Source: Orbilia blumenaviensis (taxonomy: Eukaryota; Ascomycota; Orbiliomycetes; Orbiliales; Orbiliaceae). From it: DNA of 64,000 bases. The position numbers and the translations under genes were made by a program. Under the pieces are notes generated by a model. The model searched no databases, was not told the DNA's origin, and saw only the letters and a list, made by a program, of their open reading frames with translations. The stretch covers positions 2,108,001-2,172,000 of the forward strand of contig JAVHNS010000003.1 in assembly GCA_036872755.1 (NCBI GenBank). The letters run 5' to 3'. Positions 1 through 64,000 of this stretch are shown in pieces; the first letter of the stretch is position 1, and every line of letters starts with the position of its first letter.

Positions 1-632
1 GCACGGCGCAGAATAAATGCGCTACGCCTATTCTCTCAAAGAAAGAAACAAAGAAAAGGAAAAAGACGGGAGGGTGTGGAAATAGGAATGGGAATGGGAA
101 AAAGAACAGGCGCTTGATGACGCCTGTCTGGCTGTCAGCAACAAAGCCATGCGACAGTGCACCACCTGTCCATTCCATGGGATCTTGGATGCTTGCTGCT
201 TCTTAAGCTTGGGAGTGAATGGGCGACGTAGATGCACTACCCGTAGACAATAATAATAAATGTATGTGTGTACATGTATGTACAACATTCGATGGGCGAA
301 GATAATTGATTGGGAGTCGCACATCTGCAGGTGATATCAAAGTACAGTTGGACAGGTAAGCCCAGGCCAGGCTTCGGAACTAGCGCCACTGCATACTGTA
401 CTGTACAGTACTGTTCGTATACCGGCCAGTCAGCCAAAGTGGAGAAGCTCCCAACAGAAAATATATATATATATCCGAGTTGACAAAATTAAGATTGAAA
501 TCACGAAAGCAGCGGGATCGCCTTTCGGCCGGTGAACGACGAATTGGAAAAGCCGCGGCGCTGGCGAAAAGAAAATTCGGTGAGAGCTTTTTTTTTTTTT
601 TTGCGACAAAGCTAATTAGCGGGAACTGGGCT

Positions 633-674
<42 letters not shown>

Positions 675-2700
675 CTATTCTGTCATCAGTAGACTACTAC
701 GGTTTGTGTGCGATCATGTAAGGCCCTGCCGGCCTGGGAAACCTGGCGAGCGCATTTTCAAAAATCGAAGGCGACAGAAGAAAAAAAAGGAATGAAAGAA
801 GGAATGTGGAAGAGAGAGAGAAAAAAAGGAGAGGTAGGGTTCATCCACAGTGGTGACGATGCGCAACAGTCAGCGGTACTCCGACTGTATGTAGATATAC
901 ATTTTTTTACCTATCACAGTTAGCTTTTCTATTAGTTTGAAAATACAATACAATAACTTGCCTGTGGGGAAACCGGTTAACTGATAACAACGGCTGTTAA
1001 AAACCCCCCCAGTGCAAGTGTGGTGTTATGTGAATCAGCTAAGTTAGTGAACCAGCCAGGCCCCTCGGGCTTCGTCATTGAATTGCGAATTAGGAAGCTT
1101 TTTTTCCTTCCGTGCTCCAAGGCGCAGTCACTTAACCCTTTGCCTGAGCATGTCATGTCATTTTAGTTTGGACGGATCAGGTTATTCACCGACAATGTAA
1201 TATCGTAAGAGCGGCAATAATGAGCTCGCGGTCGCAGAGTGCAAGCCTGTTTATAAGGGTTACGTTTAGTTACTTAATTAAGTTAAAAGCCAGCGAATAT
1301 CGAATAAAAGGTATATTGGTTGTTAAAGGTCCGGAGGTATAGGTACTTCATCACTACTTGGTGGTTAAGTATAGAAGTACTCTATGCATAATATGCTTGG
1401 GGATTCATGTTTTTCATTGACAGTTCTGTGCGCCTGCAAGTGCAAGGCTTAAACATCAGTGAGAAGCTCACCGTCGTGTACTGTCTTGTATCTATTTCTA
1501 TCTAATATATATTAAAATGTCTTTGAAATGGTGTACGACTCTGATTGGCTGGTGTGATAATGATGCTAGATCTATAGATCCTCATCGGTATCCCGAGCTC
1601 GAATACAAGATATGATATCGATATATCAAAACCCAATGCAATTGCGAGCCTTGTTAGCAGGTATTCAACAGTTAATTTGTTACCACAGAATCGCGACGAT
1701 AACAGAGGACCGATCCGAACCCTAAACGATCGATCAATAGCATTGATAAAAAAACAAAAAAGACTACTTTTCCGAAACCAGTGAAGAAGGGATAACTATT
1801 TTTCTTGGAAGCTTCGTTTCAGAAACCGTCGGCCTAAGTCCAGCCAAGACTCGACGATTGCCAGGTAATTCGCTCCCTGACTTTGACCTTGCGTGATGTG
1901 TGTGTGTGTGTGTGTATCTGAGACCCCGAGACTTGCGCCGGACTAAGGTATTCCGGTTCCTAATCTCCTATCCATCATGTCACAGGTATCGACTAAAGAT
2001 CATTAGGACAATCTTATCGATCAAGATGTCGCCAGATGCTAAATATTCCGCTGGCGCCCGTTCTAATACTCAGGCGCATTTCATTACGCGGCGTGAAGCC
2101 GGCCTCAGACCTTCGTAAATTATACAGTGTGAGGGATCGCAAGAGCTGTTTCGAAACCAATACCTCAAGTGTTAATGTGATATAGTAAGAACCATGGAAA
2201 AGGCGAACTTGGCAAGATTTTAAACCGCGATAGCGAGGTGAAGGGATAGGTACTCCACTATCGGATGAGCTCAGGTACCTACTACTAAGTTAAGCATTAA
2301 TTCTGGTGGCGAAAGAAAGGAAGCGCGCACGTCGTCAATCAGTAGCAAGCGGAGACGCTGGTTTCCCAGCATCCTTTCCTTTATTAATTATTATTCCTTG
2401 AAACCTAGGCCTTCTTCTTTTTTTCTCATGGAGAACAAGAGCAATTGATAGCTGGGAAAATTGCTAATCTTCAGCGATTTTGGGGTGGGGATGTGGAGCT
2501 CGAATGGTGGTGAGGTTTCAAGATTGCATTTTGAAGCCAGGCCGGCCAGGTACTTCCGTAGATAACTTACCTACTTCTGCCCCCGGAAGAACTTCCAATA
2601 AGTCACTTCGGTACTTACTTGGTTATGGGCAGAAGTACTTAGTACTTAGTACTTACTTACTACACTGAATTGGTTTATGTGTTCGAACTAGTGAAGTGTC
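1..2700. other. Gene-poor left-end intergenic region
   Basis: No reading frame here exceeds about 100 codons and none has a recognisable domain. The first 120 bases are purine-rich on the plus strand, so pyrimidine-rich on the minus strand, which would fit a promoter or leader of a minus-strand gene lying left of the window. Positions 1200-2400 are AT-rich without repeats that I can define. A 40-base T run lies at 635-674. Around 2635-2660 there are tandem GTACTTA units. I see no tRNA, transposase or CRISPR-like structure. Confidence 0.6.
635..674. repeat. Uninterrupted 40-base poly(T) tract
   Basis: Forty consecutive T are read on the plus strand, preceded by a shorter 14-T run near 589-602. 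No target duplication or retroelement sequence is visible beside it. It could be the poly(A) tail scar of an old minus-strand retroinsertion, a replication-slippage tract or nucleosome-excluding DNA. Exact length is likely to be unreliable in assembly. Confidence 0.8.
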
Positions 2701-3587
2701 GACCGGGGGCCTGTTTGTTTATTCTCGTGCATGACTGAGCTGCGACTGAAGCAGCAGTGGATGCAGCGTCGAAGCGGCCAATCAGGGCGCTGGAGGGGAC
2801 CGACGCCTGGGCGATATCTGAACGCAGGAGAGGGCACACACACCCACACTTTGCACACAGACACAGACACAGACACACATAATCGACGGGGGAAGAGCCA
2901 ATGCCCGTCGAAGAGTGGAAAAGTAAAAGGGTAGGTCTCGATATAAACAGGAGATCGAAGGGGATGGATTAACCATCTTGGGACTGTGCGAGCATGTACC
3001 CGGCAAATGCGGAGCTTCGAACGAAGCGAAACGTTAACGTTAACCTCTCGCTCTTGGGATCCCCACCCCAAAATCAGAATTATCATGAAATGAAATGAAA
3101 AAAAGCGCTGCGAAGACCGAGAAAAAGAACGTGAGAGGTAAAAGGAGGGTATGAGCGAAGTCTTGAGGGTAAGGCGACCGGTGGGATCGGGATGCGCACG
3201 TTGCGACGAAAGGGCGAAGTGGAGATATTTGAGGGTCAAAGAAGAATAAATATATAATAGCTAAGAAGTAACTATAGTATAGCACCACCGTTCAGAGTGA
3301 CTACTCACTAGCAACAGGAACAATTGCAATTTTGGATTTTTGTTTTTGCAGGTGGATTCGATTCCGTCACATCTGATTCGATTTCGAGGTCGAATTCGGT
3401 TGGGCCTGTTCTGTTCTGCCCGCCGGCAAGCTTAATTAACTCCACACACACACACTCACACTCACACTCGTAAACATACACTAGTATTTCACCTCCCTCG
3501 CTGGCTCTTTCGCTCGCTCGCTCACTCATTCTCTCTTCTGTCTCCTTAGTTAGTAAGCTTCATCGTTTCTCCCCTTTTCTTCACTAT

Positions 3588-3613
3588 AGTTGCAGTTGCA
3601 GTTGCAGTTGCAG
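3588..3613. repeat. Hexanucleotide repeat (GTTGCA)n
   Basis: About four perfect copies of a GTTGCA unit in the CT-rich leader upstream of the Zn2Cys6 gene. Confidence 0.8.
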
Positions 3614-4548
3614 CGTGTCTGTCTGTTCAGTGTGTGTGCGCGCGCGCAGTCGTATGTGTGTATATGCCATATTACCATCATCAGCAGCAGCAGCAGCAGT
3701 GGTAGTCAAATAAGTCGCAAGTCCCGCATCACGGTATATCGAATAGGACAGGATAGAGTAAGAATAGGAATAGGAATAGGACAAGAGAGGATCATAAGTA
3801 ATAGTATAGTATAGTATACTATACCATACTACCTATTGGTCTAACTAGTACTCTCTTACGGACCTCCAGCTGGTTAAGTAAGATACTTAGCTAGCTCTCT
3901 GCAGCTCCCTGTCAGTGCATCGATCGCCAACTCGCAACCTGCAAACCCTCGAATCGATATATCTCTCTCCCTCTCTCCCTCTCTCCTCTTCCCGCGAAAC
4001 ACCACCACCACCACCACCTCTACCACCATCGTACCACCATCGATACCATCATCGTCATCCATCATCACCATCCTCCTCCTCCTCCTCTTCTCCCTCTTCT
4101 TTCTCGAGAATCCAGCGGATTCCCTTCTTTTTTTCTTTTCTTCTTCTTCTTTCTTTCTTGTCTGTTGAAGTTGCGCTCTGGCGCCCGGTCTGGTCCTCTT
4201 TTGTCTCTTGTTAAATTCAATTGTGAGTATTTAGTGGTGGTGTACGTCTGCCGCACAAAAACGTCGCTTTCTTTCGCACCGATCGATTTGGGAACCGCGC
4301 TGTTGGCGGGTCCTTCCCCTTCCCCTTCCCCTTCCATTTTCCCTTTTCCCCTCTCCCTTCCGGTACGGTACTGTGCAGTTCCTGTTCCCATTCCCTTCCG
4401 GAGACTGCCTTAAGTACTACATATCTGCTAGTCCTCATTGAATATCCTGCTTCTTGAGTGTTATTATTGTTATAATCGTCGTCATTATCGGCAGCAGTAT
4501 CTGGCAGTAGTATCGTCATCGGAGAGCATGAGCAGCCAGTCGCATCGG

Positions 4549-4583
4549 CATTCTAGCATTCTAGCATTCTAGCATTTTAGCAT
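4549..4583. repeat. Octamer tandem repeat (CATTCTAG)n
   Basis: Four to five copies of an 8-base unit, the last with one substitution (CATTTTAG), in the upstream leader region. Confidence 0.8.
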
Positions 4584-4640
4584 CTGCGTGTTAGCAATTG
4601 TTTCGCACTTCTGATCTGTTAGATTATTTTATTTTATCTT

Positions 4641-4674
4641 ATTCTATTCTATTCTATTCTATTCTATTCTATTC
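4641..4674. repeat. Pentanucleotide microsatellite (ATTCT)n
   Basis: Nearly seven perfect ATTCT units. A second short block of the same motif occurs near 6228-6241, just upstream of the likely 5' UTR intron. Confidence 0.85.
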
Positions 4675-5042
4675 AATTCAATTTATTTCCCTTACTGCGA
4701 GTGTTAGTACCTGCTGCTGTTACTACTATCTCTTGTTATCATCATCATCATCACCATCAGCGGGCATCGGGATATATTTTATTTATTTATTTCTCTGAGT
4801 GAGCGAGCCCTTTTTTTAACACTCGTCTGTCTTTCGATCGTTTAAAGTTGTCCTTCTCCTCTTCACAAGAAAGACTGGAGTTATAAAACTTGCTCGTTGC
4901 TCTGCTCTGCTCTGTTCTGTTCTGTTCCGGTCTGGTCTGGTCTGGTGTGGTCTTTCTATTCCGTTCCATCCATCGTCCAACGTCGTCCGATCCTTCCCTT
5001 TCAGACCCGGGCCTTGTCAGTTTGCTGCTGTCCTTCTTTCTG

Positions 5043-5068
5043 CACACACACACACACACACACACACA
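5043..5068. repeat. Dinucleotide microsatellite (CA)13
   Basis: Thirteen perfect CA units, followed by CTACT/CTCTA-type and CAC/CTA triplet tracts up to about 5260, all in the non-coding leader. Confidence 0.85.
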
Positions 5069-6406
5069 TACCTCTCCCTCTCTCCACTCTATCCTACTCT
5101 GCTCTACTCTACTCTACTCCTCTACTCTACTACCACCCACACACACCACACCAATCCAACTTCCCTTTGCCGTAAACCTCACCACCACCACCACTACTAC
5201 TACTACTACTCCCCCATCCCTCCCACCATCCACCACCCACCACCACCACCACCATCGTCATCCATCCTCAAAAACTCCTCAATCCTGAGGTACTGACATC
5301 CGCCATCTACGTCCTCTCTCGCAGGCGCTATATTATATTTTTCTGTCGGGGAATCCTTGTCACAATATTCCGGCCATCCGATTCACATTTGCTCTTCGCC
5401 TTTTTTTTTTTGGTGGAAAGAACTCCTCGAGGCTGTTGACGTTGTCGCTGTTACTACCGCTGTTGGGTTGAGAATATAACCAACCAACAGCGCACTCATC
5501 CATCACCCCCTTCCACCCATCTATCCATCCATCCATCTGCTCCTCATCCATATCGCGTCCTGCTCGGCCTGATACTACTACTGCTTCCTCTGTCGCCGCT
5601 GCTGCTCATCCTGCCTTCGTCTTCGCTCGCGCTGGCATCGAGCCCTTTTTTCTGCTTCGCTTTTGGTTCGACCTCGATTCTGGTCCTCTCTCTCTACCGT
5701 CGGCTGTCGCTCCCTGTTCCGAGCGTCGACTAAAGGACTTATCTTTCTCTCCATTCCTTGGACAGCAAAACACCCGACCTGGCTGGTATGTCCCATTCAA
5801 TCCACCGCTCATCAGAATAATCATAAAATCCATTCGTTCATCCACCCATCCATTCATCTATCTGTCCATCTATTCATCCATCTATCCATCCATATATCTA
5901 TATCTATCTATCCATCTATCCAGTCCATTTCATCCTGCATTCATTTCGCTTCTCTCTGTCTCGCTCTATATCTATCCACTTCGCTGTTCATCTCTCCGTT
6001 TCCTCTCGGCTTCCCTGGATTTTTTTTCCCTTTCGTTGTCTCGGATTTTTTGGGGGGTCCTCTTGCTCATCGCGAATGCAGTTCATCATAACAGCCTTCC
6101 CGGCCCTCAAAGGTCACCATTAGCGTGATCCTCCGGATTCTCCATATTCTCCTCCATCTTAGTTCGGGTCCCGGTCTCTTTCGCTGAGATTAAAAAACAT
6201 CAAGGTATCTTTTTTCCCTCTTCTAGTCTATTCTATTCTATCAGGTATCTTTCAGCTTTCCGAACAACTTAACAAACCCCCCCTTACATCTTCGGCTGTA
6301 GCGTTATATATAGATATATATTTAACTAACTAAATCCTATTCTTCAAACAGCCACCTTTTACGATCGCATTCAGAATCCCTTAATCGCACATTATTCTCG
6401 CCCATC

Positions 6407-8121
6407 ATGAATCTCCAAGCCATCCTAACCGATTCCTCTAATTCGGCCCATACGATACCCATTGGAATGCCTCTACCGGCTCCTCTTCCTCATCCTCCTA
6501 CAATGCCGAAAAAGGTCACCTTCGCTCTGATCACTGACCCCGCTGAGGTCACCGAGGGCGTCGACGAGCTCCCTACTGTCAAATTCACTATTAATCCTCA
6601 CGATACAACAGAGTCTATAACAACTGCCATCAGGTCCTTCTTCGGCTTGTTCTCCGGTGATCCGAATGCTGCTTATCGTGTCTCGTTTGAAGACGAGAGC
6701 GAAAATCGCATCATCCTCTCCTATCACAACGTCCGAGAGAATCAAACCATCTTCGTCAAGGCTTTAGGGGAAACGCTACATACTACCACCCGTGATAGCC
6801 GAGGAGCAAGTCCCAACAAAGTTCGGGCCGGTTCTGCGGCTATGTCTAGGTCGAGGAGTAACAAGAGACATGCGTCGAGTACTCCGACTCCTGATATTGA
6901 CCTGCGAAAGCAGGTCGAGCCAGTCGCCAGCGCTGAAATCTCCGTCGAGAACATCCTCGAGGGATCTAGGAGGAAGCGACTAAAGTTCGAGAGCTCGGTA
7001 TGGCCACATGTCTCCTATCTCCAGCCAAAAATATATTTTCTTCTTCTTGATCTCTGTTCTAACAGGCAACGCAGGAACTCCCTCTCTTCCCGGAGATGAC
7101 GAATCGATTCGGCCCGCCATCTTCGTCATCCGCGAGTCCCTCGCGACCGACCCCCCAACTAACCCCTTACTCTCAGCCGGGTCATCATAATACCTATCCT
7201 CATCCCCAATCTGCCTATCTTTACTCCCTTGGTACTGAGCCGACTCCTCCTCCCAGCGCGACTACAAATACCAGAGTTACATTGCCTACTCCAGCGCCCA
7301 CAATCGCTTCCTGTATCTCTGATGAAGATGCGGCGATCCAATTGATGCGACTGGGGGAAAAGCCGACCAACAATGGTCACTCACAACACCATCACCAGAT
7401 CCGCCATCAGTATTCTCCTGATGTGGACTACAATGGTCAGCCAACTCACGCTGCCTTGCTCCCGAGTCCTGTTTCTCATGGCTATAGCCAACACACCAGC
7501 CCTGTGCGAGTTGCTGGATATGCTCGTCCTCTTACATACGAGGACGCTGAGGACGATGTTCGGGATGGCAACTATATCGCATCGGACGAGTACCAAGATG
7601 AGGAGGACGAGATTCCACTACTCCACAAGAGGCCGCAATTTGCTCCAAACCGACAGGCCCCTCCACCCCCCAACGGTGTCAGGAAGAAGCCTTCGTCCAA
7701 GCCTAAGAAGGTTAAGAAACCTGCCAACAATCTCATCCCTGCCCCGCAACTCAACGCTTTTCCGGGATACCCAGCGGCAGAAACAAGCTTCAACAGTTTA
7801 GAGGCCGCCACCTCCCTTACCAGCCTCGCGAACCCTGAAGCAAAATATGCTCAACCAGGCGTTATGCTACCTCCTGAACCTCAGGAGAACCAGAAGCCGC
7901 GATGTCAGCGCTGCCGAAAGTCGAAGAAGGGATGCGACCGTCAACGCCCTTGCCAGCGTTGCAAGGATGCTGGAATCCCGGCTGATCAATGTATTAGCGA
8001 GGATGAGGCTGGTACTCGCCGTGGTCGCATGAATGCCGCAAAGGCAGCAGCTGCCAACGGGATTGTGAAACCAAAGGCTCCCAAGCCAAAGAAGCGCAAG
8101 CTCACACCCGAGCAAATATAA
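6407..8121 (+). CDS. Zn(2)-C6 binuclear cluster protein with C-terminal DNA-binding domain
   Basis: Two exons: 6407-6997 and 7066-8121. The GTATGG donor and AACAG acceptor join in phase 0 to give 548 residues. A second in-frame acceptor nine bases downstream would remove three residues. Residues 477-506 form a Zn2Cys6 cluster with spacing C-x2-C-x6-C-x5-C-x2-C-x9-C, followed by a basic KPKKRK stretch that could be a nuclear localisation signal. The cluster near the C-terminus is unusual, because most fungal members carry it at the N-terminus, and no fungal-specific middle homology region is recognisable. The N-terminal 100 residues look folded and could be a beta-grasp module, which is only an impression. 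The middle is Pro/Ser/His-rich and probably disordered. Role inferred: nuclear sequence-specific transcription regulator; target unknown. The long CT-rich leader suggests complex control. Confidence 0.88.
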
Positions 8122-10286
8122 AACGGACATACCACCACCACTACCGCCACCGCCACCGTTTAACCATTATATACCATACCCTTTTCTTTGTTCGGCATGG
8201 TTTTCATCGGACATTTGATTCAGGTATCTTTTCTCAACAAAAGCACACGGAATGGTTTTTAAAATTTTCCTTTCGCTTTGTATATCTTGTACACCTAGTT
8301 CCTATAGTTTGTTCGTCACTTCTCAGCTTTCCTCCTTCAGGGTCATTATATCGATCGACCCGACCTACGACGCCAACGTTTGCAAAAAAAAAAAAAATCA
8401 TCACCTCATCCTTTACGACCCTCCAACAACAAACAACATATAGACTTATAAACACGACGGCCATCACGAAACTCGCTCCTCGCCCCCGATATCTTTCATC
8501 TCGAAATTCGCTTTGCAAACCCTGTAAAGTCCTAACCCTGTATTTGTCTCTTTCTTCTTATCCTTCTGCTTTTTTCGTTCTGTTAAGTTCATCGCGTCGG
8601 TGCATATCAGGTTCAGTTGGCAAAATACTCATGATTGCGAGATTTTTTTGCTTCCTCAGTTTGTCTTTCCGCTTTTGCTTGTTGCAGCTTTTGATCTGGG
8701 ATATATCCATGTATTAACTCTAGTGTCTGTATTCCCTACGGTGTTCTTTCTTCTTTTTTCTTTGGGTTCCTCAATTTTCCTTTGTCTGGGGCTCTTTCCT
8801 TCTCCTATCCCATTCCCTTTGGTCATTTGGCTTCAATTGTATTTTGTTTCCCCTTTCCTTATTCTTCCTTGGCTTCATTTTCGGTTGGGCCTTTCCTTAT
8901 CATTCTTTGTGAAATTTCTCAAAATATGGCTTCGGAGTTATTTGATATTTTCTGACTGTTAGGTTTTCTTTTCTTTCTGTTTCTTCCTTTTTTTTTTTCA
9001 ACTATCGTCACTCCGATCAAACTTTGCCATCTCCCCTATATACAAATAACAAATATCAGCCAAAAAGAAAAACAGAAGAAGACCCCAAACAAATAGTTCA
9101 TTCTGTTAAAAGAGGAACTTTTCCACACATCTTATACTATAACTACTACTACAATTACTACAATTACTACTGCTACTACGTATGAAGCGATATTCTTCCC
9201 TACTACTACTATACGATGTCTACTACCACTGTTTGATATACTCCTCCGATTTTTATCTTGATCTTTATCTTTCATCCTCCTTTCTTACTTGTCTTCAGCC
9301 TCGACCCTGGTTTTTTTGTCTACCCCAATGATTTAATTGGGGGCTGAGAGAGGGCTGAAGGAGACATCGAGTGCTAAGCTGCTTCTGTGTACCTACTTAA
9401 GTAAGGGGTGGGGGGGTTGGTGAATGCAAAGAGAAGAAGAAAAAAATATAAGCGCATAAACAATTACAATATAGCTTTCCGCTTTTTAACATTTTTTACT
9501 AGTTTTAGAAGATATCAAAAAGTTGGTATCTCCGAACATGATATGACGTAAGGATCGATTGAAAGGGGAGGGTTGCTCTCCCGAGGCGGCGGACCAATCA
9601 TATACCCAGGTAATTGTATTAGAGCTGGAAAATCCGGGGGGGAAAAGAACATATATCAATTGCCACCGAAGATGCCTGTACGTTGATCCGGATACCAGAT
9701 TTGCCGCTATCTCCATCTGAGGCTGTTAATCTGAGGCACTCGACCTGATATCCTTTAAGATTAATCGCCAGGATATACGCATGCGTACACTGTGGCTGTC
9801 TAACCCCCTGCATCCGTCCATACCCGATTTCAAAATATATGTAATATATGACACCATAAGCTATGTACTCAAGTACTTGGCTTCACTTATAAGCGCCCTT
9901 CTAACTTACCCCCCCTGGCAGACCAGACCAGGTTGACTTAAAAGAACCCATTGCAAAAATTCGCAAACCCTCCGCGAACAAAGAGTTACTTTTTTAGTTG
10001 TTGATGTGTTGCGACTGACGTCTAAATATAGCACCTCGCTTGGCGGCGTAAGCGAGCGCACGCTACCAAAAGCTTGGCCTGTTTTGATGAATAATTGCTT
10101 TTTGGGATATAAAAATTTCTGTTTGGTTTGTTTTTTTTTTTTTTCTGGGGGAGGGAATCCCGTTGACCAGTCATTTGGGTCGAGCCACCACCACCCCAAA
10201 ACTCCGCGTCTCCCACACACACCACAGTCCATTCCACATACTGCACTCCCCCACGCACACACGCACACACACCAAATCTCCCAAGG
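8122..10286. other. Intergenic: 3' region of Zn2Cys6 gene and promoter of the RPC53 gene
   Basis: The stretch after the stop is pyrimidine-rich to about 9020, with T runs, and is probably 3' UTR and downstream DNA. 9120-9240 has ACTACT-type triplets. Two minus-strand frames of 64-76 codons at 9486-9813 have no recognisable features and I do not call them. Around 9900-10286 the plus strand becomes C/CA-rich immediately before the RPC53-like start codon, as expected for its leader. Confidence 0.55.
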
Positions 10287-12553
10287 ATGCCGCCGAAACC
10301 GAGAGGGCGGCCCGCAAAGCCACGCGGCGGGGCGGCAGCAGCAGCAGCTTCATCTGCAGAAAGCTCCCACCAACAAACACAAGAACCAGCCGATCTACCA
10401 CCATCATCATCATCAACAGCAGCGGCTACGACAACTGACCCATCATTAACATTGATACCATCCGAATCAATTGAATCCACACCTCTAGCCATCCCACCTC
10501 CCTCAGGTCGTCTCGAAGGTTTAAACAATCCTTCTGCTCCGAATCTTAGGTCGACGAGAGGTGCTGCTGCTGCCTCTTCTTCTTCTTCTACTGCTGCTGC
10601 TATCGCTGCAGGTGGTGAAGCATCTGGATCGAGTACCGTTGCACCGCCGATTCTTGCGCCGGGGGAGCGTCCGAAGCCTAAATTGAAGTTTGCGCCGAAG
10701 AATACGACTAGGAAGACGAAGGAGTACGTTCTTTTCTTTCTTCTAACCCCCCCTGCTAGAGCTCTGATTGTGGTTGCTGAGAATTGAGATTTTTGGCCCC
10801 GGGGGGGGGGGGGGGGGGAGTGATGAGTGATGAACGCTGACTGATGATGTTTGGGTTGATGGTTATAGGGAACGAGAGCAGTTAAACAGAAAATATGCCC
10901 CCCCGCCGGATGAATCAGTCAATGCCTTTGGCGTCACACGTGGAGGACCTTCTGGCCGTGGTGCGAGGGGTAGAGGGCGTGGAAGAGGAGGGTTAGGAAG
11001 AGGAGGGGAGGGTCTGAAGCGGGAAGAGGCCGCCGTAGCTTCGGGACCATTTTCAATGGGGAGTGTCATCACTAGTAAGGAAACCCTTCTTCATTTTTAA
11101 TCTCGCCTTCAAATCATGAACAAATAAAATACAAGCTCTCCAAGCATCACAGCAAAAAAGACTAATTACTTTCTACGACTAAAAAAACTACAGTGGGAGG
11201 AAAGCAAAAGATTTCGATAGAACGCACATCACGATCCTTTAGAACAAATCGAATGGGCGGATCAAAGATTAAACGCGAAGTCGGGGAGGACGGACAGGTC
11301 AAAGACGAATTATACTCATCATCGGACTCGGAGGGTGGGCCCAAAGTTGATGTGGAGATGATTGAGTTGATTAGCAGCGATGATGAAGATGATGGAGAAG
11401 GAGGGGAGAAGAAGTATTCGTCTGTTAAGGGCTTTGCGCCGGTTAGGATTGAGAGAAGGGAGCATGTTGATAAGTTAGCACAGCAGAGTGGTGGCGGCGG
11501 TGGCGGCGGGGTAAAGGAGGAGAAGGGGAAGAGGGATGCTAAAGGGAAGGGCAAAGAGGTTGATTTGGAGATTTTGGAGGAGAGAAAGGCGAGGCCTGGG
11601 AGAAGAGATTCGGGGACGGGACCTAGAGGTATACTCTTCACATACGCACTCCCTCTCTCTACTGCCTTAAGCGTCTCGGGGCGAGTTTTACTAATATGGG
11701 CGGAAATAATAGTTAAAATCGAACCATCGGAATCTCCAAAGGCCACCAGACGCTCCACCAGATCTCCGGAAGTTAAAAAGAAGCAATCAAGCTCACCCGA
11801 GGATAGAAGGCGAAAACAGATGGCGAGATCGAGATCCGGAAACCGAAAGAAGGATATAATAGTTCCTCAGTCGCAGGAAGATTTTGAGGAAATTGAGAGG
11901 TATGAGCAGGACCGCTTTTCGATGTTGAGGGAGTTGGGACCAGCGCTGCCTGAGAGAGGTGTTGATGCTGAAGGAGATCATGATATGGTACGTTCTATGA
12001 AGTTCTAATATATTTCCAAAGAGTGGGTGGTTTTCTTACTGACTTAATACGCGAACAGGGTGATGACTCCGCGCCTCCCGTTCCCCCACCGGACGAGAAA
12101 CAGAACAAACTATACCTATTCCAGTTTCCACCTGTTCTACCACTCATGGAACCGGCTGAAGAAGTTGACGACGCGGAGACCCAGGTTAAAGAAGAGGATT
12201 CTGCCGCCCCGGCCGCCGCCGCCGCCAGCTCGTCCCATCAGCCAGCTATCAAAAAGGAAGAAATTCCAAGGTCAAAGTACACCACTCTTGAAGAAGTCCA
12301 GAAAGCACAGTTACCACCTGGTACGGCCGGAAAGCTCAATGTCCACCGGTCAGGGAAGGTTACCATGGTCTTTGGCGGAATCGAATTCGAAGTCCACCGA
12401 GGAATTGACTGCGAGTTCTTACAAGATATTGTTGTTTTACAGAAGGATAGTGGAGCGGTGGATGAAAGAGGGAGGCCTAAGGGGAGAGCTTGGGGGATGG
12501 GCCAACTGAAAGGGAAGTTCGTTGCGACACCTGATATTAGCAAGTTGGTCTGA
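10287..12553 (+). CDS. RPC53: DNA-directed RNA polymerase III subunit RPC4 (Rpc53)
   Basis: Five exons: 10287-10723, 10869-11074, 11194-11628, 11713-11987 and 12059-12553. All have GT-AG borders and compatible phases, giving 615 residues. The last about 100 residues match the RPC4 family core: a TTLEEVQKAQLPPG stretch, then HRSGKV and FLQDIVVLQ. This part binds Rpc37 (RPC5) in the TFIIF-like heterodimer of RNA polymerase III, which works in promoter opening, termination and reinitiation at tRNA and 5S genes. The N-terminus is low complexity (Ala/Ser/Pro), followed by an RG-rich segment near residues 165-185 and acidic and Lys-rich segments, as is usual for this subunit. Intron 1 contains an 18-base G run. 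The N-terminal half is poorly conserved in the family, so exons 1-3 rest mainly on splice signals and phase. Confidence 0.92.
10801..10818. repeat. 18-base poly(G) tract inside RPC53 intron 1
   Basis: CCCC followed by eighteen G within the first intron of the RPC53-like gene. Long G homopolymers are rare and prone to sequencing error and quadruplex formation. It does not overlap the donor or acceptor. Confidence 0.85.
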
Positions 12554-12743
12554 TTTTTACCGCTGTAGGATTGGAGAGAAAGAGAGGGAGGGAGAGAGGA
12601 TAACGATGTAAGATATGTGTGTGATACTACTACTTCCTATCCCCAAGAGCTTAGCTGTTGCAACAGGGTGGTATGATAGACGAATGAGCTCGATATTAAT
12701 AAATTGTCTATGACATCTTCCCATACGATTATGACCTCAAACC

Positions 12744-12778
<35 letters not shown>

Positions 12779-13473
12779 GCTTATTTTCTCCCTTGCAACT
12801 ATCATGACAGCAAAGAAAGAGAAAAAAGGAACGTATGCATACCAGGCGCACGGGTTTGATGTTTCCCAAACGTTTCCCCAAACCTCTTTTGAGCGATCGA
12901 AATGCATATCAGCCACAGCCACCACGGATTCGATATTCTGAGGCAAAGGTTTTACCAGCACACCCTTTTCCTGCAGCCGGCTAAGACAGAAAAGGTGCGG
13001 CAGTTCCTGGCAGGGCATAGCTAAAACGGCTTGGTGTGCCTCTTTGCGGCTAGACGACGCTGCTTGGCAGGATGATTCTGTTACAACACCAGACATTATC
13101 ACACCGCGACAATCCGCAGGGTATTAGCTAGAGACAAGACTGATGTTTGATGATAAATATACTCTTTACTTATTTTTTATGGGGGAGGAGTTGAGTAGGT
13201 ATAAATGGATCGATTTCTTTTCTGCAGATTTGACGTTTTTCGAGAATTCCTTTAGTACGGCGTTCTTCGTTGACGGATACCCTCCCCTTCTACCCTTCCC
13301 TTTATTTTCGCTTCTTAGTACTGGCTGGACCAGGTCGATATATCTTTCTATCGATTTTTTTAGTTTATTTCGTCTTTGTTTTTTTTTTTTAATTTGAAAT
13401 TTACAAGGCAGGACCTTCAGCTGTTTTATTTCATTTTATTTTATTTAGTATTCTCTTTTATATTTATATAAAA
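12554..13473. promoter_or_regulatory. Intergenic: RPC53 3' end and promoter of the secreted-protein gene
   Basis: Contains a 31-base T run at 12747-12777. A minus-strand frame of 121 codons (12737-13102) is not low complexity except for a poly-Lys end translated from the T run; it has no recognisable domain and I do not call it. A GTATAAAT sequence at 13199-13206, followed by about 200 bases of T/CT-rich DNA, resembles the TATA plus CT-rich leader of a strongly expressed fungal gene and would serve the secreted protein starting at 13474. Core-promoter assignment is inference. Confidence 0.4.
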
Positions 13474-14568
13474 ATGAGGGTCTCAATCTTCGTCACTTCC
13501 TTCCTCCTCACCGCCACAACTCTCGCGATCCCATTCGGCGCCCGACTAGACAGTCGAGAAGTCGCCAACTGGAACAACGATCTCGAACAGCTAACCGCTC
13601 TTCAAAAGATCGCATCCGGCACCGATGAAGAGATCAAATTCGCAGCCCACGAGGCCGGATTGGATAAACTCCTCAAACCCACGGGATACACCACCCACGC
13701 CGTCTTCGGCGGCCGATCGTTAATCAAGAACATCGGTCTTTCCCTGATGGGAACTCTGGGTGTTCCAAAGGATATGCTCGAACTTATCGGCGCTGTTCCA
13801 GATCCCCTGCTTAAGTCAATGATTAAGCAGCCGCTTGGAAAGTTGAAAGCCAGTCTTGACTCTCTCAAAGCCGGGAAGATTCCAGAACTGCCCGGTGTCT
13901 CCCCCAAGGAATTGATCATGCAGGTTCTTCCGAACTTAGGTGTTCCAGCCAATATGGTAAACCTGATCAAAGCTGCCCCCGACGAATTTATCGGAAAAAT
14001 TACAAGTCTACCAGGCGGCCAGCTATCATCTACAATCAAGGAACTCAAAGCGGGGAAAATCCCCACAATCCCAGGAGTTGATAAAACAGAAATGATTCTT
14101 TCATTCCTTCCATCTCTGGGACTTCCATCCGTAGTAGTTGATATCTTGAAGGCTACACCCGGCGCAATTGAAAAACTAGGATCGATGACTGCGGATGAAC
14201 TACAGAAGCTTCTTGATGACTTTAAGAACGGAAAGTTCACTGGTATTCCTGGATTGGATGTTGGCGAGACTCCTTCCACTACACCTACTACACCTACCAC
14301 TCCGGGATCACCAATTGGATCTGCGCCTGCTACCCCGATCCTTCCGGGAACACCGGGAACACCGGTTGATCCTGCGCTGCCGGTGACGTCGGGTACTTTG
14401 CCTGGAACTCTTCCATTGGATCCGGCTACACCTTCGACACCAGCGATCGCACCGGTTTTGCCGCTTGATCCTGCTGGACCAGTGGCTTCGGCGCCAGCGG
14501 GTGCTCTGCCTGTTGCGCCGATTGGAGCGACGCCTGTTGGAGCGACACCGGTCGGGCTTACAGTGTAG
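13474..14568 (+). CDS. Secreted cysteine-free protein with three approximately 60-residue repeats and Pro/Thr-rich tail
   Basis: Single exon, 364 residues. Residues 1-18 are a clear signal peptide (hydrophobic core with VTSFLLTATTLA). Residues about 83-260 contain three tandem repeats with a period of 59-60, each ending in a signature: LKAGKIPELPG (131-141), LKAGKIPTIPG (191-201) and FKNGKFTGIPG (250-260). Each unit also has a GVP/GLP turn followed by an amphipathic helix. Residues 265-364 are rich in Pro, Thr, Ala and Gly with short TP and LDPA units, possibly O-glycosylated. No GPI-type C-terminus or other membrane segment follows. I read no cysteine in the mature chain, unusual for a small fungal secreted protein. 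I do not recognise the family. It could be a cell-wall or adhesive protein or an effector; that is inference. Confidence 0.85.
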   Translation: MRVSIFVTSFLLTATTLAIPFGARLDSREVANWNNDLEQLTALQKIASGTDEEIKFAAHEAGLDKLLKPTGYTTHAVFGGRSLIKNIGLSLMGTLGVPKDMLELIGAVPDPLLKSMIKQPLGKLKASLDSLKAGKIPELPGVSPKELIMQVLPNLGVPANMVNLIKAAPDEFIGKITSLPGGQLSSTIKELKAGKIPTIPGVDKTEMILSFLPSLGLPSVVVDILKATPGAIEKLGSMTADELQKLLDDFKNGKFTGIPGLDVGETPSTTPTTPTTPGSPIGSAPATPILPGTPGTPVDPALPVTSGTLPGTLPLDPATPSTPAIAPVLPLDPAGPVASAPAGALPVAPIGATPVGATPVGLTV

Positions 14569-15260
14569 TTATAGTTTCTTATAATGGATTCTACATCTTT
14601 CTTTTTTTATACTTTTTTATATATTTTTCATCATGTTGCTTTTGTATTAATTTAGCGATGCATGTTATGGATGCCAATTGTTATGGTATGGGTTCATTTA
14701 CGGATTATATAGCCTTGAAATGCAAAAAATATATACACCTTTTTGAAGGTTACTTTTTGACACAATTCGCACACAACTATTCGTATAATCATTCGTACAT
14801 CTATACCTCTTAGGTATATAATATATCGTTTGAAGAACACACAACCATGCCATGGGTAATATCAGTATTTATTAGTCAATCTTGTAATGATGTTATCAGG
14901 AAAAGTGGAATTCGAAGGATTTGATTTAAACCCTCACGAAATCCATTGATATTACGACCGCATGCTCGATAACACTAAATCCTTCGGTTTCATGAATTCA
15001 TATGCATGCATGCATAAGATACCGCTTTGACTTCCCGAGCTCCCCTTACGTAGCTCACAATACATGTACATACGAGAGGTGAGCGCGAGAGCTCCCCCAA
15101 AACTACGGTTGGCCTCGAACAACACAGTTTTCAACCTCCAAAATCCAACTCGTTCACATTTCTTGATAAATAAATCCACACCTTCGACTTTCATTCCCAC
15201 ACGCACACACATACACCCTCTCTCACCTCAATTTTGTAAGATCGATAGGTAAATGCAACA
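14569..15260. other. Intergenic between secreted-protein gene and HAD gene
   Basis: AT-rich 3' flank to about 14900, then a GCATGCATGCAT-containing segment near 15003-15014. The last 80 bases before 15261 are C/CA-rich and probably the leader of the HAD-protein gene. No coding potential seen. Confidence 0.5.
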
Positions 15261-16937
15261 ATGTCCCTCCCACGAACCCTCCTGGGACCGACACTCTCAT
15301 TGACGGCTGGCCGCCGTTCGGTAATATCGTTCTATACGTCTATATCCCACACCTGCTGCCGCAGAAGAATACACTCTTCGCGAACACTGCTGTCTAGCGA
15401 CAACAATAACAATAACAATAACAATAAAAATGACAAAAGCCCCGGAAACTTTAGCCCCTACTCATACGAACAGCTCCGCGACATAATCATCAAAAGCAGC
15501 ATAGACAGTATACATAACACCAGTCCTATTGCTAATAACAACAGTAACAACAATAATAATAGTCCTAATTCTAATGATGAAGAAACCGACCTTACACACC
15601 CAAAAGCGGAGGAACCAACAAATCTCTTGATAACACTTGATGCGCTGGGGACGCTTTATGGCATCAAGAACGAGAATGTAGGGCTGGAGTATGCGAATGT
15701 GGCGAAATCGTGTGGTGTTACGGGATTACTGGCGCAGGATGTGACGAAGAGCTTTAAGAAGGGTTTGTAGATGCGTATTCTCTTTTCTTTCTTTCTTTCT
15801 TCTCTTTTTTATAGGATATATATATATATATTTTATGAGTGTAATATATAGTAGCTAATATTGGAGCAGCGTATAAGGAGCTTACGGCCTCGCATCCGAA
15901 TTATGGATTTGGCACTGGTATGACACCTGAGGAGTGGTGGGAGCAGGTATGCACCCCCCTTTCTTATACCTTATCATTCCAAAAAATGCATAAACTTCAA
16001 AGAAAAGAATATATATCTAACCTCCCACAACCTCCCACTTCAAAACATGTTTAAATATATATACATATAGATAGCAATAAAAACCTTCACCCCTCTAATC
16101 CCCTTCCCGATCTCCTTCCCCGAAAACCTCGCCAACGCCCTCTGGAAACATTTTTCCTCCAAAGACGCCTACACTCTATACCTAGGAACCCAACCATTCC
16201 TCTGGAACATCAAAGACCTCAAATCCCTCGCCCAAAGAACCCGCACAGGGACCGCTGACTGGAAATTCCGCACCGTAACGATAGGCGTGATCTCAAACTC
16301 CGACGATAGGGTCGTGAACATACTCAATTCGTTCAATATAACCACTTTACATAGGTGTGTTAACCTTGACGGGGAGGTTAGTTACATCGCCCTGTTGGCT
16401 ACTAAGGAGAGGAATGCGGTTCTGGCGAAGAAGGCGAAGGCTGTTGGGGCGGTTGCTAAAAAGGCGCTGAGGAAGATTGCGAACGCGAGGAAGGAGTTGG
16501 TTAGTGATGAGCAGATCGTGGATTTTGCGGTGACGAGCTGTAGGATGGGGATCGCTAAACCTGAAAGGGAGATATTCGAGGCGGCGAAGAAGGCAGCTGA
16601 GAAATTAGTTGCCCATAGGCATGGAGAACGGGAAGCCGCTAGGGGGTGGGAATGGTATCATGTTGGAGATAATGCGAAAGAGGACGTGGTTGGTGCTTTT
16701 GAAGCTGGCGCTGTTGGTGTATTATTTGATAGATTGAAATCTATGGGTGAGACGGAGGTTATGGTGAAGGCTTCGGAGAAAGGGATGGGGTATAAAACTA
16801 TGGTTGTGGGTGATCTTAGAGAAGTATCGGAATTTGCAGAGGGGATGGGGTTTTTGTATGATCCTGTTGAGGCGAAGATGCCGATACCTAAGCAGAGTGA
16901 GGACGGTCGTGAGCCCTCTATTAGGGTGGTTAAGTAG
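15261..16937 (+). CDS. HDHD3/Dpi35-like HAD-superfamily protein, probably mitochondrial
   Basis: Three exons: 15261-15762, 15870-15946 and 16071-16937, giving 481 residues. At the first acceptor, CAG at 15867-15869 is preferred, while AG three bases earlier would add one residue. Residues 1-43 are Arg/Ser-rich with no acidic residue and look like a mitochondrial presequence. Poly-Asn runs follow (48-56 and 92-100). The HAD cap/core fits the HDHD3 family: motif I LDALGTL (Asp127), HPNYGFG and EEWW in exon 2, ISNSDDR (motif II), GIAKPEREIF with the motif III Lys (about 356) and VGDNAKED (about 391-398). The second motif I aspartate that acts as acid/base in phosphatases is absent, so phosphatase activity is doubtful. 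A Lys/Ala-rich insertion of about 40 residues sits before motif III. Cellular function of this family is poorly known. Confidence 0.88.
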
Positions 16938-17568
16938 GCTTGCTTTGCCTTGCCCTCGGCAACTATCTACCTATCGCTTTTGGTTCGAGTGTAGCGATTT
17001 GTGTATTCAATAACAGCTATATGATCAATCATTGGTGGTTTCAGGGTACCTAATTACCTATGTGTACCTGTAAGGTATCAAGAATATACGTACGAGCTCA
17101 AAGCGTTTCTTTCGTTTCATCTGATGCTTTTGATCATTAATTATACAGTAGCGGCCATCTTGATCATGAGAAACTAGACACTATAGTACTAATCCATCAT
17201 GCAAATTGTAGTATACATGCCATTGGAAGGGGGAGGGGTAATGCAATGTATAATATGCTGATTAACAACTAACAATCCGCCATTCTCCGCCTGTTGTCGG
17301 TCGTCGTCGTCGTCATAAGTGCTTCGTATCAATTTCACTTTTTTTCGTTTTGTTTCCCATAATCCAAATAAATAGCCAAAAGACAGAAGGAAAGGGGAAA
17401 AGAAATAGATGGAATCTTGAAAAAAAATAAGAATAAAAAAAATTATACACAATAATAAGATACGAGTCTCAAAGAATCACCTACAGCATCCACAAAAGCC
17501 CTTCCCAGAAAAAAACCAAAATGTAGAAAAGCAAAGAAACATCTCTTTTCTTAGATTCCACTCTTTTT
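16938..17568. other. Convergent intergenic region
   Basis: Lies between the 3' ends of the HAD gene (+) and the IRC22-like gene (-), so it should be two 3' UTRs. AT-rich, with no frame I can support. A minus-strand frame at 17189-17452 is dominated by Phe/Ile runs from AT-rich DNA. Confidence 0.5.
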
Positions 17569-18454
17569 TTAGGCCTTCTTCGGCTTGGGAGTACCACCAC
17601 TTCGGACCTTCTGAGGGGCTGGTCGCTTCAAATGATGCTCTGGGATCCAGCTCTCGTCGAATCCGGTCTTGACATCGGCGGAGGTGGTAACGGCTTCGAC
17701 TGGGGCAACCGGACGAACGCGCTTTGGCTTGGGAAGCATGGGGACAACCCAGGTTTGGTAGGCGATATATCCGCCAGCGGAGACAACGCCGAGGATGAAG
17801 ACGTAGAGGAAAAGACTGTAGACAACATTGTTAGAAAAAAATCAATAAAATAAAAAGCATCATTGAATCTTCCAACAAAGTCGCTGAAACAAAAAAACAA
17901 CAGAAACAAACAACCAAGTAATAACAATAAGAGGGAAAAACTCACATCTGAGGATCCAACAAGCTGGTTGGTGGTTCAGCAACAGAGATTGTGCTGTTAA
18001 AAGCCGTATACTGCACCGCCTTTCCATGCTCCTTAACCGAAAACAAGACACCAAGCTCAAGAACAACGTCCTGAGCGTGCATATTCGGCACAAACGAGTA
18101 CGGAACATTCGCGGTGCCCGTGGACGGAATCTCGGTTCCTTGCTTGGACACAGTGAGATTACGAAGGATCACAGAGCGGTCGTTCTTGCGGAGCTGGCCG
18201 CCGACGGCTTCAACGATTATAGGATGGCCTTCATTGTTGGTTATCTCGACATTGATACGGGCGACTTTGCCGTTTACGAATGTGATTCCGAGAGGGGAAT
18301 CGTTGTCTGGGAAGGTTACGGCTACTTTGGCGTTTAGGTTGTAAGGCTCGACGACGGGTGGGGCGTCGCCTCCTGCTGGTGCTGGTGGAGGGTCAGCGGC
18401 CAGGACAGAGCCGGTAAGCAGAGCAATGAACGGAAGGGCGCTGAGGAATCGCAT
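17569..18454 (-). CDS. IRC22: Translocon-associated protein alpha subunit (TRAP-alpha / Irc22 family)
   Basis: Two exons on the minus strand: 17946-18454 and 17569-17815 (donor GTGAGT, acceptor CTACAG), 251 residues. The frame is open upstream to 18688, but the Met at 18454 begins a good signal peptide (MRFLSALPFIALLTGSVLA), so I choose it. The luminal beta-sandwich region (about 35-165) matches the TRAP-alpha/Irc22 family, with YNLNAKVAVTFPD at its start. One transmembrane helix (about 170-190, LFLYVFILGVVSAGGYIAY) is followed by a basic cytosolic tail ending in KPKKA. The protein is a type I ER membrane protein expected to associate with the Sec61 translocon. Its neighbour PUS4 lies upstream on the same strand about 410 bp away with no functional link. 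Confidence 0.92.
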
Positions 18455-18867
18455 TGTGAAAGGTTGATGCCAATTGGGGTGAATGCCAGAGAGAGAGTGT
18501 GTGTGTGGAATTGAGAATGGATGGGAGAGTGAGAATTGAGGATTGAGGATGAGGTTGGGGAAGGAAACGGATGAGACGAGGGTTCGAGGCTTAAAGAACT
18601 TGGGCAACACGACTGAGGCCAGAATGTCATAATTTCCCAAATTTCGGTAAAAGAACGTCACCGCACTTGCCAATTCGTTTAAAATCATGACTAGACATGG
18701 GGGGTTTCGGATTAACTGCTAAATACTGCAGCACTGCACTGCGGGCTTCCATCGGCTTCGATTTCCTTATCATATGGTATCGTATCGTACATTGTAACTC
18801 GCTTTTGTCTTAGGTGGTGGTAGTAGTATATCATACATGTTATGAATTGAGGGGGGGTATCGATATC
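18455..18867. promoter_or_regulatory. Short intergenic region upstream of IRC22-like gene
   Basis: Holds the promoter/leader of the IRC22-like gene and the 3' flank of the PUS4 gene, both on the minus strand. The sequence just upstream of 18454 contains GA-rich DNA (CT-rich on the coding strand), as expected for a fungal 5' leader. Confidence 0.45.
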
Positions 18868-20445
18868 TTAGAACTGGTCGGAGCTTTCTTGCGACTTCTC
18901 TAGTGATTCTTTGACTTGCGCGACCCAGGCGCCATCCTCGGAACTGAAGTCCTCCCATGGAATCACGTTCTTCCCCAGCTCGTATTCGCCTTGTCGCGAT
19001 CTTGTCAATGCAACTAATGTCGCTGCCGAACCCAATGCTTCTCCGATACTGTCGCCATGCGAAGTTAGCTCGCGGATCCTTCTTGCGATTATTTTATTTT
19101 TTAAATAAAAATAAAATAAATCAATAAAAACTAACAAATGAGATGGAGATTAACTTACTCATGCGCAATGGACCGCACATACGTCCCACGCGACACCGTC
19201 ATCTTCAAATGAACCACTGGCGGCTTGCCCTCCTCATGATACACTGGCTGCGGCGGTGGTGGCGTAGGTTCTCTCTCACTCTCCGGCTCACCCTCAGCAT
19301 CCTCCTGCCCTTCCTTATTTTCGTCCTTTTTATCTTCCTCCGCAGTTCTTATCCCATTCTTCTGATCATAGTACTTTTTCGACCTTTTCGCCAATCTCTC
19401 AGCCCTAACCGCCTGCGCCGTCGCTTTTCTCTTCTCAGCGACCGCAAATTCCTCGTCGCTTACAGCATTAGGCCCCAAGTCGATGCCGCTTTTTAGGTCT
19501 TCCACTTGATCTGCACCCATTCCTATTTCTTGGTATGCCTTTGCTGTGGCCTTCTCTACTTCTGAAGCTTCTCTTGTTGGATACTCCCATTTGTGCCCTG
19601 AGTCTCCTGGTTCGAATTTTGTGATCTCGAGTGAGGATATCGTACACGGTCGTTTCTTGATTTCGACGGGGATCGGAATTCCTTCACGGGCGTATTCATA
19701 CAGTCGTTTCCCATTAAGATTTAACGCTGAGAACCTGTTCAACAGTCAGCTTGGAGGCTCCCTTTCAAGAAGAAAAAAAAGGGTAGACGGTTTCCTACAT
19801 TGGCGGTCGTTGAAAGATATCCCCTCTGAATTTGTCCAATACGCCCTCCACGGCTTCCCTTGTGATATGTCCGTACGGTTTTCTTGCTGTGATTTTGCCT
19901 TCTTTATCGTAGCTGTCTGTGCTTATGCCGAATATCGCGACTGCTTCGTATTCTTTTGTGCAGTCAAGATAGCTTGATAATCGCTTTGTGCCCTTTCCAA
20001 CTCCCACGATCAATACACCGGCTATAAACCACCACAACCATCACCACCAACATATTAGCTATCAAACCCCTCCAACCAACCAACCAACCAACCAGCCAAA
20101 AGCCAAAGCACACTGAAAAAATAGAATAGGGGGAGGAGGAGGACTAGCACATACTAGCCATGGGATCCAACGTCCCCCCATGCCCCAATTTAACCTGCGT
20201 ATCCGCCTTTCGATTCTTCCTCCATCTCCGAGTGTCGGACTGTCGTTTATCTTGATGTTGGGCATATGCCTTCTCTGCTGCGAGGTGATCTGCGAAGAAT
20301 TCGGATTTGCCAAATGTACCCTGTAAGCTGCGTAGGACTTGGGCGGAGGTGCGGCCGGCGGGCTTGTTGACCGCTGTGGTAATATATCCAATGGAGGTTT
20401 TTTTGTTAGCGTTGCTTGCTCTGATTTGATTGAAGCTTTTGATCT

Positions 20446-20485
<40 letters not shown>

Positions 20486-20589
20486 AGGTGAAGTTTCTGG
20501 GGATGTTTATTATGAAAGAAGATGATGAATTAGGATGCCTACATACCAATGATACCGTCGGTCACCATGCTGGTCAGAAACTTCTGCAT
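18868..20589 (-). CDS. PUS4: tRNA pseudouridine-55 synthase (Pus4, TruB family)
   Basis: Five minus-strand exons: 20547-20589, 20155-20373, 19799-20021, 19159-19734 and 18868-19081 (or 19078), giving about 424 residues. The TruB signature HGGTLDPMATGVLIVGVG begins near residue 79 and carries the catalytic Asp84; its codon for the Thr after MA is split by an intron. VNKPAG at 16-21 and ISTDSYDKEG, PPMFSALNLNGKRLYEYA and RGTYVRSIAHE follow in the order expected of the family. The enzyme isomerises U55 in the T-loop of tRNAs. Exon 4 carries a long charged insertion (about residues 195-330, with a Glu/Pro-rich part), longer than bacterial TruB. The last acceptor is a tandem AAGAAG, so two products one residue apart are possible. 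Intron 1 contains a 36-base homopolymer. A perfect 16-bp palindrome lies about 77 bp upstream of the start. Confidence 0.93.
20449..20484. repeat. 36-base poly(T) tract in PUS4 intron 1
   Basis: Thirty-six consecutive T on the plus strand, poly(A) in the sense of the minus-strand PUS4 transcript, lying wholly within intron 1 (20374-20546). Confidence 0.85.
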
Positions 20590-21888
20590 TTGACGGCCCA
20601 AGGGGTTTTCTTCTTCGAAAGGTTGGGATGTTGCGCGGGAAAAGAGTGCGGATTGGTCGAAGGATAAGTACTTAAGTACTTCAGTCATCAATTGGTTTTT
20701 TCGGTTTTGGCTCAGAGCTTGCTGCAGAGGCTGCTGCCAAAAAGCTCACTGCTTTGCGGTCGCATAATGCGACGGCTGGTCACGTGGCAGAATAATGCGG
20801 TGCAACGCGGTCGAGTGTTGGATTTTGGGCTTTCAAAGGCAGAAAAACTCGAGATCTCATTTCTCGAACCTTCTTGTCGAATATTCATACTAATAGTAAT
20901 ATGCTTAAGGTATATATAGAATGGTGGAAAGAGGGAATAAAAAGCGTCTACCATGCAAAATACAGCAACTGGGCGAGAATTGGGGGCGCAGACCCTGATC
21001 TTTGATAAGTAGAAACGATACTACAGCTGCAGCTTCCTAGTAGACTAGTAACTAGAAAAATGGTCATCGATAGTAGCATAGAGTGTTCAAATAAGTAACG
21101 GATGTATATTATCTTCTCTATAGTGTAGCCTGAGGGAGGGAGGGAAGATGTTTAGAGGAATTAGTTTGATAGTCTGGCCTGGGCAGCTGTTCCTGCCCAC
21201 TAATATACTTGTCTAGTGCGAGTATATACCGTGCCCACGGGCCTAATATGTCGAGCTTTTACTTAATAGGCTTCCTCAGTCATTTGCATGATATACAACG
21301 ATAAATGATATGTTAATGACAAAACGCCATTTGAAACTCCTACGAAGTGTTTTTGATGACGAGGAGGTTGATTGGTAGGTCTGGTATCGATACAGGAAGC
21401 GCTGCCGCGGGTCTCTATATGCATGGCTAAAGTACAGAACTGTTGTTATTTAAGTCTATTTCTTAACTTGACGTTATGAATCTTGGCTCGCGCTCTCAAA
21501 TATATATTGAACAGATGCGTGGCCACATTTCCTCGCTTACAAAAGAAGCCCATAACGTACCCCCATCACTCACAAAAGCCTTCTCGCCCAGTCTCGTAAC
21601 AACCCTTCACCCCCCTTCCGACTCATAACCTCGAAAGTTCCTACAAAACAACGGCGAATAGACCAAAAATATGAAAAACAAAAATATCCAGTATGTTCCT
21701 CCGGATTTTTTATTCCTCATAGCTCCAGTGACCCGATCGCCCGCGATTAAATGTCAGCACCTTTCGAGCACTCCACTCCCCACCCCTTTTGCCCCCTTCC
21801 ACGCGAATTTTTTTTACCAATAGCAGTCGCACTCACCCATTGCGAGCTCTTTGTTTTTCCATTTCGTGTCCTTCTTGTACTATTTTTG
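20590..21888. other. Intergenic between PUS4 promoter and F-box gene 3' end
   Basis: The PUS4 side (20600-20700) holds its promoter, including the palindrome at 20666-20681. The remainder to 21888 is the 3' flank of the F-box gene. Two frames of 75-80 codons on opposite strands around 20692-20954 overlap each other and have no recognisable features. I see no other element. Confidence 0.5.
20666..20681. promoter_or_regulatory. Perfect 16-bp palindrome AAGTACTTAAGTACTT upstream of PUS4
   Basis: The sequence equals its own reverse complement and lies about 77 bp upstream of the PUS4 start codon. Related GTACTT, AAGTACCT and GGTACCTA units recur upstream of other genes in the window. Role as a protein-binding site is inferred from position and recurrence only. 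Confidence 0.5.
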
Positions 21889-23249
21889 TTATAACATCTT
21901 GTCAGTGACCGCGCGGTTTAAAAGGAAGGTGTATGTGTGAGGGAGACCTACCCACTGAACCTCCACTCCACCCCTCACAACCGGCCGCCGCAACCCCATC
22001 CCCTCCAATCTCCTCTCATCCCACAAAATCCCCTCCCTAATAATATCCCCTTCCCTCTCAGTCCACCACTCAAACAATCCATCCTCGCCAATTTCCACCT
22101 CATTAACACAGATCCTTAAACTAGGATCATAGCTCTTAGCCTCCTTCCTCTCCGCCTGCACCACATCCCACGACCAGAATGAATCCCTATCAAGGGCTGC
22201 GGGGGCATGACAGTATATTTTGAATTGTTCATCGTAAGTTGATTCGTATGCGAAGTTCCAGAGGCCGATGGGGCCGAGACGGGTTATCAGTGCTTGTGAG
22301 GCTTCGTCCAGTTTATGCGCTATAAAAAAAACCCCAGCAATTACATACCGTTTAGTATATTATATAATAAAAAAGAGAGAGGAAGAAGAAGAGGGAATAT
22401 ATACTACTAACCCAACGTCGAAAAACTAACCTCCCAAACCCCCGTCTCCCTCCTAACCGGATTCTTCTCATCCTTCACACATTTCCCCAACAGCTCACGA
22501 ACAACACCCCCAACCATCCAATCCCTCAAAAACCACTGTATAACCTTCTGATCTCTATACCCCACGCTTTCTACGAATGCAGCCATAGACTCAACCCCGG
22601 GTTTTCCGGTTATGGGTCTTCCCATGTTATCCACATCCTCGCTGTGGAAGAATACGTCGGTGGAGATTACTGTATATAGGAAATACTGGTAGAATGCTCT
22701 GGCGGCTCTGGCGATTTCTAGGGGTGTTGGAGTGGTTATACTCATGGGGCCGGAGTATTTGGGTGATGTTTGAAGCTTTAAGGTGCAGAATTTAGTAGCC
22801 CATTGGAAGATACTGCGGTAGACCTGTGGTCTGAGTTTGTAGAAGTTTGGAGGCGGGCATGTTTCCCAGGGTACTATATCCTCCGGTCCTCCTCCTCCTG
22901 TTCCTTCATCTTTACTATTACTACTACTGCTGCTGTTATTACACCCGGGATTGGCGAACTCTAAATAAGACCGTAAAAACCTATGCAGCCTGTCCAAAGT
23001 AATATAATGCTTCTGATGAAAAACGATCAATGCATACGTCAGGAAATTGCAGTATACTGAATTTTCAGAAGTTGAATTCTGAAGAACGGATGTTGTGATC
23101 GAGGTGCGTGATTCTTTGTAGGCGGTGTGTAACGAGCGAGTTGAAAGAATTGCAGAAAGAAGGGAAGAAGGTGATGGTAGGTGGTGGAGGATTTTGATAC
23201 GGAGTTCGATGGGGAGGGTTGTTATGTTCGTTGTTGGTAGTAGTTGCAT
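21889..23249 (-). CDS. F-box domain protein
   Basis: Two minus-strand exons, 22412-23249 and 21889-22319 (GTTAGT donor, TTTATAG acceptor), 422 residues. Residues about 8-50 are a typical fungal F-box (TTLPIELRIKILHHLPSPSS), which normally binds Skp1 and recruits substrates to SCF ubiquitin ligases. The rest is alpha-helical in appearance, with a Ser/Asn-rich linker near 100-120, and shows no Kelch, WD40 or LRR repeats. It resembles the large set of fungal F-box proteins with unclassified C-terminal domains. Substrate unknown. A 79-bp element with terminal inverted repeats sits 43 bp upstream of the start codon. Confidence 0.85.
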
Positions 23250-24954
23250 TTTTTTTTGGTTCTTTCTGATATATATGTGGTATGGATGTTGTCGGTGTAA
23301 CGTTACTGGCTGCGGCTGGATTTGAATCGAGGCTCCTGAGGATGAAGTTCTAACGTTAACGTTACACCGATATTTTAAAGTATTATACGAAATATCTGAT
23401 TCAGAAATATATACGTGATATAAAATAAATAGATAAGTTAAGAATGATATTGTTCGAAATCATGAAAATTTAAATTCCAGAGAAAAGGCAGAAAAATCGC
23501 AAGCTTCCCAGTCGGCACTTGCGATCATCCCCCCCTCCAATATATCCAAATTTCCAACTCTTAGCTGTCTAAGCAAGTACCTGAGCTTAGCTAATACCTG
23601 GCAACTTCCTCCAAGCAAAAATCACGGCAATTCCAGTAAGCAAGAACTTGAGAGCTGAGAAGGACCCCCCTCCCCCTCCAGAAGCCAGTAGAACCGGTAC
23701 GTATATGCCGACGGAACTTTCCTGGCCTGTCTTTCTTTGTCGGCCGGATATCAAATCATGCATTATAATGCATTATGTTTACAAGCATGCATGCCGGCCA
23801 TGGGAAGGGTGGAGAGAGAGAGAGATTCGAAGAGATCTAGAGACCATGACATACAAGCAAATCAAGCAAGGAAGTAACTGTATAACTAATTCCATGGCAG
23901 TGGCTTTGTGCGACAATCGCCTAACTACGTCGTCCAAGCTTTATTTGATTCGCTCCCAATCCTCGGAACAACAAAAAATATGGAGACCTCGAAGTCAAAG
24001 ACCCGCTCTGTTATATAAGCTTACATACATGTTTACATACATGCCGCTAAAGAACCCAAGGCCTCCCATCCTTTTTTTTCTGCTTCCGGCATGTTGAGGC
24101 TTCACTTCTCATTCGCTGGTTTATTATCAACGATTCTGGCTTCTTGAGCTCTCTCTCTCTCTCTCCTTCTTCAAATGAAACGCGGTCGCGGGTTTTTCAG
24201 TTGACTGACGTTATGCCTGCTTTGCAGGATCAAAAAGCTGCAGGTAAACTGCCCAGCATCTGACGGGCCGGGTCACCGGGTCAATGGAATACCTCCGCCA
24301 TTAGGAAGAATATTCCGTGACAGATAAGTCAGAAAGTACCTACCTATGGGGGGGAAGTGAAGCTGGGAACATTATCCCGTTTTAAACCCGAAGATTGTAT
24401 CCATTGCTTACGTATATCAATATTGTAGAAAAGTAAAACAAAACAAAAAAGAGGGTCCTATACGATGTGGGGAAGAAGCATAGCCCGGTAATCATATCGT
24501 CAACACCGAACAGGAACTTAAAAGAGGTATAGATATAAGACTTCCTAAAAGCTAACTATATAGCTAATTAAAGAAAAAACGGAGATCGTAGTTAGTGCCA
24601 AAAGGAATGAGAGAGAGAGAGAGCTAGCTATGTATGAGATATTCGCAAATCAAAAGCAAAATGCTGCTGCGGACATGCTCGTAAAGACTTCCAAAAAAGA
24701 GTTAACGCCGATGCTGTGTATAACTATGGTAAAAAAAAAAAGAATAATCCAAACTGAAGGGGGTATCCATAAAAGGAATTAAGACAAGAGTATCAAGGAA
24801 AGAGACGAAGGAATTAAGAAGCATAGGGACAAAAAAGAAAGAAAAGGGAAAAAAAAGGAGGGCTCGAGGGAGAAGGAAACGGGAAAAAGATCGCAAAGCC
24901 AGCTAAGTTAGCATGGATGCAATGTAGACGCATGCAGGTTTGTCCCGAAAAGCA
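23250..24954. other. Intergenic region upstream of F-box gene
   Basis: 1.7 kb with no convincing gene. It includes the inverted-repeat element at 23292-23370, AGTACC-type motifs near 23570-23600 and 24330-24350, and CT/GA dinucleotide runs near 23815 and 24150. A 149-codon plus-strand frame at 23648-24097 is open but has no recognisable domain and spans repeat-like DNA, so I do not call it. The right part is the 3' flank of the heme-oxygenase-like gene. Confidence 0.5.
23292..23370. mobile_element. 79-bp MITE-like element with perfect 14-bp terminal inverted repeats
   Basis: The left end TCGGTGTAACGTTA (23292-23305) is the exact reverse complement of the right end TAACGTTACACCGA (23357-23370). 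The 51-bp interior has no coding capacity. I see no clear target-site duplication, so transposon status is inferred from the terminal repeats. It could instead be a regulatory hairpin in the F-box promoter. Confidence 0.5.
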
Positions 24955-26227
24955 CTAGTTTCCATTCCCTTCCAGTCCCTCTGTCCCGACAGCCCGAGAT
25001 GTCAGATTCAAATGCACCAGATACCCCACCATGAACGACACGCAGACAAATCCCTTCACCAACGTCTCTACTCTCTTCCTATCCAGTCTCTTAAGCCATG
25101 ACTTGCCCGACGATTGACCCTCAGCGGTCGGCACGGTCGGCGATTCGCTCTCGGTATACTGCTTGGTAGCTACCAACACGGATGGTGTGGTTCCACACAG
25201 CCCGTCCAGTTCATCAACCAATCGTCTCGTGAGCTTGAAAACCTCACACGACTCAGCGAGAACCTCAGCACGCTCCTTCGGTGTCAACAGTTCCTCAGCC
25301 TGACGGATTCCATCCCGTAATTTCTGACGCAACTCCTGTTCCTCCTTCGTCGAGCGACCGTCGAAAGTGAACAACGCGATACCCGGTGCCGACTTCTTGG
25401 CTTCCTCAGGGACGGCCTGGTGTTCTGCTAAGTCGAGCTTTCGGACGGCAGCACGGGCGATAGCGGCTTTGATGTGCTGGCCGCCAGCGAAGAGGGCCAT
25501 GTAGAGACAGTGGCAGTAGGCGAGGAGCACATGAGGAGTTTCGGTTGTGGAACGACGGATGTGGTTAAGGACGTAGGACCGAGCGGGGGTACCCTTTGTC
25601 AGCTCATCCTTTTCGGAGGTAGGAGAGTACTTGGTCAGGTCGGCCTCGAAGGTAGTTGAACGGTGGATGGCGGGGATGTAGACATGCTCGAGGATGGCAC
25701 GGGTACGGGAGGGCGTCGAAGGGTTGCGGATGTGAGAGTCGAGGGCGGCTTCGAAGGAGGAGTAGAGAACAGCGAAGGATGTGAGGCCTTGTCGCACCAA
25801 GTCGTCAATATAATATACTCAAGGGTTGATCGGACTCTTCGACAAGTTGAGGTACCTCCCAAGCATGCAAGCGAGGAAGCAAGTCACACATAGCATATGC
25901 ATGTCATAGGAAGGGTAGGTTATGAAGATCTAGGAGAAGGACAAGGAGAGGTATAAGGAGGATGTGGAATAAGTACCTTCGTGAAAGGCCTTGGGATTCT
26001 TCAAGCCCAAGGGCAGACGGCTCATAATGATCATGTTCAGTTCATGATGCAGCGACCTATATAATCCCGACCGGCAGACCGTTAGTACCACCACCACTAT
26101 TACTATTACTATACTACTACTACTCTATATGCTATACTGCTTCCGTGGCCTTGAAGTCTTTCTTTTTATTTGAAGGGAGCGGTGTAACATACGCTGTGAT
26201 GTAGTTGATCTCATCGCCTAGCGACAT
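24955..26227 (-). CDS. Tail-anchored heme-oxygenase-like protein
   Basis: Three minus-strand exons: 26193-26227, 25977-26056 and 24955-25787, giving 315 residues, with good splice signals and phases. The N-terminal helix has a His pair at 15-16 (TASLHHELN) where heme oxygenases place the proximal heme ligand. The all-helical core includes HVYIPAIHRSTTFEADL. The distal-helix region at about 135-142 reads MALFAGGQ, where classic heme oxygenases have a Gly-Asp pair before LSGGQ, so the catalytic distal Asp appears replaced. One C-terminal hydrophobic segment (about 282-302, KGFVCVSFMVGYLVHLNL) suggests a tail anchor, as in ER heme oxygenases including yeast Hmx1. It may be a true heme oxygenase variant or a heme-binding relative; the fold call is firmer than the reaction. 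Confidence 0.82.
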
Positions 26228-28522
26228 CTGCTTTGTGTTCCCGCTACTTGTGGAAAACATCCTTGCCTTCTTCTTCTTCTTTCGTTACCAACCAAAAAAT
26301 ATAATCGTATACACTTGGGATAATAATTATAAGGAAGGAAGAGTGGGAGTAACAAAAAGGGGAAGGAAGGATGTCTTTATTGAAGCAGCAATACGTCCCC
26401 GTTCGAGATGTAGAATTATAAGAAGGATCAGGGTGGAGGGTCCTGAGAGGGGGATTTAAGGATTTAAGCTTCTCTTCTGACTTCGGCCTTCTGCCAACCT
26501 GTCTGCTTGTCTGCTTGTCCACGGCGCTCTTTCACGGAACAACCTTAATCAACTTCGACAATAATAAAACTTAGCTTAACTTAAATCGACCAGCTGTGAC
26601 AAGGCCAGAGACAAGGCAAGGCGAGACATACAGGCAAGAATCAAACGGAACGGAATAGAGCATAACATAGAGCATAACATAACAGTTACAAAGCGTGGAG
26701 CCAAGCTGGAGAGGCGGCACAGGGTGGAGGGCTCGACGACGCCATGCCATGCAAGCAAGGTCTGTGACTGGAATATCCGACTGAATGACTGACTAACTGA
26801 CTGACCGTTCGTGCTAGCTAAGTAACCAGGGGGGTGGAGGCACCAGGTGGGTCCGTCCAGATATCCTGTCCTGCACCGCAGCAAGGACCACGAGGATTTT
26901 TTTGAAGGCGACGAGAACGAGTGATAGCACTAGCTGCCTTTTTGGATTCGGGCCGCCCTGAGTACTGGCTAGTCGCTGGGGGGGCACCTGCATCTATATT
27001 GCACCGGCTATCGTATTAGTCTTGCACTTTGTCGAATCGAATCCTCCGCCGTTTCGCCTACGAAATCTGGAAGAATTCAAAGAAAGGAAGAAAGAAAGAA
27101 ACACCAAAGAAATGACATCTAGGGAAACCTCCTCTTCTCCTAGATCCCAGACTACATTGCTACCGATCTATCGAGATAAACGAAATAAAAAATGGAAGAG
27201 AGAAAAGACCGCACCGATCGAGCATTCACCGGCAAATCGACCCAACCTCTCAAACCAGCTCCCTAGCTTAGCTCGGCCGGACTACTAGCTGGCAGTGGGC
27301 AGACAGGCTTGTCCACGGGCGACACCGAATCCCAGTTTTTTCCTTCCATTCTTCTGGTCTGGGTTCCTCTTCTCGTTTAGAGTTGCAAGGGGAGTGATTT
27401 TATCATGCTTTATCAGATCCGCTGATGGGGAGGCTTTTAACAGGGATCCCGAGCATGCTAGCATGCGGCTTGCATGGCTTCGGCATGGGGGTCGGCCGGC
27501 ACCACCATATTACCTACCTACTTACCTTTATCTGATCCACGACAGCTGGAATATACATACATGCAAGCCAACTAAGAGTGAGCTCTCGCGGGGCGCGGAA
27601 TAAATATCCCTCCCCTGGAGATAATTTTTTTTTTTTTCTCTTCTAAATTTCTTGGGAGATTAATCCCGAGGTGGGAAAGAGAAAAAGCCCACTGCGACTG
27701 AACTCTTTTCCAACAATTATGGGTCCATTGCAACAAACGTGCTGTACATGCCATGTCTGTCGGCCACCGATATCGGGCATTGCGCGAGACTGGTTTGATC
27801 ACTTACTTGATTTGTTTGTTTTTTGATCAGATACGTAGGAATCAATTAATCGATCAATCAGTCTTTCAACCGGGTTCGAGTTCGCCACAGTCGCAATTGA
27901 GATATATATGTGCAACGGCCTCCGCGGATCCGGCGGGGTTAATTCGCAGGACACGTTTAACACGTAGAAGAGCGAGCATCCTACTACACTAATATCGACG
28001 GAAGATAGCAGCGTTGTAATCAGAATCAATTCAACTATGCATTTGCTATTATGCTATTAAATATTATTAGTCAAAGGACTGCGCGCACAATCTGAGCGTC
28101 CCTCCATCAAAAACATCCATCCATCCAATCTCTCAAACTCAAAACCCTAAACCAATAACAAAATGAAGATTGAATGCAAAAAGCAGTCAAATCCAGAAAC
28201 TTGACATGTGCATATAATCCCGAGCTCAAGTGTTTCAAGAAAAAAACAAAAACAAAATAACCGTAAGCCTCGCTTTTGACGGTCAAAATAATCGATCAAA
28301 TTGCAACCGCAACTGCATGCAATTCCATGGAACCCCATATTTTTTTTGCTTCGTTTCGCCTTCTCTCTCTCTCTCTTTTTTTTTTATATAATTCTTTTTG
28401 ATAACGACAATAACCATCCCCTCAACTTTGACTAAAAAGGCATTCTGGACGTCCCATGGGCCTCCTCCTCCTCTTTTTTTGTTTTAGTTTTTCGTTTCTG
28501 TGGGTTTTTTTCTTTTACTCAA
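26228..28522. other. Sparse 2.3-kb region upstream of heme-oxygenase-like gene
   Basis: Contains the heme-oxygenase-like promoter on its left and the 3' flank of the putative small gene on its right. Frames of 76-102 codons occur on both strands but overlap each other and lack domains. A perfect 14-bp palindrome GCATGCTAGCATGC lies at 27453-27466, and AAACCCTAAACC at about 28142-28154 resembles a telobox. I see no tRNA or transposon. Confidence 0.5.
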
Positions 28523-29529
28523 TTAATATTCATCCCGAACGCTCCCCATCGGCTAGTACCACCACCCCCACCACCAGACAGAGAATTAGCCATTTTTTAC
28601 AAATCGAAAAAAAAAAAAAAAAAAGGATAGAACAGTGAAGAAAAAAAGAAACAAAGAAACAAAGAGTAAAAGAGTGGGAAGGGTAAAGACACCTACCGCA
28701 ATCCTCGCCCCATCAATCTTCCCATCATCTAACGAGTCCTTCTTCAACGTATCCTTCCCCTTCGCGTATAGCGGCCTAGTAGCACACGATAGACGGAGAA
28801 TTACCCCCCCTCCTCGTTAGCCCTGACGTATACGTAGATAGATAGATAGATAGATATAGATATGTTATGGTGGGATAAAATGGAAATCGGAAACGTACTC
28901 CACATTCGTCGACCCGATGGTCTCATCGGTCCCCGTCGACCCGCCGGGGTGGACCTGTGCTGCTGGGTGCTGGTATTTTTCTAGAATACGTCGAAACGTA
29001 TTTTCAAAGTGAGGATGTAGTGGTTAATATATATTACCCAATCGATTCGATTCTTTTTCTCCCCGGTGCCATCCATGCAAAAAATCTCCCCCCTGAATAG
29101 ATTAAAGGGCTCAAGAACCGGGTATAACTATGCTTAAAACTTAAGTATAGCAAACTACTTAAGTCACGTTACTCATGCATCACAAACGAAGACGTCGACT
29201 TCTATAGCTCGAATATATATATAAAAGAAAAAGAGAAGGAAAATAAATAAAAATTAAAAATAAGATTTACGAAAAAAAAAAAAAGGCGGCAGCTAGGGCA
29301 AATCGGTATTCAACTTTGAATATCAGGGAGTAAAATTAGGAAGAGAGGCAATCTGCATACTCTCCTTCTTCATAGCCCCGACCCGACTGCTGTCGAGGAT
29401 AAAATCATCACCCACACATCCGCTGTCGTGTATCGTCGGCGTATGGTACTTTATCGGCGAAGCCAGAGGTTCGATCTTTGAACTAGCGATCATGTCGTCC
29501 TCGCCGCAGGAGCTCCTTCTTCTTTGCAT
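28523..29529 (-). CDS. Putative four-exon small protein, family unknown
   Basis: Proposed exons on the minus strand: 29361-29529, 28899-28980, 28697-28775 and 28523-28552, 119 residues. No single exon is long, but donors GTATGC, GTACGT and GTAGGT and three CTAG acceptors keep one frame (phases 1, 2, 0) through all four exons, and a GCTAAT branch-like sequence precedes the last acceptor. The product is hydrophilic and compositionally balanced: an N-terminal MQRRRSS start, a central TIHDSGCVGDDFILDSSR, then HPGGSTGTDETIGSTNVE and a Lys/Asp-rich KGKDTLKKDSLDDGKIDG segment. No signal peptide, membrane segment or known domain is seen. The short last exon is the weakest part. I do not recognise the family and assign no function. 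It lies alone in an otherwise empty 4.6-kb region. Confidence 0.5.
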
Positions 29530-30821
29530 TTTGGAAGGTCGTGGTAGTGGCAGTAGTAATAGTATTTGTTAAGGTTATATTATATTGTATTATCGTAACA
29601 GAAGTAGGAGAGAATATATTGTTTTATATAATCGATATAAAATTCCTCTTTCTTACTAAGTGTTCATGCAGGGTGGAAATAATAGCCAGAAATCCAAATA
29701 GAAAAGAGAAGAAAGAAACGAGACTTCTCTCCTCTTATATAAATAGGTATACACCGGAAGAGGACTTCCGGAAGGCCAGCTGAACCCCTCTCCAACGAAA
29801 AAAGTGCATGATGGCATCCAGCGTCATGAATGAATCCCGTCTACGTGCGAACCAACCAACCAAATCCAACACCCTTCTCTTTTTTCCTCACCTATTTCTC
29901 ACCACACTATCACATCAGTACCGTTCCCGTACTCTTCCTTAAGAGACAAGAAATCACTCCACATTGCACAAAAAAAAGCAGAACTTGTATTAAGTAACGA
30001 ACCAATATAAACGCAGACGGAAACTACATTCTAGCCCTAGACGAGCATTTTCCCGATATGGTGGTAGACCAGTTGGATTGGTTGGAAGGTCTCGCTAAGT
30101 GGTGCTGCAGTCTGAAGATCCCCGCATGACGTCGACAGAAACGGCTCGCTCGGTGGCACGGACGGTAACACCACCCAAACGGCTTCTTTTTACCCCGGAT
30201 TTTCGAAATTACAAGGGGGGTGTAGGGGAAGGGGGATTTTAGATATCACTTTTTCCTTGGTGCGATGCATGAAGTATCGGACACAACCCTCGTGGAACGG
30301 CCGTTGATGAGGTGTAATATATTAGTAAGTATAGTATATACGGTAAGTTAAAATGAGAAATCAAAAGATATAACAAAAAAAGAGTAGGAGTATAGAAGCA
30401 GAATACAACAAATTCAAGAAAAAAAAGATAAATGAAAACCAATAAGGCCACCCTAAAAAGATAAAAAAAAATAAGAATCGGAAAACAAGAGGTAATATGG
30501 AAGTAAGTACCAAGACAGTACTGGTACGAAATCAATTGCACTCCGAACAAAAACCCCCTTCAAGACAAGAAAGCCCTGTTGCAAACCCTCTAACGACTTT
30601 TCTTTTGTTTTTTGCGATTCCCGAACAGAAAACACGCATTGCACCCCCGAAACAGCAGCATAGTAGTAATAGAAGAAGTAATAGTAGTAACGCTAAAAAA
30701 AATCCAACGGAAAGGTATATACGGTGAAAACCAATCGAACAACATGTACATGAAGCGTATGTTATAAACCCCTCTTAGAGACTTGTTTAGTTGGGGGTTA
30801 TTGGCTATCAGTGCCTTTTCT
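29530..30821. other. Intergenic between putative small gene and FMP27
   Basis: AT-rich, with runs of A in several places. A minus-strand frame of 103 codons (30239-30550) is Phe/Leu/Tyr-rich because of AT-rich DNA and has no features. The right part is the 3' flank of FMP27 and the left part would be the promoter of the small gene. Confidence 0.5.
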
Positions 30822-33800
30822 TTATCCTGATCCCAGGAGCTTCTTCCCGAGCAATAGCCTGCTCTTCTTCCGGATGCTGTCATTGCCCATTAGCATTTGC
30901 CTCAAACATAAAACGCGGAGCGCGTATCTTACCTCTCCTCGGACTCCCCTGCAATCCCATCCCTCGCCCTTCTATCGTTGGTCAGGAGAGACAGATGCCT
31001 TCCAAGCGTATTATGGAAGATCCCATGTTGTTGTTGCTGCTGCTGCTGCTAAAATCACAAAATCATATTAGCATTTCATTATAGCTCTCGATCCAGAGTA
31101 TAAAAACATACCCTCTCATCCCCATCCCGAGATCCAGGGGCCGAACTCCCCCCATCATCAGTACTCTGCTCGCTCGAATTCCTATGCGCACTAGCCGAGC
31201 TATAGGACCGGCTCGAGCGAACACTACCCGCTCTAGTCCTCGATCCAGACCGCGTGGAGGGTCGTTGGGAAGCAGGTCGCTGGGAAAGCGGCAGCCCCGA
31301 AGAGTTACTCCTATCCCGCTTTGAAGACCCGAGTACCGGGTTACTAACACTGGCCACATGTCCCGATCGTATAGATTCTTCATAAGAACTCGGCAAATAT
31401 GATGAAATGTCGCTGTCGCTGCCTAATGGAGTCGCAGCAGCGCTCGTAGAACTGGCGACTAGGTTCCGTAGGTTTGCGCCTTTGAGCAAATTCGGCCGTC
31501 GGTGGAACATCTTGTGCTCGATAATCGCGCCAGTGTGAGATATCAAAGCGCGGATGACGTCTACACGATCGCCGTTAGCCTTCTACCAGATAACAATAAT
31601 CATCTTCTTTTGGGATACGGGGAAATACATACCCTTCTTCAACCTCACCAACAAATCCAAATTACTCCACGTCTTATTCCTATACTCCAGCGTCGGCATG
31701 CGGAACACAAACTGGTGAATATCCTCAATATTCCTATCCCCCTTGCCCTTATAACTCAAGCAAAGCACCACACTGGGGATCTTGATATACGCCAGCGTCA
31801 TATAATTCGATGCACGACTGATCATCTGCGAAATCTCATCCGTCTTCTCCTTCTGCTGTCCCTTCCCGTCTGTTTGGGCGGTAATACTATTGTTCCGACC
31901 CCAAACGCCGGTCTTCTTGGCTCCAGAGGTCACCGATGCGTGTTCCGAATTGCCAACGCTATTGACACGGATGAACACCGGCGACGACGGTCTGCCATTG
32001 ACAGCGCTGCTCTCTGAAGACGTTCTCGGTGCGCTATCATCAGCCGCTTTCTTTGCCAGCGAGGGCAAAGACTCAAATGACTGCTGCCGTCTCATCGTGA
32101 ACCGCGGCTTCAACGACCATTTATCCGAATCTACATTGGCAGTAGTCGGCCGCTGAGTCTTTGTTCCGCCGGAAGTATGTGGTCTCTTTTCTGAAGTCAT
32201 GGTGGGTAACAATCGGTCACCTAACATTCCAGCATCTGGCTGAGGCTGAGGCGATTCAGCCGACAGCTTTCGTTCTAGCTGCTCGCGGATCACATTGTCA
32301 GACTCAGATTCGGAGTCACTACCATCCGGAATATTCGACAACGAGGGCTTCATCATAAACGGCGAGAACCCTTCCGAAGAATTAGAATTCACACCGGGGA
32401 AGATAAACTCGAATAGCTTCTGGCCAGCGTCGTAATCCAGCTGTACCAACAAGGGGAACAAGTTGACTTCAAAGTGATCCATCACCGGAATACCAGCAAT
32501 GGCTTCAAGCATATACCAATACACCCGAAGAATCTTGTTCTGATGCGCCTTGTTCGCCTCAAGCGTTCCCTCAAGGTATGGAGAAATCATCGCCGGGTAA
32601 GTCGCATCTGGCAGCCGGTTTACACCTTGCAACATCTCAACCTCCACTGTGTTGAAGTTCGATCCGTCGCTGTTGTCCGTTCGTTCGTAGCAGGCGTTCG
32701 TCAACTTAAGGTCTACGAACGGTTGATCCTTGTTTAGCAGGAGGTTTGCAATAATCTCGCCAGCACTGAGATACCATCTGATCAATCCTGTAGTCTGTTG
32801 ACGTTCGTCATACTTGCGCTGCACAGACATGATAGATTTCATCGTGAAGAATAGCTCATCTTCACATGTGGCAAGATCCTTCTCCAGACATAATCGGTCG
32901 AGCCATCCCTGCTTATCAAGGTTCCTGGCATTGATCTGGAAGTGTGTTTTGATTTCCTCCAACTGCTGGATTCGGCTTTGAAGCGAGGTAATGATATCCT
33001 CTGCTCCCTTAAGATCACTGAAGTCCGATGCCAGGATGATCTTTTCCAGCCTCTCGTTCCTACTCTTCTCCAACGGCTCAGAGTATAGTAACAAATCCAA
33101 CACAATGATATAAAGCGTATAATACTCTGCCGAATTTGTAGAAACCTCCATCCTGTCGAACGTTGCCCAGACATGGTCCACCCTGGGTTCGTTCTCCACT
33201 AGACTAGCGTTATGCTCTCCACTGCCAGTATCCAAACCCTCATCGATCAGCTTCAACCGCAGAGAGTTATGCTTGTCCGCACGTAACGTTGTTGAAGTCT
33301 TCTTAACCACACGTGAGAATCCATGAGGGTTAATCTCAAACAGCAACATATTCTCCATAGGTACCCAAGGTGGCCACGAAGTATTCTTGACGCAACCGTA
33401 CTGATTGTTCGAGTGAAGATTATGTAGCGGTGATGTAAAGTCCTTATGTCGAGCCACAAACGCCTGCGCATTCTCCAACTCCAACGCAAAACGTCGTTGA
33501 ACGAGACCAGAAACCGGGTCGCTGATCCTCTCTTTGTCCATAACAGAGATAACGGTAAGCTGCATACTCTGCGAAGTAACGAGCAGCGCCGAGCTCTTGT
33601 TCTTGTCGCTCTGCATTTGAATCTGCGGTGCTATCAGACGCACGTGATAGGAGTTGAGAGGTATGTACTCCTCCGAAATACCCTTCTTGAGATCCGTCGG
33701 GTCCGCTGGCGCACCGCCCATTGACATTCTCCGGCTTCGCGGTCGGGCATCGTCGTCTGCCGCCACAACCTTCGCCTTGTCGTTCAGTAGCGCCTCGATC

Positions 33801-36800
33801 CTTGATTGAACAACTACACTCTCCTCAGTGTCCTGAACCCCGTTTTCCCAGACACCCCGAAGACTAGCCCTATCTGGGTCGAGTTCGTGACTCTGTTTCT
33901 TCTCCCTATCCATCTGTTGCTCATCGACCAGGTCAAGTATAAACTTCACGGCCCGTCTGGACATGTAGTACACAAAACCTCTTCTCTGGTTAACTTGGTG
34001 TATATATCTCAGAATAATATTTCTCAAATCATTGCTCCACTTCGCCTGCATGTTGTGAACGATGAAACGATTATTAAAGTCATCATCCCACTTCGTATAC
34101 GGCTCCGCTGCATCCATCATCGGAATATCGTCCTCCGACTGAGTATCAGCACTCGATCCGTCGTCATCGATCGCAGACTCGTCGAGGTATTTAGACATAT
34201 TCCGTAGCATGTTCTGCAGAAACTTGATTTTATCCATAAGCACCGAGCTCTGTTGAATGAGACGCTCCGATTCCTTGGTAAGTTTTTGATTGTCCTTATC
34301 CTGCTTGATGCTTTCGGCGAGGGTATCGAGGAGCTCTTTGTTCTTGCGAAGCTGGGAATGGACCTTTTCCATACGCGATTGGATCAACTCGCACTGTATC
34401 TCCCTAGGATCGTTGTTCTGGTTCATCATACAATCGTGTGTGGCCTCGTGTCCGAATGGGCTCCTGCCTTTTCTACCTGTCGAGCCCTCACCGCTGGAAT
34501 GGTCTGTCTGCCTGAAATACGTGAACCGCGGCGTAGACGCCAACGGCATAATCTTTGTCGAAGGACTATATCTCGTTGGGTGAATCCAATCCAATTCCAC
34601 AAAGTCGTCGACATCAATCCAGTCCGTGTCGCCATCAGAAATCGAGAAGTTTGAAGAATCGCCGAGGGGTGTTGCACTTTCGTTGATTGGCACATCGAAC
34701 CCGTTCCAGTCCTTAAAATCATCCGAAGCCGAATTTGCAAGAGTGGCGGATACAGCTCTGATATCTGCGGTTGTGAAATCCAACTCTGCTTGATTGATAC
34801 TCATGTTCGTACTTCTTCGATCGACATTGAACCCCTTGATCTTGATCACGCTTTCCTCCTTCCTTTGATGCGCGTCGAGAGTGAAGCGATGCAATTTGAC
34901 CTTGAGACCGGTAGCTGTGATGGTATCTGTAGGTACCCCACCACCAGCCTCACCTTTGTGTTCCTCCGCATCCTTATGCCTATATATATGGCTCAAGTAC
35001 AAGGGTGATAATAGGAGCTTATATTTGATAGTTGCCAGATGTCTGCCAAACTTCTTGGTCGACTTTTCGATTCCTGGGAAGAGGCGGCCCTGTCGGATAG
35101 GGAGCGACATAACGCCCGAGAACAAACCGACCCAGTCGTAGAAGTGTGTGAATACTCTTGGGGTAAGATGGATGGTATTATAGGCTGATGCCATCTTACT
35201 ACCCGTCCAGTCGTGATTCACCGGCGCTATCATTGATATTGAAAGATGGATGTGGTGGCTTCTGAAGCCTCTAAATGCATCGTACACCTTTTATTGCTCA
35301 GTTAGTATTTTGATTGAATGGATATATAATTGCGATATGAACTTACTTCGTTCGAATTCTGCTGCAAGGCCCTCGCAGCCTCTGGTGTTCGTAAAGTGAT
35401 GTTATAATGCGGTATGAAAGCAAATGACCTCTGCCGAACGATCCAATCTGGCTCTTGACTCGTCTCCTGTTCGAAGACCAAACCAAGCTGCCATCTCACA
35501 CCACCAGTGGCCTTAAGAATGACCTTCTTGAAGACAGCAATGGTCTTATTATAGCTATCATTGCTCATAAAGCTTTGATCATCCTCACCCGTAGTCGAAG
35601 TGTCTTCAAAGATCTGAAGGGCCTGCTGGCTAAAGTCTGGTATGGCTAGGAAGTATTCTTTGCTTTCAACGATGAGGAAGTTTAGTGGCTTATCGTCGTT
35701 AGCAATGTAGCATCGGACGTCTCCTCGCCAGCACTTCACGAAACCAGCACCATTGCCAGTGATCACGTAGGGATCTCTTGAACCCTTCAGTGTAACTTGG
35801 ACATCTCCATCACCCTTCCATGCCCACCGGATACGCGAATGTATTGAAAGTCGGAGCTTGTCCCAGAATCCAATCTTTTCGGACGGGTCCACATGTGGTT
35901 TCGTGAACGTCTCGAACACCATCATCATATCTTGGATAGCGGGTTGGTATGATGTTCCCCAGGTAGCTCGCGTGGTGTATGGAGTGTTTATAGTGATATC
36001 GATGTCGGAATAGGTCTTGACCGGCGACACGGTTCTGTGGACATCTACTGCAAACCCCTTCTGCTTCTTTCCTTCCTTATCTTCTGGCGGGACGATATCT
36101 ACCCGAACATGGAGTAACGAGTTCTTATCTCTTAACTCTTCCGCGATCACAAAGTCTGTTTCGAGCGACCAGGCGGGTATCCGTGGCGATAGTCCAGATT
36201 TCATCTGAGGAATATGTAGAAGGGGCAAGGGATAGTCTCTCAGGTTGATACGTGCTTCTCCCATGTTGAGTTTGATGTGCATCGGGACCAGTAACGAGAA
36301 TTTTGTGTCTTCTGGCAAACCCTTCCCAACTTTATGCAAGAACTTTGGAAGATGTTCAAGCGGGAACGACGGTTTATCTAGTGTTAGGTCAAAGTCGACG
36401 ATGGAAGCGATTGCAAGGGCCGGACGGGCCGGGATCTCTAAAATCCTCTCTGTTTCCTCGACATCTGGCGGCAAATCGTCTTCGCCCATAAATTTTCGCC
36501 TCATAGCTTGAATCCTCGTGCGAGTCTTGGGAACTGCCATCTTCATCTTTCTGATCCAAACCTGCGAGTTGTGCTCTTGTAGTTTCCACCACGCCTTATT
36601 GATGGATATACTTGCCTCGCACGATGGCCCTTGTGCATGATCAAGGTTGTAACGCATTTTCCGATGGCCTCTTGAGTCTGTGGTAGGAGACCCTCCGTCA
36701 CCGTCAGCCCCATCATTATCCGTCACCACGCTATTAGCATCAGAAGCGTTCACCCCATTCGGCATGGGCCTGGAAGGGTGTGTCGTTCGAGTCGACTGCC

Positions 36801-39800
36801 GTCTGTTCTTAGACTCAATAACTTTAGCGACTTTGGCATCATACGCTTCTTCTCGGGCCAGACGATTCTTTTGCTCGCTAAGACCTATCCTGTATATCAT
36901 CGCCAGTTTGCTTTCAAAAAGATCGTCTTCTAGTTCAAACTGCAATGCTTTAGCTTTGATCGATATCCTCGGTAGAATCTTCGGTCCTTCAGCTTTCTTC
37001 TCAAGGATGAAATCATTCGTGCCTGATTTGAACCGGTGGAATAGCTGTTGGGATGCTTTGGCAGCGTTGACTAGGTTATCTGTGACTTTGTACAGGACAA
37101 GTTGATGAGGAATCGCAATACGTATCGCTTCCATTGTCAGGTCAAGCGAGCTGCGCTTTGAAAATACTTTATGACTCTCATACCGGCCTTCTCGCATATC
37201 ACCACGGAAATGCTTCGCGCTGATGACCCTTGCCCAGCAATTACCGAGTTTCGGGCTGGTGACGTAGAACCTGATATTTCGGGCTTTGAGATAAGGGAAT
37301 CCCCAACGCTGTCTCCCTGCGTCCAGATGATAGATATCCAACATGACCTTAGGATTCTTTGCGAAGTCTCCCTTGACCTTGACATGGCGAATTCGGATAT
37401 CTACACTGACAAATTCCTCCTGCTTCATCGGGCTCTCTACCAAATCCAGCCCATCGAATGTTGGACTTGGGAGGAACTGTTCTGTAGGTGATGTGAAACG
37501 TTTCGTAGTCTTGACAGAACGGAAATCTCCAAATGCATCTTTCAGCACCTGCGCCGCGATCAAGACTGAGTAGTGACGGAGTAGAGAGTATTGTAGGAAT
37601 AAAGTCTTGGTGTGAGATGTTATGAGAAGCGTCGGGCCATCCTGATCTGTAATTGACGAGAGCGCTACCTCGAAATGTGGTAAAGCGCACAGCGGGTCTG
37701 CATCCCAAGTGTCCGCGGAATCAACAGCAAATCCCTCCAATCCATGAATGTGGAAAGATAGCTTTCGACCGTCTGTTGGATTTTTAGACGGCCGTGGCCC
37801 TTGAAGTGGTATCTTCTCATCCATACCGATAGCTCTGGATGTCCTCCGCTTAGGATGACTCTTTTCTCGAGATTTGCTGATGACCTGAGACTTGTATTCT
37901 AAAGACCACGAGTCCATCTGAATCGCTGCACCGCGCACATCTTCCGATATTTGTTCGTCCTTCCCAGCTACCTCGAAGCTAAAATCCTTGCCATCAATCT
38001 TGAACTGGACGAGCCACTGTGGAATGCTTCGCAGAAACGATGGTTTTTCACCGTAAAGATTAGGCGACGATTTTTCGGGGACAAAATCGCGCTGAAACTG
38101 CTTCACCATCTGCTTGATTCCTTGAACGATTTCTGTACGGACCATACGAGTGGTACAAGACTCGATTTCGCAAGTACCTGCGAGACGGACCTCAGGTGAC
38201 GCATCTAGCTGACCTTTGATCTCGAGAGTTTCTAGTTGGAAGAGATCATGTCTTTCACCTCCAGCAGCGCGGTAGAAGAGCCGCTGGGTAGCGATACGTA
38301 GTGAAGTGGTCAAGACATAATGGTTTTGGCTTGTTGTTACGTGGGAAGATTCGATTTCATGAGATGCTGAAGAGATGCTGAAAATTAACATATCTGTGAG
38401 AGGAGGATTTTTAGGATTAGACTTGTCGAAGGCCGGCAGTAGGACCCTAACGACTGGCTCGTGGACTGAGAATTTAATGTTTGTTTTAGGTAAGAGGCGG
38501 GATATCAGTTGCTGCGGACCACCGAAGCCATGGTGGTGTCGGGGCTTTGGTTTCCTCTGTTTGAAGAGATTAACAACTATGGGAAGGTGTTTAGGCTCAA
38601 GGTCAACTGATGGAGACGTTACAACGATGCTTGCATTGACAACATTCGAGTTACGGTCTGCTTCAGGGCATTCAGCAAGTTCAATGACTTTTGATGGAAG
38701 TGTCATCTTTGAGGTCATAGTAACCATGGGTACGTAGAGCAACTGGTCTACTTTCCCCTTCTGGTCGTCAATCTTGAATGCCAGGGAGATTGCTGCTAAT
38801 AGAGCTTGATGGGCAATGTCGTTTGGAGAGAAGTCCCTATAAGAGTTAGTGAAAAGAAACCAAACGTACAGATTTCGGTAGGGGTCTTACATTCGATGTG
38901 CCGGACTGTCTTGTTCTAGTTTATGAAGGTCCAGTCCCAGCTCCTTGAGCGACATTGTCGCAATAAGAGGCTTTCCAGAGGGCCTTATATCGTTGGCAAC
39001 CTTTGATATTTCTAAAATCGCCACATTTGCCTGAACCTCATGCAAACCGCTGATGATGGAAGAAAAGATATCCTTGGATTCAGTGACGATTTCGACCAAC
39101 CGCTCTGTCCGGCTCCCTGGCATTGACATCTCACCCATAATGGAGCCAAGCGAGAGATTCCGTTTGTGATTAAGCGGTCGTTGCGGCCTCGTCTGTTTCT
39201 GAATATTGTCACGGAAGCTGGATATCTCGTCCAACGGGATTCGTAATTTTCCAATTTTCATATCTATTGAGACGTCTTTAAGAACCTGGTCCTTCTCCTC
39301 CAGCACACCACCGATGTTCAGACTGATAGTATCCGTAAGTAGAACCGGCTTCCCGCCTTGAGGTGTCAGGAGAACGCTTCGGCAACCGAACACACATTCG
39401 AACGGATGTCGTCCAGAATCCGCTTCTTCGGTTCCCTCGCAAGAGCTGAAAGTACTGTGCGACCTAGAGTCCTTCCGAGTAATTATCGACGCCGAAACAG
39501 CACCAATCTGGATTTTCCCAGCATGCCGAACTTCGAATGTAGTATTGTTAAAAATAACATCTACCATCCTAATCCAGCCTACGTATCGTCGAAACAAGTG
39601 GAGAACCTTCCGACAGCGTTCCACCAGCCGTTTGGTTTCCTCAACCTGTCTCCTCGTCCGTTGTTTGAATATGTCATCCCCGCCATCCTTCAAGAATTCC
39701 AGCAGATCCTCGGAACTTCGTACAGGTTTCGCCTTAGGGTCGATGCTTTCGTCTTCCTCATGAGGTTTGCCATTCGCCACTTTCCCAGGTTTAGGAGGTA

Positions 39801-40104
39801 ACTCGAATTTCGGCTTTGGATTGAAGGATATCGTCGAATCTCGGATAACAAAACTGATCCATGTCGGCTGTGAAAAAGTTGGCCTGTGAAGGATAATCCC
39901 CGCTCTAACAATGTTTATGTCGACGCCACCGCTGGAGAATTGTATGCCTCGAATGGACAGGTATCCGAATCGCTGTATCGAAACCCCGGTTATGATGCGC
40001 AGGACGGCGAAGAATAGGAAGGAACAGAGGTAAAATATAACGACGAGTCCAAGGAGGGAGGATAACGTCAGCGACGACGTAAACATAGCGGCTCGTTCTA
40101 TCAT
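30822..40104 (-). CDS. FMP27: Fmp27/BLTP2 (Hobbit/SABRE) bridge-like lipid transfer protein
   Basis: Six minus-strand exons: 38891-40104, 35347-38836, 31633-35287, 31112-31560, 30933-31048 and 30822-30876. All phases agree and give about 2,992 residues, in the size class of filamentous-fungal Fmp27. An N-terminal transmembrane anchor (about 8-37, LGLVVIFYLCSFLFFAVLRI) should insert in the ER. The chain then carries the family hallmarks: the GFWDK region (about residue 1,394), the WPPW region (SWPPWVPMENMLLFEINPHG, about residue 2,205) and the conserved C-terminal NKTWSNLDLLVRLKK-DVIRALISH, which is split exactly by intron 3. Such proteins form long hydrophobic-groove rods carrying phospholipids at ER-plasma membrane contacts. 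The C-terminus is Ser/Arg-rich, with a Gln run encoded at the start of exon 5, where several in-frame CAG triplets could serve as acceptors. Two Met codons (1 and 7) could start translation. Confidence 0.95.
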
Positions 40105-41171
40105 GGTTTTGTAGGGGTTGTGTTGGTTGGTGGGTATCCCGTTATCTGGAGGTCGTGTGATGAGAACCTGCCCTGGTCCCCGTCAAAAGACGACGGCACG
40201 AGCCGTCGAAGGGCTGGAAGGTATCGCGATTCGGAGGGACGACGTTTACGGGTACCGATGGAGAGTATGGGCGAGATAGTATGGGACCAGGACCCGAGAC
40301 AGGATGCCGAAAGAGGGAGTCGACCTGCGAAATAGCTCGCGTTGTGCCACCAGATCCACGGTGTCGATTGGGCCTGGTCATCGAATCGAGATCGAGATCG
40401 GAGGACGATTGGCTGCAGCAGCACCTGGACTGCCCGAGATCAGAACTGAGAAAACAAACGATACCTAATTATAATCGGTGCCAACAGGAAACGATATAAA
40501 GTTAGCCAAGTGCTTTAAGAAGTAGGTCGTTCGTACTTTAAGGAGTTTAGTCGTCAGGTACACATCACCAAGTACCTGCTTAGTGGTAAAATACACTAGT
40601 GCTTAGATCGGTACCACCGGGCTGGGCTAGGCAGAGAGTCTCTACTTACTCGAGCACCCAATAGTGGTATCGAAGGACGGAAGAAGAAGACTGATAAATA
40701 AGCTACCTGGCTCGGTAGGTAGGTAAATAAATAAATAAGTACTTAAGGAGATGTTAGGAATGTTATGAACGGGAAGAACAAAAGATGCGAGTTGAAAGGG
40801 CCAAGTTGCTGTGCTCCCCTCCAACAGCGTGTCTGTTTAGTGGTTCAGAAGAAGCATGGCAGAGTTACCCGCAGTATATAGTATGAGGTATGATCTGAAT
40901 CCGGTTAAAGAGTGTAAGTCAGGTCCCGGGGTGGAGGCAGTTAATACCTTTAATTGCAACCCCCAATAAAAGAAAGGATAAGTCGGCACAGCAGAATCAA
41001 CCTCGACAGCCTTTGAGGTCTAGGTACCTAGTTAGGGCATATACAACCAAAGCACCCAAAGGTATTTTTTTATCGAAGTACTTTGTAAGTACTTCAGCAG
41101 GTTGAGGTAGACTTGCACTTCCCGGCGATATATAACTTAGCAGCAGCAGCAGTTAGGAGTAACTACTAGGT

Positions 41172-41224
41172 AAGTAGGTAGGTAGGTACCTAGGTATCTA
41201 GGTAGTGAAACAAGTACCTATAGC
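41172..41224. repeat. GGTA/GGTACCTA tandem array
   Basis: Successive GTAGGTAGGTAGGTACC and TAGGTATCTAGGTAG units with palindromic GGTACC centres, related to motifs found directly upstream of DBP8 and IRS4. Confidence 0.7.
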
Positions 41225-41455
41225 TACCGCTCAAGTTGCTTAAATAACAATGAGAGAAAGAGACAGAGAAAGAGAGGGAGAGGGAGGGAATATAATAGGG
41301 AGGACGAAGCAAATGATGCATGCATGCGCATACAGAAATAAGGGAAGTGTCCTTTGTCAGCACGGAGAATTGTATGTAACTTAAACAAGCTGCGAACATT
41401 CGAACAACCCCGGCCTGTTAATTAATATAAGTGAGAGGTTCCCCTGAATGTCATC

Positions 41456-41540
41456 GGGGGGGAAATTCAATACAACCGGGGAAGGGGAAAGGGGCCTGAA
41501 TTGGAGAGAGAAAGAGAGAGGGGGGAAGGGGGGAGGGGGG
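41456..41540 (+). repeat. Cluster of G runs with quadruplex potential
   Basis: G runs at 41456-41462, 41478-41481, 41484-41487, 41491-41494, 41520-41525, 41528-41533 and 41535-41540. The three-run groups with one- to three-base loops satisfy the usual G-quadruplex pattern when a neighbouring run is included. It lies about 1 kb upstream of eIF4B. Confidence 0.6.
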
Positions 41541-42534
41541 AAAAGGCTTGTCTTATCTCATCCCGCCGCCCGACGGCATCGACCGCCCGTGGAGGGAAAC
41601 AGCGGTCTATAGTAATGCATTACACATTACAGCCCTCGCAGTTTAATATGACCAGTTAGTTAACACCACTCCACCTATAGGATACTTATAAGTACCTATG
41701 TAATATTCGCCAGCTTACCCTAACCAGAGCTACTTTGAGTATCTGCTGACACTCATGATGAGGAAATAACCCCCTTTAGTTTAATACCTAGGTAGTTGAA
41801 TGCTACCTATGTATCTTAATTACAATTGTACGGGGCCAATGTTGGCTGTAATTAGCCCTTTGTTACCACAACTAGAATAGTAGCGACCTCCCCGGGGAGA
41901 CAGAGTCAGCGCCAATGACGATGACAACCACTCGAGTTGTCGCCGGGAGATCTCCCCGGTTATCTTCGGGCACCGTGATCGGACGTGCGTTTGCCCCACC
42001 AAACCCAACACATCTGCCCTTTCACAGGCCAAAAAATAAAAAAATAAAAAAAATAATAATAATAAAAAAAAAAAAAAAGCTAGCGGTGATGGGTAACAAA
42101 GGATGATGGGCCCAGGAAAACAAACCTAGAAAATTTTGCCTGCGAATAGCCAATCCTGCCTACAACCACACCACACAAACCACTGGTCTACATCCAACCA
42201 CAACCACCATCATCATCAACACCATCACCAATCAACTACCTCTATCGTACAGTCGCTACGACACTTCGACTTCATCACCTCCCTCCCCCTTCCATCCCTC
42301 TTCACCTGTACCCGACATCTACAGGAAGCTTCCCGTAGCTGTCACCTTTACCTTCTCAGCTTGTTAGTCCCGAAGCTCCCGTCGCCAGCTACCCAACAGC
42401 TATATTCTCTCAGCTCCTGCTAACTAACCGCCCATCCCCTCCCCGGGACTATTGTCGCAGAACCTTCCCATTGAAACCTGTTCGCTTGCGACTGCATATT
42501 CTTGTAGACGCTATTCAGCTTCAAAACCGCAATC

Positions 42535-44772
42535 ATGGGTAGGATAATCCTTCTTCTTTGTCATCCTTCGTCGCATCTAGGTGTCCTTTAAAATAAAAAA
42601 AATAAAAAACCTCTGGAGGATCGTCGGGATTTCCCTCAAACCCGAGGGCCTTATACTATCTTCTTCCTCCTCCTGAGGGGACAGTCTGCTTCACAGCTTC
42701 CATACTTATCTATCAGTCCGATTACTGCGACGCAATATCTTTAAAATTCCTTAGTCTAATTGTACATCTTGATATTAGGGCCAAAGAAAGATCAAAAGAA
42801 GATGAGCTTGGGTGAATTCTTGGGCAACGACCGTAAGCTTCAACCTTGATCCTGAAACCCCCGAATATAACCGTAGCAGGGGTCGTAGCTGACTGGTGAG
42901 AAACCTAAAGAGTATGGCGGCTCCTGGGCCGATGAGATGGAGGACATGCCTACCATTCGTAAGTACACATATCCATCCACAAATTCACTGGGATATCCGT
43001 CTATGCTACATGCAAGTTCGACAGCTAACCAATCTCTGCAGCCTCTGGTGGTGAGTGATTTTAGTCTAGTACCAAAACAGACATTGTATATCTCGAACAA
43101 CATATCCTAACATCTATGCAGGCGAGCGAACTGGTTACGGCAATCGTTCTCGCAATGACTATGGTAGCTCCAACCGTGCTGGCTCATTCGGTGGACTCGG
43201 AGGAGGTAAGCATATCCTCTCAACCTTGTTACAGGCTTCTGAATCAATTGCTAAGCTATAAACCTCAAAAGACCGCGAAGACCGTTACTCCCGACGTCCG
43301 GAACTACCTCTCCCTACCAAACCACCATACACAGCTCACATCGGAAACCTCGCATATGATGCGACTGAGGATGATATTTCCAGCTTTTTTGCGCAGTGTG
43401 GCGTCTCCAATGTGAGACTTGTTCGTGATCGAATGGACGACCGTCCTAAAGGATTCGGCTATGTCGAATTCAATACCTTGGATGGCCTCAAAAAGGCCCT
43501 GGACCTCAATAATGGAATGCTTAACCAGCGTAACATCAAAATCAGCGTTGCCGATCCTCGTAAGTCATCAACCCCCCAAAGATTTCCGCTTGGAGAAAGA
43601 ATTCTAATGCGTGATATCAAATCTCAACAGCGAAAGAGAGAGCGGATGATCGCTCAAATGTTGATACATGGCGTCGTGCTGGACCTCTTCCACCAATTGA
43701 GGCCCCCCCAATGAGACGTAACAACAGCAGATATAACGATAATGCTAGCGAGTCTGGCGGTGACAATTTCTCCCGCCGCGGTAGCGGATATGGCCACCAT
43801 AACGAAGGGGATGGCAAGTTCAGAGATTATAACAACTGGGAACGAAAAGGACCTCTTCCACCACCGACTCCTACAGAAACACAATCCGAATCTGGACGCC
43901 CGCCCCGACACGATCGTGGAGACCGGAGGCGTTCTCCCGCCGTCAATCCCTTTGACAGGGAGAGGCAGCCATCTCTCCAAGGTGAGGAGCGCTCGGAGAG
44001 AGGTGAGCGACCTCGACGCGAGTACAACCGACCCCCACAACCGGAGCGTGTTCTCAGTGCCGCCGAAAAGGATACCCAGTGGCGCCGAGGAGCCAAACCC
44101 GACATTCCAGAAGAGCAACTCAAAGAGCAGTACAAACAACAGCCACAAACACCGTCCCTTCCACCACCATCCCCTGCCCATGCGCCAAAGGGAGGCAACC
44201 CACCTTCCGGCCCTAAGGGAAGCTATGTTCCTCCTCCAAGCCCAGGCGCCCCCCACACTCGACCAAAACTCGAATTGAAGAAGAGGAGTGAGACATTGCC
44301 AGTCGATGCCAATCAGCCAGCTACTCATTCTGAATCTAAATCGAACCCCTTCGGTGCTGCTCGCCCTATTGATACCAGCGCCCGAGAGAGAGAGATTGAA
44401 GAAAAGAAGGCCAAACAGGCTGCTGAAAGAAAGGCCAAAGAAGAAAAAGTCAAGGAAGAGAAAAAAGCAGCCGCTCAAGCTGCTAAGGCTGAGAAAGCCG
44501 AGAAGAAGGCTAAAGGAGAGGGCGAACCAGAAACCCCAGTCGCCACCCGCAACTTTGATCTTCTCCGACGAGCTTCGGCTGCTAATAATTCTGATGACGT
44601 CAATCAAGCTGAGCTTGACCCCGAAGAACCGACTGAAACTAAGGAAGAGCTCAAGCAGCCAGCTAAGGCCACTCCCAAGGTCTCGCTCCCGAGCGACCAA
44701 ACTACCAAGCAGGTGGATGACGAGGGATGGTCTACGGTCAAGAGAGGCCGCGGTACTAATGGAAAGGCCTAG
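42535..44772 (+). CDS. TIF3: Translation initiation factor eIF4B (Tif3 family)
   Basis: Seven exons: 42535-42538, 42779-42832, 42911-42958, 43042-43050, 43122-43205, 43272-43559 and 43631-44772. All phases agree and give 542 residues. The first exon is only ATGG and the fourth only nine bases. The start matches fungal eIF4B: MGPKKDQKKMSLGEFLGND followed by GGSWADEMEDMP. One RRM spans about residues 88-165, with RNP2 HIGNLAY and RNP1 KGFGYVEF (126-133). The remainder is Arg/Asp/Gly-rich, then Pro-rich, then a Lys/Glu coiled-coil-like stretch (IEEKKAKQAAERKAKEE), ending in DEGWSTVKRGRGTNGKA. The factor binds RNA and stimulates eIF4A unwinding during 48S scanning. The dense 5' introns are a common feature of fungal translation-factor genes. 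The upstream leader is CT-rich. Confidence 0.95.
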
Positions 44773-46456
44773 GCGTCTGGATACGCCTCTTCTCCTACAC
44801 TATTTCGCTATCCCTTTCTGACCTGCATCTGTTGTTTAATGATAACCTTAAAAGCGCACCTTCTTCCTTCTACAATTGACGACAATCGCCGGCTCACTCC
44901 CTCCTCCCCTTCTATGAACTCTTCTCCAATAAGCTTACGAAGCTACTCCTGCACTGCACTCCTCTTGTATATTGCCGTGACAGTGTACACTTTCGTGTTA
45001 GCTCTTCCACTATTCGACCACATCTCTTTCTTCCTTTTATCTTTTTGTTTAGTCACATTTACTACACAAAAGGCGAATCAGGGGTTGTCTGTTCTCTTTT
45101 TTCTTCTTTTTCTTTCTTCTAGTGGTATGAATGATATCTTTATGTTGGACGCAGGATAAAAAAAGAAGCTTGAATCCTGTTTTTAACGCCACAGTGCCAT
45201 GTCCCTCGAAATGCATTTCGTTATTCCCTTGTTCCCTTTTCTATTCATTGTGTGATATTATCATCGATTATTTCGAAAATCGTAGTACTAGAAAAGCATC
45301 CTTTTCGTGCTTTGCAGTTGGTTTTGGGTTTTCTTCCGTCCTGTGGTTTCGTCGACCCCTCTTCGCTATCCTCTTATCCTTCGATACTGATATGACGACG
45401 GTGCATAAGAATGCCGTTTCCTAACGTTAACACTTTTTCTCTACATCCCAAGATGTTGATAATAACTTGTTCCCTGATCGCCTCTTCGTCTGCATTATAC
45501 TGGGTTACATTAATTATTCTTTCGTGGTTTTAATTTGCAATTAATTGCGGATCCAGATGAATGGAGGAAACGAAGAAGAAGAAGAAGAGGGCATTGACGG
45601 CACTAATTATATATGAATGTATGATTTTCTCATTTTCTTTAGTCCGAAATCAAGGCTTCTGTTTCCAGTGCCTATCCCGGTTATTACTTCCTGTTGCTGC
45701 TGTCATTAACAAGAAGAAAAAGTTTCTCACTACAATTAAATTCTCGTTAATCATGATACCTTGAGAGCAGTGCACCACACATAGCAGTAATTCAATGTTC
45801 ATCTCCATATTTGTTTATATTTCTCAGCCATTATGGCTTATGCTAGTTTTCGAGTTCGAGTGCTATCGAGCTAGAATATACCTAAATCCTAAGAATCCTA
45901 GATTAAGACAGACCCAGATTTAGGATACAGGACCGATCAAGTGACCGAAGCTAGGGTACTAATAGATATATATAAGAACAATTTTTGTGTTGCACCGACG
46001 TTGAAATCAACCAGCAACAAGACTTTTGTTTGCCATCTCACCCCGTGTCAAACCTTCCCAATACAGCCGTTTCAAGCAAAGCAGTGCAAAAAAAGGGAGA
46101 GGGCTCAAAACCCTCATCGATGCCAAGAAATAGCGTGTGTGGCCCGCTTTGCCCGCCCAGGTTCTCTGTGTGTGGTGTGTGGCCTGGTCCACAACGAAAT
46201 TTCTATTTTCGCCCTTCCAAAATCGACAACCGCCCCATCACGACACCGAGCAGCAAAGCTTCATCGACACCCCTCCACTAACAAAATACAAAAAAACAGA
46301 ATATAGTATTCAAGGTATTATATACTACCTTAAAAAAAACCTCCGACGCTTCTTTTTTGCGCTTTTTCGCAAAAGGAATCCGATACTTTCGAACAATAAA
46401 ACGAGAAGGAAGATAGACTGGATCGCTAACTTCGACATTTTATTTTTTCTATAAAG
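44773..46456. promoter_or_regulatory. Intergenic: eIF4B 3' UTR and eL32 promoter
   Basis: The first about 700 bases are T/CT-rich and probably the eIF4B 3' UTR. 45780-46456 should hold the eL32 promoter; it contains TATA-like TATATATAAG near 45966 and a 5' leader rich in A and C just before 46457. Small plus-strand frames here (up to 121 codons at 45941-46306) have no recognisable features and overlap each other. Confidence 0.5.
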
Positions 46457-47373
46457 ATGACTTCCGTCAAGCACGTCCCAATCGTCAAGAAGCGTATGTA
46501 GCACCATCATCACAATATCATACAAGTACTCCCGACAATCCCGAATAAGAGACTGGAGAAAGAGGTGGAAGATTCAATGGAACATATCTGGAGGTTGAAG
46601 ATGAAGATGAGAATAATGAAGAAGGAAAGGACCAGGGAATACGGGATCGGGAGGAAAGAGGAGGAAAGGAAATTATCATTCAAAAGAGAACAGAAATGCT
46701 GACGGATTGTTACCATTGGGGATTGTACAGACAAGAAGAGGTTCAACCGACACCAGTCGGACCGCTTCAAGTGCGTCGACGCTTCATGGAGGAAACCAAA
46801 GGGTATCGATAACCGTGTCCGAAGACGGTTCAAGGGACAGGCTGCCATGCCAAAGGTATATATATCTTTCCGATTATTTAATATATATACCAAGGGAAAG
46901 AAGTTGGGACGCATCGGGGGATCGGGACAGGCTACTTGGGGTGGAAGCTCTAAGCTCCTCCTTTCGCGAGTCTTGCTCTCGTTCCTCCTTTTGCGCTGGA
47001 ATCACTATTGGATCTTTAAACGGGATGAATTGGATGCTAATATATCAAATCTTGGGAATGAATAGATCGGTTACGGATCCAACAAGAAGACCAGACACAT
47101 GATGCCTTCCGGCCACAAGGCTTTCCTTGTCCACAACGTCAACGATGTTGACCTCCTCCTCATGCACAACCAGACCTACGCTGCCGAGTACGTTCCTTGT
47201 CTCTCTCGATGATACACGCCATAATCGCAATGGTATCCATACTAATCGTCATGTAATACTATAGGATCTCCCACGCCGTCAGCTCGAGAAAGAGGATCGA
47301 AATCATCGCCAAGGCCAAGGCCCTCGGTGTCAAGGTCACAAATCCAAAGGGCAGAGTCACCACCGACGTATAA
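46457..47373 (+). CDS. RPL32: 60S ribosomal protein eL32
   Basis: Four exons: 46457-46493, 46731-46855, 47066-47187 and 47265-47373, giving 130 residues, the usual length of eL32. Family landmarks are all present: [74 protein letters not shown] and [14 protein letters not shown]. It is a component of the large ribosomal subunit. Introns 1 (237 nt) and 2 (210 nt) are long for this genome. Intron 1 is strikingly purine-rich in its middle. I looked for snoRNA boxes in both and found no convincing C/D or H/ACA set. Confidence 0.97.
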
Positions 47374-48013
47374 GCATTTTTCGCTTCTTTGCTTATTACC
47401 CCTCGTCGTTGTTTTGCCTCATGTACTCGACCTTTATTATTACGAAATACCATTACGCCTTTCCTCCCTCACCTCCAACCTCCCTCTCTCTCGTGTACAT
47501 TTTTCCCACGGTGTCTTTGTCACGGCTTTGTATCGTCCCCATATCTTGTTACAGCTTTTTTCCTCCCTTATTTCTACTATTACGCATTTTTCTTATATAA
47601 TTGGGAAGTCCGGCACACTACACACACACAAACCCCCCTGGTCTCGAGGCTCGAGGATCACACCCACGTTACGGTAAAAGGGTCACTTTTTTTACCCTTT
47701 TTTTTCTCTTTTTCGTTCGGATGGGAAGTCTTACTACTACTATTACTGTCACCGCCACCTTCTGTACTCCTCGAAAAGCAGTCATCCTTAGACGTTTATC
47801 CTACACTACTACCCGTTAATAGAAGGCTATTCCAATGTTCGAAATGAGATCAAAAAAAAAGCGAGGCAAAGAAAAACAAAAAAACAAGCGTCCCATCTTG
47901 ATGTAGAAAAACCATCTATGACTAAAAACCCCCGCTAGAAGGTCGATGTCGTCCCTGGGAAGAAAAACATATTATGACTGTGACTATGATCGGTTTCGAA
48001 TCAATAAAATGGT
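47374..48013. other. Convergent intergenic region between eL32 and thioesterase genes
   Basis: Two facing 3' ends. Plus-strand frames of 72-152 codons at 47327-47847 are Phe/Ser/Thr/Tyr-rich translations of T/CT-rich 3' UTR and are not called. Confidence 0.55.
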
Positions 48014-48548
48014 CTATAACTTCGCACCATCCTCCCTCTCCACAACCAACGCCTCCAACCCACTCCTAACCATACCCTGAATCCCAACCGGCCTCCTCCC
48101 TTCTCTATCCACAAAAACGTGCACAAACTTCCCAACCGCACAAACTTCTTCTTTCCCACTCTCAAACACCCCAACTTCATATGTAACGCTCGAACTACCC
48201 AGTTTCGTGACCGCCAATGCCAGATCAAGCGTATTTGGGAACTCGACAGGTTTGAAATAGTCGCTTGAGGAGTGGACGCACAGTCCTATTGCGGCTGATT
48301 TAGTGGGGATGAGTGAACATTTGGTGGTTAGGTATTGGTTTATGATTGTGTCGTAGTAGTGGTAGTAGATTGCATTGTTTACGTGGCTATGTATACATGT
48401 ATAGATATATAGCTTAGTACATAGATTGTATTGTAGGAAGAAGGAAGTGCACAGATGCATACCCATATTGATCGTTATCAGACCATCGTGTTTGGAAGTT
48501 GTTCATGAAGTACTTGTAGTGCTGGCGCAGACGCGCTTTTAACGCCAT
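48014..48548 (-). CDS. Hotdog-fold acyl-CoA thioesterase (4HBT family)
   Basis: Two minus-strand exons, 48463-48548 and 48014-48386, 152 residues. The join recreates the 4HBT signature TRWSDNDQYGHVNNAIYYHY, with the intron falling inside the Gly codon before HVNN and the catalytic-type Asp just before it. The length is normal for a single hotdog domain, which acts as a dimer or tetramer. The expected reaction is hydrolysis of acyl-CoA thioesters; the substrate cannot be told. No strong presequence is seen (MALKARLRQHYKYFMNNFQ is basic and could target weakly), and the C-terminus DGAKL could be a weak PTS1-like end. It is divergent with the PUS9-like gene. Confidence 0.9.
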
Positions 48549-49176
48549 GGTTGATAGATGCGCCTTCGAAGTTTCTAGGAAGGGCGTTTGTGTATGGATT
48601 GGTGGATTGCAGCTGGCTGGACTCGACTATATATCTCCTCCGGGGCTGGCTATAGAATGTGATGATGATGCCGGTCGTCTACATTCCGTCCCCGTTTAAA
48701 GGTGTAACCTGAGCGAGTGCTAGTTTATAGAATTACACCCCCAAGCTGCTAGCCAGCCTTCCAAGGAGGCGGGGATTTGAACCTCGGCTGTTGTTCATCG
48801 CAGCTCACTCAGATGGCATGGCAATTTGCAATGGCAGTCCACCTTTTCAATGACACAGATTGTTGCATTTTGGCCGTCGCAACAACAAAAAAAAAAACCC
48901 TAACTTTGAAAATTTGTCATGATGGGTTTGTTCATCAGTAGTAGACTCATCTTTCTTTCAACATACTTCTTCTGCGAACGTTAAACTCGACAACTTAGAA
49001 AAAATTAATAAAAAATTTACCTTCTTACTCCCAAGCGATACAGACCCCTCGAATAGTCTGCTATCACCGACCCCCCCGCTTCAAAACTGCTCTCCCTAAG
49101 CTTCCCCCGCAACCCCGCGCCCGCACTGTCGCTGCTCGTCCGACAACCCCCCGCACTCGCCTTACAGCTTTATAAA
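48549..49176. promoter_or_regulatory. Divergent promoter between thioesterase and PUS9-like genes
   Basis: Holds a telobox-like AAACCCTAAC at 48895-48904, C-rich leader sequence before 49177, a short inverted repeat GGTGTAA/TTACACC at 48701-48739 and a tRNA B-box-like motif (reverse strand GGTTCAAATCC) at about 48773-48783 without the rest of a tRNA. Confidence 0.5.
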
Positions 49177-51171
49177 ATGGCAGCAGCAGCAGCAACAGCA
49201 GCAGCGGTAACACCAGAGGAGACTCCCACTTCACCACCAGCGGTGGCTATAACTCCCGCCAACCCTTCGATTCCACCATGGTACTTCGAGGGCGGCATGC
49301 GCCGTGTCAAGCCTTACCATTACACTTACAACACCTACTGCAAGGAACGGTGGAGGAATAAAACTATCTTTGAGATATATGGGACCGAGTTCAGAGACCG
49401 TCCTCAAGAGTACTACGTCCGTGAGTCCTTGCTTGTTTAAGTCAATTTTTCTTAAAAAAAATAAAAAAAACTTAAATATCTATATATATAAAAAGAAAAA
49501 GATATGAGCAAAAATAGTATAAGATAGAAAGATAGATAGATAGACAGCAAGGCTAACACCCACCACCACTCAACGGCCCCCAGAAACAAATGGAAACTGC
49601 CGGTTTGTTGAAATTTTTTATATTTTAAAACTATATAGAAAAACGCAGTACTATCAGGCATGATCTCGATCAACGGGATCCCTACGCATTCACTCGACCA
49701 AATCATAAGAAACGGAGATATAGTAACTCACACGCTACATCGTCACGAACCACCGGTTACGGATAAACCGGTTACGATAGTTTGTGAGACGGATGACATG
49801 ATTGTTATTAATAAACCCGCGGGGATGCCGGTGCACCCTGCGGGGAGGTATCATTATAATAGTGTGGTGGAGATTATGAGGTTTGAGAGAGGGGGGTGGA
49901 ATCCTATGCGTATGTTTTCTGTTACTCTTTTTTTTTTTACATACCTTTACCCTCCCCTAACTAGTATAAATGGTTGACTGACTGACTGGTCATTGAATGG
50001 ATGGGTATAGCATGCAACCGACTGGACAGGCTCACGTCCGGGCTGATGTTCATCGCTAAGACGAAAGAGGCGTCCAAGAGCATGATGCTGCAGTTGCAAA
50101 CCAGGACTATCAAAAAGGAATACGTCGCCATGGTCAAAGGCGAATTCCCGGAGTACGCCCCCCATCACCCTTCTCCTATCATACACTTCAAAGTTCACAT
50201 GATTAATCAAAAATATATACAGAGGCGATGTAGTAGTAGAACAACCCATCCTGGCCATCTCCCCAAAACTCGGGCTCAACCGTGTAAAAGCCAACGGCAA
50301 GCACGCCAAAACGCTCTTCCGCCGACGATCTTACAACCCGACAAAGGACTACAGCGTAGTCCAATGTCTTCCCTTCACAGGCAGAACTCATCAGATTCGT
50401 GTGCACCTCCAATTCCTGGGTCATCCGATTGCAAACGATCCTATTTATTGTAATAGGAAGGTTTTCGGTCCGAATTTGGGGGTTGGAGGGGAAGGTGATG
50501 ATGAGGATATTATTACTAGATTGTCCAGGATGGGGAAGGAGGAGGTTGCGGAGGCGGTGGCTTATCATGATGAGTTGGTGTATGCCTCCCAATCAATCCC
50601 CTCTGATATTTCTCTAATTATATAGGACGGCGTGGTCGCTAATCTGGTATCTATTTATTTATGTTACAGGGCGGACTATGAGAAACGCAAAGCAGAAAGA
50701 ATGTCCGGTGAAACATGCAGCATATGCGATACACCGCTGTATACCGACCCAGGAGCGCACGAGCTGGGGATCTACCTGCATGCCAAGAAGTATAATTGCG
50801 TCGAAGGGAAGTGGTCTTATGAGACGCCGTTGCCAGATTGGGCGCTCCCGAAAGAAGGGGATATTGTTAGTGAAGTACTGGTCTTGGAGAGCGTGGATAT
50901 TCCGTTGGTGTTGAAGGAGGGCAATTCTGGGGCAGAAGGTGAGGTCAAGACTAGTTTGGATGGTAATGCCAATGAAGAGGAGGCGGCAGAGGAAGTGGAG
51001 GAAGTGGAGGTTAAGAAGGAGATTGTAGTGCCTAAGGAGATTACGGCGCAGGAGCTGGAGATGCTACAAATCGGTGGCGGCGACTATGAAGAAGAAGAGG
51101 AAGAAGATACACAGGAAGTAAACAGCGAGGAAGAGAAAGCGCAGAAAGATGGCAAAAAGGTAGATCAGTAG
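49177..51171 (+). CDS. PUS9: RluA-type tRNA pseudouridine synthase (Pus9/Rib2-like)
   Basis: Five exons: 49177-49420, 49649-49909, 50011-50152, 50223-50579 and 50670-51171, giving 501 residues. An Ala-rich start precedes the fungal signature [19 protein letters not shown]. An S4-like segment ([11 protein letters not shown]) is followed by [19 protein letters not shown] and the catalytic RLDRLTSG loop (Asp near residue 173), then [20 protein letters not shown]. This order is that of the Pus9/Pus8(Rib2) branch that modifies U32 of tRNAs (mitochondrial or cytosolic). The residue before RLD is Asn where the motif is usually HRLD. The C-terminal part has [23 protein letters not shown], then a long acidic tail. 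No deaminase domain is present, so it is not full-length Rib2. Pus9 versus Pus8 cannot be separated here. Confidence 0.9.
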
Positions 51172-51461
51172 ATGGTCCACCGAGGTATCATGCCTGCATA
51201 TGTATCTGGCGTTTAGGCCCGACGTTGAAAACTACCGCTATACTATGAGTAGACTTTAACGAAGTATGAATCTTGATAAATCAATATAAGATGATACCTC
51301 CAAACGCCAATATCTATTATACATGCAGTAGTACTAAATAGTAGTAGATATAGAAGTCGAAATCCAACTTTTTCGTTAATAGTCGCTAAAACAAAACTCC
51401 AGGAGTCTATAGCAATAAGATCATAAACCTCAAAACCAAATGTATTGCAGTAGAGAACTGA

Positions 51462-53005
51462 CTACCGCGCCCTCTTTCCTCTGCCCTCCTCGCCAGTATC
51501 CAACCTTCTCTTCCCACCTTTCTTCCGCCCCTTCTCATCCCTCCCTTCCTCAATATTCAACATCGCTACCCTCTTCGCCTCACTAACCTTCTTCAACTCC
51601 TCTCTCACCACCCTCCCTTCCAAACTAACCCCTTCCTCCTCCTTATACTCTTCCATCTCCCTCCCCACCCTCTCCTCAATAGCTTTAACTAACAGCACAT
51701 CTTTCTCATCCACAAACGTCAAACTCTCACCTTTCTTCCCCGCTCTGGCCGTCCTACCAATCCTATGTATATAATCATCCGGATCCCTCGGAACATCAAA
51801 ATTGATAACTAACTCCACCTCGGGAATATCAAGCCCTCTCCCAGCAACATCAGTCGCAATAAGAATCCTAGCCGCACCAGCTCTAAACCTCCCCAGCGAA
51901 TCCGTACGTTCCCGCTGCGAGAGATCGGAATGTAATGGCGTAACTCTATGTCCCAACGGTTTCAACGTATGAGCCAGCAACTGCGCCGTTGCCTTTTTGT
52001 TCGTAAATATGATTATTGACTTCTTGCTATTCCCTGGTGTCGAAAGCAGCGTATGCAAGAACGCAAGATGTACGGTCGAAGGCTTGAATATATAACTCTG
52101 ATGTAAAGTCGGAGGGACGGCCAGATTATCAGTATCAATCTCACTGACGAACACCTCCCTCCCACCTTTCTCCCTAGACCTCCCCTCCCCTTCCTTTAAA
52201 GCCCTGACGCTCTCCGTAACCGTCGCGGTGAACAATAACGTCTGCCTAGCCGGCCTTTTTCCAGAACTTCCAAACTGATCCGGAACAACGCTTAAACACT
52301 CCACCAGCTCCTCTGCGAAACTTTCTTCGAGCAATCGGTCTGCTTCGTCCAGCACGACGACTCTTACACGTCGTAAACCTGCGATTGTGTCCGAGCCGGA
52401 GGAACGGATGTGGTCCGCTAGTCTTCCCGGGGTAGCGATCACGACGTGCGGTCTTTGAGAGAGCGAGATTGCTTGGGTGCGCATGTCCACGCCGCCGATT
52501 ATTAAGGATAACTTGAGGTTTTGCGGGGCGCCGAGGGCGGTGAATTGTTCGGCGAGTTGGAGGGCCAGCTCCCTTTAATTCCATAAAAATAAAATATATA
52601 CATATTAGCGAGAACCGGTAGACTTCGTACTATAATACCTAGTTTACTAGAAAGAAGTAGTTGAAAGGGAAGAAAAGGGTACCTGGTGGGCGTGAGCACT
52701 AGCGCAAAGACACCGAACGGGTCCTGCGCCCACATCTGAAGAATCGGGACTGCGAAGGCCACTGTCTTTCCGGAACCCGTACGCGATCCACCAATGCAGT
52801 TTTTGCCTATTGTATATTCAAAACCAATTGTGAAAATTTGTCTTAGAAGAAGTGTACGATTTAGATAGTTAGATAGGTAGTAGGTACCTTTAAGGATCTC
52901 AGGAATACAAGCGGCCTGAATGGGTGTCGGGCGCTTTATCGCCATGGCTGAAAGAGAGGTGACAAGCCATGGCTTGACCCCCAGAGATGCAAAGTCTGCG
53001 GCCAT
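51462..53005 (-). CDS. DBP8: ATP-dependent RNA helicase Dbp8 (DEAD box)
   Basis: Three minus-strand exons: 52888-53005, 52683-52806 and 51462-52572, giving 450 residues. Motifs in order: Q motif (KRPTPIQ), motif [14 protein letters not shown] rebuilt across intron 2, TPGR, DEAD, TAT (motif III), [23 protein letters not shown] and [10 protein letters not shown]. The short N-terminus and basic C-terminal tail ([22 protein letters not shown]) fit the Dbp8 branch, which works with Esf2 in small-subunit processome steps of 18S rRNA maturation in the nucleolus. GGTACTTTAGGTAGGTAG lies a few bases upstream of the start codon. The intergenic gap to the PUS9-like gene is a convergent 290 bp. Confidence 0.94.
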
Positions 53006-53535
53006 ATCGATAGGTACTTTAGGTAGGTAGTAGTATCGCTGGTAGGTGGAGCTTTGGAGCTTATCGATGTGGAGAATTTTTTGAAGATTGGAAATATTTT
53101 GGGGAGCGCTGTCGCAAACAGAAAAATAAAAATAAATTTAGTGCGGCTACCGCTTATCTTTTGTTCTTCTGTTTCGTCGCTCGCATTGCGGCATTACAGG
53201 CAATATAGTGCGGCAAACCTCACAGCCAGATACCTATCGATGAACCTCGAAAGTCTTGAATCTACCGGCGTGGATACCCCTAACAGAAAGCACTTTAAGA
53301 AGTATTGATTATTATTATTATTCTATTACAATAGAGTAGTACCTGTATCTATCTATCCCGATAAAGGGGGAAGAGAAAAGCAAAAGAAGCCGTCCAAGGA
53401 TCCCTCCCACAGTATATGTAAACCCGCCAAAGCTAAGAATCCAACGCTCACAAAACAGGAAGAAAAAAACAAAAAAAAAAGAGGTATGGTGATACTATTC
53501 TACACGAAAAAGAAGATCCTAGCAAAGAAGTGATA
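53006..53535. promoter_or_regulatory. DBP8 promoter and IRS4 3' flank
   Basis: 530 bp between two minus-strand genes. The DBP8 end carries GGTACTT and GGTAGGTAG units at 53012-53053. No coding frame of note. Confidence 0.5.
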
Positions 53536-56163
53536 CTACCGCTTCTTCACCTTCTTATCCTTGACTCCAAGTTCCTCGTACGGCTTCAGCACAATCCCCA
53601 TCCTCCTAACGCTCTCCCAAGTCCCGTCTTGAACCTTCCCAGGCAACTTCCTTCCCTTCAAACTCTGATCAATCAGCCAGAGACCCATGATGAACTCGTC
53701 CCTTGTCAGCCACCACTTCGGTTTGGGGCCTCTATCGACCAAATCCCACACCTGTTCCAAGATATCGACCGGTAGACGACTACGGCTCCACAATTCTTTC
53801 ACCACAACAGCAGCCACGGCATCCTTGTGTAGGTTCTTCCCGGCAGCATCTTGCCTCTCTTCGAACATTTTCTCCGTAAGGTATAGGCCACGGTTGGCTG
53901 CCCAGAGGCCTTCATATCGCTTCCTTTCCTTCTCGGTGACGAATTCTCGCCATCGCTTTCGAGCTCCTTCGTTATGCTTGTTCGGGTGCTTTTTACCAAG
54001 GATATTATGTCCCTTTTTCTGTGGAGAGTTGTCGCGTTCCTGTGTCTTTTCTGGGCTTCGCATGGTAGTGCGAAGGCCACCGCTGGGACGAGGTGGTAAT
54101 GGAATGGGGCTTGACTTCACCGGCGATACAGCGCGGGAAGATGCCAGTGAAGAAGCTAGGATGGCATGGTGGAGCGAGTCACCCGTGTGAGAAGGACGAA
54201 GAAGCCCTTCCGATGGCACGACATCATATGTGTCATCACGCCAACTCGGTGTTGGGCGAACCACAGGGCGTGTCGAGTCTGGCCCGGTGTGGTTTGGTCG
54301 CAGTGACTGTGCGGATTTAGATGCTGATGGGCGTCTGTAGGTTGGTGCTGGAGGAGGCGGTGGGAGTAAAGAAACAGTCGACGACGATACGTTCTTCTCC
54401 TTCACATTATAGAAGGATTGTGGCTGTCGTGAAACAATCGAATCCACAAATGTCTTTTGAGGCGGTTCGGGCTTTGGTTTATGAATTGGGACTTCCGCCG
54501 CTTTGGAATGTTCGACCACTTTTGTAGGCGACGTGGGCTTCGGCGGAAGAATTGGTGCTGTTTGTTTTACAGGTGATGTAGGTGTGGGTTTTGCTTTTAC
54601 AGGCGATTGTTTAGTAGGCTCGGCGGCCTTCGGGGCGACGGTCGGAGGGGGTAGTTTGACAGTATTGAACCCCATCAAGCGAGGATCTCGCCGTGTAGGC
54701 GTCGGTTCAACCGGCGTAGGGGTTTTAGCAGCTGGCTTTGAATTACGAGGAATAGGTGGAGGAGGCGCCGATTTCTCTGGAACCTCTTCTATTTTCGATA
54801 TCGGGGAAAGTGTCGTCTCTAAGGGGCTAGTCGTCTTCGGACTAACAGATGTTGGAGAAGTGGTATCGGGTATTGAATGCTTTCTAGTGGGAGGCCGTGT
54901 CTTTCTTGGTAGTGGTTTTATCGGCTGTGGAGGAGGCGTGCCCGTTTCCTGGGTCGTGAGCTCCTTGAGGGCTGCGGGCTTTGGAGCAGGCTTAGGAGAT
55001 ATAGGATTTGTCGACGGAAGAGGTGTCTGCGTGATCTTGATGTTTTGTATTGTCGGTTTCTTCAATAATGCGGGTTTTGGTGGAGGAGCAACCGGCCCAG
55101 CAGCAGCGACCTGAGCAGGAGCCTGCGCGGTTGTCGGTGTAGCATCGTGCTTAATTTCCTTTTTTATAGGAGAAGGCTGTCGAGGCTTCGAAACCTTCGG
55201 TCCCGGTCCCGCGGAACCAGATTTCTTTCCGGAATGCTGAACAGCCAGCTTCGCCGCAGACAATGGCGATATGTTAACAGTGCTGGTAGGGGGTGTATCC
55301 AAAAAAGTCCCTGAATTTTTCGACCGCATTGGTCCTTCCAGACTCCTCCGGCCCCGAACGGGGCTGTCAACTCCACCTTCAGCCGCATCCGCTTGTTGTA
55401 AGAACCGCTTCTTCGCTTCGCTGACAGATCCTGCGGGGGGTAGGATATCGGGTTCCTGATCGCGATCCGGCTGAGTATTCGCCATGGTACCGGGTGTAGC
55501 GGATCTGGAGACGGCTAATCCAGCAGCGAGCAGGCTTGGTGGGGATGTGTCGTTCCGATTCGAAGCGATGGTCGTCGTGGGTATAGTTGATCCCTTTTTA
55601 CTATCCTTCCTTGCAGCGCTCAATTTCGCAGCGATTAAAGAGCCATCTACGGGGATATAACCCGAAGACACATCCTCGGAATAAGATCGTTCGGTTCTCA
55701 TGGAAGGAGGACTGAGTTCGTTGTAAGATTTCGCACGCGAGACGGCACCGGATCCAGTGGAAGGAGACCTGCTGACACTCAGCCTAGCGGCTTTCAGCGA
55801 TCCGTCATGAACGGGAGGAGCCAGCACGTCAAAGCTGGAGTTCCTAGATAGGCTCCTTCGATGGTCGCCGGAAGAGGAGGAAGGGGGGTTCTGCGCTACT
55901 GATCTTGGCGAGGCATTGCCAGTACCGATGGCGCGGGCGGCGATCAGAGCAGTACCGTTTGTTGTCTTGGAAGGCGAGGCTGACGCAGAAGGGCCATCGG
56001 AGGGCTGACGACTGATAGGGGGAGAGAAACTCAAGGTAGCAGCACGGAGAGCGGCATCGGGTTTTTCGTTGGAAGCATTTGTCGATGTGCTATATCGTTT
56101 CTGAGGGGTGGTGGTAGTAAGAGGCTCATGGAAGCCGTTGGCGGCGAATGTTGTACTCGTCAT
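53536..56163 (-). CDS. IRS4: Irs4-type EH-domain protein
   Basis: Single exon, 875 residues. The first about 730 residues are low-complexity and disordered (Ser, Pro, Thr, Lys), with recurring short SLIAAKLSAAR / SLKAARLSVSR / LSAAKLAVQH elements and many proline-rich stretches. A C-terminal EH domain occupies about 747-840 (RKRYEGLWAANRG, SRSRLPVDILEQVWDLVDR, LTRDEFIMGLWLIDQSLKG), and the protein ends in a basic KDKKVKKR. This architecture is that of the Irs4/Tax4 family (increased rDNA silencing protein 4), which in yeast activates the PI(4,5)P2 5-phosphatase Inp51 and acts in cell-wall integrity and autophagy. The start at 56163 lies about 20 bp from a dense block of palindromic GTAC motifs. 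Confidence 0.92.
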   Translation of the reverse strand: MTSTTFAANGFHEPLTTTTPQKRYSTSTNASNEKPDAALRAATLSFSPPISRQPSDGPSASASPSKTTNGTALIAARAIGTGNASPRSVAQNPPSSSSGDHRRSLSRNSSFDVLAPPVHDGSLKAARLSVSRSPSTGSGAVSRAKSYNELSPPSMRTERSYSEDVSSGYIPVDGSLIAAKLSAARKDSKKGSTIPTTTIASNRNDTSPPSLLAAGLAVSRSATPGTMANTQPDRDQEPDILPPAGSVSEAKKRFLQQADAAEGGVDSPVRGRRSLEGPMRSKNSGTFLDTPPTSTVNISPLSAAKLAVQHSGKKSGSAGPGPKVSKPRQPSPIKKEIKHDATPTTAQAPAQVAAAGPVAPPPKPALLKKPTIQNIKITQTPLPSTNPISPKPAPKPAALKELTTQETGTPPPQPIKPLPRKTRPPTRKHSIPDTTSPTSVSPKTTSPLETTLSPISKIEEVPEKSAPPPPIPRNSKPAAKTPTPVEPTPTRRDPRLMGFNTVKLPPPTVAPKAAEPTKQSPVKAKPTPTSPVKQTAPILPPKPTSPTKVVEHSKAAEVPIHKPKPEPPQKTFVDSIVSRQPQSFYNVKEKNVSSSTVSLLPPPPPAPTYRRPSASKSAQSLRPNHTGPDSTRPVVRPTPSWRDDTYDVVPSEGLLRPSHTGDSLHHAILASSLASSRAVSPVKSSPIPLPPRPSGGLRTTMRSPEKTQERDNSPQKKGHNILGKKHPNKHNEGARKRWREFVTEKERKRYEGLWAANRGLYLTEKMFEERQDAAGKNLHKDAVAAVVVKELWSRSRLPVDILEQVWDLVDRGPKPKWWLTRDEFIMGLWLIDQSLKGRKLPGKVQDGTWESVRRMGIVLKPYEELGVKDKKVKKR

Positions 56164-56182
56164 CGAGACGACAATAGTAGCT

Positions 56183-56239
56183 TAGTACCTCTGTACTCGG
56201 TACCAAGTACCTAGGTACCTACCTACTTAGTACTGAAGT
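56183..56239. promoter_or_regulatory. Block of palindromic GTAC motifs upstream of IRS4
   Basis: In under 60 bp there are AGTACC, TGTACTC, GGTACC, AAGTACCTAGGTACCTACC and TAGTACTGAAGTA, starting about 20 bp upstream of the IRS4 ATG. Position suggests 5' UTR or promoter function; no factor can be named. Confidence 0.5.
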
Positions 56240-56280
56240 AGCCGTAGGCTAGTACTGGTAAAGGCAACGCGTCGTAATGG

Positions 56281-56352
56281 ATGTTTGTGGTTGTGGTTGT
56301 GGTTGTGGTTGTGGTGGTGGTGGTGGTGGTGGTAGTGGTGGTGGTGGTGATT
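56281..56352. repeat. GGTTGT/GGT microsatellite
   Basis: About four GGTTGT units merging into a run of GGT triplets, non-coding, in the region upstream of IRS4. Confidence 0.85.
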
Positions 56353-57638
56353 GGAAGTAGTGGGAGTTATTGGACCAGTCGCAGGGTCGCGGGGACCACC
56401 AGGCAAGGGATACCGGTACCTGAAGACGTTGAATTCAAGGCTCGAGCTGCACAGAGAATCATAGACATGCTGTCCCACCCGGTCGCTCGTAGAAGGGTAG
56501 TATCGTCTCGGCTCGTATAGTATCGGATGGATGTAAAAAAGCAGTAATGTACGTGAGGATGTGTACTTGTTGTAGTAAGCAAGCAGGTAGGTAAGTAGGT
56601 ATCAAGAGGTATCAATGCTGGGGATGATGGGAGAAGGATGCGGGATGAAGATGAAGAGTAAGATGCGGAAAAAGAAAAGAAAAAAAGGATAAAACTGGAT
56701 GCTGGGGTTTGAGTTTGAGGTTCTGACTTGGATATTAGGTAGTTAGGTAGAAAATAGAAGCACTCGTCAACTTAAGTTACTTTAAGTTAAGTTAAGGGGC
56801 GGGGAGGCTAGTTAGTTGGTTAACTAACGCCAACCCAGGGCAGGCAGGCAGGCGGGCAGGTGTCAGAATGAATTAAAATTTAGTTAACTAACTAGAGATC
56901 CGTTCCCTGGCTTGGGTGCTTGGTTACCTAACTACTTCTAAACATAGTTAGGCTGGGAAATTCTTCCGGACCAAAAAAGGCTAGTTATCTATGGATGTAC
57001 TTCGCCGTACCTAACTAGCTGCGACGATACCCGCATATATAATGCCGTTGGGCCTCCTGTACATACTGCCATATCTTAACTCACATCGATATCGCTCACC
57101 TTATCGCTAACTATCTCATCGCCATGGTTTTAATTCAAAAACTTACAAAAATGCACGCATTTTATTAAATACTATCCTCAACTTGTAAACATTTGATAAC
57201 ATAAATTAGATAACAATCCAGCAATCTTTGGAGAAATCGAGCTTTACACATTATTTTTGCAAGATCTTTAGAAGTATTAGCATGAGACACCACTCGCTTC
57301 TATCGGGAGCTGGATCTGTGTGATATCTCAACGCCTCACATTATCTAAGATTTGGCGATATGTATATTACCACACGAACTAGTGCTACCCGTCGATCGAC
57401 GAGGTCTGGGGTAAATCCCTGGTCCGGTGCGAGTTCATTTGTATATGGGCTAGTTTTGTCAAGGCCTATTCAAACTTTGCCCAATTCCTCACACAAATAT
57501 AATGCGATTATGAAATCAATTTAATATATATCGCAAAAAATTCCCTTCTCGTGTTAACTTCCGCAGCAGTTTTATTCTTAAACCACTACTAAGTCCGGCA
57601 AGAATAGATTATTCGATAGCAGAAGCCCAGAACTTATC

Positions 57639-60600
57639 TCAAGTCCGACCAGGCGAGGAATCTGTATCCAATTCGCTGCCTTCTGATTCTTCCTGTTCAA
57701 ATACCCCCTCCGCATTGCGTGTTTCTCGCATATGGGGGACGGGTAGGGCAGCCTCATCTTCGATCAGGTCCTCTGGCGAGTATTTATATATGAAACCTCC
57801 CGCGTCTGGTGAACCGAAGTTGACGGAAATCTCTAGGCCAACCAAATGGTTGTTGATGCTAACCGCTGGATATATTTGGCCTCCAACGTCTTGGGAAAAA
57901 ACGCCTAGGGGTTGAAGCCCCGGGTTAGTGGGAAATGTATATTTTTGGAAGCCATGAGTCTTCTGGAGCTAGCACTTACCTAGGAATACCCCATTCACAG
58001 TGAAGAATGCAACCCCTCGTTGTAGGCTGACCCCACAGCCGACGACGTCACCAATATCAAAAGGTTGACGATATATCTCAATTATTTCGCCGTTTATGTA
58101 AGACACTCCGTCGTCGCTGTGGATTCCCCATGATCGAGGATGCCACCCCAAATAATAATCCAGGTCCATTTCCTCATCGCAGAAACCAAAAGAAACAAGG
58201 CTATGTACGCACTCTTGCATTAATGATTAAGTAAATTTCGTATGCAAGCATTAGTTCATACCTTCCGTCCAAGTTTTCAACCATTCCTTTGCTACTAATA
58301 GTGATCTCATAGTAGAACACGTCGTCGCCCCCAACATCGGAGAGATTGCCTTGGAAAGGAATACAAAAATTCGCTCGTGCAACCGATTGCCCAGAAGTGC
58401 TTTTAATCCCGGTGTCTATTTGTTATCCAATCTAAGGTTAGTTCACCAAATTTGTAAATATTTTTGAATGAATACTGCAAGCGACATACCATCATCTATC
58501 GAGATTCCCTTGTGGTCGGCTGTTAATTTGATTCTCTCATTCTTATCAAACTCATTCCACTTGGTCGGGGCGTTTTGCGCGGTGTAAATACCACTGGGGG
58601 GCTCGGCCTGGCGTAGAGTAAGAAGATTCTTGATTTCTTCATGACCGTAGCTCTCAGCGATTTCAATTGGAAGCCAGTTATTTATGTCTCTAATTGATGG
58701 ATCGACGCCCTCTCCAAGTATCCTTCTAACGATATATTCGTCTCCCCTGGAGATTGCCATGTGCAGGGCCCTAATACAACAAGACGGTAAGTTTTCTTTT
58801 GACCGTAGGCTCTCCAGGACCATGTCGAAAATTTCCAAATTTCCCGTAAGAGTAGCCCAAGCTAGGGCATTCTTGCCCTGGCCATCCATAATACTTGCAT
58901 CTGCCCCATATTCAAGCAGAGCCGTAGTTATATCAATTTTATTGTTTGCGACAGCTGTTATCAATGGGGTCTTGTGTTCCTGGTTCCGATTATTGGGGTT
59001 AATCCCAGAGCGTATAATTTGTGTGATAACATCAGCCGATTCTGATAGCGCCACTGCCCTTTCTAAGCCTCTTTCCCCGATCTGGTGCTTTTCATCCTTT
59101 ATGTATGCGCTCTCCACATCTAGCAAATGTGCTAAAAGGCTTAATGAATTAGAGTCAAGGGCTACCTCTAAACTGGACTTGATCTCAGGTTTGTTAGGGT
59201 TTTTTAAGACCAAATCTGCACCGTGCTTGCGAAGGAGGCTATAAATATCAATTTCCCCAACCTTGCACGCGAGTTGAATGGGTAAGTCCTTTCCTTCTTC
59301 TGTCTTTCGCGGATCGACTTCATTGTTCAACAAAATCTTTATGACGGCTAGATTTCTGGCTCCTATGGCTGCGTGAAGAGCAGAAATGTGCTTACCCCCA
59401 AACTTATGTATATCACCCCCTTTTTGTATCAAAGATTCGAGAATTTCAGGATCGCCATGTTGTGCCGCCGCTTGTATCGGTGTAATGAATTCTTCCTTGC
59501 AAAAGTTTACATCAACTCCTTCTTGCATCAGTAAAAGTTCTGTAATAGCATTGTGCCGTTTCTTGATGCAAGCCGACAGTGCGGTCCCAAACTTTCCACC
59601 GAACGCATTAATGTTCGGCTTTCTCTCTAAAATAAGCTTGACTATTTCAGAGTTTCCAGATGAAGCTGCTGCTTGGAGAGCAGAATGGTACTTGCCACCG
59701 TATGCATACAGATCCGCATTCCGAGTCAACAGAGCACCCACAAAGTCTTCAGAGCCCTTGCGTGCGGCGTAAGTTAAAGGAGTCCCTTTACTCTCTGAAA
59801 CATGGTTGATATCCGCATCGATGTGATGGGTAATATAATCAAAAATTGAGACTGACTGGTGGGTGATTGTGAAGTGTAGAGGCGTCATTCCAAGAGAATC
59901 TACCTGGTTAATATCAGCCTTGTGAGAAATTAGTAGCTTAAACGTAGCGATAGAATCCCCTATCGTGGCATAATGGCACGGTGTCCAGCCCTTCTTATCT
60001 TTGCCATTTACCAGTCCGTTGTGGTTGATAAGTATTTCCAGGACCTCTTCTTGATCAGTTTGCGCGGCAAAAGACATTGGCGTGGCGCCAGAATTGTTGC
60101 AGGCATTGGGATCTGCTCCAGCCCTTAGCAAGGCTAGGGTTATCGGAGCTGAATCATAAGCCCCATGCAAAGCGGTCCATCCATTCAAGTTCTTCGCGTT
60201 CACAAAGATCTTGGGCTCTCCTCCTTGAAGCAGCTTCAAAACTATCTCTTTATAGCCGTCATATGCGGCGATATAGAGTGGACTTTTTTCCTCCTTGGAC
60301 TGAATATTCCTGTTTGCGCCTTCGTTTATCAACAACTCACAGACAGGAAGATTGTTGTATATGACCGCTTTGTGTAGAGCCGTTTCCCCATATTCATCTT
60401 GCGCATTGATATCTGCCCCTCCTTTTAGTAAAATTGTCATGACTGTAAGCATATCATCGTCCCAAGTTGTCGCTAGGATCAAAGGGTGGTTCCCTAACTC
60501 ATCTCTATCGCAACAGTCTTCACCAGCGTGCGCAAGAAGTCGAACAATTTCCAAGTTCTTCTTTTTGAGCGCTGTATGGATGAGGGACACTTTACTTTCG

Positions 60601-63600
60601 TATCTGTCTTCGCTTCGAGATCGAGGTCCGCCGGCGAGGAGTTCTTCGACATAGAGAGGGTTGCCTCGTTTCACCGCGAGCATTAGAGGCGTTTCTCCAT
60701 GTTCATTCGCGATCCTTGCATTATCAGACTGGCTTTGTAAGATTTTGATTACCGCCAGTGACCCTGTCTGCATTGCTAAGTGATGAGGGGTATTGCCTTT
60801 TTTATCAAAGACCGTAACTTCCGCTTTCCGCCGCACCAGAGCTTCGAGAATGTCGCTAAACCCCCCATAGGCGGCGAATGATACCACCGTCCACATTTCA
60901 TCCGTGGTCGAGTCTATTGGGAACCCAGAATTTAAGAGTTCGAGTAATACCTCTTTATGCCCTTGGGAAGCGGCTAGATGCAAAGCGTTTCTGCTTCCCT
61001 CGTCTTTTGATATACCCTGACAGATTGAAGTATCCCCATCTAGAGTTTCTTTGATAGCTTCGAGTAAAATCTTCACAACTCTCACATGGCCATTCGACGC
61101 CGCAATTCGGAGTGCAGCGTGTAAAACGCCTTGAAAAATTGATAGCGTGCCCTCTTTGCCACTAAGCTTCCCTTCTTCCCGGCCAAGAGACTTTTCACGT
61201 CTGCCGTCTCCTTTGTTTCGACTATTACTTTGTCTAATTCTATCTGGAGTTCTTCTTCTCTCAAGTTTTGGTCGCAGAGGGGTACTCGCGGCTTTGAACT
61301 CAGAGATCAGTTCTTGAACAACGAACCAATGTCCATGAGAAGCAGCTATCTCAATAGGAGTAGGGTTTCTCTTGGAAATGCTAAGGTCGGTTTGATGGCC
61401 CAGCGACTTAATGAATAACAACACTGAGTCTACTTGCCCAGTAGCGGCAGCTGCGCAGAGGGCAGGATAGCAATTTTCGGACCCTGGGCTATCGTCTCCA
61501 AGCAGCAGTTGTGCTATTTTTGTGAAGCCAAATTTGGATGCTGTCGACAAGAGCTCACATTCCGCATCATGGAAGTCACTCCTTGCTGGACGGAGTGAGA
61601 CTAAAAATTCGACAACATCTTCGTGACCAGATTCCACCGCCGATTTCAAAGCGATGTGGAGATTTTGGCTCGGCTCTGCCGCCCAAAATTCTGGAGTCGC
61701 TGGCCTCAATTGGAATAAAAGCTGAATGGCTGACTTCATACCGCTTCCTGCCATGAGCTTCACCAGACCCACGCAGGCTTCGACCGGAAGCTCCAGGATA
61801 TCAATCTTATTTTGTGAAAGTAAAAATAACACTATATTTTCATGGCCAGATGTTGCGGCCAGGGAAAGGGCCTTTGCCGATTTTATTCCGGATGTCTCCA
61901 GCAACTTTACAATCTCAAGATGGCCATGTTGACAGGCAACCTCTAATGCTTCTGTCAACTCAATGTTTTCATCGGCAAGTTTTCCGTCTTCAGAGGTTGT
62001 TGGCTCCTCATCTATCTGCTCTTCCTCACTGTTGTTGCTTCCGAGTTCCTGATTTGTAGTTTCATCAGTAGATCCTCCGTATCCCCTCAGAGGTGCACCC
62101 TCTGATGACATTATGGGTGGACTCTGGACTGCTCGAAGTTGAACTAAGGATATGAGATTCACAAGGCCATATCTTGCTGCAAGCTTTAACGGACTATCCA
62201 GAATTGGCGATTTCAGAGTGGAGTTATTGAATAATGAGTGCAGTTCTGACCAGAGAACCAACAGCTCTTTGTCTTCAAAAAGCCTCTCTAGGACAGTAGG
62301 GCGTTCTGCCACCGGATCTGCTACAGATTTCGTATCCTCGACCGAGGACTCTAGGTTGGGGGATGTGTTCGTATTGTCGTCCTGGTGGCCTTCGTCGCTT
62401 TCGGTACCATCGTGGGTGCCCGTGTCCTGGCTCAGGCCGCCGTGGCTCTCGGAGTTCAAAGGCTCTTCGAATCCAGCTTTGAAGTGTTGCGGCCAGTAAT
62501 TAACCACATATTCTAAAAGCTCTAAAGAGATATCGGAGCTTAGATGGGGTAACAACGTTTCCGTAGGGCTGAGGTAGTCTCCTACGCCTGAAATCAAACG
62601 GATGACGGTGGGATGCTCCTTTACTAGCTTGAGGTAGTCGAAGCATGTCTGGACTATCTCTTTGTGAAAGCTAACGTTTGATTGTGGATCACTATTCAGG
62701 CCCATCCGCATGAGAAAGTCGCGAAGAGACGAGTGAGCCAAATGGATCTCATCTCTAACCAGACTTGTAGTACCAGGGAATATCTGGTTCACATCTCCGC
62801 TAATGTTCCAAGGGCAATGTTCACAAAGGTTTTCTAAATCAACGCCATTGAAGGTCATTGCTAACACCACGGCTAGCTCATTCTGCTTGAGAGGACGAAA
62901 GGAATGTGCCAACCACCCCAATGCTGTGGTAGCCCATTTTTGGTCGGCATAAAATTTCTTTTTCATAATATTTTCCGGAGGGTGGTGCTGCGCAGGAGAC
63001 AAAATCTTTTCGTAGAACTCTGTGACAGTTTTCGGAATCGACTGTACTAAAGAACGTATTGCGAATGTAGTCGACCGTGTATCCGGGTTCTCTAAGTGAA
63101 GCAAGCGATTATGCGCAAGCAAAAAATCCGGCTTGTCCGAAGTAATTTTCGTGTAGACGTCCTCCTTAAGCTTTCCCCATATAGCATTCGTATATGTGAG
63201 AGCAGAAATCCGCCTGTCGACCATACTATTGACCGCTTCGTCCATGTCACTCTCCTCTCCTAGTACGATTATGTAGCTATTTCTGGTCTCGTTTCCAGCC
63301 TCAGCTAAGCTATCCCCTTTCTTTTGATGAAAATCCTCATAGCTAGGATCAGCGGTGACTACAATCTTTATCGTGGTCATGTGGGGACCACCAATTGACA
63401 ATATCGAATCCAACATCTCGAGAACTGATTTAGGGCCAGTGGCACATTCGTTGATGTTTGCAATAACCATATAAGTGGGCGCAGTAGACCAGAAGCTGCG
63501 AATCAGAGTACGAAAGAAAATAGCGAGATCATACTGCGTATAGGATCCCTTAGATTGTAAATTCGAAAGGTGTGGTAGCACTTTCGCGTGAATAGAAGGG

Positions 63601-64000
63601 TTTTCCAAAATCATCTGTCTTATGAGAGATCCCAACATTGATGAAATCGACGTCTGGTCCATGACTGCTTTATTGAAGGCGAATTGTAGGACTATGGAGC
63701 CAGCCTCGTTGAGGTGGAGGGCATATAGTATATGCGTTGATATAATTGACACTCCTGAGCCGGGTTCCCCAACGATAGCGAGGATGCTGGCTATCTTTGC
63801 TGAATGCCAGTAATTGTACTGGCTGGTTTTGAAAACCCACGACATAGAGCTATTCTCCACCGAGGAGTAGAGCCTTAAAGGGGGCCGAAAGTGATGCAAG
63901 CCAGATATGAAGGCCCCCAATTCAGGGCCGTAGGTTCCCACTTCTATCCGTAGGATGGTCTGATTAGTTTTTTGATATTGAAATCGAGGATTACGAGACC
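57639..64000 (-). CDS. NLR-like STAND protein: degenerate NACHT, about 33 ankyrin repeats, C-terminal SPRY (5' end outside window)
   Basis: Minus-strand exons seen: 58490-63959, 58282-58415, 57980-58211 and 57639-57904. A CTAATCAG acceptor at 63960 shows that at least one upstream exon lies beyond the right edge. The NACHT-like region begins with GEPGSGVS (63747-63770), then YMVIANINEC (Walker B position), KIVVTADP, and the winged-helix-type WLAHSFRPLKQNELAVVLA and HSSLRDFL, the order typical of fungal STAND proteins. The Walker A Lys, both Walker B acids and the TSRP-type Arg are all missing. After an acidic low-complexity linker come about 33 ankyrin repeats (for example TALHKAVIYNNLPVCELLINEGAN). 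Three small exons then encode a SPRY domain (FYYEITI, GWHPRSWGIHSDDG, GDVVGCGVSL, FFTVNGVFLG). The 58282/58211 junction is uncertain: a GTTGAA donor with CAAGAG acceptor is the only pairing I found that keeps frame and fits SPRY. Probable intracellular recognition or scaffold protein. Confidence 0.9.

Follow-up and report, generated by a model that had tools for sequence, protein, structure and literature searches.

The usual description of NLRs is that of ATP/ADP switches. In P-loop NTPases, the P-loop lysine and the first Walker B aspartate make the main contacts with phosphate and magnesium. The dependence on this site has been examined by mutation in the fungal NLRs NWD2 and PLP-1 (review PMC12881547), and deviant P-loops are recurrent among fungal STAND proteins (Dyrka et al. 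2014, PMC4986451). The genes of fungal gasdermins offer a second point of comparison: about 80% of them are clustered with protease genes and about 63% with S8 proteases, and many of these proteases carry ankyrin, TPR or WD40 repeats (PMC10197012). In the pair HET-Q1/HET-Q2, HET-Q1 (278 aa) is cleaved at Phe238 by the S8 protease HET-Q2 and loses 40 C-terminal residues (PMC10989679). In this study, we have explored an NLR-like gene of Orbilia blumenaviensis, an ascomycete of the Orbiliales that belongs to the nematode-trapping group. It stands at the right edge of the window, by which we mean the whole stretch of 64,000 nucleotides that was analysed (contig C3:2108001-2172000), and it was compared with the rest of the genome (42.46 Mb, 23 contigs).

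The gene, whose public entry is TWF730_006805 (P0001), lies on the minus strand and extends past the right edge of the window, from 65170 to 57639 when the numbering of the window is continued. Our model has ten exons, nine GT-AG introns and 2,267 codons, with the following layout:

64059-65170 (window numbering continued), minus strand: exons 1-6, outside the window (gene model)
57639..63943, minus strand: exons 7-10, with NACHT, winged helix, ankyrin repeats and SPRY (gene model)
63354..63848, minus strand: NPHP3_N (NACHT-type) nucleotide-binding domain (PF24883, 79.0 bits in the genome scan)
58598..61955 (approximate limits set by eye), minus strand: ankyrin repeat array (PF12796, 397.8 bits, 14 stretches)
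57639..58415, minus strand: C-terminal SPRY domain in exons 8-10, with two introns (PF00622, 58.8 bits)

The large exon is an open frame of 1,818 codons (63943-58490), which corrects the 1,823 codons given in a first-pass annotation of the same DNA. The NACHT layout that this annotation had recognised is confirmed by the protein scan, in which PF24883 scored 77 bits (cut-off 24.8) over profile positions 2-162 of 164, with a query that, like those of the first homology search and of the own-genome search, included some intron residues at the exon 6/7 junction. The ankyrin array, at 397.8 bits, supplies the C-terminal repeat sensor by which fungal NLRs are recognised. The N-terminal region had no Pfam match in the protein scan and is common to the gene and its closest paralogue on contig C1 (P0034), with 30% identity over 145 residues. 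The public model P0001 (2,148 aa) agrees with ours from its residue 11 onward; compared with 64292-65170 (window numbering continued), it begins with MALLVRIIN, in a different frame. By eye, the acceptor of exon 7 is at the same position in the C1 paralogue, and the upstream exons, with RPIIFLTDDISCQF, are matched in its DNA. Because these exons have a counterpart there, the true N-terminus of the protein is probably longer than in P0001. Elsewhere in the window, the minus strand has three long open frames, of 1235, 1194 and 431 aa, almost end to end at 31583-40182.

The site of nucleotide binding had been called comprehensively degenerate, and the minus-strand translation returns the three altered motifs exactly as they had been read:

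63747..63770, minus strand: degenerate P-loop GEPGSGVS, with Lys replaced by Val, Gly and Ser kept (minus-strand translation)
63444..63467, minus strand: degenerate Walker B VIANINEC, with the first Asp replaced by Ala and the second by Asn, Glu kept
63345..63359, minus strand: degenerate sensor motif VTADP of the TSRP type, with the TSR arginine lost
62733..62735, minus strand: winged-helix histidine, kept (LAHSSLRDFL), the same in P0034, P0003 and P0035

The wording was too sweeping in one respect: Lys, the first Asp and Arg are lost, but the P-loop still has its Gly and Ser, Walker B its Glu and the winged helix its His. The consensus GxxxxGK[ST] is broken in the window gene and also in its relatives (GEIGSGVS, GESGSGMS), and VIANINEC departs from the form hhhhD[GAS]hDE given for the Walker B of STAND/NACHT proteins (PMC12258605). 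A hidden intact P-loop elsewhere in the protein was considered and rejected, since both the profile and the structure model place the loop at GEPGSGVS and the annotated 2,148-aa P0001 has no GK[ST] anywhere. In an AlphaFold2 model (pLDDT 77, pTM 0.72), the degenerate loop follows core strand 40-45 and precedes helix 52-66, the place expected for a P-loop, VIANINEC is on core strand 144-149 and VTADP is at the end of strand 179-185. The winged helix, described earlier as clear, is so in this model, in which it follows the nucleotide-binding core (hairpin 380-389, with VIA-align matches spanning 14-405 of the model), but the Pfam scan of the gene lists no winged-helix family. The predicted fold of core and winged helix resembles Apaf-1/NRC, with modest Foldseek matches of which the best is Apaf-1 (TM 0.43 by query), and in the alignment supplied for the folding 18 of 20 rows have the winged-helix His. 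A search of PDB sequences with the NACHT piece gave no match, and a PDB profile search with a three-row alignment (A3) had ankyrin-repeat chains among the best 60 of 506 matches.

Relatives of the gene were found by alignment-based searches; the first homology search returned the window gene and one weak match only and missed the C1 paralogue, so absence from it means little. Identity between the C1 paralogue and the window gene is 46% in the NACHT and winged-helix region, and 43% when the large exon is compared. Two other species contributed protein sequences: TWF718_003070 of O. javanica (P0003), with 42-44% identity to the window gene and to the C1 copy, and P0035 of A. entomopaga, which is about 70% identical to the C1 copy and whose model begins after the P-loop. 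In this clade, all three members with a readable P-loop have lost its Lys (Val in the window gene, Val in C1, Met in O. javanica), and none of the four keeps the first Walker B Asp (VIANINEC in the window gene, and AIKRADEC, IIANIDDC and VVRRVDEC). When 37 columns conserved in the other NACHT domains of the genome were taken as reference, 23 were kept in all three readable members, 8 partly, and 6 were lost in all (Trp24, Lys33, Asp130, Ala131, Ser165 and Arg166), Ser165 and Arg166 being where the local alignments end and P0003 having an Arg nearby by eye. The losses could also be read as an altered switch, still driven by a nucleotide that would be held by the P-loop backbone, the Ser, the acidic residue of Walker B and the winged-helix His. 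The P-loop Gly and Ser, invariant in the three readable members, and the His, kept in 4/4, speak for such a switch, and weak binding of nucleotide is conceivable even for a P-loop that lacks Lys; nevertheless, a hydrophobic residue has taken the place of Lys in every readable member and the first Asp is gone throughout the clade, and we regard this reading as quite improbable.

Could the gene simply be decaying? The loss of three motifs is what a pseudogene might display. However, nine GT-AG introns and 2,267 open codons contradict this, as do the sister copy and the proteins of the two other species, all long and open. The window gene and C1 have reached saturation at silent sites (pS 0.78) with a pN of 0.397, and in the NACHT segment dN is 0.52 versus a dS of 1.74. 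The large exons of both copies are free of stops, where 100 neutral simulations of drift to the same identity gave at least 38, and the Val codon of the P-loop is GTG in one paralogue and GTC in the other. We therefore rejected the pseudogene reading, which we find hardly credible. Because the reading frames have stayed open while the paralogues diverged to saturation at silent sites, it is well supported by these sequence comparisons that the window gene is a conserved pseudo-NTPase. This agrees with the first-pass annotation, which had preferred selection to random decay: the same sites are lost across the clade, frame-breaking decay was not seen in its members, and amino-acid changes between the window gene and its paralogue are far fewer than silent ones.

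The rarity of the change was measured in the same genome, where a scan gave 134 NPHP3_N places, fragments included, from which 105 P-loops were read. Among 94 aligned loci, the P-loop was readable in 86 and had Lys in 84, the two others being the window gene and its C1 paralogue, both with Val; 19 further loci from short stretches had Lys in place in 17. The domain at C18:784 kb (784360-784425 and 784050-784140; L124, L136) has the P-loop GASGYHNA, with Asn for Lys, and FIIING at the expected place of Walker B, whereas at C11:1112.8 kb (C11:1112491-1112931, minus strand) the Lys is displaced in a noncanonical P-loop, KTPWAGNKM. In total, Lys is in place in 101 of 105 P-loops, which puts its loss beyond chance; it is displaced in one and absent in three, which include the window gene and its closest paralogue. 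As far as seen, the degenerate domain at C18 is outside the clade of the window gene. In a wider set of 112 NACHT domains (89 from this genome, 23 from database proteins), with 106 readable P-loops, Lys was absent in six, all of which also lack the first Walker B Asp, and two more domains lack this Asp only. The three of these six that fall outside the clade of the window gene, the ankyrin proteins P0037 (Metarhizium album), P0011 (Fusarium longipes) and P0006 (Xylariales sp.), have an apparently degenerate P-loop and Walker B, by motif calls from weak automatic alignments, and these suggest that NPHP3_N motifs may have been lost repeatedly in fungi. In a FastTree phylogeny, this clade is joined next by two other degenerate fungal proteins, a placement that long-branch attraction may explain.

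The domain layout of the window gene may also occur elsewhere in this genome. Of the 14 SPRY matches in the genome scan, eleven have an NPHP3_N match 3.4-5.2 kb upstream on the same strand (C3:140593-145051 and C6:1759615-1764134, for example), and nine of these 11 loci keep the Lys. This points to an NPHP3_N-ankyrin-SPRY family, the ankyrin part of which was checked in the window gene, in its C1 paralogue and in the open frame on C5.

Upstream of the NLR-like gene, two further genes complete a block of three that has one counterpart in the genome:

66042-66902 (window numbering continued; C3:2174042-2174902), minus strand: 286-codon gene, upstream of the NLR-like gene in the same direction
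68074-71382 (window numbering continued; C3:2176074-2179382), plus strand: ankyrin and Peptidase_S8 (subtilase) gene, from open frames
C1:612529-613356: copy of the 286-aa protein, 61-62% identity
C1:614037-615062: match of the subtilase's ankyrin part, 38% identity, with one TAG inside the match
C1:616549-617247: match of the S8 part, 55% identity

The ankyrin-subtilase gene is divergent from the two others. When the 286-aa protein and the ankyrin and S8 parts of the subtilase were searched against the whole genome, each gave a single clear second location, and all three of these are beside the C1 paralogue, with order and orientation as at C3; the TAG inside the C1 ankyrin match may be an intron or a broken frame. 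By eye, the C3 subtilase has what we take to be the catalytic motifs of Asp, His and Ser; in the C1 copy only that of Ser was read, and it is present. On C5, a 286-like gene (33-35% identity, two pieces) is found just upstream of the NLR-like gene that ranked directly after C1 when the own genome was searched, without an S8 match near the pair. This C5 gene keeps the P-loop Lys (GPPDYGKS). Weak relatives of the 286-aa protein were also seen at C17:331799-332416 (minus strand, E 0.019), about 5.5 kb from an NPHP3_N match at C17:337868, and at C6:694267-694521 (minus strand, E 0.0044). A divergent Peptidase_S8 match at C11:1117655-1118438 (plus strand) is about 5 kb from the noncanonical NPHP3_N domain of C11, as at the window gene, and NPHP3_N and S8 matches 6.6-6.9 kb apart occur at C1:2866321/2873285 and C5:2584923/2592433, with intact P-loops.

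The first-pass annotation had suggested a non-hydrolysing scaffold, decoy or helper receptor, and the two neighbours, outside the DNA that it covered, help to weigh such roles. A decoy or dominant-negative partner would co-assemble with a canonical NLR encoded elsewhere, such as a Lys-bearing NPHP3_N-SPRY relative, and tune it. The 11 tandem NPHP3_N and SPRY loci, mostly with Lys, would provide such partners, and in two plant pairs it is the P-loop mutation of the helper, not that of the sensor, that inactivates the pair (PMC9528088). However, the block has no second NLR; its conserved neighbours are instead the 286-codon gene and the protease. These fit a role in regulating or sensing for a linked executor better than that of a decoy standing alone, and we hold the decoy to be very unlikely. 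Another reading is an ankyrin-SPRY scaffold that carries a fossil NACHT fold and is unconnected with its neighbours, the block being an old segmental duplication. The linkage was seen in one genome, in its C3 and C1 copies, and such a duplication could have been kept by chance. The repeats and SPRY are as conserved as the NACHT domain between the window gene, C1 and O. javanica (ANK 43-45%, SPRY 51-55%, NACHT 45-48%), and ankyrin-STAND scaffolds such as TANC exist, but TANC is predicted to keep its Walker motifs (PMC5533708). On the other side, NACHT and winged helix drift no faster than the repeats, the linkage has survived the saturation of silent sites, and a 286-like gene flanks the C5 relative also; a mere scaffold thus seems unlikely to us.

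Based on these comparisons, we lean slightly towards an ATP-independent sensor or scaffold NLR that would be part of a death or defence module executed by a subtilase. We propose protease execution because fungal gasdermin genes mostly cluster with S8 proteases. The NLR would most likely no longer be an ATP/ADP switch, because it has lost the principal residues for binding phosphate and magnesium. Its ankyrin-SPRY part would sense or hold a ligand or partner, and the NLR would restrain or license the subtilase, either by a nucleotide-independent change or by plain tethering. The next step, as part of a cell-death or defence response, would be the cleavage of an executor by the subtilase, and the 286-aa protein is a plausible candidate for this executor. 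What we infer here is that nucleotide binding has been lost, that the proteins act in this order and that the subtilase has the 286-aa protein as its substrate. Against this explanation we count three features that are kept, namely the winged-helix His, the Ser of the P-loop and an acidic residue where Walker B has its Glu, as well as the C5 relative, which has a 286-like gene yet keeps its P-loop Lys, and the plant pair Pik, reported to require both P-loops (PMC9528088).

A bolder form of the proposal is a three-gene cell-death cassette, in which an ATP-free NLR would act as receptor or clamp, with the ankyrin-subtilase cleaving the 286-aa protein as a gasdermin-like executor. Searches of PDB sequences, Pfam, NCBIfam and PADLOC gave nothing above noise for the 286-aa protein; galectin-3 (best E 0.046) and an InhA-like MAM domain (E 0.051) were taken as noise and discarded as relatives. 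Both 286-aa copies have a Phe (243) in a Pro/Asp-rich stretch, followed by an acidic tail of 43 residues, and the S8 protease is within 10 kb of the small gene, the distance used for gasdermin and Q2L clusters (PMC10197012, PMC10989679). The parallel with gasdermins (size, neighbour, Phe before the tail) is suggestive only, and we see the cassette as a doubtful, if attractive, possibility. If true, it would place a pyroptosis-like pathway under the control of a nucleotide-independent NLR.

More generally, a natural lineage that lost its NTPase site and kept fold and constraint offers a direct test of nucleotide-free NLR action, and linkage to a protease gene and to a small conserved gene supplies concrete candidate partners. 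In the literature searched, we found no paper naming O. blumenaviensis, and among the matches listed no title on NLRs in Orbilia or nematode-trapping fungi. As far as that literature goes, near-complete motif loss conserved through a paralogue and other species, and the linked block, are new. The closest relatives are the fungal NACHT-ankyrin NLRs (NPHP3_N, PF24883), which share the Pfam profile, the nucleotide-binding and winged-helix fold and the ankyrin array; unlike these, the window protein lacks the P-loop Lys, the first Walker B Asp and the sensor Arg, has a C-terminal SPRY and begins with a region that no Pfam family matches. The survey of Dyrka et al. 2014 searched for single-residue changes at four P-loop positions (PMC4986451), whereas here the degeneration extends to Walker B and the sensor, can be followed in a paralogue and in other species, and is connected with a block of genes. 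Similarly, the P-loops of NWD2 and PLP-1 were mutated experimentally, but that of the window NLR was lost naturally (PMC12881547). In NWD2/HET-S and other fungal NLR-effector pairs, receptor and executor adjoin, as we propose here (PMC9815663, PMC4986451). HET-Q1/HET-Q2 and the gasdermin and Q2L clusters likewise have an ankyrin S8 protease beside a gene of about 280 codons (278 aa in HET-Q1, 286 here; PMC10197012, PMC10989679), but the third gene of our block is a pseudo-NTPase NLR and the 286-aa protein matches no gasdermin profile. Finally, the plant pairs of RGA5, RRS1 and NARY are also linked genes in which one partner tolerates a defective NTPase motif; NARY keeps a canonical P-loop and the window NLR does not (PMC9528088, PMC12405136), and the linked partner is here a protease instead of a second NLR.
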